A stretch of DNA of 64,000 nucleotides from Cadophora sp. MPI-SDFR-AT-0126 (Eukaryota; Ascomycota; Leotiomycetes; Helotiales; Ploettnerulaceae): assembly GCA_020747065.1 (NCBI GenBank), contig JAGMVK010000012.1, positions 1,612,001 to 1,676,000 on the forward strand, read 5' to 3'. A program made the translations under genes and the position numbers. The notes beneath the pieces were generated by a model. It did not search any database. It saw only the letters and a list, made by a program, of their open reading frames with translations, and had not been told where the DNA came from. Positions 1-64,000 of this stretch are shown here, piece after piece. The stretch's first letter is position 1. The number at the start of each line of letters is the position of its first letter.

Positions 1-366
1 CTCTCTTGACCGTGGCTGCGCGATCTCGATCTTCATTTTTCTGCCCAAGAAAGTCTGCCCGTTGAACTCGTCCAGAGCTCTCTGCGCATCCTCTGCATCT
101 GCCAGCGTAACAAATCCATATCCTTTTGATTGCTTTGTTTCCGGATCTAGGACGACGGTTGCGTGCTTGAGGGGGTAGTTTTGGGAGAATAATTCGGTCA
201 GGGCATCGCTTGTTGCGATTGCGGGCAGAGATCGCACAAACAGAGTTCGTTGGGCGGAGGCATTGGTCTCTTTGCGTGGTTTCTTGGAGGGAGGATCTTG
301 TGTGGATGTAGATATAGCTTCAACATCCTCGTCCCCTTCCTCTTGGTTTCGTTGACGTTTTCCCAT
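1..366 (-). CDS. NOP4: NOP4/RBM28-type nucleolar RNA-binding protein, N-terminal part
   Basis: Reading the minus strand from the ATG at 364-366 gives 122 open codons that run off the left edge. After a short basic/acidic leader (starts MGKRQRNQEEGDED) there is one complete RRM: RNP2-like RTLFVRSLP at about residues 43-51 and RNP1-like SKGYGFVTL at about residues 81-89, followed by an ADAEDAQRALDEFNG helix. This wording closely matches the first RRM of fungal Nop4, a nucleolar protein with four RRMs needed for 27S pre-rRNA processing and 60S ribosome assembly; that function is known for the family, not shown here. No intron is visible in this part. The gene diverges from ROX3, with about 1.1 kb between start codons. 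The remaining RRMs should lie to the left of the window. Another multi-RRM protein is possible but less likely. Confidence 0.85.
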   Translation of the reverse strand, partial: MGKRQRNQEEGDEDVEAISTSTQDPPSKKPRKETNASAQRTLFVRSLPAIATSDALTELFSQNYPLKHATVVLDPETKQSKGYGFVTLADAEDAQRALDEFNGQTFLGRKMKIEIAQPRSRE

Positions 367-1456
367 TTTGTCCGAGTTGAGGAGAAGTACTTGGTGGTGG
401 GATGTGAGTGAGTATCTTCTCTTCTGCATATCCGAACTTTTTTTGGTTTTATCGGATCAGAGCTAATCTGATTGAAGGTTAGCTGAAAATGCTTAGCGTG
501 GTTAATTGGATTGACTCGGGAGCCAAGGCTTGAACCTTGCAGCCTGGCCTGACCTGACTGTGACTGCCTGAGCCAAAAGAACCTGGCCGACCCAGCCAGC
601 CAGCCAGCGGAGGAAGAAGCCCGGCCGGCCTGCTGCTTGCTTTTGCTTGCCTTTGCCAGCGGACTCAAGCTGGGGGCTGGACTGGACCTTGGGCCGCTCC
701 AACATCCAAACATCCTCGCCCGCGCGGAATCATTTATAATTGTTACGATAGAATCAATCACTCACATACATTTAATCCTTATACTGTACCACTCTCTATT
801 TATCCATTTCACCTCACCTCGCCTCGCCTCGCCTTGACGCTTCGTATTGTGTTGTGAGCCAATCCACGTGACTCTCTTTCAGCCCCACCCCATCACCCTT
901 CTAGCGCAGTTTTGGGCTCGGCTGGATCATCAAAGACGGCGCCTCCGATCTGCTCGCTCGCTCTCACGACAACCCACGTCAACACCATCGACGACACCAC
1001 GAACTCTCCGTCGACACACCCGGGAACACTGCGAGATACTGTCACCGGTCGAGACGAGGATCTTGAATGAAGGAGGATACGGCATAGCTGGAGATTCAAG
1101 GCGTGGCCAGCCGCCTTCGTTGCGTTGCGCCCTGCGACGACGGTCGCTCCCGATCTCTTCCCCAACCCTGCGCTCACCCTCTCCACCCATCGAGAACCGA
1201 CCAGCAGACGTTCTGCTTCGATCGACCGCTCGGAATAGCTTCTCGCACCTCATTCTCAATTGCTCGACGATAAAGACGGGTGCCGGCGCATCTGGCAAAT
1301 CTCTGCTCCCCGAGCTCCCACTCTCTTTCACCTTCGACCGCTCACAACATCGTCATTACTTTGTCCATACAACAACAACAATAACAACAACAACAGCATA
1401 CATACAAAGGAAACATACATCTCTCAATCTCGACATACTCGGATCTACAACACGAA
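367..1456. promoter_or_regulatory. Divergent NOP4-ROX3 intergenic region
   Basis: About 1.1 kb between two divergent start codons, so it should hold both promoters and both 5' UTRs. A GC-rich patch at about 560-660 contains a short CAGC tandem (about 593-606). The last 400 bases before ROX3 are pyrimidine-rich and end in a CAA-repeat tract, like a long fungal 5' leader. An open frame at 847-1467 starts at TTG, is low in complexity and lies in this leader; I do not treat it as a gene. Confidence 0.5.
1370..1397. repeat. (CAA)n/(AAC)n microsatellite in the ROX3 5' leader
   Basis: About nine units of AAC, interrupted once by AAT, lie 60-90 bases upstream of the ROX3 ATG. Unstructured CAA tracts are common in fungal 5' UTRs. 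A role in translation is only an inference. Confidence 0.7.
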
Positions 1457-2589
1457 ATGACTTCTAATCTGCCTCGGACCCCCGAAACTCCTTCTCAAAC
1501 ATCTCCCAGCGCCACTGATTTCCCGATCAAACCCGTCACCTCACCTATAGATAATCATTCCATGCCAACGCCCGCTCGCAGTGTCAACGGCAGCATGTCC
1601 TCAGTCAACACCGATTCCTCATTCGAGGCTATAACCACCCATGATGATTCCTCACTCAAGCGCAAGCGCGATTCCGACGATCAAGGTGATCAAGAACAGA
1701 AGAAGGTACATGTTGAGGAACCCGAGAGTCTACACAGTCTTACACTCAATGATCTCCATTTGGATGTCGGCGAAAAATATTATCTTTGCAAGACCCGTAA
1801 GACTTCCCGATTCTCAAAGATCTGCCACCTCCCTGGTTTTGTATTCCAGACACTTCTCTGCACCTCATTTGATGAAGTACTTGGTTAACATGGAATTGAC
1901 GTGCAGCACACACTGCTCAAGGAGTTAAGAACGATCAAGGAGTCACAAAAGCGCCCCTCCGCGAGGATCTCTTCGAGCGCTATAACCTGTATGGTATTGC
2001 AGCGACTGTCGCAAGAAACAATCCCGACGGATCGAAAGGTGTCAAGTTACGCAAGACATACAAGAACCACATCAAGGACCATGGATTGGTCGGCGCGTTT
2101 GATTCTGTAAAGAGGGAGCAGGGCACGCCTGGCACGCTGTACGAGATGATGTGGAGGGTCAAGTACCAAGATGAGGGCTGGAATGCCGAGTGGACACAGG
2201 GGAAGGAAATCGAGAAAGGCATTCCCGAGTCACTCCTACCTCCTGGCAACAAAGTCTTTGCGATGGCAAAGGGCCCGATACCCAAGGATTTGTTTGACCC
2301 TTCTGTACTTGGTGAGGGTGGAAATCCAAGAGCACCAGTAGAGGCATCCAAGGGCATTCAGAATGGTTCCAGGACGCCCATTCCACAGAACCCTGCGGTC
2401 GCTCGTCCTGTCAAGGTTGCTTCAAAGGCTGATGTCCAACGTCCAAAGAGGGCTACCAAGCGTACTTATGGGGATTCGAGCTTTGAGGGTTATGGTGAGG
2501 GCTATGTTGATGATGACAACCAAGATCCAGGCTATTCTACTGGCGATGGAGATGGCGCCAAGCGGAAGCGACCAAAGAAGGTTGGGTGA
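1457..2589 (+). CDS. ROX3: Mediator subunit 19 (Rox3/Med19)
   Basis: Two exons: 1457-1796 and 1907-2589, giving 340 aa. The intron (1797-1906) starts GTAAGA, has a TTAAC branch-like site and ends GTGCAG. Splicing restores a conserved LCKTPH stretch and the frame into DLFERYNLYGIAATVAR and LRKTYKNHIKDHGL, the Rox3 core. The N-terminus (residues 1-85) is Ser/Pro/Thr-rich with a KRKR patch. The C-terminus is basic and ends KRKRPKKVG, a likely nuclear signal. Med19 belongs to the head/middle region of the RNA polymerase II Mediator and is a nuclear co-regulator; this is family knowledge. A second Mediator gene (MED5) lies on the other side of the retrotransposon. The splice model is supported by both phase and restored homology. 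Confidence 0.88.
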
Positions 2590-3932
2590 TTGCTATACTT
2601 GAAAGATTCTAAGGCTGACGCAACATAAGAACTCTCAGGGTCATAGCTTCCAAGGCGGTCCGATGCGACAAAACAGCTACGGACCAGGTATGGTTGGAGC
2701 TTGAAGTCGATGACAGACTCTCCTTCCGCTTGTACGATATTTGAGATACCCTCGCTCATTACGAGCCTACACGAATCCGAACCAATCGATTCGGTAACGG
2801 CCTCTCTGTTGGTTGATGACGGATGCTTCAATAGAGAAGTAAACGAACACGGGACATCAGATGCTGGGCCCAGCTTTCACGCTTTGGTAAACACGAAAAG
2901 ATTTCCCACTGCGTCTCTCACTCAGGGAGAGAATGATGGCGTACTACAATTTCAGTCGCCTCTAGCGTTTTTTGATGCATTTTTTCTGGTTTAGCGGGTG
3001 CAAGGGGTTTGGGATAAAGAAGCTTGGCGCAGTTGTGGTCTGATCAAGCACACCCCCTTGCGAATGAACTGATGTGCTACAGCATAATGTCAGATGAAGA
3101 TCTTCAAAAACGTAATGTCTCTCTTGCTCTTGTGAATGTGATTATTATTCGATCTAGTGAACATCATCCGAATGCGACTTCCCCAGTACACAAGAAATCT
3201 CAAACTTCTTCTCTCCTACTATCACGGTTTCCCGTACCTTCCTTACCGTAAGATTGCTGCCCTGATTCCGAGCTCTACAATCTCACTGTCTACTCTGACG
3301 GCCGCAAGGGGCGGAGTATAGCGAGCGAGGGAAAGTATCGGTCTGGCACTGGCACCGTCCGCAATATAAAAAGAACCATGGGAGTCATTCGGCACCATCT
3401 TAGCAACATACATACCTGTCGCCATCCAGATCAACCTGTATATCGGCAAACCGGAACCTTTTTTTTGTCTGTGTGGGGATCAAAATAAGTGAATGGATCT
3501 TTGAGTGTTGGCTTTGGCATGGGAGTGGGTTTGGGTTTGGGTTTTGTGTCGGAGGATCTGGGGGGAGGAAGATTATATGGAGGTGTGGAGGGTGTGGAAG
3601 GGGTGGAGTGATGAAGCGATGAGGTGAGTGTATGTCGATTTACTTGATTAGAGGGTGGATGGATGGGGATTTGGATGTTCCTGCATTCAGAATTGCTTTG
3701 CTTTGATCCGGTATTTGATGTGTTCAGTAGGACAACGTTATGCTATAGTATAGACTGAGTCGACTAGTTGTTCTGTAGATTAGACACAACCGAACTCGTG
3801 GATGTCTATCTCCCACTCCTCCGATTCATAATTATTTAATCACATTCGCCATCGACTTGGTTAAACGTATCCGCAATCGCATCAGCGCCAGCGTTCTTTG
3901 TAGCTTCTCGATAAACTGCTAAGTTAATGTAT
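2590..3932. other. Intergenic, no confident gene
   Basis: Only short open frames without recognisable motifs or convincing splice patterns. A short TTTGGG-type tandem (GGGTTT repeated three times, about 3526-3545) is present; it is too short and internal to be a telomere. The 3' ends of ROX3 and of the minus-strand hypothetical gene probably lie here. Confidence 0.5.
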
Positions 3933-4605
3933 CTATCTATTTGCCCAAAAAAGAGCATTTGTGAATATTTCTCGATCACGGATCTCCTCCCCTTCTTGGG
4001 AAAGATAAAGTCTTTTCTTTTTCTCCTTCTGATATGAAGAAGACTCTTGGTCTGCAAAGCTTGGAGGAGTAGGAAGTGCTTTCCAGCTCCATCTTACCAG
4101 TTTTTGAAACTTTTGAAGATGCAAGTACGGAATCAAGCCTCGCAGCCGGGTTCGCCGTTCTGCGATTTTGCCTTGGACTGACGCTAGATCGAGAATTTTG
4201 GGCGGGGATTGAGATGATGGGCCGGGAGGGAGATGGAACTTGGTTATTGACGGCGTTCTGATGTCAGGCGTTTTGGATTGTCTTCGTACTGAGTTTGAGT
4301 CTGACTTTGGGTTAGCTTCAGAGTGGATTTGTGGACTCGTGGGATTCGGGGTTGGATTTGGAGTGACTTACGTTCGATAGTACGATTTAGGAATAGCAAT
4401 GGATACCACACAAAGCAAAGGTTTGAGAAGCTCTGGAGCTATGCTTCTTGTGAAGCAGACGTATCATCGCTTCTGAGTTGGGAAACGGATTCGGTGGTAA
4501 TGCTGCCTGTAGTGCTACGAAGAAATGATCTGGGGAATCATTATAAGTTTCCGGTGAGCTTTTGGATGTCTTCTGAGAAGAGTATTCCTGTGTTGAAATC
4601 GGCAT
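3933..4605 (-). CDS. Hypothetical protein, two-exon model
   Basis: I do not recognise this protein. A minus-strand ATG at 4603-4605 has a good context (A at -3) and opens a frame beginning MPISTQEYSSQKTSK. With an intron at 4301-4406 (weak donor GTATCC; acceptor GTCAG after a GCTAAC branch site) the frame continues into an exon with RRQSKTPD, FHLPPGPSSQSPPK and AERRTRLRGL, ending at 3933, about 188 aa. The phases agree. A stronger donor (GTAAGT) lies inside the intron but follows an in-frame stop. The second exon may itself be spliced at a GTAAGA near 4104. The Pro/Ser/Arg/Lys-rich composition suggests a disordered protein. It could also be non-coding. Confidence 0.33.
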
Positions 4606-5128
4606 CGTGGAAATGCTTCCAGTGCGGTAGACGCGACTTATGTACTATTCCTGAAGTTGACGAGGTTGAGGAGAGAAACAGGGCGGATAAGATAGATCGT
4701 GATGTATGATGGATGGATGGACTTGTTGTGGTATGAGCGGAGCTAGAGATGGAGATGAAGAAGTTTCTACTCTTTCGAGATGGACATTACTGGAAAGATG
4801 AGAAAGAAAAAAAGAATCGAGCGAGGAGTTAAGTGGTTTAGCTTGATGTATTAGTTGTTGTAAAACTCGGACTTGCGTGAGATGTATAATGAGCTATAAG
4901 TTGTCAAGAGCATGATATAACCATACACCGTAGTTCAAACTATTTACCTTGCATGCTTCGCACTCTGGTCAACACAATAGTAGATCCAGAGAAGGGTTTG
5001 GGCAGGGTGAGCACTACAAATACCGTGACCCACAATTGAAAACATCACTTGTTACGGAATGCTCTAAAGAGATTGTTATCTCCCTATGTGCACTTGTAGA
5101 GAATCTCGATGCTATTTCTAAGTAGGAG
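4606..5128. other. Intergenic sequence left of the retroelement
   Basis: About 0.5 kb without a supported gene. The first 100 bases could serve as promoter and leader of the hypothetical minus-strand gene. The region ends at the AGATC target site of the LTR element. Confidence 0.5.
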
Positions 5129-5133
5129 AGATC
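5129..5133. repeat. Target site duplication AGATC (left copy)
   Basis: The five bases AGATC directly precede the left LTR and recur directly after the right LTR at 12893-12897. This is the length expected for Ty3/Gypsy integration and fixes both ends of the element. Confidence 0.93.
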
Positions 5134-5355
5134 TGTAACGACGCAATATTACTAAGTGCAGTATCAAGTATAGGAGTAAGAGGGTAGGTAAATAGTAATA
5201 TTATAGGTCTAGTATAAAGGAAACAAGAAGGTAAGGAGCCCTTACAGGGGGAGCGGTCCTATATATACACGAATCTGGTCCGGCTTCTGTCCGGTAATAT
5301 TCCGGCTAAACCTGAGTACCCCTATTTCCAGTACTTCTGTTACTTTAATATTATA
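5134..5355 (-). repeat. LTR, 3' LTR of the minus-strand element
   Basis: 222 bp, equal in length to the right LTR. The outer edge keeps TGTAACG, while the inner edge is mutated by C-to-T/G-to-A changes (TTAATATTATA against TCAACGTTACA in the other copy). The middle, including AGGGGGAGCGGTCC and TCCGGCTTCTGTCCGG, is the same in both copies and is not RIP-mutated. Confidence 0.93.
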
Positions 5356-8099
5356 TTACCTTCCTCCTATAAGAAAGCTTATTCCTAAACTCTAAATCGT
5401 ATTTTTATATAGAATTATTATTATATAAAATAGTAGAGATATATAGCTTTAGTAGGGAGATTCTAGAGGAAGTATTAATCTAGTAGTACTAGTTAATAAT
5501 AATAGTAGTAGTAAGCAAGGTAATAACTTAACTATAAAACTATCTAAAAAGTATTTAAATTAAGTCTAGTAAGGCTATAATCGCTTATTATTATACGTAT
5601 TATAGTACTTAATAGTATAGATCTTTAGAATTCTAACTTTCTTTTTTAAATAACTATAACTTTAAGTTCTATAAGTAAATCTTATATATAAAGATTTATT
5701 AATCTATATATATTACTAATATATTTCAATAGTCTATATTAAATAAAATAAGTAATTTAAGAGTAAATTAAGTTCTAAATTCTTAGTAGTTTAGTAGTAA
5801 TTTAGAATTAATTTAATATATTAATATAAATAGTGCTTACTTTAATTCCTATTAATACCCTTAAATCCGCTTACTATAAGTATTATATCTAATATATCCG
5901 CCTACTTACTATAGAACTAGATTATATTTATAAATTTAATAGTACTAAAAGTAAAAAGTATACGTACTATAAAAAGTAAGTAAAAAAGTATAATCCTATA
6001 AGTACTCCCTATTTCCTTTTCCTAAATCCTAATTATTATAAATATAGTCTAATTATAATTCAGATAAGCTAAAATACTAATTTTTATACTAGATTCTATA
6101 CTATATAACTAAGAAATATTATAAGCTCTCCTTCGCTATTACTACTAAAAATAATAAGAATATTATTTCTACCTTTTAAGAGATTAATACCAGATTATAT
6201 ATTACTACTATTAATATCCTTAAGATATAGGGTAAGCTATAATTAGAGTTATTAAAGGAAACTTATACTCTTCGCTAAACTATTATAGATCTAGCTATAT
6301 AATAAGCTATAAGTTACTCCTTTTTCTTTTATCTTTTTCTTTTATTATAAGTTTTACTTATAACTATTTCTATTTAGGATAGAGATCTAATTCTAAATAT
6401 ATCTATTTTTACTTAAGTGAAGTTTAAATAACTTCTAATTAATATATAAGTAGAGTCTAGTTTTAGCTTTAAATTAAATTCAAGAGGAGATTACTATTAG
6501 TACTACTAAGGTAGCTAAGACTATTTATTATAGTAGTATTAAGTGTAAAAGAGTAAAGGGGGAGGAGGAGAAGGGAGAGTTATTAGCTTATTTCCGGGTA
6601 ACTTAAAGTAGTAAATACCTTAGTAGCGTAAAAGAGGAAGAGGAGATTCTAAATAATTTAGAATAAAGGAAAAATAAGCTCTATTTTGGATTAGCTTTAT
6701 TATTAGTTCTTTATAACTATACCTTTAGTTAGACTTCTTATATAAGAGTAGCTCTTTATAGTAAAACTAGTAAGATATTCTAGTTAAGGTATAATTATAA
6801 GACTACAGTATTAGTACTTTAAATTAAAGGGTATTTAGATAATCTAAATTAAACTTTATTTTACTATCTTACTAATTAGTCTATTATCTTCTAAGTAACT
6901 ATAATTATTTTCTCTATTTTCTTATATAGCTAATTATTTAAGTAAGTTTCAGAGTAATCTTAAAGTAAAAGAGTTAACTTAGTAAAAATCTCTTAACTTA
7001 TAAGGCGACCTTATTAAATTAGATATATTATACTATATAGTATTAGGATTATAACTTACCTAATAAATTTAATACTTTAAGGTATTATAGTATAATCGCG
7101 ATATAAGAACTTCTTATACTTCCTATTCTTCTTATCCCTTAATTACCTTAGGGGGGTTTCAAGGTTATTCCTAACTAAGTAAGGGGTTATTTAGGTCCCG
7201 GAATAATAGCTTAGGAGTAAATATATTATGAATATTTGATCCTATAAGTAACTAGAGTTAATAAGAGTTCCTTACTTAACATAGGATTTTAAATAGCCCT
7301 TCTTATTAATTACCGAGCTTATAACTTAGTTAATAGCTTTTAAGGTTCTTAGTAAATAAGTATACTTTATTACTTACTTAGAAATTAATAGGTCTGTAGT
7401 ACTAGTTTATAGTCTTTATTATATGATCTTATATAGCTTATATATTTAATTTAGTTAACTCTTATACCTCTTTTATATATTCTATTACTACTTTAGTATT
7501 ATAGTAGTTAAGCCTTTCTAGAGGAGTAGTAGCTTTAAGAGAGTTCTAATCCTAATTATTCCTCGGATCTAATCTGAATTTAAGCTAGTATAGGGCTATA
7601 CTAATAAAAGTATAAGGAAGAGTTATTTAAGCTTAATCTATTAATAGAATTAGTTCGCTTTAGTTATCCTAGTAGAAATTAATAAATAACTGTAATCTCT
7701 AATTAATATACTTATTTATAATCTCTATTTAGCTATTAGTCTCCTTATAATATACTATAAAAAGCTTAACTTTAATACTAATAATCCAGTAGAACTCTTT
7801 CTAAAATAATAAAATAAACTATAGTCCTTAATCTAATATAATTAACTCCAGAGTATATCTGAATTAGTAAATTTACTAAATAAAGAATTTAGTAGTACTG
7901 CATATATTAATATTTTAATAATAAGGAATTATTACGGAATCCTTTCTTAGGTAATTAATAAATACTAGGATTCTATTATAATTATACTTATTCTTTAGAA
8001 AATCCTTATAATTTATATATAAATACTATATAAGATAACTTGGAATTAGTAGTAGGTAAAGAAAGCTTTACTATTTAGAATACTTAGAGTATAAGAATT

Positions 8100-8290
8100 A
8101 ATAAGCTCGGTAATTTCTTATGTACTAATTATAGTCCGAATCTATTCTAACTTAGTAGTACTTTAGGACTAGGAATTAATACGTTTTTAACCTACTAAGG
8201 TAAGTAATAGACAACTAGTTATATACTTCTTTAATTAACTTAGTGTAAAGGGAAGTATTATGTTATATATAGAATCAATCTTTAAAGAGT
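8100..8290 (-). pseudogene. Retroelement integrase relic (zinc-binding region)
   Basis: Minus-strand translation shows a degraded HHCC region: KDRLLLFKD, TKLIKEVYN, SITYLSRLKTY and then YIRNYRA. RIP explains the departures from the usual pattern, for example Cys to Tyr in the last motif and His to Tyr in the AHPG-like motif. Stop codons interrupt it. It lies downstream of RT in the element's own direction, as in Ty3/Gypsy. Confidence 0.75.
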
Positions 8291-9299
8291 AGGAGTCTAT
8301 CCTTAATTAAGTAGTCTTTAAGTAAGTATTTTCGCATATTAATAAAAGTAGTATAATTATCTTAATAAAGCTTTTTAATAAGGTTAAAAGAGTCTAAGGG
8401 AGTATTTAAAGGAGCTTTTACCTTAGTAGTAGTTAATAGTGAGAAAGATACTATAACTATAGAGGAAATAAACTGTTCTACTAGCTCAGAATTAATATAG
8501 GGATTAAGCTTTCCTAGTACTAGTAAGGTCTGGCTCTAATTATCTTTTTGAACTTATTTCTATACTTCTAAATCCTACTCTTAATAGCTTAAGAGGTTAG
8601 CTCTTTAATTATCTTTACTAAAGGTATTTATAATTTAGAAGTTAAAGTTAGAGAGAAATTCTATCTAATAAGCTTACTTAGCTATAAGTACTTTAGTAAT
8701 TATAAAGTACTCTAGGGAGTAGTAATCTGAATATACCTTAATTTTATTCTAAAGGGATATTAACTCTAGGTACTACTTATAAAAGCTTTCTATAATAGCG
8801 TATAGTTCTTTATTATAGATCTCTTAATTTAGTTCATGATTATTAAGTATATATAAATAGAAACTAAATAAGTACTATTATTTATTATTATACTATTATA
8901 ATACTACTCTAGTAATTACCTTATTAGAAGTATCTGTTTCTAGCTTAGTAAGTAATTCTAGCTAGAAATAGTAAATCCGTTGAATTAATAGTAATTACTT
9001 TCGGAGCTCTTTAAATATAATATGATACTTTTCTATTTAATTTTAGGCTATTATAAGTTAAGTAAGTATAGATAGAGGTTTAGTAATAAGCCTAAAGTTA
9101 TATATAAATTATTAGTAAAAACTACAGAATCCTAAGTATAACTTAATAGTTATTATAGTTTTAGGATACTTTTAGTTATGTAGTAGTTTAACTTTCTCTA
9201 GATTTGCCTTAATACTCTTAGTAGTTATTATATAGCCTAAGTACTTAGTGCAGGTAATATAGAATTCGTATTTCTTAATATTAATTTATAATCCAGCTT

Positions 9300-9700
9300 T
9301 TATTAAATGCTTTAGTATAGATTTTATATAGGTCTAATATTCTCTTACAGATTTAGAGTAGATTAGGATATTATCTAGGTAAGCTATATAGAAGTTATTT
9401 AGGTAGTTAAGGAGTATATTATTTATATAATATTAGTATATACTAGGTCTATTATAAAGGCTAAATAGTAGTACCTTATACTTATATAATCTATATCTAG
9501 TCCGAAATATGGTATACTCCTCAGAGGCTAGATCTATATAGATATAGTTAAAGGCGGCTTGAATATCTAATTTTATAAATATCTTTATATTTAATACTTT
9601 AGTAAGGAGCTTATTAATTCAGGGGATTAGATAAGTGTTTTTCCGTGTAAGGGTATTTAGCTTACAATAATTAATATAGAATTATAAGCCTTTATTAGGC
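9300..9700 (-). pseudogene. Retroelement reverse transcriptase relic
   Basis: Minus-strand translation contains the ordered RT blocks: DYRKLNTLTRKN, IFIKLDIQAAFN, SEEYTIFRTRY and the active-site block AYLDNILIYS. The last is YLDD with its second Asp changed to Asn by a G-to-A change. The final block is followed by KSVREY. This wording is typical of fungal Ty3/Gypsy RT. Stops from RIP are scattered throughout. Confidence 0.88.
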
Positions 9701-10924
9701 TTTTTAATAAAGAGTATAAGTAATATAAATAGACTCTAGTTTAACTTAATAAAACCCTTATCTAGATTCTCTAAGAGATACTCCTTTATTACTTTAAGCT
9801 CCTCTATTAATTAATAATAAAGAGGAGAGTAAGTATTAAGTAGTAGTTCCTTAAGATAAATCTTATAATTATAATATTAATAAAGTAAAAGAGTATTTAT
9901 ATTTTTCTTAGAAAATACTAATTTTAGATATTAGTACTATTTTAGAAGCCTTTTAAATAAGAGTTAAGTAGTATTAGGATCTTTTAGTTTATATTATTCT
10001 TATAAGATATAGTTTATCTTATAGATACTAGTTTAAAAGAACTTAGTATCTTTATATTTTATATTAAAATAGAAGGTATTTACACTAATCTTGTAGATAA
10101 ATACAGATATAAGTAGTGTCCTTAATAGTTTATATTTTAGTTTCCGGGCTTATAAAGGTCCTTTACTTATAGGGAATAATATTAAGGTTAGTTTAAGAGT
10201 AATTTAAAGGAGATATTCTTTTAGTATTTGAATTATAAAGGGGAGATATTTTTATTATATTTTATTCTTTTAGATTACTAGATCTCTGCGATTTACGTCG
10301 CTCTAGTAGTCTTATTATAAAAGGAGCTATATACGTGAAAAAGGTAAGACTAGCTCTTAAGACTATTATTTAGTAGATAGGTAATTAGATAGCTATAAAA
10401 ATCGATTCTAGTCTATTTATAATTTAAGACAGAATTAACGTATCTATTTAACGCTTATTATTATATCTTGCTTTTCTAGGTTAAGGATTATAAAGAGATA
10501 GTTATATACGTATTAACTATTAATTATTAAGTATAAATATATATAATAGGTAGTATAACTTCTAACTAAGCTCTAAAAGCTATAGATTAGTATAGTATAT
10601 AAGAAGAGCTGAATCTTTATTCCTAACGCCCTTAAAAGATATATAGATATAGTTTAATTCATAAAAAGATAACTATTTACTCTAGTATCTACTAATATAA
10701 AGAGTATAATTCCTAATCTATTTATACTAAGTATATAATTAACTATGAATTACTTCCCTCTTATTAAAGAGTTTAAATTAAGTTTTAATAGATTATATTT
10801 ATATAAGCTTAAAAAAAAGTCTTTCTTTAAGCCTCTTTATTTTTCTATACTTAATCTTCCTTACTCTCTATTATCTCTTTAGTATTATTATTAACTTCCT
10901 TCTTATTAAGGACTTGAACCTTAG

Positions 10925-10990
10925 TTAATTTAGGATAGTTTAACTTATAGTATCTAAACTTTTTATACTTATAATATTTTACTTATAAGT
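10925..10990 (-). pseudogene. Retroelement Gag zinc-knuckle relic
   Basis: Minus-strand translation reads YYKYKKFRYYKLNYPKL. This fits a CX2CX4HX4C knuckle in which each Cys and the His have become Tyr through RIP transitions (TGC/TGT to TAC/TAT, CAC/CAT to TAC/TAT). It places Gag at the right-hand (5') end of the minus-strand element. Confidence 0.65.
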
Positions 10991-12670
10991 TACTAGAACC
11001 TTCTTAAGGTTTCTACATACTCTCCTAGTGTAATAGGGTGGGAGTTATAGTCTGCGGTATTAAGTAGTAGTAAAAGGGAGCGTTAGAAGAAGAAGTAGGT
11101 TTAAGTACTAGTTAAGAAGTAAGTAGTTCGGAAGTCTTCTAAAAGAGGCCTGGCTTAGCTATTCTTTAGGGAGAATCTAATTTATAAAAGCTAGTAGGAG
11201 ATAAGTTAAGTTACGTATTTTATTATTTATTAGTATTAATTAAGATAAGATAAGTTATTATTATTATATAGTTATTTTATTATAAGCTCTTAATTAATAT
11301 AGTAGTAGTATAAAGCTAAGGGGTGATTTTAAACTATATAAAGAAGAACTATTTTATATGAGTTATATTTCCTTAGATTATAGTATTTTGGAATCTTATA
11401 TAAAATTAGATAAAGGTTTTATATATATAATCTAGTTCTTATATATTTATATTAAAGAACTTAGTATAAGCCTTATAAGCTTTATTTCTAGTAAAGAAGT
11501 AGGTCTCTAGTAAAGAAATTATTTCCTAAACTATCCGGAATATACTAGTTTCAGATAAGTATTAAGGCTTTAAGTAAGAGCGGGCTAAGCTAGTAATTAA
11601 TCCTTATACTAAAGCTTACTATACTTAAGTATCTAAGTAAAGACTTATATTAACTTTTAATTAATTTTTAATTAAAGCTTTTTATTATTTAAATATTAAG
11701 TTAGTTTTATTATTTAAGAAAAAAATCTTTTCTATAAATTATACCTTAGGTCCTTAAGGGGTATCTGATTCTGCCTTAAATATAGTAAAGAGGATATTTT
11801 CTAGCTTAAATAAGATATATTTACTCTAACCTATAGATTTATCTCTTTCTATTAATCGAATAATTAGTAGTATAGTTTTAAGGGAAATTAAGGTAGGATT
11901 AGCAGGGGGTACTACTAGTGTAGCTCGAGCGGAAATTAGTAGTTACTTAATATAAGCTAAAGAGGCCTCTTAAGTATAATTTCAATTCTCTATAAATTAG
12001 ATAATTCCTCTTAATATATTTGAATTACTGAAGTCTCTCTTATCTTAGTTAGCGCGATCTTTACTTTTATTACCTCAGGTTCTATAGCTAGAAAAGCTTT
12101 TAGCTAGAGTTAAAGAATTAAGAGTATTATTAGTAGCTTTATTAAATAGACCTATTATATTAATAATATCTATAATAGGAATAAGAGAAGATTCAGGTAT
12201 AATTTAGATTAGTCCTGAAATAAGGATTCTAGGAGTATTAAGGGAACACTTCGTAATTTCCTAGTAAAGGATACTAGTATTAAGGTAGTTTTTATATACT
12301 ATAACTCTATAGGTAATAGGAATTACGCGGTTATGTTCTAAAGAGGAACGAAGGTAGTTTAAGAGAGTTTTTATAAACTTAAAGGTTCCGGTAGTAGTAG
12401 TTATAATACCTTAAATTTATCTACAGCAGCCTCTATATAGAGGGGGTTATTTAGAGTCTCTATTAATAAAGACTACTCGACTCTAATTATACTAATTTAC
12501 GATAAGCAGAACTAAACCCTAGTTTATTAGTTCGTTTAGGAGATCTCTGGAATCCTAATTCTTTAAGGATAGTAATTAAGGGTAATTTAAATAAGAATTA
12601 ATTAATTATATCTTCTAGGTAATAAGATATTATATAGGCTATCCCTAGCGGGAGTAACCTTTTTATTTAA

Positions 12671-12892
12671 TATAATAATGTAATATTACTAAGTGCAGTA
12701 TTAAGTATAGGAGTAAGAGGATAAGTAAATAGTAATATTATAGGTCTAGTACAAAGGAAATAAGAAGGTAAGGAGCCCTTACAGGGGGAGCGGTCCTATA
12801 TATACACGAATCTGGTCCGGCTTCTGTCCGGTAATATTCCGGCTAAACCTGAGTACCCCTATTTCCAGCACTTCCGTCACTTCAACGTTACA
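12671..12892 (-). repeat. LTR, 5' LTR of the minus-strand element
   Basis: 222 bp, matching the left copy. Here the inner edge (from 12671) is mutated (TATAATAATG against TGTAACGACG) while the outer edge keeps CAACGTTACA. All the differences from the left LTR that I can see are transitions of the C-to-T or G-to-A kind. Confidence 0.93.
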
Positions 12893-12897
12893 AGATC
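12893..12897. repeat. Target site duplication AGATC (right copy)
   Basis: Second copy of the 5-bp target duplication, identical to 5129-5133, directly after the ...GTTACA end of the right LTR. Confidence 0.93.
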
Positions 12898-13437
12898 TTG
12901 ATACCAGGGCTCATCTCGTTGGAACCTATCTAGCTGATTGGATAATGAGCGAGCCATCTCTTCGCCTGTTTCTTACAGAAGACTAGCTAGAACTTCGTGG
13001 AGAATTTGTTGGAGACTGTAAGAGTTTTATTTGAGGTTGTCGATGAAGCACCTCTCTCTGAAAGCTCCAGAGACAGTAAGATAGAAGAAGAAAACGTCAA
13101 GTAGCAAAATGGAGAGCGGAATTTGGAACAAGGACAAAGTGGCTCTTGAACTTTTCCTCAAACGAAGCGAAGTTATCGTCATTGAAATAGAATAAAGAAA
13201 CACTTCATAGCTACACGGAATGGAAATGTTTACTTCCCCCAAGAAACCTCGTGCCAGACCCCTGACAAGCCCTGCATTAGCGAGCAAGTCGTGAATAAGA
13301 ATATCCACACACGAATCCACCCACCCGACTCCACAACCACCCTTTCGCCAGCCCTGGACAAAATTCTACCTGCCTTATCTAACCAAATAAGCACTCTCCC
13401 GTCACTCAGCACAGTAAAACGTGCTCTCTGGGTTCAA
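12898..13437. other. Intergenic, retroelement to tRNA gene
   Basis: Normal base composition returns sharply at the right LTR. Only short unrecognised open frames are present. The region would contain any upstream sequence of the tRNA gene. Confidence 0.5.
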
Positions 13438-13565
13438 GCCCGTGTAGCTCAAGTGCGTAATCCAATCAAATTGCAACATTCAAGAGCATTCAACTAACAA
13501 TTCAATAGTGGTAGAGCGCGTCACTAGTAATGACGAGGTTGCCGGTTCGATTCCGTCCATGGGCA
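13438..13565 (+). tRNA. tRNA-Thr(AGT) with an interrupted D-loop
   Basis: Acceptor stem GCCCGTG (13438-13444) pairs with CATGGGC (13558-13564), one G-U included; A at 13565 is the discriminator. D-stem GCTC (13447-13450) pairs with GAGC (13514-13517). Anticodon stem CGTCA/TGACG encloses loop CTAGTAA, anticodon AGT (13526-13528), so threonine. The variable region is AGGTT. The T-arm GCCGG-TTCGATT-CCGTC has one C-U mismatch. The B box GGTTCGATTCC is intact and a T6 run follows 22 bases downstream. The oddity is 56 extra bases (13453-13508) in the D-loop; without them the tRNA is 72 nt with D-loop AATGGTA. There is no intron at the canonical position 37/38. It could be a functional gene with an unusual intron or a decayed copy. 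Confidence 0.85.
13453..13508 (+). other. Intron-like insertion in the tRNA-Thr D-loop
   Basis: 56 nt beginning GTGCGT and ending AATAG, with a CTAAC branch-point motif (about 13492-13496) some 10 bases before the end: the layout of a minimal fungal spliceosomal intron. Exact removal leaves GCTCAATGGTAGAGC, a standard D-arm. Alternatively it is a 55-bp insertion between two AGTG copies (13452-13455 and 13507-13510), which would leave a D-loop one base longer. Sequence alone does not decide between these. Confidence 0.7.
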
Positions 13566-13586
13566 GTCAAATTACTCTGTCAATCA

Positions 13587-13592
13587 TTTTTT
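13587..13592 (+). terminator. RNA polymerase III terminator (T6)
   Basis: A run of six T residues 22 bases downstream of the tRNA-Thr discriminator base, as expected for Pol III termination. It supports the idea that the interrupted tRNA gene is still transcribed. Confidence 0.65.
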
Positions 13593-13979
13593 GAAGAATT
13601 TTTGAAGTTGGAGATGCGTTTTTTTATTTTGGTGTTCTGTCGCTTAGGTTTGTACTAGCGCGAGGCTGCGCTGGTGTTGGCGGCAGAGACATCGTGGTTG
13701 GATAGAACTGCTGTGAGTAGAGGCTTTGAAGAACTTCAATTCTCATAAGTTTACTGTATACTATAATACTTGCGACAGTATCCATTTGCAACTTCATTGT
13801 TTACTGTTTTGCTTTGCTCGTTTCGGTTAGTTCACGTGATCAGGCTGAGCCTTGGCATTCTTGTCGCGTCACATTCAATCCAGGAAGCTCCAAGCTTCCA
13901 TGTATACAAAGCCCGTAAGGTCAACTGCGTGCTTCCTACGATGTGCCTTTTATGACACAGATTATAGACAGCCATCGCG
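13593..13979. promoter_or_regulatory. tRNA-MED5 spacer with the MED5 promoter region
   Basis: About 390 bases with no supported gene. It precedes the MED5 ATG on the plus strand and should contain its promoter and 5' UTR. No clear TATA box stands out. Confidence 0.4.
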
Positions 13980-16900
13980 ATGTCTGCCAGTTTGTCAGCA
14001 TGGCAGACTTTCCTCGCTCGCTGCATTGAGTCGCGCCTCGACCCAGAAACTTTCTCTACCTACCTCGCAGTCCTCGACACCCAGGAACCCCTCCCTCCCC
14101 CTCGAATCGTCGATTTATTTCTTGAGCCACGAGAAGAGAGCGATTATGCCCTCGACCCGCTCGTCATTCAATATGTTCAGGTTCTTTTGAGCTCGGGACA
14201 GGTTAACGTGCCGACTCTGTTGAGAGGACTCTGGAAGGTCTCGAGCTTCAGAAACCAGATAGATGAAAATGTAGAGGGAAAGGAGAGCGAAAATGATAAG
14301 CTAGGCAAGCCAAAGGCTGGGAAAAGATGGAAGAGTTCATATACCACAGAGGAGACGCTCTTTTATCGCATCACAAAGCATATATCCTCCAGAACCGCCC
14401 CTCGAGACCTACAGGAGGCCGTCGAATTGATCACGGTGTGCATACAATGGATGGAAACCGTGGTATCTGCCAGCCGTGTAGGACATGAAATGCTGGGTCT
14501 GGCTTCAACACATACGGCTGAGATGTCGGCACAGCATATGGCGTTGGGTACATTGGTGATTGCGGTGGTGGAGAATGCGAGAGTGGTTCATGCTTTGGGA
14601 ACCAGAGCTGTTCCGAAATCAACCAGGAAACTCCTAGGGAAGGCTTTGGAAGGCTTTGTACCACTACTGTTACAATGTAGTCCTCAAGGTGCTGCAAGGC
14701 TGGAAGTGTTCCGAACAGAAACTCTGATTAATCTCGAACCGGTGGAGATCAAGGAACCAATGGTCGGAGCCGACAAGGAGATTGAAGATATACTCGAGGA
14801 TGGCTTGCAGCTAGGTGTGGACAGTATGGTTGTGGAGGAAATGCCAGTGATGAATACTAGGGCAGGGTTATATGTTTATTTCAATTCCTTGGTGGGCCAA
14901 TTCGATTTGCCTCCCTCTAAACTACATGCTGATTGTAAAAAGCTCGTTGCAAGACCATTAATCGACGATAGTGCCATTTTTGCATACTTACACAATAGAT
15001 ACCAGGTAAGCTCAACTTATACAATCCTCAGTCCTCCAGCTGACGGTTTCAGGGCGACATACAATCAACCATGATCGACATTATACTTGCAGCATTTGAC
15101 ATTCTTGCCAACGCGCAATCTCGAAATGAACGCGAACAATCAACCACCATTCTTAGATCATTTCTTATCAACAAGATACCACTTTTACTTTCGACCCTCT
15201 CCTCATCTCTCTTCCCACCTCTCACGGCGGAATATTGCATCACCGAGGCGCTGAGGCAGGTCGACATCAACATTTTCCCTACGCTCTCAAATATGTTTGA
15301 CGAGTCCAGCGGAGGCAACATGTTTCAGGATTCTGTCCGCACCGATTTCTGCTTCGCATGCTGTCTCCATGGCTTGATAGAAGAGTCAAGTATTATAGAG
15401 GTCCTAGGAGATGAGCCACTACAAAGCTTACCGGCGGAGGGGCGTTATGTCAAGGACGACTTGGTGCAGCAATGCCTGTCGGATCCAGAGAGAGCTGAAC
15501 GTTTGATCGACGATTTGCAGCTGATGAACGGAAATGTCGGCGCGGTTAGTCAAGCCATCACGGAAGTAAGTCTTTAAATCCAATCCTGCCGTTGCGACTA
15601 ACGATATCAGGTCATTGCACGCTTGTGTGCCAATAAGGAAACCATGTCTCTCAAGGGATTATGCAGTAAGCTCGTCAAGATACCATCATCACTTGATGTC
15701 ATGCTACTGTTCGACAAGCCAACATCATTTCTGCAGCCGGTTTGTGACTTGCTTGATAATTGGCACTATGACGAGGACCAAGGTGAATACCAACCAGTTT
15801 ATGAGGAATTTGGCTCGATTCTGCTCCTGGTCCTATCATATGCAAACCGGTATAACTTGTCAACAGTCGACCTTGGGATCCGCGGTTCAGACTCATTTGT
15901 AGCTAAACTCTTGAACCAAGGTCATCTCAGCCGAAAGATGGAACAGCTGTCCGAACAGGAGCAAACACACCTTGATGGCTGGATCAAAGGACTGTTCGAT
16001 AATGAGAGCGGTGGACTTGGCGATGAACTTATGTCGTCATGTCCACCCCAGAACTTCTACCTTTTGGTGCCAACATTATTCCATGAGATCGTACTGGGAT
16101 GTTCGACTAAGAATCTCTCGGAAGAAGCCTTGAAAGGGGGGCTTGAATATCTGGTCGATACCTTCCTACTTCCATCACTTGTTCCTGGCATCACCTGGCT
16201 TGCCTGCCATCTCTGGGAATCTCCAGGGGATGGCAATGCTGTGCTCCAGATATTGTCTGCTCTTATCACAAGCCCAACATCAATATCGAATAATACAGAG
16301 GCTTCGCAAATGCTCAATTCGATCTTGAACATCGTCGCGAAGAATCTAGAACATAGTCTCCGTTGGCTTCAACGAGCCGAACCATCGAGGCAAGACATCG
16401 AGCCGCTTTTAAAAGCTTTGCGTGGTAATCTGGGCTGGGAACGACGAGGTGCAGCGGGCCACACAGAGCTAGAGTCATGGACAAGTACACCAAATGGTGG
16501 CCTGGTCGTCGCCGTGAAATCGACCATCATGCATCTCGTCCAATGGGGCCTCAATCCAACCCTCAACAGCAACCCTGCCAACTATACCCACCGCCAAATC
16601 CTCGTCGCTGTCAAAATGCTGACTGCCAAACGAGTACTCAGCGCCATTCTTGACGACCTCAAAGCACAAACAACAGCAGGGAATGGAAGCGTCGCACTCG
16701 ACGTAGCTTGCGCCATCATCTGCGCGCCCGATGCTGCGAGTTGGGACGCAGGTGTTCAGACAGATATCATGGGTGCCGTAACCATCACGCCCCAGCAACG
16801 TCGTATGAATCTGCGCGAAGCGCTGAAACTGGAAGCAGACATTGCACCTAAACTCCACAAGACTGATCCTTTCCAGGCAGAGACCATTGTTCGCCTGTAC

Positions 16901-17167
16901 AGAAAAGTCGAAGCGCAGCTGGTTATGCCCCAGCAGACTATGCTACAGCACGATGCACTTGGTGATCTTAACAGCGCGATTGAAGCCGTCGGTATGGATG
17001 CTCTTGCTGCTGGTGCAGCGCTGCATGGCGATGGCCTTGGGGACGGGACGGATTTGGGACTCGGAGATCCTCATGCGGACTTGATGCAGGGTCTTATGGG
17101 AGGTGGTGCGGATGACCTCTTGGGATTCAGCAGTAGTGGGGATCTGGGAGATGCATTGGGATTCTAA
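13980..17167 (+). CDS. MED5: Mediator subunit 5 (Med5/Nut1)
   Basis: Three exons: 13980-15005, 15053-15565 and 15611-17167, giving 1031 aa. Both introns are short (47 and 45 nt) with GTAAGC/GTAAGT donors, and the phases match. The start MSASLSAWQTFLARCIESRLD and the largely helical body fit the fungal Nut1/Med5 family, as does the Gly/Asp/Leu-rich tail with GLGDPHADLMQGLMGGGADD and the end GDALGF. About 1000 aa is the usual length. Med5 is a tail-module subunit of Mediator that contacts activators in the nucleus (family knowledge). With ROX3 it makes two Mediator genes in this window, about 3.6 kb apart if the retroelement is ignored. Confidence 0.9.
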
Positions 17168-17487
17168 TTTTATCGTGGTTCAGAATTGTAACAATACCAT
17201 GACGATCTAATATCTGTCTATCGCGTTCTGTGGCGCTCGGTTGGCTTGGGCGTAGGGTCATGTACGAACGGCGCCATCCGCATGTCCGCTCATTATTTCA
17301 AAAGCGAAGGCGTTATGGCTGAGACTTGGCGAATAGCACACAACACTGCTGCAGCCTCGGCGTCCTTCCAGGTTGATAGCAGCTATATTTCCATTACCAC
17401 TCACAAAACAATGGAGGTCCTGACATGCCACTGTTTCTGAAAGGAAGTGTATGGAGTATAAGTGGAGCCTTTCTTGGCATCTAGTTT
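17168..17487. other. Convergent 3' spacer between MED5 and SDHA
   Basis: 320 bases between two convergent stop codons. Nothing is seen beyond presumptive 3' UTRs. Confidence 0.5.
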
Positions 17488-19702
17488 CTAATAGGATCTT
17501 TTCTTAGGTGGCACACTCGGGCATTCTTTCTCGTCCAGGGTCTTCAAGACAACGTCCCGATACCCGATTCTCACATCTTCACCCTCTCTTTGCCAACTGA
17601 GTGTATGCTTCAAGAAGTTCCTATCGTCTCTTTCACCAAAATCCTCCCTTGCATGACTTCCTCTACTTTCTTTCCTCAATAACGCACTCTTTGCCGTCTG
17701 ACTCGCACATGTCAGCAAGTTCCTCATCTCTAACGTCTCGATCAGATCACTATTCCATATCAGACTCCGATCTGACAGACTCAACCGATCAGCAAAATCC
17801 CTTTCGACCTGCTGGACGGCTGCGTTCCCTGCCGATAACGACTCTTCGGTTCGGAATACTGCGACCTCTGTTTGCATCGCTTTCTGCATGTCCATTCTTA
17901 GCTTCGAACTTGGCATGTCGCCTGATGACATGCGGATTCTCTCCATATCTGCGAGGGGTTCTCTGCCAATGTCTTGTGGGATCTTGAGATGTGGTTGGCC
18001 TTTCTCGTTGTTCTCTGAAATATGTAAAGCAGCTGCTCGACCAAAGACCACAATATCCAGCAGCGAATTCGCACCCAATCTATTCGCACCATGGACACTC
18101 ACACATGCCGCCTCTCCGGCTGCATATAGACCATCGACTGTCTTCTCGCTTCCATCTTCAGCAACAGAGATGACCTGGCCTTTCCAGTTCGTTGGCACAC
18201 CACCCATACAATAGTGTACCGTGGGCAATACCGGAATCGGCTCCCTCGTGATATCAATTCCGGCAAAGATATTTGCCGTTTCCGCAATGCCTGGTAACCG
18301 CTCGTGAATCATCTCCTTTGGCAAATGGCTCAATTGCAAATAAATATGATCCTTCTCCGCACCACATCCTCTCCCTTCCCGAATCTCCATATTCATACTC
18401 CGACTCACCACGTCCCGGCTCGCGAGATCCTTAGCCGTAGGTGCATACCGTTCCATGAACCTCTCCCCCTCTCCATTCAGCAAGAATCCCCCTTCTCCTC
18501 TTGCCCCTTCCGTGATGAGCACACCGGCGCCATATATCCCCGATGGATGAAACTGCACAAACTCCATATCCTGATTCGGCAGTCCAGCTCGCGCAACCAT
18601 CGCGTTGCCATCGCCGGTACTCGTGTGCGCGCTCGTGCAGCTGAAGTACGCTCTACCATACCCACCGGTCGCAAGGACTGTATTCCGCGCAAACATGCGG
18701 TGAATCGTCCCATCCTCCATACTCAAACACACAACACCAACGCAGGCACCATCCACCATCAGCAGGTCGAGCGCGAAATACTCGATGAAGAAATTCGTTT
18801 CGGCCTTTAGCGACTGACCGTACAAGGTGTGTAGCATGGCATGACCCGTTCGATCTGCTGCACAAGCTGTGCGGTACGCCTGTCCACCTTTGCCGTATTT
18901 GAGCGATTGGCCGCCGAGGGGACGCTGGTAGATTTTGCCTTCTGCAGTCCGTGAGAAGGGCATCCCGTAGTTCTCGAGCTCGTAGACAGCCGTTGCGGCA
19001 GCCTTGGTCATGTAGTGGATTGCGTCTTGGTCGCCGAGCCAGTCGCTGCCTTTTACCGTGTCGTACATGTGCCATTTCCAGTCGTCTGGGTAAGATTAGT
19101 GAGATGCTGAAGCAAGGAGCGACACTGAGATTAGCTGGACGGTGAAGATCATGAGAGTACGAAGTGACGGTGTCATATTTACCTTCGGTCATATTCCCTA
19201 ACGCCGCATTGATTCCTCCTTGAGCTGCTACCGTGTGTGACCGTGTGGGAAACTGAAGATGTCAAATTTTGAAAGTCTGTTGACATTCACGTGAAAGAAA
19301 TGAAACCCTCAACGTAAGATCTATTGAGATGGAGTAGGACACGGTGCAGAGCAAGGTTCCATTTCCGAAAACTGTAGACTGAGAGAAACAAAACATACCA
19401 GCTTGCTGATACATGCAGTCTCCAATCCTGACTCGGCGAGTCCTACCGCAGCTCTCAATCCAGCGCCTCCTACTCCAACGACAATTGCGCTGCAATTCGG
19501 TGTCAGCTATGACTATCAATATGGACGGAGGCTAAAAGCTATTAACTCACTCATAATGATGATCGACCACCGGGTAGCTTAGTCCCAAACCCTCAGCTGC
19601 GGTTGCCGCCTTCCTTCTCTGTGCTTGACTGACAAACGTCCTTCGATTCACAATTGAGCGTTGTGCAATTTTTATTCTTGGTAGCCGGAAACATCTCTTC
19701 AT
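17488..19702 (-). CDS. SDH1: Succinate dehydrogenase flavoprotein subunit (SDHA), possibly a divergent paralog
   Basis: Four exons on the minus strand: 19551-19702, 19399-19489, 19183-19252 and 17488-19085, giving 636 aa, the normal length. Splicing restores [15 protein letters not shown] (FAD Rossmann motif), then [17 protein letters not shown] with the FAD-linking His, then [17 protein letters not shown]. Further hallmarks are [48 protein letters not shown] and [13 protein letters not shown]. The basic N-terminus ([16 protein letters not shown]) looks like a mitochondrial presequence. The enzyme oxidises succinate to fumarate in complex II. Several positions differ from what I remember of fungal SDHA (GVGGAG for GAGGAG; a bacterial-looking GGYGRAYFS block), so this may be a second copy. 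It could also be the only SDHA of a divergent species. Confidence 0.92.
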
Positions 19703-20025
19703 ATTGCTTTGAGAATTCAGTTCGCGTGGTTGGGACGGAATTGAAGATTAGATAAATTGGATATGGAATAGTAATTGCAATGGGATGGATGATAGGTCTA
19801 TAGTGATGATGTCTAGCATGAGGAGACCCCGCGTTGATCTCGGTTCTAAAGCCGAGGTGGTCGGAAATAAAGAAGCGAGGTTGTTCAGGGGCACGAGGTG
19901 AATTATTCCCCGGGAGTAACTTTTCCTATTGTTTACTTCTAATTGCTATCGATGCTATTCATGGGTGGCTCGCAGTTTATGTAAATGTTCCTTTGACGTA
20001 CAGTTTTCATCCCTCAATGCAATTT
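19703..20025. promoter_or_regulatory. SDHA promoter region and MFS 3' flank
   Basis: About 320 bases upstream of the SDHA ATG on the minus strand. It also holds the 3' UTR of the transporter gene. No specific site is recognised. Confidence 0.4.
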
Positions 20026-21686
20026 TTATTCTTCAATCGGGCTTTCGGTATCTCTGTCTTCCCTTTCTTTCTTTAGCTCACTACACAGCCGACTGATGCT
20101 TCTTAAGTATGGTCCGTACTTGATCAACACGAAAGGCATAATGGACATGAGTAGAACAGCGAAGCCAAGTGTCGATGTTGCCCAGGCGACGCCGAGAGAA
20201 TCGTACATCTTCGTGACGACCAGAGGAAGCAACGCGCCAAAGATGCTTCGACTGCAACTAGAAGCTGCAAATGCGCTCGCAGCATAAACCGTATACGCAT
20301 CTGCCAGGTAATTGAGAAGTCCGATGAAGATCAGCTGTGTCCCGATTCCGTAGACGAAGCCGGACGCGAATGGCACCGCCCAAGGGACCTCCGTCCGGGC
20401 AGTCCACCCTAACCAAAATATCGAAATCAGGGTGACGGGACCTCCGATACAGGCTGGAGGGAGCCTGAATATCTCTTCGCGTCGAATTGAATGCTGTTTG
20501 CTTGCCTGGGATCGCTCGAGGAACCAGTCGTACATTGCACCAAGTGCGATTGCTATAAGATCTCCGGCGCCTATGGGGAGAAACATCGCACCCGATCGGC
20601 AAGGACTCATCTCATATATGCCTTCAAAAATGATTGGATAAGCTCCAAAATACATGTAGAATATTCCGTATAATATCGCGAGGTACAAGCAGACGACAGT
20701 GACGATTGGTTCTGTGAACAGCATTCGAAGTGGAAGGAGAGTTTTCGGTTGTAGCAGGTCACGCCAGCCTCGACTCTTGATCTCCAACGGTCCGAACAAG
20801 TGTGGGTTGGTGCCGGACTTGCGAAGACGCTTTGCGCGATGCGCGAGAAGTGTAGGCCCGTATGTCTCAGGGAGAAACATCAATCCTCCGAAGCTCATAC
20901 CCGCGATGATAAGTGCAATCCAGAAACTCCAGCGCCAACCAAGGCTTGGAGCCGAACAGCCCGCGATTATCGGAGACATCAAGGGACCAAATCCAATTGT
21001 CTACAGAAAGTCAATTCTGTGATCTGCTTTTGCATAGTACGGAACTCAAACCGTGAAGAACACCGCCACGGATCGCCCTCTTGCGACGGGAGACTCATAG
21101 ATATCCGCATAAATCCCTCCAACGACCGAAATTGGAGCGGATGCGCCGATCCCGGCTAGCAATCGAAATACTAGAAGAGCGCTCCAATTTGGTGCTAATG
21201 CAGCTGCCATTGTAGACAATGTAAACAGCGAGAACGTACTGATTGTGATCCAACGGCGCCCATACAGCTCGCTTAGCGGCGCAAACACGATGGGACCAAA
21301 GACATATCCAACGAGATATATCGACATGGGCAGGATTTTGACATCTTTGTTGGTGATGTTGAATGTATCTGCTATGAAGGAGATTTCGTTGCTAGGTAAT
21401 GACGAGCCGAGCGTGCTGTTAATGGTCACGAAAATACCAATCGTGGTAATGACGAGCTTTCTTGTCTGCTGATATGTCAACTCTTTGACATAAAACTCGT
21501 TCGGACAACTCGACGAACCAAAGACCAATTGTATGGATTCTCGAGATCGCCATCTTCCCACTTTATGATCTGTACAGAGATTGTTCTACCATTTGGGTCG
21601 ACAACAGGTCCTTCGATTATTGATGAAGAGCCGAACGCATTCGGGTTTTGTCCTGCAGCGGTTGCTTCTGCGAGTTCAATATCCAT
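20026..21686 (-). CDS. MFS transporter, DHA1 drug/polyamine H+ antiporter type
   Basis: Three exons: 21519-21686, 21052-21468 and 20026-21000, giving 519 aa. The introns begin GTTCGT and GTTTGA, weaker than usual donors, but the phases fit and the joins restore NPYNWSL-QTRKLVITTIG and FFT-TIGFGPLMSP. The N-terminus is acidic and cytosolic, and WEDGDLENPYNW is typical of the fungal multidrug/polyamine antiporter group. The loop 2-3 motif is APLSELYGRR, and LPETYGPTLL marks the end of the first six-helix half. About 12 membrane helices are apparent. The predicted location is the plasma membrane. The substrate cannot be told from sequence, and no cluster partners lie beside it. Confidence 0.87.
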
Positions 21687-22860
21687 TGCTGTGCAATGAA
21701 AGCTTTTTGTCAGCTTTCCATTCGAATTCTTCGAAACAAATTTTATTACACTTACAAGGCATCTCTGTGAAGATGAACTTGCCGCTCACCAGATGCTTTG
21801 TCACACTTCGAGAGCCGGGAGCTGCTAACTTAGTGCTCAAGTAAGGTAGCTTGCTACACTATTCGAATCTTGAATTTCTGCGTCTGCTCCATCTCCTTCT
21901 ATATCTAGGGGCAGAAGTAACCATTGATGACCTGTCCGGAAAAGAAGACAGACTTATTGAATAAATTCCTTAAAGTCATAATTCAAAGTGGGATATTGGA
22001 CCGAGGCCGGCCGGTGACTTTGCTGCCCCGCTGTCTTGGCTTCCGGGTGTGTATGACGATACATACGAGTCACTAATTGGTAGAATATTCCGAAGCCAAC
22101 TTGTCCGAACTCCGATGCTGGATGATCAGCTGTACCACAAGGAATTATAAATGAGAACATCTTACAAAAACCGCGCAATGATATCCTCTAGAAGCGAAAC
22201 CTCTTAGATTCGAAATCAAAACATATTCGCTTGCAATGTGACGCAGCTGTGGTTTTGTGAAACTTGGTGACTACCTTGCTATACGCAAGAGCACCTCCAG
22301 ACACCTGCTTAGATATTGTAATTGAAGGTTGGTTTGCCTTTCCCGTATCATGATGTGACAGTGAAGCTATGAGTGATGTGTAAAGAGGCTGCTGTTTACA
22401 GTTCGTGCCAAGGTCTAGCAAGCGAACCTGTTGGCCGAGCTTCGGTGGATAGAGGAAGAAGATGAATTCATGCGACTTGGAACAGACTATTGCAATCCAT
22501 GGTTTCCCGCATGATGCTGTCCAGAATCATTTCTCTTTCCACGCGGTAGAAAGGTGGGGAACCCGACACAATGAAAACTGCACCCAGGTTTGAAACCCAA
22601 CTCAGGACTGTTGAAAACCCGCAACCATCACATGTAATTCACAGGTTGGGAAACATAGGACAGATAGAACTTTAGTCATTTACATGGTTTTAGATTCGCT
22701 TGGATATGTGACGCCTCTTTGCATTCCATCTTGGATGGTGGCGTGGAAGAATGGTGCAATGCCAACTGACCGCAGTGACTCGAATCAAACAAAAGCCCGC
22801 AGCTTGATCGAGGGTCTGTTCGTGTCCAAACTCACTAGATTCAAATTCTAATCTCCTTCC
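21687..22860. other. Intergenic, no supported gene
   Basis: About 1.2 kb upstream of the MFS gene with short unrecognised frames only. It includes that gene's promoter. Composition is ordinary and there is no RIP signature. Confidence 0.45.
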
Positions 22861-22869
22861 AGTAGATTG

Positions 22870-23640
22870 ACGATCACAGAGCTTCGAGAACATAAAACAG
22901 AGATTGAACCAGTCCGAGGACGGTCGAGTGATCAGATCTCTCGTGCCTACAATACCCTCAAGAACGACACAAATCTCGAAGCTCATATGATGTATGGTAT
23001 CTCCACATCATGCAATGACGAGTCGAATCGAGATCCGCCAAAGAGGAGAAAGTCACTGTGGACAAAGTAGAGCAGAAGAGACATGAGACTTCAGAGACAT
23101 TGAGAAGAGAGGAAATTGAGGAATCCAGGCGAGATTATGACAACCATGTGCGAGGAGCTAGGGAAAAGATGGAGAGGATAAGAGAGCGAGTCGAGGAGGT
23201 GAGTGGCGGAAGGAGGTTGAATGTCGATGGCACAGCGACATCTTCGAGACGCCGAGAGGAGTTTGCACTCAGGCAGGCAGACAGAAGATCGATGATATGG
23301 GCGAAATCGAAGCCGAGCAAGAAAAAGCGGAGGAATTCGAGTCTGGGTAGAGATAGTCGTCAGCTCATTCGGATCGGAAGCAGAATGAAGAAGCAGAGGT
23401 GGAGCGTACGCCTGCAACGTAGTCGGACTAGAGATGGCCAATCTATGAAGTTCGGTAGTCCTGCAGAAATGATCGTGAGACGACGCCAGGGAGAACATCT
23501 GAATTGCCAATGGAACAATATTTGACATGGCTGAGAAAAGATTTGGACGCTCCATTATCTCGGAAGAAGGCTCGTAGAGTTATATTGCACAAGAGAAGAT
23601 CGCTCAGGTCGAGAAGGCAAAGTTGAACAGAGCGAGAGTA
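22870..23640 (+). pseudogene. Decayed coding sequence, highly charged coiled-coil protein
   Basis: Not recognised. Protein-like segments appear in different frames on the same strand: ITELREHKTEIEPVRGRS, then EEKVTVDKVEQKRHETSE, then EEIEESRRDYDNHVRGAR, then IDDMGEIEAEQEKAEEFE, then LPMEQYLTWLRKDLDAPLSR. The Glu/Lys/Arg-rich periodicity suggests coiled coil. At least three frame changes are needed to connect the segments, without convincing introns. I read this as a broken gene or gene fragment; a heavily spliced live gene is less likely. Confidence 0.38.
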
Positions 23641-25349
23641 GAGACTTGCCAAAGCTCGCCGTTTTTGGCTAATCCACATGAAGACAAGCTAGCAGACGAT
23701 TCCGCCAGCCGTAAAGAAATACTCGTAGTCACGACCTCGTTGAGAAGCTGAACTGTCAGGAGCAAAAGAATGACTGGTCCTAATCAAGGGCAGAGGACTC
23801 GAAATCAAGATACTTGAATGATCATGTCGTGGCGTTTGGTTTCTATTGTAAACAGCCCACACTATTCAGGGCTCCTGGCCGCCATGAAAATGCCAGATGT
23901 ACACATGTCATGATCAAATTCATCTCCGACTGTCAGGAATGCCAACTGAAGGCAAGCGCTCTCTGCTGATGCCATGGAAGGGTGAATTCATCGTTATCTT
24001 AGATACAGGAACTGGCCAATAATCTGCATTGTCTTACTTCAAGATTGCTATCTCAAGTATTTTCTCGCAACTCCCGATCCTGAAGTTTCATATCATGGGA
24101 TGAAGTGTCCATTGAATCCCGAGTTTTGTCCGCCATACATACAACAAATAATTTTGCACTTCAGCTGAACGAGGGTGTATATCGATATCAAGCATGATAT
24201 ACTTCCTCTATGTCAGAAATAAGCTTTGTAGTAGCCTTGCGAGAAACAAGTGAGATGAAACATCCGTCTCCGCAGATTTTCCAAGAACAACACAAGCATT
24301 GGGCGACAACATCAGACGAGCTAAGCGAATCTTCTTTTGATTGGGTGCGCCATCACAGCGGGACCTGAATATGCCGAGCTTGACATCTTGAAGTGAGGGG
24401 AAGTAGAGATGCTGAGGCCAATTCCGTCTTTGATCGACGGGAGTTGTTTTAGCTGATCTCCTTTTGATCCTGGGCACGGACACAACCCCAGATACTTCAG
24501 TCCATATTTAGACATCATCTGACCAGAAACATCAATTCTCAAGCCTCATTTGATAAGTCGGTCCTTCTACTCACCCTTGCCAGAATTTAGAAGGTTTGAG
24601 TTTTGTTTCTACCCGCTGTCAAATGTTGAGCCGAAATCACCTGCAGCCGAGATAGGCATCATCTTGGCCTGATCTGTACCTTCTGTGAGCTTCGAGAGAG
24701 GGATTATATTCTAGATTTAGAATATGCACGGCCTTGAAAAGGCAGGGTCTCGGAAATCAGTTGAGACGTCATTTTTATGCGGGCTCTTGCATTCTGCGCT
24801 GTCGTTGATTGGATCTTCCTCGTCAAATCGTCCCCCATGCTTGTTTCGATTTGATGTTGATGGCCATCTTCCTTGCAGATTCCATGAAACACTGTTATCA
24901 TGGAATTACATAGATGGCGCCCCGGATCTACCACGGCTAAGCTAAGCTTCAAGATATAGGCTGTAATCTGTTCCGCGCACGTCCAACAATGGGCCTAATT
25001 TTAGTGTGTGGAGACCGATCTAAATCCGAAGAATCCAGAGATTAGAGAATGTGAACCTGAGCCGAAGTTCTATTGAGTCATATCATCAGTTGGAAGAGGT
25101 AATACGCCAGACTATGTGAAACTGGAAGGCGGTCGGGACTTTCCCGTGTGGTCAAAATCAATATATGAAAGAGGCCTTGTCCGGACTGTCTAAGCCTCGC
25201 TCGCCAGATAACGTTCTCATATCAATTTGTTTTCATTTCGTTTATCTGAACATTCGACCTTTTGTCTGATTGCTTTTTCATACTAGTGACTGGATTCACC
25301 TGAATCAAACGAGCTTCGTCCTCAGGTCCAAACCCATCATAAAGTCAAC
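23641..25349. other. Intergenic, including the sulfate permease promoter
   Basis: About 1.7 kb with no supported gene. The last few hundred bases are the presumptive promoter and leader of the sulfate permease gene. I could not confidently place a CYS3/MetR-type sulfur-response site by eye. Confidence 0.45.
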
Positions 25350-27412
25350 ATGAAGTACGAGGACAACAACGTCCAGCGAGCTAAGCGAGCAATTCGCCGT
25401 GGAACAAGCGATTTGCCTGCAGCCGTTGGCCGATACTTTCTTCAAAAAGTCCCCGTTGTTCAATGGCTCCCCAAATACTCTCCTCGATGGATCATCAATG
25501 ATACGATTGCCGGCTTGACAGTTGGTGTCATTCTCGTACCACAGGCCTTGGCGTATGCGAAGATTGCTGGAATTCCTCTTCAGGATGGACTCCTAGCGAG
25601 TTGGCTACCTTCTGTCCTTTACTTCATTATGGGAACATCAAAGGGTGAGTTATTCAAAGGTCAGAGGAGAACTTCCACGTTAACGGGTTTGTAGATATGA
25701 ACACCGGCCCAACTTCTATAATCGGTCTCCTCACTGCTCAAATAATCAAGGATATCGGGACAGAGGGTGGATACTCAGCCACAGCCATTGCAGTCGCCAT
25801 CTCGTTCTCCGTTGGTGTTTACTGTCTCATCTTAGGCATTCTTAAACTCGGTTTCCTGCTCGAGCTAGTATCCCATCCCGTCCTCACCGGCTTCATCTCA
25901 GCAGCGGCAATTACAATCATCCTTGGTCAAGTGCCCGCAATCTTTGGCGAAACGAACATCGGAAGCGGAGTTAAAAATCAACTGCATGATATCTTCGCAA
26001 AATTACCAACGACCAAGCCGATCACTTTCGCCATCGGTGCCTCCGGCATCGTAATGCTGCTCTTGATGCAGATTATCGGCCAAAGATGGGGCAAGAAGAG
26101 CAAGGTTGTTTGGATTATCTCCATTGGTCGAAATGCCATTACAATTCTCCTGTTCACTGTCATCAGTTACGTCCTGAACAAAGATATCGAGAAACCGATC
26201 TTTGCCCTAACGGGAAAAATTCCAGCTGGACTCCTCCCACCCAAGGCTCCAGACATGGCACTTATTGGCAAAGTTTTTCAGCCTAGTCTTGCGGTCTTCC
26301 TCGCTGCTGCTCTCGAACACATCGCTATAGCCAAGTCTTTCGGCCGACGAAACAATTATACGATCGATCAAAGTCAAGAACTGACTTTCCTCGGTGCAGC
26401 AAATATGCTGAACAGCTTCATGGGAGGCATGGCAGTCGGTGGTGCTGCATCACGTACTGCAGTCAACTCTGAGTCGGGTGTGAAGTCTCCCCTGTACGGG
26501 TTATTTACGGCCGGCACTGTCATTACATCGATCTATGCCTTGACAGGTGCACTCTTTTGGATCCCCAAAGCGACTCTATCGGCTGTTATCATCGTTGCCG
26601 TGTACCAGATTATTTCTCATCCCTCTGTCTTCTTTGGCTACTGGAAGGTTTCTGTCGTCGACTTTATGGCATCTATGATTGCATTCTGGGTCACACTCTT
26701 CGTGTCTGCCGAGATGGGAATCGAGCTAGCAACTGGTTTCATGGTGCTGACCACCATTCTCCAGACCCTATTCCTCAAGGGCAAAGGTGTCCCTAAAGAT
26801 GATTTCAACAAGTATTATCCTGTCATCCGAGATGGAGTCGACTATATCCCTGAAGGAACTGCAGTCGTCAAGTTCAACCATCCAATCATCTTCCTCAATG
26901 CATCGCGAGCCAAAGCCTCAATCCTGGACGCGGTTCAGACCTATCACTCTGGAGCCCCATCGGAGTTTACCTCCCCTTCCAAGAACCCAGATCGTATGTG
27001 GAGTGAACTTGGTGCTCGACACATCGCTCTTCTTAGACGCAAAGTCAACATGTCCTACCTCGAGGAGCAACACCTCCCCCAGATCCAGGTCGTGGTCATT
27101 GATCTTTCCGGCGTGATATACGTCGACGAGACCGGAATCATAGCAATGAAAGACATGAAAACTGAACTGAAGACTTACGCTGGCGAGGGTGTTGAGATCA
27201 GAATCGTCGGTTTGAAGAAACACCTGATGGGCAAATTCGAGCGTGCTGGATGGAAGATGGTCCGAAGTGGCGAAGAGACAGAGCAGGACAAAAAGCAAGG
27301 CACTGTCGTCCTGTACCACGACGTCAGAGAGGCAATTTCTGAGGGAGGTACTTTTGGTTTGGAGGAATTTGGACGGAAGGAAAATGTCACGTACACGGAG
27401 AGACGGGCCTAA
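25350..27412 (+). CDS. SulP-family sulfate permease with STAS domain
   Basis: Two exons: 25350-25644 and 25695-27412, giving 670 aa. The intron begins GTGAGT and ends TTGTAG; the join gives FIMGTSKDMNTGPTSIIGL. The N-terminal block INDTIAGLTVGVILVPQALAY, the GPTS motif, LVSHPVLTGFISAAA, and the multi-helix region with FLGAANMLNSFMGGMAVGGAASRTAVN are standard SulP features. The C-terminal STAS domain (about residues 440-640) contains VVVIDLSGVIYVDETGI. The protein should be a plasma-membrane proton-coupled sulfate importer feeding sulfur assimilation (family knowledge). Length is somewhat below the roughly 800 aa of yeast Sul1/2. Another anion, such as molybdate, is possible. Confidence 0.93.
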
Positions 27413-27879
27413 AACTGAAGGCTCTATTTTCTTCTGTCCTGGATTAGTCGGGTTGCAAGGAGTTGTTCTTAGGTACTACAAGCTGGCTGCTGGCTGGCCG
27501 TGCTTGGATTGACGATATGAAATGAGTTATGGATTTTCTGACCGCACTGCTGCTTTCTGGAATTATGTTCTTGATTCGTGCTGGCCACAGAACAAGCCCC
27601 ACTCACTTACACACCCACTGACTCAAAGGGAGACGCTGAACGGTATTGACTAGATGATCAATACTCGCCCAAGATATATAAATGCAATCTATCAGCTCCC
27701 CAAACTTTAGAATTCTACCCATACAATGAAAAGACATATCAAACTAGTCTCCATACCAAGACTTGTATTATCCGACTCGAACCATCCTTACCAGTGAAAC
27801 TCATCAAATTTACAAGATTCGTGACGATAGATTATTTTAATCGTGCCTTTTCTGTCTCAATCTCTGTCTATGGTGTCAC
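27413..27879. other. Intergenic, 3' of sulfate permease
   Basis: About 470 bases with no supported gene. They hold the 3' UTR of the permease gene and the decayed end of the ammonium transporter relic. Confidence 0.45.
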
Positions 27880-28740
27880 TATGCTTAAGGCATCTGGCAC
27901 TGGAAAGCTTGGTCCAGGCAAAATATTCTCTCCTGCCCTCAAGGTAGTCGTACCAACACGCCATGACAGCCCTGCGGTTGGCTCCAATGGCAATTCCTCC
28001 ATTGAAGCAGAGCCGTCCGGGCCAGAGTATAATAGTCTCTAGTGTAGCTTAAACCACGTTGTGTGAGCTACAGTTTAGCATCATCTTCTACCGCCTTCTC
28101 CGAAGCATTGTGCTATACACGAAGCGGGCGCTTCCGAGCAGATCTCAACCGTCCACCTGGTAAACATCAGCAAAGCCCTTAAACTCAGTTTCCTTTTTCA
28201 GACCTACAGCCAGCGTATTTCATCACACCGTTTGTAAAAGCCCACCCGTTTGGGTTCCAGACCAAATCTGCGATTGGAAAATACACAAGGGTCGCCCAAC
28301 AGAATATGAGAACCATCATTAGAATTAGACGGCCACCCTCAGCAATCGCTTCGGTCACAATAGCTCCTGTAATGGCAGCGAACATCATCTACATCACCAG
28401 TCAGGCCGTGAGCAAGCATTGATCCGACATTTGACATACCTATAGAGGGTGCAGAGAAGCTCTGGGATCAGAGGCCTTCCTGATGATGGATTTCCGAGCG
28501 TTTTCATCAGCTCCAAATGGTCCAGATCACCGATTAATCCAGACGTTCCACTCGTCGAAAATTGCAATGGGCAACCAGACAAATACCATTGGGAGGTGAC
28601 CACAGAGAACAGTCCGATTGCTGCCCAGATCATAGAAAGTGCAGACTTCCATCGTGCGAGACCAAAGTACAGTAGTCCGATGCCAGGAACTATACGAGGG
28701 CCATGCAGAGGCACATGATGATGCATGCTTATTTACCGTT
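27880..28740 (-). pseudogene. Ammonium transporter (Amt/MEP) relic
   Basis: Minus-strand segments follow the order of an Amt/MEP protein: VPGIGLLYFGLAR and KSALSMIWAAIG (28620-28700), IGDLDHLELMKTLGNPS, then after a 51-nt intron-like spacer MMFAAITGAIV and VYFPIADLVWNPNGWAF (28200-28388), then SARFVYSTMLRRRR, HNVV, LCFNGGIAIGANRRAVMAC (27900-28060). In-frame stops (a TGA and a TAG around the RRRR segment, and a stop after HNVV) and a frameshift in the first block make it non-functional. The N-terminal two helices and the C-terminal half are missing. Live homologs import ammonium at the plasma membrane. The stops do not look dominated by CpA-to-TpA change, so RIP is not an obvious cause. An open frame on the opposite strand (27794-28042) is a shadow of this relic. 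Confidence 0.82.
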
Positions 28741-29335
28741 TTGGTAACATTGCTTGAGACTCGTCGTAGCTAGAGATGTCAGAACCCCCATGTGAGAATA
28801 GTACATGGGAGGAATACAAACTTGACTGGCCGCTATTTGGGAGAGTACAGTTGAACTTGGCACACCATAGATGCCCCAGCATGACTGTCCAACGTTTTGA
28901 AAGAGTAAGGAAAAAATCTACTCAATATTTGAAGGCTGGAATTGGAACTGTTGAGTCTCGAAGTCGCAGCTGCTTCGACTTACAAAAGTGCGAATGGACG
29001 AGAAACCTTGGTCACCTCTATTCGAGAAGATCTATCATTACGACGTTAACGACAATTTCATGATAGATTCTCGATCAGAGAAAACTAATATCGGCATCTT
29101 GAACATTATTCTCTAGTGTTGAACATCGTCCTTCACGAATTTGAGCACACTATAAATAGTAGTCTTAGTATTGAAGCAAGACGCTGACCTTCAACTCTCA
29201 TGGCAGGAAACTCTCGGAATAATGCCACTCTATATTCTGCAGACAAGTTTGAGATACGAATACATCTTGTCTCGCAACTCATCACAGATTATGACCAGCA
29301 CAAATTGCTGGAGACAGTTCCTCATTCTCTGTGAT
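28741..29335. other. Intergenic, no supported gene
   Basis: About 0.6 kb with short unrecognised frames. It lies between the 5'-truncated ammonium transporter relic and the 3' end of the RNA ligase gene. Confidence 0.45.
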
Positions 29336-30499
29336 TTATGTTTCCTCGCTTACTTTCTTCAAAAACCAATTTCTCGCTATTTCGCCAACGGCCTTTCTCA
29401 AACTCTTTTTGTCCACACCAAGCTCTTCCATCTTCATCTTTTCCTCGATCATCACATCGTCACATACCCACTTCATCATGTGCGGAACACCTTTAGTACC
29501 CCTCTCGATGCCCATCTCGCCAAGGTAGTCCCAGCCTTGTTGGAGTCGCATCTCTGTCACGGCGGCTTCACCGAAGTCTCTTGCTTTCCCTATCATGTCG
29601 GCATTCGGTGGTGACTTCTTCAGCTCGTCCGTATTACTGACACGATGCTGTGGTCCCTTCGTTTTGAGCCAAAATTGAGCATCTTCACCAAGTGGATGAG
29701 CCGCTTTCCAAACGATTCCTTCACCAGCCCCAGAGATTCCGAAGCTCTTGCTGAACGGGCATTCTCTCTCCACCGCCAAAGTAAGATCCATCATCCTTTT
29801 TCGAGACTCTTCAAGTTTTCCGATATGGACCACCTCACGGTAGAAGCCCCCTCGAGAAATATGCACAATCTGAGCATCGACGTCCTCGATGTCCGAATAT
29901 AGCTCGTCGGGAACCCATTTGTTGTTGATTGCTACCGAGATCACAACGAAGAGTTTTGTTTTCAGCTTCGCCAAAGCGACCCCCTTTTGAACCCCGGGTC
30001 CAACCCACTCTCCTGCGATAATAACCGGAGGTTCCTTCAACAATTCAGTCTGAGGATTCAATTCCCTGAACCTCGCCAAGACACGATCTCGCAGTCTCAA
30101 CAAACTTGGTCTGAGAGCCAGCAAGTGTTCGGCAACACCATAATTATCCTGTCCGTTTCCAAGGCCGAGACTCAACCTATTGCGAGATTGTATCCGAATG
30201 CTGTCATCCTGATGTATCACGATATCGGCATGCGTACCGTGAAGCTTGACTGTCCCTATCATGGAGATTTGGTTGGGTATGCCAGGAGCGATGAGAGCAG
30301 TATGGTCCTTTGGAGTTATAGGCAGTCTTCGATTTACGTGGACATAATTACGAACGAGCTCAGGCATCTTCCCGGATATTTTCGGGAAGAGGGTCGTCTC
30401 CACGGGTACGTCCATTCTGAGATCTTCGCCTTGAGATTCGATTTCGAGAGTGCTGATATCGACGGGCACCTCATTGGAATTGTCTATACCGACCATCAT
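29336..30499 (-). CDS. ATP-dependent RNA ligase, Rnl2-like nucleotidyltransferase
   Basis: Intronless, 387 aa, starting at tandem ATGs. The ordered motifs of the covalent nucleotidyltransferase fold are visible: motif I KLHGT at 85-89 (K85 would be adenylylated), an Arg pair at 105-107 (SRNR), IAGEWVG at 161-167 (Glu164), EGIVWK at 260-265 (motif IV) and FWLKTKG at 276-282 (motif V). This fits the Rnl2/RNA_ligase family rather than DNA ligase. There is no kinase or phosphodiesterase domain, unlike Trl1-type tRNA ligases. Such enzymes seal 3'-OH/5'-phosphate RNA ends through RNA-adenylate. The RNA target is unknown, and no repair partner gene is adjacent. A closely related family such as a decapping-like or capping nucleotidyltransferase is less likely. 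Confidence 0.85.
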   Translation of the reverse strand: MMVGIDNSNEVPVDISTLEIESQGEDLRMDVPVETTLFPKISGKMPELVRNYVHVNRRLPITPKDHTALIAPGIPNQISMIGTVKLHGTHADIVIHQDDSIRIQSRNRLSLGLGNGQDNYGVAEHLLALRPSLLRLRDRVLARFRELNPQTELLKEPPVIIAGEWVGPGVQKGVALAKLKTKLFVVISVAINNKWVPDELYSDIEDVDAQIVHISRGGFYREVVHIGKLEESRKRMMDLTLAVERECPFSKSFGISGAGEGIVWKAAHPLGEDAQFWLKTKGPQHRVSNTDELKKSPPNADMIGKARDFGEAAVTEMRLQQGWDYLGEMGIERGTKGVPHMMKWVCDDVMIEEKMKMEELGVDKKSLRKAVGEIARNWFLKKVSEET

Positions 30500-31499
30500 G
30501 ATATATTTCCGGTGTTAGTGGAAGAATTTGAAGCTATGAGGAGTCACCGATAGTTGTTTTGGGTCTTGGTTGTGAAATTTTAAGAAATTGGTTTTCATAC
30601 TAGGATGACAATCAAGAGCAGAGCAGGAAAATAGATTTAACTTATAAAAATGTGCTCCAGTCAATAATTCAAGAGTGATGGATTGGAATTCGCCGTATGA
30701 CTCAGCTTTGACCCGTTTACGGGATGAGCAGCAGTGGCTGCGTCTCCAACGTTACAACCAACAAATCCTACTAATCATGACACAGCCTCATTTGATCCTT
30801 TCCGCACGGTAGAGCCAAAACCTCAGGCCCCTCCATTCCCCAAAATTGATATCAATGAACAGCTATCGCGCATGCATTGTAGAAATCAGATTCATAACAG
30901 AACATGGTTAGATGCAAAAAGATCCCAGTCAGTCAAAATCGCTGTACCGGTAGGACTTCTGTGTGGATGTGGCTGACTCACTCGCTACCAATTATTGATC
31001 AATTTTCCTTCCCCAACGACATGTCATGACATGAACTTGGTACCCTTGCAGGAAATTCTTTCACTACCAAATTCTACTCTAGCCATAATTCTCCTGGTGA
31101 GTTGACTAGCCACAATTTCTTGGCCGAAGTGCCAGTGGACGAGCCGCACCAGTCCTTCCATAATCATAACTACACCTGAATCCGGGAGGAGATTAAAAAT
31201 GGCATTTGGCGGACTTGCCACAACTCCAAGCGCCCTTGATTGACTTGGATATGCAGTACGTAGTACGTAGCCATAACGCACAGCATGAAGTGAAACACCC
31301 AGGCCTCGTCTTCGAGCATGCGTTTGAAGGTGTCGTCCTGGGGCTAAGCGAGCCAGAACAACAATGAAAGCCGGTAGCTAATGACGTTGCGCGGTTGCCA
31401 AATTTGAGCATGTCGCCTCGTTCTCTCAGATTACGGTAAGAGGGCAGATTTTAAATCGAATTCACGCTGACCTATTTTTTGACCTATGCTTGATGGTCT
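30500..31499. other. Intergenic; possible short coding relic
   Basis: 1 kb without a confident gene. Two overlapping short frames at about 30680-30976 look somewhat protein-like (one starts MDWNSPYDSALTRLRDEQQW, another contains FPKIDINEQLSRM), which may be the remains of an exon. The rest holds the RNA ligase promoter and the 3' end of the LPMO gene. Confidence 0.4.
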
Positions 31500-32458
31500 T
31501 CAAGACTGCAACATCTTCTCATAAACATTTCCTCCTGCCCGCCGAGTGTTAAACACTTTCACCAAGGAGATAACGAGAAGTATGGAAGCCACTGCAACGA
31601 ACGCCGCAGTCACCCAATAACTCCTCAAATCCCATCGTGAAGACATCAATGCCAACCTCTGCGATGGTCCGCAAATTCCCGAGAACATATTTTCAACATC
31701 GATAGGACACTCCGGATTTACCTCGACAGAGTCGCCCGGTTCTGGGAAAATGACGCAGCTCCCAGTGTTCGCCGTCAAACAGCCATTGCCATTATTCGCT
31801 TCGAACATAAGCGGCGCATTCTCGAACTTCTCATCCCACACCGTATCGGGCACGTTCTTGTCTGTAGGTCCACCTAGCACCATGATTGGAGCACAGTTCA
31901 TGAAAACCTCTGGCACGCTCCATCTGCCATACCAAGTCCATGCCATCACGGCTTGTCCAACAGGCAGCCAGTCAGGTATGGTAAAGTTGTAGATGCTTGG
32001 CAGGAGAGTTGTTTCCGAGTCTCCGTAGTTGACTTCTGTCAGGTTACGGAGAGGACATCCACCATGAATGGAATGAATTACTCTCCATTCACTGAATACT
32101 GTAGGCTTGAGATCTCGTGTCACCGAAATCTGACATGAGCCTCCCCCATGGCTGGCTCCTCCCATAGCTCTGCGATGGTCTATGTGAGCCGCTATCGCCC
32201 AATCGAGGTGGAAATTGAGGAGGCTCACTGTAGGTATTGTGTAGAGCCACGTTCCCACACATTCATAATTCCATTAGGATTAAATTCCTTCTCCCCTTTG
32301 CATGGCCAGTTTGACCCATCTTTCGCCATTGGAGCATTGCTCCTTAATTGGCTGGGGAAAGGAACAGGATTCTGCATCAAAGTATGGCCGCTGACAGTCA
32401 ATATAAAAAGGACGAAACTCAGGACTTGCGTGGTAGTTTGCGGCATGTCGCCTAACAT
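31500..32458 (-). CDS. AA11-type lytic polysaccharide monooxygenase, C-terminally membrane-anchored
   Basis: Two exons: 32229-32458 and 31500-32169, 299 aa (or 295 from the internal ATG at 32446). The 59-nt intron starts GTGAGC and ends TCGCAG; splicing gives STQYLQAMGGASHGGGSCQ. The signal peptide is followed by TVSG-HTLMQNPVPFP, so cleavage would expose the N-terminal His of a copper histidine brace. The second His lies in ASHGGGSCQ. VIHSIHGGCP, YNFTIPDWLP, MAWTWYGRW and VFMNCAP match AA11 family order. AA11 enzymes oxidatively cleave chitin. The usual axial Tyr (MYMNC in the homologs I recall) is Phe here. A C-terminal helix (about residues 258-277, WVTAAFVAVASILLVISLV) with a basic tail suggests cell-surface tethering, perhaps for remodelling its own wall. 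Confidence 0.85.
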
Positions 32459-34037
32459 GGTAATAGATGGAAGCGGTGCACTGGTGGTCCCAAGGGATGT
32501 GGCGAAAGCAAAGTAGATGATTACTGACGACCCCGGTTTCCGGCAGCAATTGAGGAAGACTACCACTTTTCTTCATGGGCAGGCAGAACGGACCTAATTA
32601 TTATCCAAGTGGCGGTTGGAACCATCCCGCTTGGGTTTAGAGACTGAACCTTCGAGGACATGTAATGGATTGTTCGCCACTGAATACAATGTTAACAAAA
32701 TCCCCATCACTTCCATTTCCGCCATTTTGTCGCACGAAGTTTTGAAACTTTAACTTTCTTCAGCATGAAGTTTAAACATGGGTACTGATGTCCAATAATG
32801 TCAATGCCGCCCCGGAAAGGCAATTTCACCATTACCTTGGCGCATCTCTTCAGACTCGTCCCATGTTCATGGAACTTTTAGCCTCAAGACCCCCTTTTCA
32901 CTCTTCCACTACTTGATCAGTTGAAGACTCTTTGAGGAGATTTGGGTAGGTTTATCCTGGACTTTCTGGAACGAGAAATACGATCTTGAGTCATACTGCT
33001 TACTGCGAAGACTATTTGATTTATGGCGGACTTTGAGCCGACTTTCCCTCCTCCTGTCTACCGCCAACCATATGGAGTACTTGCGCGGAAAGTCTAATTA
33101 CCTGTTCGTTTCAATTTCGATAACTCATTCTAGAGCCTAGACCCTTATGCACCCCTTGCGAAGCGAGGATTCGGTGAAACCTGGAGCCAGATCTACAGGG
33201 GCTGACCTTGTTGTGAGAGAAGTTTATTTCGCGGTCTCTTTACCTCGAGTGGAAAAGCGTTCGGGCTGTGGAGACAGAATACATGCTAATCCTGCTCATG
33301 CTGAGTAGAAAACAGCATTGTAGAAATTCTGATTCGCAAATCCTGAAAGCCTCCTGGAAGCATTCGACACTTCTGTACAATTGCAGGGATGTAGAAAACA
33401 TGAAAACTGACTTCATATGGAACAGTTCAAACACAGCAATACTCATTTACTTAGAAAAGGCACTCAGAATATCGCAGAGTTCAACTGCCAAATTTAAGCC
33501 TCGGTTGGAGATACTCCGTATGAGCAGTCTAATTGACTTGTCCGTAATTTGATATGGTGCCGCGCTGCCAAACCGGTTGAAACCCTATCTAGCATGATTC
33601 GGGTAAAGAATACGAGAATGAGGCGTCTGGGTGGCAGAATGTTCCATTTCGAGGGGTCTCATCTCAACTTCTAGAGCCAGCCAGCGTTGGGAACCAAATC
33701 TTTTTCATACTTCACACTTCTTCCTGCCGGCACTGCATCATGAACCGTGAACTTAACTTGGCAAGACCCTGCAAATTACCCCTGAAACTCAAATCGCCAG
33801 CATACTAATTTGATTCCCATGTTGTGCTCAAATGTGAAGTGAATCAGGGGCGATTGGAGGAACCATCTTCGTCCATGTTTCCCGGAAACTTGGGATTGTA
33901 ATCTAGAAACAATCTATAACACAGAAATATCTAACTCGGCTGGATGTGATATTCCTTGACATCGCATCATAACACAGTCGTTCCCTCTCCTTTCAAATGT
34001 CTGACTCGTTTAAAGATCGAGAGAGTATTCAGAAGTC
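32459..34037. other. Intergenic between LPMO and GT2 genes (divergent promoters)
   Basis: About 1.6 kb between two divergently oriented starts. The unrecognised frames at 33240-33552 have no supporting motif. Confidence 0.45.
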
Positions 34038-35967
34038 ATGCTTTGGGGACCGGCTCTCGTCCGATCATCTCGATCATTTCTGAAAGTCGGCGGCACACTC
34101 GGCATTCTAGCCACAACTTTTACAACACTGCAGTTCGGACAGCTCACTTTGACACTGGATCTCATCGTGAAGCTACTGATTACTTTCGCATACACACACG
34201 GCTTCGCCAGGTTTCATTCCAAATTACGAATCCCGATATACGAACACCCCAACAACAAAGAAACTGCCTTTGATGACGACTGGGAGGGTAACAAACTGTA
34301 CGCAATTGACGAGACATGCGTGGTGGAAGACGCAGAAAGGAACCAGAGCGATTCAATATCCAACCATTCGCAGAAAATCACGGCCGCCGTGGTTGGATGG
34401 CGAGAGGACGAAGAGTTGTACCGGCGATGTCTCCAAGGTTTGGCCGCGGACCCTCGATGTGGACCTGTAATCGCAGGAATAGATGGTGACACTGCACAAG
34501 ATGAGGAGATGGTACATATTTTCATGGACGTAAGATTCAAATCCCACATCTCCAAATACAACAGCACTTTACTGAGCATTTACAGACTTTCCCTGGGGGA
34601 GTCGTGATTCGGCTAAAGGAGCAGCTTTCTAAAACACTTGATCGGTACATGCTCTCTGCGAATCTAATGGACGTTGAAATTGAAGAAAATAACACATTCA
34701 TCATGGACCATGTATCAAGCTTCATCCGGGTCCGTCTTGAAGAAGCGATATTCCCTCGATCGATCAAAGACATCCAGGCGCTCTGCATCGTCCAACCCCA
34801 CCAATCGAAAAAGGACATCTTATTCACGGCTTTGAGTTTTGCGACAATAATCTCCACAGAATCTAACATTCCATACATCTTCAGTACAGATTCAGACTCA
34901 ATGATAGTCCCAGGCACTCTAGGCAAGATCATCGAATCACTGGAAAGTGATGCAAACATCGGTGGTGTGTCCGGGCACTTGCGATTTTCCCACCCTCAGC
35001 CCTCATATCTTACCCGCATGACAGCTTCCCACTACTGGTTCGAGCAAGAGATCCCAAAATCACAAGGCGCGATATTTGGAGCAACTGAATGTCAGCCTGG
35101 CCCATGTGCTGGATTTCGAGTCCCTGTACTCCAATCCGTTTTAGTCCCTTGGTTTTGTCAAAGTGTTTTCGGGCACAGGACGGTATGCGAATACAATATG
35201 GGTATTAAAAGGGGAGACTGACATCTGTGTAGGTCGTCAATGAGGATCGCCATTTGACAACTCGAATTCTGTGGGCAGGTTTTACTGTTCACTATGCTCC
35301 GGGGGCTGTTGTACATACCGATACACCCAATACCTTTCACGGGTGGGTCAAGCAACAAGTGAGTTGGTCCAGCTATATTTTTGGCCCGGTTCAATTCGTC
35401 AGAGTGGGAGTTGACGTCCCTGATTTGTAGGTGCGATGGTCCAGAGGAACTATGATCGAAACTCTCTGGTATCCCTGGATGATCAATCAGCTGTCCCCGT
35501 GGCACATCTACAGCATCTTAAAAGCTCGAACTGTGCCACTACTCACATTCTGGTACATCACATCCTATGCGCTCGGATTTGGAGGAGTAACACCAAAACT
35601 CAGCCTCGTGCTTCTGATCGACGTATTCTGCTCAACCGCACTCCAAGTTGTCTACCTCGTACACGTCAGCCAGGATCGTGCCACGCCGTCGGATGTTATC
35701 TGGCTTGTTCCATCGCTCATCTGGTATTTTCTCATGTCTCCAGGGATTGTGGTCTGGTCGCTTGTCACAATGTTAGATGACTCCTGGGGTAATGTACCCA
35801 GAGCCATGAACTTAGGAGACAGACAGAAGTCGGAAACAAGAAATGCGTGGATTGGGTCAAGAATCATCACGCGAGGTCTGAACATGAAGCATGTAGTATT
35901 CCAGGTTCTGTGGATGGCAATTGTGCTTATGGCAATCATTCGCGCTTCATTGTCTACAAACGTCTAG
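34038..35967 (+). CDS. Family 2 glycosyltransferase, hyaluronan/chitin-synthase-like (Cps1/GT2 type)
   Basis: Four exons: 34038-34529, 34586-35182, 35233-35358 and 35431-35967, giving 583 aa. All introns have GTAAGA, GTATGC or GTGAGT donors and in-phase joins. The processive GT2 signature is complete: AAVVGWREDEELYRRC at the nucleotide-binding strand, YIFSTDSDS (DxD metal site), VVNEDRHLT (ED of the acceptor site) and KQQVRWSRG (QxxRW). At least one helix lies near the N-terminus (about residues 15-55), and several lie in the last 180 residues. The protein should sit in the plasma membrane and polymerise a beta-linked polysaccharide from a UDP-sugar. Related fungal proteins are Cps1/CpsA and the GT2 linked to surface growth in wheat pathogens. 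The product sugar is not deducible here. Confidence 0.9.
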
Positions 35968-36176
35968 TTTCGCTGGACGAATAAGGTAGATAATAACCTA
36001 GATAGATAATAGTAATATCGTTCAACAGCCCACTATCTGAAACGCACCTTCAAGTGGTCACCAGATGAGTCGAACTCACTGCAGTGACAGATTACTCAAT
36101 GGTCGAACGATTATGTGCCTAGGGCATAGTGCAAAGCATTCTGTAGTCCCTCACTGTTCTCCAAAGCCATCCCAGT

Positions 36177-37316
36177 CTAGTTTTGCTTTGGATAAGTGCT
36201 TGGGTGCCCATGCTTCTTTCCATACGCTCGAACTTTGCCGTCCATATCCATGGGCACAAAAAACCAAACAATCGCAATTATCCACGACAAGAATGTATCC
36301 CAAAGCCAATTATTCCTCGGTGAACAACCCCAGCAGGCAGCACGCATTATCTGTCCCAGGAACCCGATGACAATCAGGTACTCTCCATTCTCCAAACCCT
36401 TGATAGATCCTGCAGCCATGTCATCAGGACTGAGACCTGGATCCCCCTCCTCCAGTTGGAATGTGATTCCTGGCTTCGTCTTATTCTCGTTGATCAACCC
36501 GGGACTGTTGATCGTACCAGGAAACACGGTATGCATCTTAACGTCGGCGCCGTACAACAATATCTCCTGCGCTAAAGAGTCACTTAAACACTTGATCGCA
36601 GCTTTCGCAGGTGCGTATGATGCGTAGCCTGCAAGTGGGTAGAAAGCAGCGACAGAGCTCGTGAATATCAAATGCTTCGTACCGCTGGTGCCCACAACCC
36701 CTGGAGCCAGCCATTCACTCAATATTGCTTGTGCCATATCCGCGCAGGACCAGTAATTGATATCCATCTGCTGGCGCTTGATCGATCTCGGGGTTTCGAG
36801 GTATATGCTTGGGTGGGCGGATCCTGCGATACACCAGACGACGTCTGGTGCCTTGCCATTATTCCATGCGATTGCTTCTGCAATCACTCGTTCGCTTCCA
36901 TTCTCCTCTGCTACGTCGGCGCTGATGTATTGGAATCGTTGGGAGGAAGGGTCCAATGCTGCGGCCTGCGAAGAGGTAAGCTTTAGAATCTTGACTTCGA
37001 GCGGGAAGATGGCCGCCTACCTTGACCAAGGTAAGTGCTTCTTCCAGCTTTCCAACATTCCGCGCTACTATAATGACATTTGCTCCCTTTTGCGCAAGTT
37101 GAATAGCAACACTCCGGCCCATACCCTCGGAGGCGCCGGTAAGGAGAACGGTCTTGTGATAGTCAGCGAGGCTGTCGAGAGGTTGAAAGGTTTGCGCCGC
37201 ACCTTGCCCTTGACATCGAACTTATTCTTGCCAAACAAACCCATTATGGACGGTAGTATTACTAGAAGTCCTACAACAATGCTCGCGATAGTCCAGACGC
37301 CCAAGTTGAGGGCCAT
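36177..37316 (-). CDS. KSR1: 3-ketodihydrosphingosine reductase
   Basis: Three exons: 37203-37316, 37021-37152 and 36177-36965, giving 344 aa. Splicing joins DVKGK to [14 protein letters not shown], the TGxxxGxG cofactor loop of a short-chain dehydrogenase. The catalytic YASYAPAK contains Tyr-x-x-x-Lys, with FTSSVAAF supplying the Ser. An N-terminal membrane helix (about residues 5-27) and a C-terminal one ([15 protein letters not shown]) match Tsc10/Ksr1 of the endoplasmic reticulum. It would reduce 3-ketodihydrosphingosine to dihydrosphingosine with NADPH in sphingolipid synthesis (family knowledge). The first intron (GTGCGG...CACAAG) is only 50 nt. Another SDR function is possible but less likely. 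Confidence 0.88.
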
Positions 37317-37594
37317 GGTATGGTGTTTTAAGAAACAGCCACGCCGCAGGGCTGTCAGCAATCAAATTCGGTCGTCAGCTTCATCTCGGTAGTCTAGTGG
37401 ATAAGAGATAAGCTTTCAGGGGAAGCGGGACCTGCCTAGCGAGCCTCAACAAACCGAAGTAAATAAATATGGTCTTGACTCGTCAGTGACATCAAAATAG
37501 TTAGCTCATCTTAGGGCTCGTTCGAGTTTATATCTTCCTATTCTATTTGTATCTCAAATCAGAAAGAATATCGTATATGTGGTCCCACAACGAC

Positions 37595-39546
37595 TCAATA
37601 CAGATCAATATCAAATGACAGGCAGTCCCATATCAACCGCTTCCGCATCCATGATCCCTTGTACATATATGCATCGCCAACTAGTCTATGTTTTCCTTGA
37701 TCATCAACCCTCAGAATGAATGGTACATCCAGTCCCGCGATGATAGTGACAATATCCCCTGACATCAACGTTCCGGGGCCCATTCCAATCCAGCCTTTTT
37801 CTGTCACGAATGCTTGCATTCCTGCAGTAAGGGTACTAGAAGTCACAGAGAAAAGACCCAGTCTGTCGTCCTCTTTCAACCTTTCCAAAACCGCCTCGGA
37901 ATTTCCACGAGAATTCTCGTCTACCCATAGCTTATATGCCCTGCTAGCATTACTGAAGAAACTGTCGCACCCTTTGCATATAGTCCACAGCCCTTTACTG
38001 TCGATTCTCTCTCGGTCTAAGGTCAGCAAGCGGAAGACTGCATCACTGAGGTTCTCATATTGTTTCTCTGTGCTGCTTTTACTTTGAGCAGCGGCGAATA
38101 TGGAGTGCCAAAATTGAAAGATATCTGCATAGGCTGACGTAGATGGTGTTGAGCCAATCACCTTACGCACACGATCCAGTGCAGTCGTTGATACTGCCAG
38201 GGAGGGAGTCCGGTCAGAGTATCTGGTGACCTGGAGCGTCTGCTTCATCCCGTGAGATGCCATGTAAGGCCGTAGATCTAAGTTACCCAAGTCGGTGAAG
38301 AGATCTGAGACGGTGAGAGTGATGTGCCAGGGACCGTTCTGCAAAGTATAGTTTATGAAAGAGCCCCAGTCTGGAACCCATGATGGCAAGCTGGAATTTT
38401 TATTCTAGTTTTGAGCCAGAGACAAAATTTTCTATATCTCCAGTCTGCAGAATAGCAATTGCCGTGTTCATGAACACCTCCTCACGAGATTTTGTGTAAT
38501 CTGGTTGTAGTCAAAGTTCCGCCGTGTCGCAGCATATGCCCAGAGAGAGAAGACAAAGTCTCTTGAATCGGTCGCTTCCATGACTGTGCTTCTGGAGGGA
38601 TCTGTCATATACCACTGTCTTAGGCGCTCTATTAGGCTTGGGTATTTGGAGTCCGCTCCGGCCCTACTGAATGGGAGTTCAAAGACAATTGACATCCGCA
38701 TATGAAATCCTGTATCAAAGCAGCTCGACACTCATAATCGCTCCGTACCGAGTGTGGTTTTGTAGAGCACGTATCTCGCATCGACAAAAAGCAGGCAATC
38801 GAGCAGAACATTAACATATCTGTCAGGCATCGATGACCGCAGTAGAAGTAGACAGTGGTTGCAGCCGCAACCTCCTGAACAGCCCAAATCCTGGACCACC
38901 AAGGCCGTGACACGAATGCGATCAATTCAGTAAGAGGGCATGTTGCGGCTTCGTCGGTGCTCGTGACAATTTCTGGCATCACATCTATCCATGACCCTGC
39001 CACCGCCTCCTCAAGCTCTATCGCCCTGTGACACACTCTTTCCATCCTCTGGATCAGTCGATCACTGCCATCAGCGGCCACACCAAGCCAAACACAAACA
39101 GCCTCGGCCTTCTCGTATACACTCTTCATGTGCTTGACTTGATGTGTCTTCTCAATTTCGTCGTTTTGATTGATGCATAATGCAGCTACCCAGAGCACGA
39201 ATGGCCCACCAGATTGTTCTTGGTGCGCATCGCGAAGGTGAACCAGTGCTTGATACAAGTTCTCCTGAATTGTCACGGTGAACTCCGAACCGTTGACCCA
39301 GAGGTATATTGGATCTCGAGAAACTTCATTTCCCCAAGCGTACGATAGAGCCTCGTACTTGCCAGCCGCAGCCATCAGACTGGTGGTCTTCATAGTGCAG
39401 AAGATATTGTCAGGTCGGTGGGAGAAGAAGTTTCTTGGGAGAACTTTGATCAGCCTGATCTCATGCTGAGTTGGGTCCAGAGGCTGGTATATATTGCTGC
39501 TTTCCATTTTGAGATCTAGTCGAGAGTCGAGATGGATCCTAGTCAT
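37595..39546 (-). CDS. HET-domain (heterokaryon incompatibility) protein, apparently frameshifted
   Basis: Starts at ATG 39546 (or 39507, MESSNIYQPLDPTQHEIRL). The HET domain (about residues 40-230) shows YEALSYAWG, LWVAALCINQND, VYEKAEAVCVWLG and WWSRIWAVQE. An intron at 38667-38731 (GTGTCG...TTCAG) keeps the frame into WYMTDPSRS and DSRDFVFSLWAYA. Near 38480 the frame meets a stop; a conserved-looking segment EVFMNTAIAILQTGDIENF continues in another frame, and the original frame resumes at LPSWVPDW near 38390 and runs to 37595 (GDIVTIIAGLDVPFILR, GDAYMYKG). Two compensating indels, or an 87-nt intron with a weak GTGTTC donor, would explain this. HET proteins trigger cell death on non-self fusion. 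It may be a live gene, an assembly error or an early pseudogene. Confidence 0.7.
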
Positions 39547-41523
39547 GATAGGAAATTCCTTTTGCCCGACGTTGTGAGCAGGGACCGAGAAGCCAAATGT
39601 GGTGAGATTCCCATGACCTTACGGTGGCTGACGGCCATCATCAGCTGAACCATGTCGCCAAGCTTATCACAGTAGTAAACCGACTTGACAGTCAATTTCA
39701 AGACTTATCAACGACTGGCTTGGACACCGTTCATGTTTAATGACTTTTCACTCTTCAGACCGCTAATTGTCCCATGTTTCACATCATAGTCACGGCTTCT
39801 GCACGTAGTTTAGGAGAAGCTTAGCAAGGACTTATGTTATGCACGGGGATTATAAGATAGACAACTAACGCAAGGAGCATAAAGATCCGTTTTTGGGAAT
39901 GTCGGTTAAGCGATTGCTATTGCTCGTAAGGTTGGGATCTTGATCAATCTGATTGCCTTGCTACCAAAAACAAGAAATTCTATTCTCCTCGGTACCGGGG
40001 AATGTGAGAACTGGTCCCAACAGATACACGTTTCTTCACACTCTGCCGTCAGTGATATGAATTGGAACAATCGGGGCTAACATGGATAGCAGAGACTCAA
40101 GTTATTGATTCCTTAGAAGATCGCAAAGCCAATGAAGCAATGACGATCTACACATCTGGTGTATCATGTTCAGTCGCGATGCCATGTCTAGACTCATCAT
40201 TCGCTTTCAAGACTCTTCTGGCAGTATGTAATGAAAGACAGATTCATCAATGTTGAATTCAGCTGTAAGTTTTGAAGTAAATTAAGAACAAACGGGGTTT
40301 AAAGCCTAGAAGAGTCTGTAATAACGGTCTCGAAACAAGGTAGAAGGTCCCCAAAGACCCCAGACTAGTTAACAGAATCCTGTATTACATACTCTGCATT
40401 GCTCCGCTGACGCAGCGAGGACTACAAAGTAACACTTTTCTAAATATTGGCCCTGTAAACAAATAAGAAACAAAACAAGTAAACAAAAAGTCACCTACCA
40501 TATTAGAATAAAGTCACTGGTAACAAACTCCAAAGCCCTGAGGAGTAGGGTGACAAGTCGTTCCTAGTGGACACATATCCGGCTTGTTCCAGAAACAAAG
40601 AGGCGCTGTTACCGGAAAGGAAAGTAGTAAGCATTTCCATCCTCCCCAAATGAAGTTTCTCGGGGGCTAAGAGGGGGCAGAGATGCCCGAATCAAACAGC
40701 AAGCATGAACTTAAGAGCAACATAATCAGTCAATTCATCCTGTGTGGGAGTCGGGAACGTGATGGCGGGAACGCAATATTAACGCCAATCTGGTGGAAGC
40801 GGCGGGCCGAAGCACTTCGTGCCTGGTGGACAAGGGCAACCCGCTGGAAACGTCAGCGGTGGACTTAAAATCAAGCGGCATAACTTACAAGATTGTCATT
40901 CAGTAATCATGGCATGGGAGGACGATCCACGGGGGAGAGCAATGGCTGAGCCAAGAAGCAGTGAGAGAGCGGCGAATGGGAGATGCATCGTGGCAGAGGT
41001 GTTCAGGTGTTAAAGTTGACATATTGAAATGATTATAGGAAGGATTTTCAAGCCTGCGGCTACAGAAGAAAGAAATTTGCTCTTCACAGGGCTTGATGTT
41101 TTGATATATACTTCTCCTAAATTTGATGTGACCCTCTTGAATCCCGAGCGTCACGCATGAAAAACAATAGTCTTCGCGATGAGACATTTAGGAATAACAT
41201 TCTGTTGACTTTTAGTGCTGCGGAGGAGATTTGTGCCAACTTATCATAAGAATCTGTGTCCTTCCGTAGTATCACAAAACGTAGATCTAGTATTGATCTG
41301 GTTCAGTCTCTGCGGCCGAATGCATTAGCTTTCGAAGCCATGACCGTTAGTCGGCGAATTCTTCAGACGCCTGGGGCTGTACTTGTGATAATCTGTGATG
41401 CGGTTCAGACTCAAGTCACATACTAGGACAAGGAGAGGTTGCTCGGCGATTTGAAAAATCGTGCTACATAGATTAAGCTCCTCATTGGCTCACCTCAAAA
41501 GACTGTTCCTCCAGCGTCTCTTC
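39547..41523. other. Gene-poor interval
   Basis: About 2 kb with only short unrecognised frames on both strands. It includes the promoter of the HET gene and the 3' flank of the SMP-30-like gene. There is no RIP signature and no repeats visible by eye. Confidence 0.45.
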
Positions 41524-42606
41524 CTACTGCTCACATCCAATCCCAAAATCCTTACACACCTCCCTCCCCTGAGCCTTCACATTCTCCACGACCCAAAGCC
41601 TCGAATTTGAGAACACAAACACTTTACCAGGCGCAAAAGCAAAATTATTACTCGTCTCCCCAATGAATATCTTGCCCAGCAAGATCCCTGCACTATTCCA
41701 AACATGCACGCCATCTCCAGCCCCTGCCCAGACATTGCCCTCGGTATCGCAATGAATACCATCTGGGAATCCAATGTCCGAGAATGCGAAGGTCCGGCGG
41801 TTGGTGAGAGTTTTGTCGCATTGGATGTCAAATGCGTAGATAGTGGCGGGCCGTGTGCCGTTGAATTCGAATTGCTGGGCCCCTGTATCTGTCACGTACA
41901 GGGTCTTCAAATCCGGCGAAAACTCCAGTCCATTAGGCTCCACGAAACCATCTGCGACTACCTGAACAACGCCCGTTTTAGGCTCGAAGCGATAAACTTG
42001 TTTTGGCTGCGATGGCTGAGGACGGAAGAACTGGTAGTATCCATAGTCTGCGTCCGTGAACCAGAGGTCTCCTGTGACGGGGTGCTGACGAGCGTCATTG
42101 ATGGAGGAGAAGTTTCGTCCCATGAAGCTTGTCAGGAGGATGGTTGATGTGTTGGTATTGGGATCGACGGCTACTAGTTGCGAGTAATGCTCGAAGTCAC
42201 CCTCGTCACAGTAGACTTGCTGAGGTGGTGTTTGCGATTGGTCTGCGCCGGGGGGATAGTAGGATGTCCCACCATTTGCCTCCCAGACATCCGGAAACTG
42301 AGTGCTGGTGATGGAATAATCATCTAGAGAGACGACTGTGATGTTGATGTTGTCTTCCAAGCTCTGGTAGTTGGAAGTCACGTATAGTGAGTTATCTTTC
42401 TTGTTGTAGATGCCAGCTTCATGGAAGGCTTCCCATGGAAAATCGGCAATCTTCCGAGCTGCGGCATTCTCTCCGAGAACGCCTTGGAAGTCTGGGTGAT
42501 AACTTAAGAGAGATATTGCTGGAGTAGTAATGTTCGTAGCTGAGAGTGTTGAGAAATAAGTTGCGTCTCTAGCGAGAGCTAGGAGGTCAACACTAACATA
42601 AGACAT
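41524..42606 (-). CDS. SMP-30/gluconolactonase/LRE-like beta-propeller protein
   Basis: Intronless, 360 aa. The six-bladed propeller family is shown by INDARQHPVTGDLWFTDADYGY, VYRFEPKTG, FVEPNGLEFSPDLKTLYVTDTG and GFPDGIHCDTEGNVWAGAG, which carry the Asp, Asn and Glu-type residues that bind the divalent metal. I see no clear signal peptide, but N-linked sites (NIT, NFSS, NGT) are frequent. Members hydrolyse lactones such as gluconolactone or have unknown substrates. The neighbour downstream in the window is another propeller-type secreted protein, transcribed divergently. The exact substrate cannot be assigned. Confidence 0.85.
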   Translation of the reverse strand: MSYVSVDLLALARDATYFSTLSATNITTPAISLLSYHPDFQGVLGENAAARKIADFPWEAFHEAGIYNKKDNSLYVTSNYQSLEDNINITVVSLDDYSITSTQFPDVWEANGGTSYYPPGADQSQTPPQQVYCDEGDFEHYSQLVAVDPNTNTSTILLTSFMGRNFSSINDARQHPVTGDLWFTDADYGYYQFFRPQPSQPKQVYRFEPKTGVVQVVADGFVEPNGLEFSPDLKTLYVTDTGAQQFEFNGTRPATIYAFDIQCDKTLTNRRTFAFSDIGFPDGIHCDTEGNVWAGAGDGVHVWNSAGILLGKIFIGETSNNFAFAPGKVFVFSNSRLWVVENVKAQGREVCKDFGIGCEQ

Positions 42607-43254
42607 CGTGGGACTTTAGAGGGAGCGAAGCTGGTAGAAATAACGACGCATTACAGATATTGGGTTCTATTCAGATTTTTCGACCACACTAGCCCTTTTG
42701 TATTTTTTGTTTTCATCCTGGCAGCCCTGACGACGTTGGTGCTGCGGGGTTTGCGGGGTAAAAAGAAAGCGGTGTTTTCCCCGTGGCGGGGCGGCACATT
42801 GACAAGTGCCGCTTAGGCTTCAGTGGGAGGTAATGATCATCGGCGGTATAGATTTGAACTAGCCAAGGGAAAGATCAACGGAAGAGGGTATCGGTACCTG
42901 ATTCTATGTTGTGGCATATTAGTGCGCAAGATGGAGAGTAAATAAACTTAGCGAGCACCAGCACATTGACCAGACCTGTTTTAGGCGAAGTATCATGACA
43001 TGTAATTCAGTTTGTTGTACGACAATTCATTTCTGAAATATTTCAGGCAGCCCGGAAACGTTACATCAATCGTATTCAAAAGTGGGAGTAGGGTGACATA
43101 GTGTCTTCTGTTGTCCAATGAGGTGCAATTGCCGCTGAACAGGTACACTCATCATTGGTATGGAGACAAATATCTACATAACGAAAGCCCACATCTTGAG
43201 TGCACGAATCTCAACATCTCGAGTTATCCAGTATGTCTAGGCAGTCATTCTAAA
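42607..43254. promoter_or_regulatory. Divergent spacer, SMP-30-like and EGF-propeller genes
   Basis: About 650 bases between the divergent start codons of two propeller-protein genes, so it should hold both promoters. No recognisable regulatory site is seen. Confidence 0.4.
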
Positions 43255-44448
43255 ATGATACTTTCACAATTCTTTACATTCTTCGCAACCCTCAGCTTTC
43301 CTTTCCACACCACCTCAGACTCAATATGCCAGACCGACGATGACTGCAGTCTCAACGGCTTCTGCCACCACAGCTCCTGCATCTGCGATCCAGGCTGGAA
43401 ATCTATCGACTGCGGTGCCCTCGACCTCGTCCCGGCACCCTTTCGAAACGGATACAACATGACCGCCATCGGGACTTCGTCCTGGGGATCCAAGATCATC
43501 CACCGCACAAACAAATCCGCCACCTTCGATCTATTCCTCGCGGAGTTCACGCACGGCTGCGGTCTTGACTACTGGTCCCCATATAGCCGGATCATTCACG
43601 CTACGTCGTCAACCGGTCCTGCTGGGCCGTACGAGTTCGCCGATGAAGTCGTGGGGATGTTCGCGCACAACCCGACGGTTTTATACTCGCATACTGATGG
43701 GAAGTATTTGATGTATTACATCGGCTGTCCACAAACCGTTCCCGAAATATGTACATCTCTAAACTTCACTTGCGGACCGGGGAACACCATCAATGGCGAA
43801 AGTGGCATCTCCGTCTCCTCGTCGCCTGACCTCAAGACATGGACTTCCCACGGACAGATTCTCGTTGGAACAGATGACGGTGCGTGGGATGCCGATATCA
43901 CCAATCCAAGTCCCTTTTCACTCCACTCACCAGGCCATCCCACTGGAGAAATAGCACTAGCCTATCGAGGATGCCCATACAACTGCTCCGGTGCCGAACT
44001 CATCAACCTCGCAAAATCCGAAAGTTTCGTCGGTCCCTACCACAAGGTTCAATCCGCACCCCTCTTCCCAAATCCCAGCGAAGATCCCTTCCTCTGGCGC
44101 GACAAGCGCGGAAATTTCCACATGCTTCTGCATTCCCTCGAACCTGGCGGTGGATTCGGCGATGGGCCGAATGTAGGGAGACATGCGTTCTCGAGGACGC
44201 TTGAAGGGCCGTGGACGGTAAATGAGAGGACGCTGGCGTTTGATACGAGGGTTGAGTTTGAAGATGGAAGTGAGACGAGCTACTCTAGGAGGGAGCGGCC
44301 GCAGGTGTTCTTTAGTGAGGAGGGGGAGATGAGGCCATTGTATTTGAGCACGGGCGTGCAAGAGGTGGGCAGAACGGGGAGTTATAGTGTTATTCAGCCG
44401 CTGAGGGGGGCAGACTGTTATGAGCGTGGGCTGGGGATCTTGAGGTAA
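43255..44448 (+). CDS. Secreted EGF-like plus five-bladed beta-propeller (GH43-like) protein
   Basis: Intronless, 397 aa from the ATG at 43255. The frame is open further upstream to 43111, but only this start gives a signal peptide (MILSQFFTFFATLSFPFHT). An EGF-like Cys cluster follows (CQTDDDCSLNGFCHHSSCIC, then DPGWKSIDC). Five-bladed propeller features follow: GMFAHNPTVLYSHTDGKY, SPDLKTWTSHG, WDADITNPSPF and PSEDPFLWRDKRGNFHMLLHS, like GH43/GH62/GH32-clan proteins. The acidic residues near NPT and EDPF are where such enzymes keep catalytic groups, but activity is not proven. It is probably extracellular and acts on or binds a polysaccharide. I do not know an experimentally defined member. 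Confidence 0.8.
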   Translation: MILSQFFTFFATLSFPFHTTSDSICQTDDDCSLNGFCHHSSCICDPGWKSIDCGALDLVPAPFRNGYNMTAIGTSSWGSKIIHRTNKSATFDLFLAEFTHGCGLDYWSPYSRIIHATSSTGPAGPYEFADEVVGMFAHNPTVLYSHTDGKYLMYYIGCPQTVPEICTSLNFTCGPGNTINGESGISVSSSPDLKTWTSHGQILVGTDDGAWDADITNPSPFSLHSPGHPTGEIALAYRGCPYNCSGAELINLAKSESFVGPYHKVQSAPLFPNPSEDPFLWRDKRGNFHMLLHSLEPGGGFGDGPNVGRHAFSRTLEGPWTVNERTLAFDTRVEFEDGSETSYSRRERPQVFFSEEGEMRPLYLSTGVQEVGRTGSYSVIQPLRGADCYERGLGILR

Positions 44449-47074
44449 GGTTGAGAGGGGCATTAGATTCGCCAGCAATGGTGTGAAGTTGTGGTTGGCA
44501 TGAATGAAGTACCACAAAGGGACAGGATTTCCTTCATACATTTGATTTTGATGGACGGAGATGACTCCAAAGAGTACATACAAGAATTATCTGTAAATTG
44601 CTTGAGAAAAGGTACCGAGAAAGAACAAACGAGCGAGCAAGCAGTGCACGGCTGCATGAGAGAAGCGCATGTCAAGAGAAACAGATACTTCCACGTGATC
44701 TCGGGAGCAGCCTAGCTGCCGCTGGTAATGTCTCCAGCCGTATCATGAATCAAGAGCAAGACCTTTGTCTCACTTCAATTTCAACATCGAATGGTTGCTT
44801 TGCATGTATCCCATCCCACCACTCCTGATACCAAGCAGTTTTCTTGAGCTGGTGTTCAGTCACGTGGCAATATCCAGAACCAAGCTCCGAGCGAGACACG
44901 CATTCGGTCCGTATCGCAAAAAGCACCTCACCCAGTCTCGTACAACAACGCCATGTATCGTCGATATTGAGTTCTGACAGCAAAAGAAACGGGAAAGAAT
45001 TGACGGTGGCAGTGGGGGAGAGACATGGTCTCAGGCTTTGCGCTGTTCCCGCTGCCTGCGGCACAGGCTGACTCGATCTGACTGCGGGAGTTTTTTTTGA
45101 AGATGAAGGATGAGTTGGGAGCGGCACATTTGCTCGTAAAACTCCAGTCAGATCTTTATTGTTACCTCGATGACTTCATGGGATGATCCTTGCGTACGAC
45201 ATGCGCATTTGAAAGATCCTTTGAGTCCTCGAGACGTTGTGCTGGAGAAAGTTGTGCTGGGAAAGTTGAGCTGGATTGTCGATTCGGACAAGGTCTCGGG
45301 TAGGCAGAACAGATGCACCTGCATGTCATCTTATCCTTTCCCAATGGGGTTTCCGTGCGGAGCAAAGTAGCCGACGACGCCATCACAGTTCGGGCGACGA
45401 TGTGATTAGTTGGATATGCCCTGAAGCTGCATCCCGAGGCTTGACAACCAAAGTACGGAATCGGATGCTGTCCAGTCACTTATCGACAACTGGATGCCCC
45501 TGTCCAGACGGCTTGCAGCTACAGCCTTTTACGCATGTAATGCCATGCTTCGTACGCAGGTGCAATGCAGAATACTGGCTACGGAGAAAATGCACCATAC
45601 AGACAGGCGGTTCACATAGGATGGATTGAGTCCTGCATTTTACCGTTGCTTTAGTGACCGTTTGGTTCCCGCCCGGCTCGGCGCACACGGAATTGCAAAT
45701 GCACTGTTGTCTCGGTGGCTCGTCTGATCTTTGAGGAGGACAGCAACACACAGGGGAGACTCGACCGACTCGTCGCCCTGTAACTATCACCATCAGCATC
45801 ACTCACTGTCACTATCACATGGTAAGATCTTCAACTCTGTCGGTCAGACTCAGGACCGGCTGAGCTGCTGAACTTCTCTTACCGTCCAATACGATGCCGA
45901 AGCAACACAGAGAAGTCTTCTCCTGGGTTCCCTCTCCTCACGCCTTCTGAGTCCTGCCCCTCCAGCTTGCGTCGCGGCTGAAAATTCCCAGCGTCCCAGA
46001 CAATGGTAAAGAACCCCTCAATGGTTATCTTTTCTGTCAGCATGCATCCATCATTCAGCATCCCACTCATCCTGCTCCAGAGCTCAGCCAACCGTTAGCC
46101 GCCGGGGACCTTCCATCGCTGTAGAAGGGGAAGGGGGGCCGAAAGTATATCAGATTTGGTGATTTCAGCGCTGCTATTGGTCAATTCACGAGTTTTAGTG
46201 TGGCAGGCCGTCTGTTCTGCCCCTCTCTGCCGCCCCCATCCACTATTTGGGGAGATCAACTGGGGCCCAGCAGTGGTCAGAACTGACTCGGGAGTGGCTG
46301 GGCACTGAAAATCTCCCCACTTCAGCGGATTCAGCTTCTCATCCATCAGCCCTAATGTCTTCACCTGCATGATACCCTACCGTCTGCGGATCATTGATTG
46401 AATGATCCATTGATCAAATCAACATGATCATTGCCATGGCTTCAGGAAAAGAAGTGCTTGAGTCGCATGTGTCATTCCATGTGATAGATAGGTGGTAGTA
46501 AGCACTGGCCTCTGATTTCCTACTTCACGTCAACACCCTCTCATTCTTTCCATTCGTCACTATATCTGCAGCATTGCCCTGTGTCGTCGTTCGTAACGCA
46601 AATCTTCCAATCCGTCTCCGTTCCTATCTCTCGGGTGCAGTGCAGCTCCTAAAATACCCACTGCGCTGGATTGGGATTTATCCCGCACACCCTCTTCCAC
46701 TCTCGGGCCTCGACATACCATCCCACCATCTCAACTCGGTGTCCTCATTCGCAGACGTCTCTAATCAATCGACGAGGCTGTGGAAAAGTCGACTCCAGGC
46801 ACCTACTCTTCTTTTTGTATTATATATCTGGACGTCGTGGAGCTGGAAGTTTGGGTGTTCTTGACTTTGCTTGGACCGAGGACAAAGAGCCGAGCTTACA
46901 CCCGACCCCAACAATAGATCATCACTAAAGACTTTTCTGGCAGACAGTCTTGATGTAAGATTTCTACACAAACATCTTGATTGCGCTGTCTTCATACTGA
47001 TATCCTGAATGAACAGACAAGGCTGCAAATTTCATGCCCTTGGGATGAAGTTCTGAAGTTCATCCCACCACAAG
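44449..47074. other. Long intergenic region upstream of the fusion gene
   Basis: 2.6 kb with many overlapping short frames on both strands and no motif I recognise. The stretch 46500-47074 is pyrimidine-rich like a fungal promoter and leader. A GATC-rich hairpin lies at 46388-46430. Confidence 0.45.
46388..46408. other. Perfect 8-bp inverted repeat (GATC hairpin)
   Basis: GGATCATT, a 5-base loop, then AATGATCC. Two TGATCA palindromes follow at 46411-46416 and 46425-46430. It sits about 670 bases upstream of the fusion-gene ATG, so it might be a protein-binding site; that is an inference. Confidence 0.45.
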
Positions 47075-50000
47075 ATGAACGCAGATCCCGCCACCGCTAA
47101 TGCACATAACTCCGACAAGATGAGCGACGGTATTCTCAGCGACGAAGAGGAGCAAGACTTCTCAAGTCCAAGTCTCAATAGCATGTCACCCAGCTTCGAA
47201 GACTTCGATCGCTGGCAAGCACACATCGGCCTCAAAACATTCGGGGAAGGTCTGAATGCTGCCGCCAAAGCTGTCTTCCCAGATGAGACGAGATCACGCT
47301 ACGTGAAGGTGTACGTACTGCTAACTTTTTGGGCCGAGGAAGACGTGAACAGGCCAGCACCCATCGAGGTGTCGAAATTGTTCAGTGTGTTTAGGGATAT
47401 CTTCCACTTTGAGGTTCAGACTTTCCGAATTCCGAGTGAAAGCTCACATGTTGCTTTCACGGAGAAGATCTCGGAGTTTGTGAGCCTCGGAGGGGATAGT
47501 GAAGAGCACCTGAAAATTGTGTACTATGCTGGTGCTTCTGAGATATCGAAGAACAGTAGATTGGTGTGGTCCCGGTATGTTGCTCTCCACTTTGATGGAT
47601 GACGCTGACTTGACACAGTGGAAGGGGAAGTCAAAAGTCCTTTGTTGAGTGGACTGATATTCAAACTGCCCTCGAGCAAGCTCAGAGTGATGCATTGGTG
47701 CTTCTGGATTGTGCCCACACGTCGACGCACACTAAGTGCCATAGCAATGGAGTCACTGAACTCATTGCTGCTCGAGCATTCAACCCGAGCTCAAGGAACA
47801 CTGAGCCATACGCCTTCACGAGGGATATGGCGAATGAGCTCCGAGACCTGAGCAAATTGCCATCATTCTCAACCGGAAACCTGTACCACAACATATTTTG
47901 CCGAGCACAGAGTCGGATATCAGAACAGAGTGGAGAAGAGAGAGCGCCTATATACATGCCTCTCGCACAAGAAGATTGGAAACTGCCACGCAGCATCCGT
48001 CTCACTGTCCAGCAAGGCTCTGAAAATGGCCACAGCGAGCCCTCATTCGAGGTTCAGCATCCGCAGGTGGTAGGTACCACTGGCATCTCATCAACACCCT
48101 CTTTTCTCCACTCATCTGCCATACTACCCGGCGAGAGTCCGCGCATGGCCTTTGCGATTCGATTGAAAGACGATTTCAACGTTGGTGATCTCTCGTCAGA
48201 TCTTTTCCTTCAGTGGTTAGGAAATCTTCCCGCATCCGTTGCAGAAGTCAAAATCGAAGCAGGATTCCATAGTTTCTCCTCCCTCCTTATCGTCTCGGTC
48301 CCAATCTGTATGTCGATATATATGCCACAAGACCCGGCTGTGATCAGCTTGGGACCTATCACATCATTCAACCAAGTTTTGAACCGCGTCTCTGGGTTCA
48401 TTCCCAAGGATCTTCCGACTCCCAAGCCTGACGTCTGGGAATTCGATAATCTGCCATCGCCGCCGCCGAGTGGTAAGAAGTCGACCAATGGTGTCAATGG
48501 AGCACATAAGACATCAGAAGTGAGATTCCAAAGACATGCTGAGATCATCGGCGATAAGGAGAATCGACCACCGCTTCAAAGAGGCTTCTCCTCCGACCTT
48601 AGCATTGATAGTGGTTTCGTCGAGCCAATCCTGCCCAATGGGCTTCGTCATGGCCACACACTGATTGGCGAGCTGCCGCCTGCGCTCGAAAAATCACATC
48701 CAATTGTTTCTCCAGGCCCCCATACAAGCGAGCCCAATGGGCCGCAATCCAAAGCACACGCCAAAATCAGATCCTATACCGATGATCCTGACACTAAAAG
48801 GTTCCCAAGAATCTCGAGACCAGTCGAACTGCTGAGGAATACCTACGATTGTCTAGTCATAGGATCTGGATATGGCGGTGGTGTGGCGGCGAGTCGAATG
48901 GCTAGAGCGGGCCAATCCGTCTGTCTCCTCGAGAGGGGCAAAGAGAGATGGCCTGGCGAGTATCCTAGTGGTTTTGTGGATGCATTCAAGAACCTTCATG
49001 TCTCTGGCGAATTTGCTCCTGGCTTTCTGAAAGGTGCTATGGTCGAAGGTGGCGATCCTACCGGGCTCTATCATCTCATCTGTGGTAAAGGACAGAATGC
49101 ATTTGTTGGCAACGGCCTTGGCGGGACGAGTTTGTTGAACGCAAATGTGTTCCTGAAAACCGATGCGAAAACAATGAAAATGCCGTGTTGGCCGAAAGAG
49201 TTGCAGAAGCCAGACTCGCTCAAGGAATATTACGACCGCGCGGCAGAGGTCCTCGAACCAGAAGAATATCCAAAAGACTGGCCAGAACTCCCTAAACTCA
49301 CGATGCTCGAGCGACAAGCCAAGGCTTTGGGCTGGGGCGAGAAGTTCAAAAGAGTACCGCAGACTACTCGTTTCAAGGGTGGTCCTAACAGCACCGGTGT
49401 CGAGATGTATCCTTCTGCCTTGACAGGGATGGATTGCACCGGAGTCAACGACGGATCCAAATCAAGTACCCTTGTCAATTACCTGGCTGACGCCTGGAAT
49501 TGGGGCGCTGAGATGTTCTGTGAATGTGAGGTGAGATACATCAAGAAACATCCTGACCCAGAGGAGGAAGGCTACCTCGTCTTCTTTGCCTGGCATGGAA
49601 GTAGTCGAGGAGCGTTCCAGGAACGCCTGTATGAAGATCTCATGTGGGTTCATGCCAGGAAGTGCGTCTTTCTTGGAGCTGGAAGCATCGGTACAACCGA
49701 AATCCTGCTCAGAAGTAAGAAATTAGGTCTCTCGATGAGCGATAAAGTCGGTACCGGTATGAGTGGGAATGGCGATATCCTAGCATTCGGATACAACACT
49801 GATACCGAAGTCAATGCCATCGGCCGTCAATATCCATCTCCATACAAGCCAGTTGGGCCAACAATCAGCGGTATCATCGACTGCAGAGACGACGTCGACA
49901 ACCCTCTAGATGGATTCGTCATTCAAGAAGGTGCTGTTCCCAAAGCTCTCGCACCACTGTTCCAGACCATGTTGGAGATGATGCCGGGAAATCAAATACC

Positions 50001-52638
50001 CACTGGTCAGACTCTGCTGGAGAAAGTGAAGCATTCGGTCGCACAGCAAGGCAGCCGTTTCTTGGGTCCGTACTACGCAAAAGGCAGCATCGAGCGCACC
50101 CAGGTGTACTTGGTCATGAGCCACGACTCGAATCAAGCTATCTTGACACTGAAAGACGACAAGCCTGTCCTTGAGTTTCTTGGTGTTGGAAGAAGTGATC
50201 ATGTACAGTACCTGAACGATGTTCTGAGGCAAGCCACTCAGGCCGTTGGAGGGACGTATGTCAACAGTCCGTTCTACGCAGCACTCGGTCAGCAGGAAAT
50301 AACTGTTCATCCAATCGGTGGAGCGTGTATGAGTAGGACTGACTTTGGCGAGCATGGCGTCACGAATCACTGGGGCGAAGTCTTCACTGGTGATGGGAAA
50401 GAAACGCATCATGGTCTCGTGGTTACAGATGGTGCTGTTATCCCAACTGCTCTTGGCGTCAACCCATTCGCTACCATCACCGCCCTTGCCGAAAGGTCAG
50501 TCGAACATGCAGCCAAATTCAGAATCAAACGTAAGATTGATTTCGAAACTAAGAACGATATGCTGGATCTGTTTGGTGAGCCACGTCAATATGCCGAGGG
50601 AAAGAAAGTCCTGCAGCGAAACGATACGACTGGTATCAGGGAGGCGACTAGTCTTGTCAAAGCGACGAGAGAGGCCAAATCCATTGGATTTGGTTTCTCC
50701 GAAGTCATGTCGGGATACATTCATGTTGGAGAGGGTATCCAGGGCGATAAGATTGAGGATTATGAGACTGCTGCGAAGACTGCGAAGGGTCTCTGTGAAG
50801 AGGCCAGGTTCTTCCTAAGTGTCAAGGCTTGGAATACGGAGACCAGTGAGTCACCAAGGGATTAGGATGAGATCTATGCTAACAAGACTTAGTCGTCAAC
50901 CGAGCAGATCATAAAGCGATGCTTACGGGTACATTCACGTGTGCTGGTCTTCCCGGGAGTCCGTTCATGGTCCAACGTGGGAGCTTCCATCTCTTCAGCG
51001 TCGATCAGGAAGCACCTGGAACTCGCAACCTTACCTACGATTTCGACATGACGTCCACAGATGGCCGGGCCTTTCATTTCCATGGGCAGAAAATTGTCGA
51101 CTCTTCGGTTGCACTAGGACCTTGGCGGTTCTGGAAAGCAACCTCGACGCTGTATGTGACGATTTCGGAATCATATGGTAGGAAGCAAGTACTAGGCCGT
51201 GGAATGATGCATATCAAGCCGTGGGATTTCTTCTCTGAGATTTTCACACTGAAAGCTTCTGGAAAGAATATCCTTTCCAAAATCCGCTCATCAGCAAGCT
51301 TCATTGGTTTCTTCGCCCGTCAATCGATGGGTCTGTTCCTTGCTCCCTTCACATGGCAACAATACCCATCCGTAACATACACTGGCTACATTAACGACAC
51401 CTCGCCCGACCAAACAATCCAAATCGTCGCTTCCGATGGTGTCCGTTCTCTCCTCCACGTGTGGGAACCTCGCAATCCCAAAATCAAAACAGTCAACCTC
51501 TTCATGATTCCCGGCGCCTCTGTAGACGAAAAGATATTCTCCCTTCCCACCATCGAAGTCAACGCCATCAACTACTTCACCCGTGCCGGCTATCGGGTCT
51601 TCGTCACTGTGCACAGAATCTGCCAGCTCATGGTCGCGGAGAATGACTGGACGACATATGATTCCCGTCTCGATATCCGCGCTTGCTTCGAATGGATTCG
51701 CAAGGAACACGGCCACGCACCTATCTACACCATCTCGCACTGCATGGGCGCAGTGGCCTACTCCGGTGGTCTACTCGACGGCACCATCCCCACGAAATGG
51801 GTGAAAGGCATTTCTACGTCCCAGGTCCTCATGCACCCCATCTGGTCGACCCTTAATATGGCGAAAGTTCTTGCCGGACCAGTCCCATTCGACAAATTGT
51901 ATGGGTGGTTTGGCGGAAAGTGGTTCTCGTGCTCGAGTACGAGGGACGATAGTTATTTCCAGCAATTGCTTAATCAGATCCTACGGTTTTATCCCGATGA
52001 GAGGGAGGAGATTTGTAATAATGTTTCCTGTCATCGGTGTTCCTTGATTTTCGGTCGGTGAGTACTCCTACCTTCTTTCTCTTCTTCGTCTCTCCCCGTC
52101 CTCCTTCTCTTGCATCTTAAATTCTTCTCTGCACAAGACATGATACTGATCTCAAGCGAATTGCAGTCTCTGGAACCACCGCAACCTAAACGAAGCTACC
52201 CACCGCCAAATAAACCGCTTCTTCGGCGGCGTCAACATGACCCTCCTTCACCTCCTCATGCGCATGGGCTACCACGGCCACGTAACCACCAACGGCCCCC
52301 TCTTCACGCCCCTCACCACCCCTCACAATCTGCATCGCCTCAAGAACATTCCTATCCTCTTCTTCTCCGGCTCAGACAATAAAGTGCTCACTCCAGAATC
52401 CACAGACAAGAGTTATACTGTTCTGAGGGATATGTTTGGCACGAGGGATTATAGTAGACATGTGGTGCAGGGGTATGGGCATTTGGATTGTTGGATGGGG
52501 AGGAGGGCTTATAAGGATGTTTTCCCGATGCTGAGGGAGGAGGTTGATAGGGTTTGTAGAGGCGAGGGGTATAAGTACCAGGAGCCAGATTGGGAGAATG
52601 ATTGGGAGGGTTGGCGAGATTTGCCGAAGAGTGGTTGA
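47075..52638 (+). CDS. Caspase-like / GMC oxidoreductase / alpha-beta hydrolase fusion protein
   Basis: Four exons: 47075-47574, 47619-50845, 50893-52057 and 52167-52638, giving 1787 aa. All three introns have GTATGT or GTGAGT donors and exact phase. Residues about 75-300 are a fungal caspase-like (C14) domain: VYVLLTFWAEED, HLKIVYYAG and VLLDCAH (Cys198 at the nucleophile position). The usual catalytic His after YYxG is replaced (ASE, Ala154), so it is probably inactive as a protease. A Ser/Pro-rich linker follows. Residues about 576-1125 are a GMC/cholesterol-oxidase-like flavoprotein (VIGSGYGGGVAASRMA, GGTSLLNANVF, HPIGGACM, GVNPFATITALAERS). The C-terminal part (about 1330-1787) is an alpha/beta hydrolase with nucleophile elbow ISHCMGAVA (Cys, not Ser) and late His in GYGHLD. 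One exon encodes the caspase Cys and the entire GMC domain, so the fusion is genuine in this sequence. Confidence 0.9.
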
Positions 52639-54365
52639 GTTGAGCTGGTTTTGAGTTGACTTGGGGGAATTGGGTTCTTGGTGATGTGTTTCGATATTTC
52701 CATTCTTGGACTTTCTTTACTTCAGTATAGGTTTCTTGTAGTTATCTTCTTGGGTCCCTTTTCTACTTTCTTTCCTCACAAGGGTTTTTGGGCGGGCGTC
52801 AGGGCAAGCAAAAGATGGAATATCTCAAGAAGGGAGTTGGGGTTCTTCTTCACTGGTTTGGAGAATCGGGATATATGGATTTGGGTTCACGGTTTCGCGA
52901 TATCTTTTTCTTGTAATCTCATAGCTTTTTAAAACCTTGTTAGTTCTTTACTGTCGGAATCTAAATCCTCTCTCGATGTGCATGTCAATTTCTCGCTTTT
53001 TAAATTCGCCCCTTGATCAATATCATTTTCTCAAAAAGTTTCAACTTCAGTTCAAACTCTCACCTTGGAAGAAAACTGCTTTTCCGAAATTGCTTCTCGT
53101 AATGCACACAGTCAAAAAGGATGCCGCTAAAAGACCTCCTGTCCCAGGGGCCAGTACGCTGGAATACAGTGTTCCACCAGTAGAAATTTCAACGCCAGGC
53201 TGCTAGCGTCGGGCTGGGCCGGATCCGAACCTTGAATCTTGGGCCCTCCCGTAATATTTTTAACACGATATCTCCCCTCAATTTCTCTTCCCAAGGGTTC
53301 ACACATACGCGCAAGGGCATCACGACTGTTGGAACCTCCACTGTTTCCAAGTCGCATGTACAGGATGTAGGCTCGATTACCTAAGGTGCCAAATTTGAGA
53401 CCGGACTGTGTGCTGGACGTGGCTCTTGCGCGCATGTCGAATGACTATCTCCATTCATTTACCCCGAGCTGGAAATCCGGGGATTGGAGTCGACGAGGAA
53501 CTGTTCATGCAGTTATCGATATCACCCGTCTGCCTTGTATGTCGAGGATTCTCTGGATCTGCCAAATACGTCTCTGTCTGAGGTGTTTAGGAATGTATGT
53601 AGATGTTGAGTTAACGAGTCCATCTCCATCTTCATTTCTTTCTCCTCTCGACTCCACGGCAGATCAGAGCAGAGCGGAGCATAGCTGACACGCTTCTCGC
53701 AGAATTTTAATACCCTATTCTCCTGCTCCACGACTCCACGACTAGCCTCCTCCGTACTACCCACCCCAAGCTCTTCTCCCTCCCCAAGCTTCAACCATGA
53801 CATGGCACCCAGCCAGCTTTGCACGCCTCCCGAAGAAACATTCGATACACTGTCCTCGGGCTAGTAGTGTCCGCCTCAAGCAAGTACCTGCAAACAGTAG
53901 CTTGGAAACGAGTCCGTTGGTACACCGCTATCAACGCAGCGTTCTTATATCATTGTGCCCCAGCATCAGGTTCAAAGGTATGCTGAGACCTGGTAGGTCG
54001 TCTTGCGGGAATCCAGAGGGAGGCTTACGGGACTTCAATCTTGCACGTCAGGATAGAGGAAAAAGGTAAAATGCTAGACATGGTGACTTGGAAGATCGGC
54101 TGGGATCTGTGGGTTTATGTAGCATGGTAAGGACTGTGTTTCTTTTCTCTTGCCATTTTTACACTTGCCATTGCATTATATTGTCCAAGACGGAAGTCGC
54201 AAGAATCAGCACTGCCAGTAGGTACTCAACGCCATCGTTGCAAATTAAGAATAGCATTATCTAGCCACGCAATTACTTTTTTGCATCGTATCTCATCTCA
54301 TCACATCTTGAACAACCCCATCATCTATCTATCCATCTCATTGACCTCTTCTCCTCCACCCTCAT
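52639..54365. other. Convergent intergenic region
   Basis: 1.7 kb between the 3' ends of the fusion gene and of the LVIVD-type gene. Several short frames occur without motifs. A B-box-like string near 53215-53235 on the minus strand lacks a tRNA fold. Confidence 0.45.
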
Positions 54366-56579
54366 CTACGGACTCGCACTCGCCGTCGGCAAACAGCTAC
54401 ACGCGGAGCTAACCCTCGAGATCAAATTGCCTGCACAAGGACCCTTCGCATAATCCTTCACCACACTAACATCCGCCACAAACGTCTTCGTGAACTCCCC
54501 ACAGAAAGCCTGACTCTCCTCCAGCCTCCCCTTCACACTCGTACTCCTCATCGCCCTCAAACAATTATCCGCATTGCAGCTCTTCGGCTTGCACGCCTCC
54601 TTTTTCGTCATCTTCATCAGGAACCCGCCGCGCTCCTGCGTGTTGACGAAGATGTAGCCGGATTTGAAATAGGCGTAGGAGCCCCAGGTGCCGAAGTAGT
54701 CGATTATACCGCCGCCTTCGACGGCGTCATCTTCGGGGTAGATGTCCATGAAGGCGATTTCGCAGACGGAGTTTCCGGTCGGGTCCGACGGGATGGAGGA
54801 TACGTCGTAGACGCGGAAACCGGCACCGTAGTTGGACTGAGGGGATGTTAGATTTTGAAGATGATAGGAGATGGAGTTGGGAGGGATAGACTTACTTGGT
54901 AGGAGAGACCGTCAATGACGTATTGGTTGTGGTCGATTCCCTTGACGGCTGCTTTGTAAAGTCCGGTCTGCTTGGGTGCTTCCAGAGATCGTATGTCCCC
55001 TGTGTGCTGATTAGTACCTATACTGGGGGAAATGTGGTTGTAAACTTACAGATATAAGTCACTGGATATCCATCTGCAGCTGGGCCGGCAAACTCTTCCT
55101 CGTCGAATTCGTCGTCCATAATGAGCCACTCTTGCCATTTGGTGTCGAGAACCCATCCTTGGTGAGTGTATGAAGCTCCTTCGTATGAAGTTCTGGAGAT
55201 GACCTTTGAGGCTTTCTTGTCGGTTACATCATAGCTGGTTCTGTCAGCATGGTCTCAAATGGGCGAACGAGGGACTTACATGGTAAGCGTATCCTCGTTG
55301 TAACCATAGCAGATATCACGTCCCTCGTATTTGGTATCCGGACCGTGGTAGACAAGACATTGGGCCTTCAAAGATCAGTAATCATCCCTTCACCAAGACT
55401 GAGCAACTTACATCATGAACATATCCATCCTGACCATCACAACCAAGCGTAAATGGATTGCTGACATCCTTCAACGAGAAAAAAATCAAGCCAGCCTTGC
55501 AAGGTCCAGTTCTCGGCTGCGCACCAACAGCAACACCGTACTCAAGCTCCTCGTTGATAACGACATTGTGGATCCGACCAAGTGGGACATCAGCAAAGTG
55601 ACCTGCAATACCCGATCCGACAACGTTGTCGAACATGACAGGGGTTTTGGCGTGGTCGATGTCGAGAAGCTTGTTTTGAGTTCAGCGAGTGGTTTTGAGT
55701 TTGAGTGATGAAGGTTAATCTTACCTTGGTCATGTCGAAGATTTGAACACCGTGACCAGCGAGTTCGCTGGCGATGAGGACGTAGTGCTTGTAGCCACGT
55801 ACTTCACGCCAGAGAGCGTTGTTGCCGAGGGTGGAGTATGATGGGCTGAGATTGTCAGTACGGAACGGTTTGGGTTTGATTGAGGGGACTTACAGCATTC
55901 CGAGAAAGACCATGCGGCCTATTGGAAGGATCTCGATCATCGAGGTTCCTTGGAAGAGTCCAGCAGCTATAAAATTTAGTGGGGGAAGTCAAAAAGCTTG
56001 AAGGGCGGGCTCACCAATGAACTCTCTTCCGGACTCAGGATCTGTCCATCCCCAAACTGAACTACCGGTTTGGTTGTACTGGGTATTAAAGAGAGGAGAG
56101 CCGAGAGCTGCGTGGTTGATGAAGTCGTACAGATCCATCTGGGAGGGTCAGTTCCTGTGAATTTGTGATATTGAAATGCACGTACGTTCTTGCACTTGAA
56201 TGTGTGGAGGGGATCGCCTGGAATGGCTGCAGCGTAGCCATTCACACATTTCGTGTAGTTGAGCCTGGGGTAGATGGATGTGTCGTATGCACCAGCAGCT
56301 TGTTCAGCCTCGAAGAATGCCTGAGATGTGATGTTAGAAATTGGATTTGTGAGAGGTAGGGACGGTTTGGGCAGCCATGAGAACTTACCAGCTTGGCATC
56401 AAAGATTTTCTGGTGAACGAGACCCGAGTCGTAGAGTTCTATGAGATGTCAATTGAGCACCCCTAAGCTTGAATGAGAGCTGTAGACATACCAGCAGCTC
56501 GGGCAGCATCCTTCTCCAGCTCTTTTCCGAATGCCGAGGCGGCGAGCGCCAAAGCACCAATGACGGAGGAGAAACGCAT
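54366..56579 (-). CDS. Secreted LVIVD/choice-of-anchor-B-type propeller protein
   Basis: Eleven exons by my splicing: 56492-56579, 56389-56438, 56186-56320, 56015-56138, 55894-55966, 55725-55845, 55412-55669, 55280-55365, 55050-55234, 54896-54999 and 54366-54836, giving 564 aa. All ten introns are about 45-70 nt with GT..AG ends, and the phases agree. A signal peptide (MRFSSVIGALALAASAFG) starts the protein. Repeated propeller-like segments include LWREVRGYKHYVLIASELAGHGVQIFDM (positions about 165-192), GRIHNVVINEE, TYIWDIRSLEAP, HNQYVIDGLSYQSNYGAGFR and FGTWGSYAYFKSGYIFVNTQERG. The arrangement is typical of the fungal proteins called choice-of-anchor B or regulatory P-domain proteins. It is probably extracellular; biochemical function is unknown. 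The C-terminal quarter is Cys-rich. Confidence 0.87.
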
Positions 56580-58639
56580 TGTAATTGAGTTTATCGGTCA
56601 GGTACGTGAGGCAGAAGTGAAGCAAGTACTGGTACCAATACTAAAGAGCTGGGCTTTTACCGGACTGAAAGAAGCTTCGATGAGGCCTTTCGAGAAAGTT
56701 TCCTGACTGGGCTGGAACAAAACCTATGTACTAGGGGAGCTTGGGACCTTTATAAAGAACTACGGAGTGCAATCCACTTTCGATCCATGTGCATCTGCAG
56801 ACCGCAAAATGCCTGCCTTTCCATGTCTTGCCAGCCCCCAACCACGAACCCCAGCCAACAAGACAAGATCAGATGAGACCCGATGATGCGGTATCCTGCA
56901 TTCGCAGTCTGTTCCTGGCCAATACCAGCCTATCCCAGCCTATCTCCTCCCGTATCGCCTTGCCCTTGCCCTGTACGGAAGGACCGAAGCTGCTTCTCGA
57001 AGCTCAAGAACCCGGATAGCTTCAACATAAGCTGCATAGCTCCCCCAACGACCCCACCATACTTCAACATCCGCCACCCAAACCTCCACAATCTAAACCT
57101 CGCCAGCTGCAAAGGGAAGGAAACAAGCACTTGGCATGTCGGCGTACCTGAGGCCGGGGAACTCGGTGCCTGTAAAGACAGTGCAAAAAATGATACGGAA
57201 GCGAACCAAGGAACGAATAATACTAAGCCAGTGCTAAGGACTAACAATACGAAGGCCGCCATAGGCAAATACAGGCAGGCATGATACATACCGGAGTCTT
57301 CATATTGGCTGAGTTTGACCACCCACCACCTTGTCTGCCCTGCATGCACCGACGGAGAAAGTCATTCAGGGTTCAGGCACTGTGTATCCCCTGCCTTCAA
57401 TGGAGATCACTGGTCATAAAGTGGCTGGAGGAATCAATTGTATGGCTGCCCGCGGGCCAAGAGAATGCCACAGTGCTGATTTAGGAAGGAGAAAGGCGGG
57501 CAAGCGTCGAAATATTGGAGGCCAAGAGATCAAAGTCTTGGTAGAATGACTTGGCGAGCAGCGAAAGGCGATAAGCTTATCGTGAGTTTGACAGAGTCCG
57601 GTCAGCCTCGGGGGAATGCAGAGTGCATTTTGAGTTGGGTGAATGTCACTCGTATTGTTTCTTGCATGCATTTGACTATAATTGATGTGTAATGTAGAAG
57701 GCATTTGCAAAAGTTCTAAATGCTCGACTGTCCACTAGATTGTTTATTTACTTACGGAATTGAAGGTGTTCGGCTAACTTGCTCGCAACACTAAGTGTAC
57801 CGAAATTGGTGCGATGACCTTCGTGCAGGCGGTGACTGGCCTGGCCTGGTCATTAAAGCGGGGTATCCAGCAAAGCGCCTCATCTTGGCATGTACGTCTT
57901 TCACCCTTCGACCTCACTGTTGGTTATCTCGAGTACAGTAGGAGTCCAGGTGAAGTCACGAAATTATGCCAAGTTGTCAGTAGTGTATCGCTGCAAGTCT
58001 TCTGAGTTCTAGCGTCTGTCACAAACCCTCCCGAGCAGCCTCATGTGCCAACACGTATCATCGATTTGAGCGAGGAAGATGATGCTTGGGTTGAGAGAGC
58101 TCTCGCCGATGTTCCGTGAGCTTGTGTCTGCTTGTGTTCCATCCTAGGAGCCCCCTTTTTTTGCATCTTTCGATATGGAATCGTATTGGATTTCTCGATG
58201 GGGGAGGCTCGCGAAGCTGCCAGTGACTTACGTCTACTTCTCTACCAACCAGTGAAGCGACCCAGCTGTGAAGACGACGTGCTATGGGCACACAATTAGT
58301 GGGTGGAATAAATAATAAGTTTCGCTACCGTTAGAAAGACGATGATGGACACGTCTGCTGGAAAGAACAGCCATTCCGAATACTGCATTCATGTTTGAAC
58401 GGCACAACCGACATGGTCGACATCTTTTCCTACTTCGACAATTGTTGGATACTATAGCAAAAGTAGTTGCCGTCCTTTCGAGTTCTCGACTTTAAAACGT
58501 ACCAGATAAAATCGATTCGTCGTCTTGAAGGTGATGGAACACCAATGGATGGGCATCGAGGTGTCTCAGTTGACGAGGAAATGGCACTGAACAATCTCTC
58601 ATGAGGTACAATTGCATTGCTGAAAGAGGAAAAGCCGAT
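56580..58639. other. Gene-poor interval upstream of the LVIVD-type gene
   Basis: About 2 kb with no supported gene. The first few hundred bases are the promoter of the minus-strand gene. Around 58040-58120 a short protein-like stretch (IIDLSEEDDAWVERALADVP) ends at a stop and may be the remains of an exon of an unidentified gene. Confidence 0.4.
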
Positions 58640-58990
58640 TACTCCAAAATCTAGTCATGAGTCCGAGTCTTCCCCAACGGAGCTGTACGGCATTTGGCGC
58701 GCTTTGATGGTGATATCTGGCAGTCACCAACTAACGCTTCGTCGACAGGCTACCCGCGATCTCTGGTCTTCCAATTCGCTTTGCCGCCTTACTTGATGAC
58801 CAGTACTGCGCAGGACTCTGGAAATCTCGCTTGGTTCACTGGCTTTGACGATATCGAGGGCACTGAGGTTGAATGGCCACTCGTGGTCCTGGAACAGTGC
58901 TTCTGGTCGATTTAATTCCCTCGATGGGCCCTGGGGCGAGATGATGATGACTCCAGCTACAAGGTTGGATGATTTTGACATTTGGACCAA
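58640..58990 (+). pseudogene. HET-domain protein relic
   Basis: Plus-strand segments DRLPAISGLPIRFAALLDD, then QYCAGLWKSRLVHWL, then in another frame HSWSWNSASGRFNSLDGP resemble the region following the HET domain in fungal HET proteins (DRLPAISGLA..., Y.AGLW, PSWSWAS). Stops (after HWL and in RGH*G*M) and a frameshift interrupt the order, and the HET core itself is not found upstream. This is a broken fragment, distinct from the more complete HET gene at 37.6-39.5 kb. Confidence 0.7.
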
Positions 58991-59537
58991 TGTCAGGAAA
59001 GAGGCCCTGAGACTAATCGTAGAAGATAAATTAGTACACAGTAGGGAGGTTGGATGATCGACAGGACTGACCATCTCCCTATGAAAGACCACAAGTAGAA
59101 AGCTAAGTCTAATAAGTGACCACAAAGATGAATACCAAATAAAAAAATTATACAGCGTTCTCGGTGAGTATCTACAATTAAAAAATGAAAAAGCGTCATA
59201 AGAGCACTGGTAGATTTAGATCGTGGCGTATGGCTTGACAGGAAGCACGAAATTCTCATGGAAATAAGGAGAGATGATGGATAGTCAAATTTCAGATCAA
59301 GATGTATAAATCGAAGCAATAGAATGGGGTTCTGTAGTAACATCTTGATGCGATTCGACTTCCATGCCGCGCTAGAAATTCAACTAGGAGGCCCCAGAGT
59401 CTAGCCATGTTGCTCTCCGAATACGGTTGTGTGAAATGTCGTCATGAATTTTATAACTTTAGAGAATCAGTATCAAGGTAGAGTCTGCTGCTTTAAATCT
59501 GGATGAATGTTGAGGGAGATGGGGCAGAGGGAGTGTG

Positions 59538-59561
59538 AGGTTTCAACTCAACAAGGATCCG
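59538..59561 (+). repeat. Short direct repeat, copy 1
   Basis: AGGTTTCAACTC..AAGGAT.CG type unit, matching the copy at 60011-60034 at 22 of 24 positions. GTTAGCTTGCC follows at about 59587 here and about 60055 in the other copy, so the similarity extends beyond the core unit. Confidence 0.6.
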
Positions 59562-60010
59562 TGACATGTTAGCCCTCTCGATTATGTTAGCTTGCCTATC
59601 GTCGACAATACCTACCTCCATAGCTTCACGTCATATCGCTAGTAATAGAGTACTTCAAAAGCCGATTTTTATGAGGGTTTTTCGATTCTGTCCCACGAGA
59701 TCGGACACCCCGAAGTGTGCAGTGTACCTCCTCTCTCAATGTCTCTGTAGAGATTTTTGTGATTAAGGTTTGCCTGGTCTAAACGCACTTCTACCTGAAC
59801 GCTAAAGGTCCCTGGAGCGACCGCCTGTAAGCGAGGTATAATTCTGGCAGCGCCGAACGGATAACTTAGGCCATACTTAAAACTCATTCGCTATATCTCT
59901 CTTTCATCGCAGATCCATAAAATATTTACAAAAGTTTCAAAGACTCTAAAAGAGATGTATCGTTTGATATCAATGCAGACTGATGAAGTCGGATGGAGTC
60001 TTGAGGGTGC

Positions 60011-60034
60011 AGGTTTCAACTCCACAAGGATTCG
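60011..60034 (+). repeat. Short direct repeat, copy 2
   Basis: Second copy of the 24-bp unit, 473 bases from the first, with two mismatches, both at A/C or C/T positions. It may be part of an old diverged duplication or a decayed mobile element. Confidence 0.6.
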
Positions 60035-61065
60035 CGTCACGTCCAGCCCGTTGTGGTTAGCTTGCCTTTTCACCACAACATCACATCCTTCGTCCTCTCC
60101 TCACCTCTCCTCCAACATCTTTCAACATCTCCAACTTCACTTCGCCACTTCACGCCAACGGCCGAGGATGTTTCCTCCCGTTCGTAGCACAAGCTGTTAG
60201 TATCATCGTTGGCGGCATGAAACAACGGCGAGAGATTGCCATCACTGTGAGGTCCGATCCTCAACGCGTACTGAGATTTTCGACTGCTACGTTACAGAAG
60301 CAGCAGTATTCAACGACCGTCGACGGATGCGTGCTTGCGTTGATGTACAGCTTTACCCTATCCTCGAATTCCTTCCAACACTTCCCCTCACCCGGTTCTT
60401 TGCCTGTCATTGTGCTGAGCTACAGTGCCTTCCACACAGCCACCAAGCTTTCACATTATCGCACGTAGGAGATTCCGACTTCAATCCAGGAAACAGAGGG
60501 AGACAAGTCATCTCACGCGGCCTTGCTAAACTGTACGATGTTCCGCCGTTGAAAAGGAAGATTTTCCAGAAATCACGTGATATTATTTCATCTAACCATG
60601 CCATGACTTTTTTGGGATCAACGACATCTATTGCACAAGTCTGCATGTACCCCACAAATACGAGTGTGTTTTCCTCGGTACTTGTGACCTGCCCTCCATG
60701 ACGCATCAAACTGGTTCAAAAAGATCTTGTGGAGCCAGGTTCCCGCTCTCTCGGTCTCTTCTCATTCTGCCCACCTTCCATAATGTTACATCGGGCAGCA
60801 TCGTCTCGCATATTGACGTCTCATGATGGAGAAATTTGTGCTTGTGTAGCTGGCAGAAGTTTGCTGTACACAAATATGACGTTGCTTTCCCTCCCATCTG
60901 ATATATCTCTGGATGGTCGGATCTTGTACTACTCGTGATCTTCGGCAACATAGCACAACCTCTGCTTGGGTATAAAATGGGGACTTTTTCTCGAACACAG
61001 ACAGAGAATGGCAGCAACTCTTCTATGGTCAGCGAACTGCTCCCACTCGATTTGAAAACCTCAAG

Positions 61066-62114
61066 ATGAAAAGATTCATCTTTGCCTTCGCAGCAGGCGC
61101 AAACGCTATCGTCACTCGATGGGCTCCATGTTGCTTCCATCTCAGCGCCTCGGGTGCTGTGACTGGCACTGTTGGCCAGCTTGACGACGGTCAGAATAGG
61201 ATCAATGGGCCTCTTTCTCCTGCACAATTCTGCATCGCCGATGGGGCTATCACCGACGCTCATGGTCGTGGATGCATCATCACTCGTACGCGTCCCTACC
61301 ATGATCCATACCTTGGAGAAGTATCTTTCTAACGATTTGAAGCCGGAATCACGCAGTATCAATGTGATAGCGGCGTACCACCTGCATCAGGGTTTCGCAT
61401 CGGATGTGACGGAACTGTGGCATACAACGGAGAGACGACTTTCTGGGAATGCCAGACTGGTGATCAAGTATGTTTCCAGTTTTCGATGCAAGCACTTTAT
61501 CTGAGTTTGATCAGGGAGAAGCAAATATCTATATCCACCCCGGCGGGATCAATTGTGGAGAGGTCACTCTGAAGGCCGATGCTTGCTTCTCTGGTTGTCC
61601 TCCAACACCTCCGCCTCCTCCAGCGCCCGGCTGCCCAGCAAATCTCAATGGCCAGTGGGAGTTTCCACATCTCATCGTCCCCATCGACTATACCACACCA
61701 ACCATCCCAGCTGGTACGAGCTACTTCGGCGAAGTCTCCTCTACAATCTCTACCATCTACAACTTCGACATCCCCTCCTCGGATGCTGGTAAGACCTGCT
61801 CTCTGGTCTTCCTGTTCCCGACTCAAGAACAGCTCACCACCTCGTCATTCACATTCAGCGGCAATGGTGGAATTGCCTTCTCTCAACTCGATGGTGTTGC
61901 TACAAACGGTACGACGTATGCCACAGCGCCTGGACAGAAGACCTATTATGGAATGACGGTTGTGGCACCAGGGAACTCATACACAATTGCTACTTTCCCA
62001 TGCCCGGCTGGAGAGGCTGTGAGCTACGAATTGAAGGCAGTCGGAGATACCTATTTGAGGGATTTTCAGGATTGGAATCCTTCGCCTATTGGTGTTTACA
62101 TCACCAAGTGCTGA
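61066..62114 (+). CDS. Secreted But2-domain protein
   Basis: Three exons: 61066-61285, 61343-61467 and 61515-62114, giving 314 aa. Intron 1 begins GTACGC, has TCTAAC as branch site and ends TGAAG; intron 2 begins GTATGT and ends GATCAG. Splicing yields GRGCIITPGITQYQCDSG and FWECQTGDQGEANIYIHP, which fit the family. A putative signal peptide (MKRFIFAFAAGANA) is followed by the CCFHLSASGAVTGTVGQL repeat-like N-domain. A Pro-rich hinge (PPTPPPPPAPGCP) leads to the C-terminal But2 domain (about residues 175-314), with WEFPHLIVPID, FSGNGGIAFSQLDG and the end GVYITKC. The But2 fold is common in secreted and wall proteins of ascomycetes; its molecular role is not established. It is not likely to bind ubiquitin-like proteins outside the cell. 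Confidence 0.85.
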
Positions 62115-63188
62115 GTGCTTGATGTTGGCCAGTGGTAATGCTGGACAGCTCGGTGGTCCAGGAATTGGTTGCATCTCGGGGATGGTCCGTTGGACTTGCA
62201 TCATTTTCCTTCTGCGTCTTTCATTTACTTCATTTCTCGAGACTTGCGTCTGGTGATATCTTTGGGGATAATTTGCAAGCGACTGTGGAGAATTCCAATG
62301 CCCGAAATAAAAACTACCGTGCCTCTTAGCATCATTTTTTTGTGCTCTACCCGGTCGATTTCATATCATCATTCTCCCAGTCCCAAGACCAAAAGGCATC
62401 ATTCATCCTTGCAGAGTGATGTCTTTGTTTCCTATCAGCTGTTCTTGGCGACAGTGAGTGAACCCCTCAAGGACGGCTGATTGGATCCGAGACGCTGTCC
62501 ATCTCATAACCCCAAGATTGTTGGTAGGCGAGAGACTTCCTTCGCGTCATTGGGAAAATACCATGATCGTGGAAATGTCTTACAAGACATACATCAAGTG
62601 GCGCATCCAATGGTGATCGAGCCCCAGTCCGGTCCTGATAGCCCTTTCCACAATCAGAGCCACTTTCCATCCCTTGTCTCATAAATTTAGTCCATACATT
62701 TTGTCGCAGCCCCGATCTGAACCTCACAAGACCACATCCTCCGATTCATCCTCTTTTTGCGCCACCACTCTCCAGCCCTGTCAGTCCAATGCCGACAGGC
62801 TGAACGCGGGACTTGTACGTTCCAAACCACCGCGCAGACACACAAAGTAGCTTTATCAATGGACCATCGCTATCTAACAAGCAAACACTCGATTTCACTT
62901 CCTCATCCCAAGCTCTCGTCAATGTGTTCTGGACGAGTCGCTAACGCGAGACTGGCGCTTTGAGCCTTTTCATTCTCTTGTAACTCGGTGCCTACCAAGG
63001 TTGATGCAATTTATCGTGAGATTGCGATGCAGCCTTCTTTTGATCTGTCCGAGACGCGGTGAGAGGGATGTGGATATATTCCATTGATGCCCTCTCGTCT
63101 CGAGATGCCATCCGTATTGAGGTACAGTATGTGGCGCTGTTGATTTGTTTTGATTCGTACATTTCTTACCGCTCTGGAGCTGGACATT
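62115..63188. other. Intergenic, But2 gene to GH16 locus
   Basis: About 1.1 kb without a supported gene. It holds the 3' UTR of the But2 gene and the promoter of the GH16 locus. Confidence 0.45.
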
Positions 63189-64000
63189 ATGCTTCTTTCA
63201 CATTCTATATTGCCCGCTGGCACCACGTTCTTTTCGTTTCTCACAGTGGTCAATGCGTATACACTTGTCGATACTGTAAGTCAGACCCTCCAACTTATCT
63301 TTTCTCCCTCCCGAGTACATTCTCTAGTCCTCATCTAACATGACAGTTCGACCACACAAACTTCTTCGACCAATTCTACTTCTTCGCTGCTCGCGATCCA
63401 ACTTTGGGTTTCGTCGACTACGTGAACGAGACTCGGCTCATCAGAACAAACTCCTCTCCGACGACAACAGTCAGGTCTACCTCGGTGTGGACTACACGGC
63501 ACATGCTCCAAAGGGGGGCAGGAGTTCGGTCCGGTTGACTAGCAATGCTGCATACACTATGTCGCGTCCAACCATCCCAACCTGAGCCTCAGAGCTGACG
63601 TTTTCCAGACCAAAGTCTCTTCATCGCAGACATTGCACATATGCCAATCGGTTGCGGAACATGGCTAGCATTCTGGATGTTCGGGTACATCTCTCCCTTC
63701 CCCTTCTCACAACAATCCTCTCCCATCTCAACGCAAGATCTAACCTTCCCTCCCACCCCATAGACCTAGCTGGCCCTCATCCGGCGAAATCGACATAATC
63801 GAAGGCGTCAACGCCCAACCCACCAACTCGATAACCCTACACACTTCCCCGGGCTGCAGAATCCACGAACCCAACTCCGACCCAGGCACACACACACAGT
63901 CTCCACAGACTGCAACGCGCAGGACGCGCACCAGGGCTGTTCCATGTCGACCTCCTCGACCAAGAATTTCGGGGGGTCGGGTGTTCAATGCGGTGGGCGG
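63189..64000 (+). pseudogene. GH16 endo-1,3(4)-beta-glucanase, frameshifted and cut by the window end
   Basis: Starts MLLSHSILPAGTTFFSFLTV with a signal peptide, then YTLVDT joined across an intron (63276-63346) to FDHTNFFDQFYFFAARDP. Near 63430 the frame shifts: GFVDYVNETR continues as AHQNKLLSDD and VYLGVDYTAHAPKGG in the next frame. The next intron donor near 63560 lacks a proper GT in phase (TATGTCGC). Further on come QSLFIADIAHMP, FWMFG and, after an intron (63685-63763), WPSSGEIDIIEGVNAQ, containing the GH16 catalytic EIDIIE. A second frameshift falls in a CA run at 63886-63899. GH16 enzymes cut beta-1,3(4)-glucans of walls. It could be a young pseudogene or a live gene with two sequencing errors. 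Confidence 0.8.

Follow-up and report, generated by a model that had tools for sequence, protein, structure and literature searches.

Introns with spliceosomal signals interrupt nuclear tRNA genes of Cadophora sp. MPI-SDFR-AT-0126 and are probably removed by the spliceosome

A tRNA-Thr(AGT) gene whose D-loop is split by an insert lies on the plus strand of the window, the 64,000-nt stretch of DNA analyzed here (C4, positions 1612001-1676000). The gene and the elements around it, given in window coordinates, are as follows.

13385..13392, plus strand: TATA-like upstream element AAATAAGC, at -53 (motif search)
13438-13565, plus strand: tRNA-Thr(AGT) gene, D-loop split by an insert (direct sequence reading)
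13438..13452, plus strand: exon 1, with the acceptor 5' strand, the D-stem 5' strand and the start of the D-loop, GCCCGTGTAGCTCAA (direct reading)
13453..13508, plus strand: 56-nt spliceosomal-type intron in the D-loop, after tRNA nucleotide 15 (GTGCGT...CTAAC...AATAG)
13494..13498, plus strand: branch-site-like CTAAC; the presumed branch A, 13497, lies 11 nt upstream of the intron end
13509..13565, plus strand: exon 2, with the rest of the D-arm, the anticodon arm (AGT), the T-arm, the acceptor 3' strand and the discriminator A, ending in GTCCATGGGCA (ARAGORN, Thr(agt) after removal of the insert)
13544..13554, plus strand: B box GGTTCGATTCC (direct reading; B-box pattern match at C4:1625544)
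13587..13592, plus strand: T6, Pol III terminator-like (direct reading)

The sequence-only reading had described a 56-nt D-loop insert with GTGCGT, CTAAC and AATAG in this gene, together with an intact B box and a downstream T6, and direct reading of the sequence located every one of these elements. The acceptor strands of exon 1 and exon 2 pair at 7 of 7 positions. A tRNA finder run with the 56 nt removed had been proposed as a check; ARAGORN then reported tRNA-Thr(agt), and it made no call with the insert in place. Scans of the whole window with ARAGORN and with Rfam at the gathering threshold called no tRNA, and tRNA counts in such fungi may therefore be too low, as tRNA finders limited to eukaryotic introns at 37/38 may miss such genes. 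Detection of noncanonical tRNA introns is described for archaea (PMC8450103), and the draft genome of another Cadophora strain is credited with 124 tRNAs (PMC8248866). Elsewhere in the window lies a long oxidoreductase open reading frame; Cadophora gregata (91%), Oculimacula yallundae (86%) and Rhynchosporium graminicola (85%) rank high among its named relatives, which places the fungus in the Helotiales.

To find paralogues, we searched the window gene against its own genome (54 Mb, 38 contigs). Three further Thr-AGT genes were recovered, one of them uninterrupted (G000:C2:330428-330499). This copy bears out the earlier claim that precise GT..AG removal yields a standard D-arm, since the 16-nt spliced junction of the window gene is the same as the corresponding sequence of the uninterrupted paralogue. 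The other two are interrupted: L071, on C6, has two inserts, in the D-loop and the T-loop, while L072 (C2:36671) combines a D-loop insert with an ordinary 37/38 intron. With the inserts removed, the window gene and L071 have the same tRNA body. Acceptor stems of the Thr genes differ by compensated changes (GCCCGTG/CATGGGC and GCCTCTG/CAGAGGC), and the uninterrupted copy has GCCCGCA/TGTGGGC. The C-U mismatch in the T-stem, previously read as possible decay, is common to all four Thr-AGT genes; because the uninterrupted copy and the other two interrupted copies also have it, the mismatch is a normal feature of Thr-AGT tRNA in this genome. Many intact Thr-AGT copies elsewhere, together with an absence of reads from this locus, had been named as the mark of a dead insertion; we found one uninterrupted copy against three interrupted ones. 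Since an uninterrupted copy does exist, the window locus alone could be silent.

Across the same genome, we resolved 30 inserts outside position 37/38 in 27 tRNA genes representing 11 amino-acid isotypes. The interrupted genes are Thr-AGT (three), Thr-TGT, Arg-ACG, Arg-TCG, Arg-TCT, Ala-AGC (two), Ile-AAT (three), elongator Met, His (three), Leu-AAG, Leu-CAG, Pro-TGG (three), Ser-GCT, Gly-GCC (two) and Asn (three). By hand assignment, the inserts lie in the D-arm (9), the T-arm (11), the acceptor stem (4), the junction of the D- and anticodon stems (3), the variable region (2) and the anticodon stem (1). None of the 30 occupies the canonical position 37/38, and the class of canonical Sen-type introns was rejected on this basis. 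The Ser-GCT gene L101 carries three ectopic inserts plus one canonical intron, and its three spliced junctions equal the sequence of another Ser-GCT gene, L049, which has the canonical intron alone. A 116-nt T-loop intron in the tRNA-Pro gene L099 (C3:319980-320430) contains a GA-repeat expansion.

These loci were collected by Rfam tRNA searches, concatenated tRNA queries, B-box patterns and D-arm patterns, after which loci were read. In the Rfam family search, 62 of 1988 candidates were scored. The first B-box pattern gave 38 matches, of which 28 were new and all 28 were examined; the first 20 of these comprised 10 tRNA genes and 10 other loci. A batch of 18 loci, which included the other eight of these 28, comprised 11 tRNA genes, two fragments (L105 and L107), one odd locus (L113) and four non-tRNA loci (L109, L110, L111 and L114). 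A second B-box pattern gave 61 matches, one of them the already collected L045, and 27 of the other 60 were examined, namely those with at least four of five T-stem pairs. By hand tally, about 86 tRNA loci were met and roughly a third are interrupted, a share that comes from a partial census made with searches that favor uninterrupted genes. No Cys or Tyr tRNA genes, among others, were recognized in this partial census, and approximate human tRNA sequences gave no match as DNA queries. Outside the 27 genes stand fragments, non-tRNA loci and six odd loci (L113, L138, L191, L143, L144 and L160). In the latter, the acceptor, D- and T-arms look plausible, but some 100 nt separate the D-arm from the T-arm and no anticodon arm was resolved; they may hold inserts of another kind.

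To compare splice signals, we hand-delimited 40 canonical 37/38 introns from the same genome. GT..AG ends are present in 30/30 ectopic inserts and in 0/40 canonical introns, even when the ends of the latter are slid (Fisher P = 2e-20, with inserts treated as independent); "30/30" counts only the inserts that could be resolved to a tRNA body and leaves the six odd tRNA-like loci outside. The 5' sites are GTRNGT-like, with GTAAGT in 11, GTATGT in 5, GTGAGT in 4, GTACGT in 3 and others in 7, and the 3' ends are CAG (22), TAG (6) and AAG (2). CTRAY, the branch-site motif of spliceosomal introns, occurs near the 3' end of all 30 ectopic inserts and of 1/40 canonical introns. Its A lies 9 to 13 nt from the intron end in 29 inserts and 17 nt in one, and when the interiors of the 30 inserts were shuffled, CTRAY fell in the expected stretch in 6.8%. 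Lengths also differ, with a median of 52.5 nt (range, 50 to 116) for ectopic inserts versus 18 nt (11 to 42) for canonical introns.

These signals bear directly on how the inserts might be removed. The main rival to the spliceosome is the tRNA splicing endonuclease (Sen complex), which might excise them as in archaea and red algae, the GT..AG ends being incidental. Ectopic tRNA introns of archaea and Cyanidioschyzon merolae are described as bulge-helix-bulge (BHB) type and ascribed to the tRNA endonuclease (PMC4090602, PMC3978253), and several of our interrupted genes also carry 37/38 introns. Removal by the endonuclease would, however, leave unexplained why GT..AG ends and a branch-like motif at a near-fixed distance mark 30/30 ectopic inserts, against 0/40 canonical introns with GT..AG ends, and we regard it as very improbable. 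A simple pairing test found a full BHB in 0/30 ectopic inserts and 4/40 canonical introns; because even the canonical introns seldom pass, it does not tell the two kinds apart. The sequence-only reading had left a choice between a spliceosomal intron that had entered a Pol III gene and an insertion, flanked by AGTG microrepeats, that split the A box. With splice signals in all 30 resolved inserts, random insertion or slippage at such microrepeats is rejected as a general account, while the spliceosomal reading is now strongly favored by 30 removable GT..CTRAY..AG inserts in 27 genes, including isotypes for which no uninterrupted copy was found. Group I and II self-splicing introns were set aside by length only (50 to 116 nt, whereas their conserved catalytic core spans hundreds of nucleotides).

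Introns of the same kind are found elsewhere in this genome. Four exon gaps in two protein genes of the window were tested, and three introns of one of these genes (47575-47618, 50846-50892 and 52058-52166) have the same kind of sites as the tRNA inserts; their ends were set by the splice filter, and for two of them one of several possible 3' ends was chosen. The fourth gap, near 25645 in the other protein gene, yielded no GT..CTRAY..AG candidate in that filter. U6, which is a Pol III transcript, is also interrupted, as follows.

C11:486350-486950, positions 201-255 and 294-344: two U6 introns in L124 (55 and 51 nt), GT..AG
C38:2219900-2221700, positions 1162-1212: U6 intron in L126 (51 nt), GT..AG

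The U6 introns contain CTAAT or CTAAC motifs and are of the same kind as the tRNA inserts; a diverged U6-like locus, L125, has no such intron. Among the 30 tRNA introns, pairwise comparison gave only three matches, of 13 to 16 nt, and a search of the genome with the interior of the window intron gave no other match at an E value of ≤10. Thus, although many intron gains in one genome recall introner elements, the tRNA introns include no near-identical family, and introner elements were rejected.

We next consider whether removal of the inserts restores tRNA bodies, which can be read from the assembly. Before removal, ARAGORN called a tRNA in 7/27 genes, 3 with the expected isotype; after removal, it called one in 27/27, 24 with the expected isotype. 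The three misnamed after removal are Asn L132, Leu-CAG L112 and elongator Met L076. ARAGORN names L132 correctly once its canonical intron is also taken out. It reads L112 as TCA, also without the canonical intron, and says Met for L076 only with the insert present, misnaming the spliced form with or without the canonical intron; wrongly placed canonical intron ends are perhaps the cause in these two. The isotype of L112 rests on our own reading, and that of L076 on our own reading, the paralogue L029 and the unspliced ARAGORN call. Acceptor stems pair 7/7 in 24/27 genes as scripted and in the three Asn genes after one surplus end base was trimmed by eye. The Ile stems differ by compensated changes (GGTCGCT/AGTGACC versus GATCGCT/AGTGATC). 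As the acceptor strands flank the inserts, complete pairing and compensated changes were counted in favor of real tRNA genes. Where an uninterrupted paralogue is known, 18/23 junctions are exact over 16 nt, or over 14 nt in two acceptor-stem cases, and the remaining 5/23 are 1 to 4 bases off the nearest uninterrupted paralogue.

For some isotypes, the searches of this assembly recovered only interrupted genes. Queries of the genome with spliced His sequences returned three genes, all interrupted, and no uninterrupted copy, although such a copy would be expected as the strongest match. The three His inserts occupy the same D-arm place, and they differ in length and sequence. A D-arm pattern ending where the Asn insert begins likewise returned three Asn genes, 3/3 interrupted; the pattern would also have picked up an uninterrupted gene sharing that D-arm, and none appeared. 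That pattern allowed one mismatch, which all three genes used, so a copy with a further D-arm change would be missed. A Leu-CAG query recovered a single gene, which is interrupted. His and Asn codons would therefore be readable only if the inserts are removed, unless uninterrupted copies are absent from the assembly or were missed.

This dependence is the strongest argument against the view that the interrupted genes are pseudogenes or dead insertions which persist by chance, their role being filled by other copies. That view can draw on the uninterrupted Thr-AGT copy and on a review in which short insertions into the D- or T-arm of eukaryotic tRNA genes count as rare and, in most cases, as pseudogenes, with nucleomorphs and C. 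merolae excepted (PMC4090602). It is hard to square with His, Asn and Leu-CAG, for which no uninterrupted copy was found, with acceptor stems that are intact and compensated, and with upstream elements and terminators whose frequency is close to that in loci lacking ectopic inserts. Decayed loci in this genome, moreover, look different: L105 and L107 are truncated or decayed fragments of tRNA-Leu and tRNA-Gly. We accordingly see hardly any chance that the genes are dead, and the interrupted tRNA genes are most likely functional. Downstream of the His genes L090 and L104, before any long T-run, we noted a B-box-like T-arm (GATGG-TTCAATT-CCATC in L090 and GATGG-TTTAATT-CCATC in L104); by eye, and in part for L089, the stretch 3' of the His genes may act as an external promoter element or belong to a second RNA.

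Where the insert lies in the D-arm, the A box is disrupted. Among flanking elements, a TATA-like motif is present at -60 to -20 in 20/27 interrupted genes and in 20/24 loci without an ectopic insert, the latter being the plus-strand ones chosen from 48 Rfam-search loci; in 40-nt pieces drawn at random from the window, the share is 5%. The motif is absent from this interval in 7/27 interrupted genes, among them the Thr-AGT genes L071 and L072. At least five T's within 40 nt downstream occur in 23/27 interrupted genes and 20/24 loci without an ectopic insert, versus 4% of random stretches. Upstream TATA elements are important to the transcription of tRNAs in some plants and fungi, and they may be what allows C. 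merolae to transcribe disrupted tRNA genes (PMC3978253). By analogy, we infer that upstream elements make interruption of the A box tolerable here too. Judged from these flanking motifs, the interrupted genes are probably transcribed by Pol III.

Splicing by the spliceosome normally goes with Pol II transcription, and this coupling invites a different account, in which Pol II transcribes the loci, the introns are taken out by the spliceosome and the tRNAs arise by a Pol II route or as by-products. The TATA-like elements (20/27) and T-runs (23/27), present as in tRNA loci without ectopic inserts, argue against it, as do the U6 genes of this genome, which also bear introns; we consider transcription by Pol II most unlikely.

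Taken together, these data make it highly probable that the inserts are U2-type spliceosomal introns in nuclear tRNA genes and that the pre-tRNAs, most likely Pol III transcripts, are spliced by the spliceosome. For the window gene, we infer the polymerase, the spliceosome as the excising machinery, the sequence of events and the function of the product as follows. Transcription would most likely be carried out by Pol III from the upstream TATA-like element and the B box and end at the T6. On the pre-tRNA, the spliceosome would then recognize GTGCGT at the 5' end of the intron, CTAAC as the branch site and TAG as the 3' site; 13453-13508 would be removed and GCTCAA joined to TGGTAGAGC, giving a normal D-arm, with end processing and modification following intron removal. 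Ordinary 37/38 introns are presumably still removed by the tRNA endonuclease and ligase, and because both kinds of intron occur in the same genes, several pre-tRNAs would need both splicing systems. We further consider it likely that the spliceosome is an essential tRNA-processing enzyme in this fungus: His, Asn and some Leu pre-tRNAs would be available only with spliceosomal introns, up to three such introns accompany a canonical one in one tRNA-Ser gene, and translation would rely on both splicing systems processing the same Pol III pre-tRNA.

In the textbook division, mRNA splicing belongs to the spliceosome and tRNA splicing to an endonuclease and a ligase. The tRNA introns described here resemble canonical 37/38 introns in sharing the genome and often the gene, but they differ in their ectopic position, their length and their GT..AG ends. 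Like the ectopic tRNA introns of archaea, C. merolae and nucleomorphs, they lie in the D-, T- and other arms, with several in one gene; unlike them, they have full spliceosomal signals and a median of 52.5 nt. The ectopic introns of the Guillardia theta nucleomorph are given as 3 to 24 nt, with the mechanism unknown (PMC4090602, PMC3978253). A close parallel is in fungal U3 and U6, where short GT..AG introns with a branch site also interrupt small structured noncoding RNAs; the hosts here differ in being tRNAs, with their own splicing pathway and internal promoters. Fungal U3 and U6 introns are taken as spliceosomal, those of U3 being described as normal spliceosomal introns, and according to the same source, as of 2017 no small structured RNAs other than U3 and U6 were known to be interrupted often (PMC5832005). 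Among the full-text matches listed, in which subscription papers and preprints are thinly covered, no title or opening of an abstract describes introns of this type in nuclear tRNA genes.

Spliceosomal introns are thus known from the Pol III RNA U6, and their extension to tRNAs, with isotypes that apparently depend on it, would surprise specialists. If the proposed reading is true, spliceosomes can act on tRNA precursors, a gene can survive the disruption of its internal A box, and the supply of tRNA is tied to spliceosome activity. These genes also offer a view of intron gain, with many gains in genes of about 72 nt and junctions readable to the base. Finally, 3' trailers appear to be conserved within an isotype, and by eye hairpins are possible in those of tRNA-Phe (L121 to L123), tRNA-Asp (L077, L087, L092 and L108 but not L093) and tRNA-Lys (L031 and L034 to L036).
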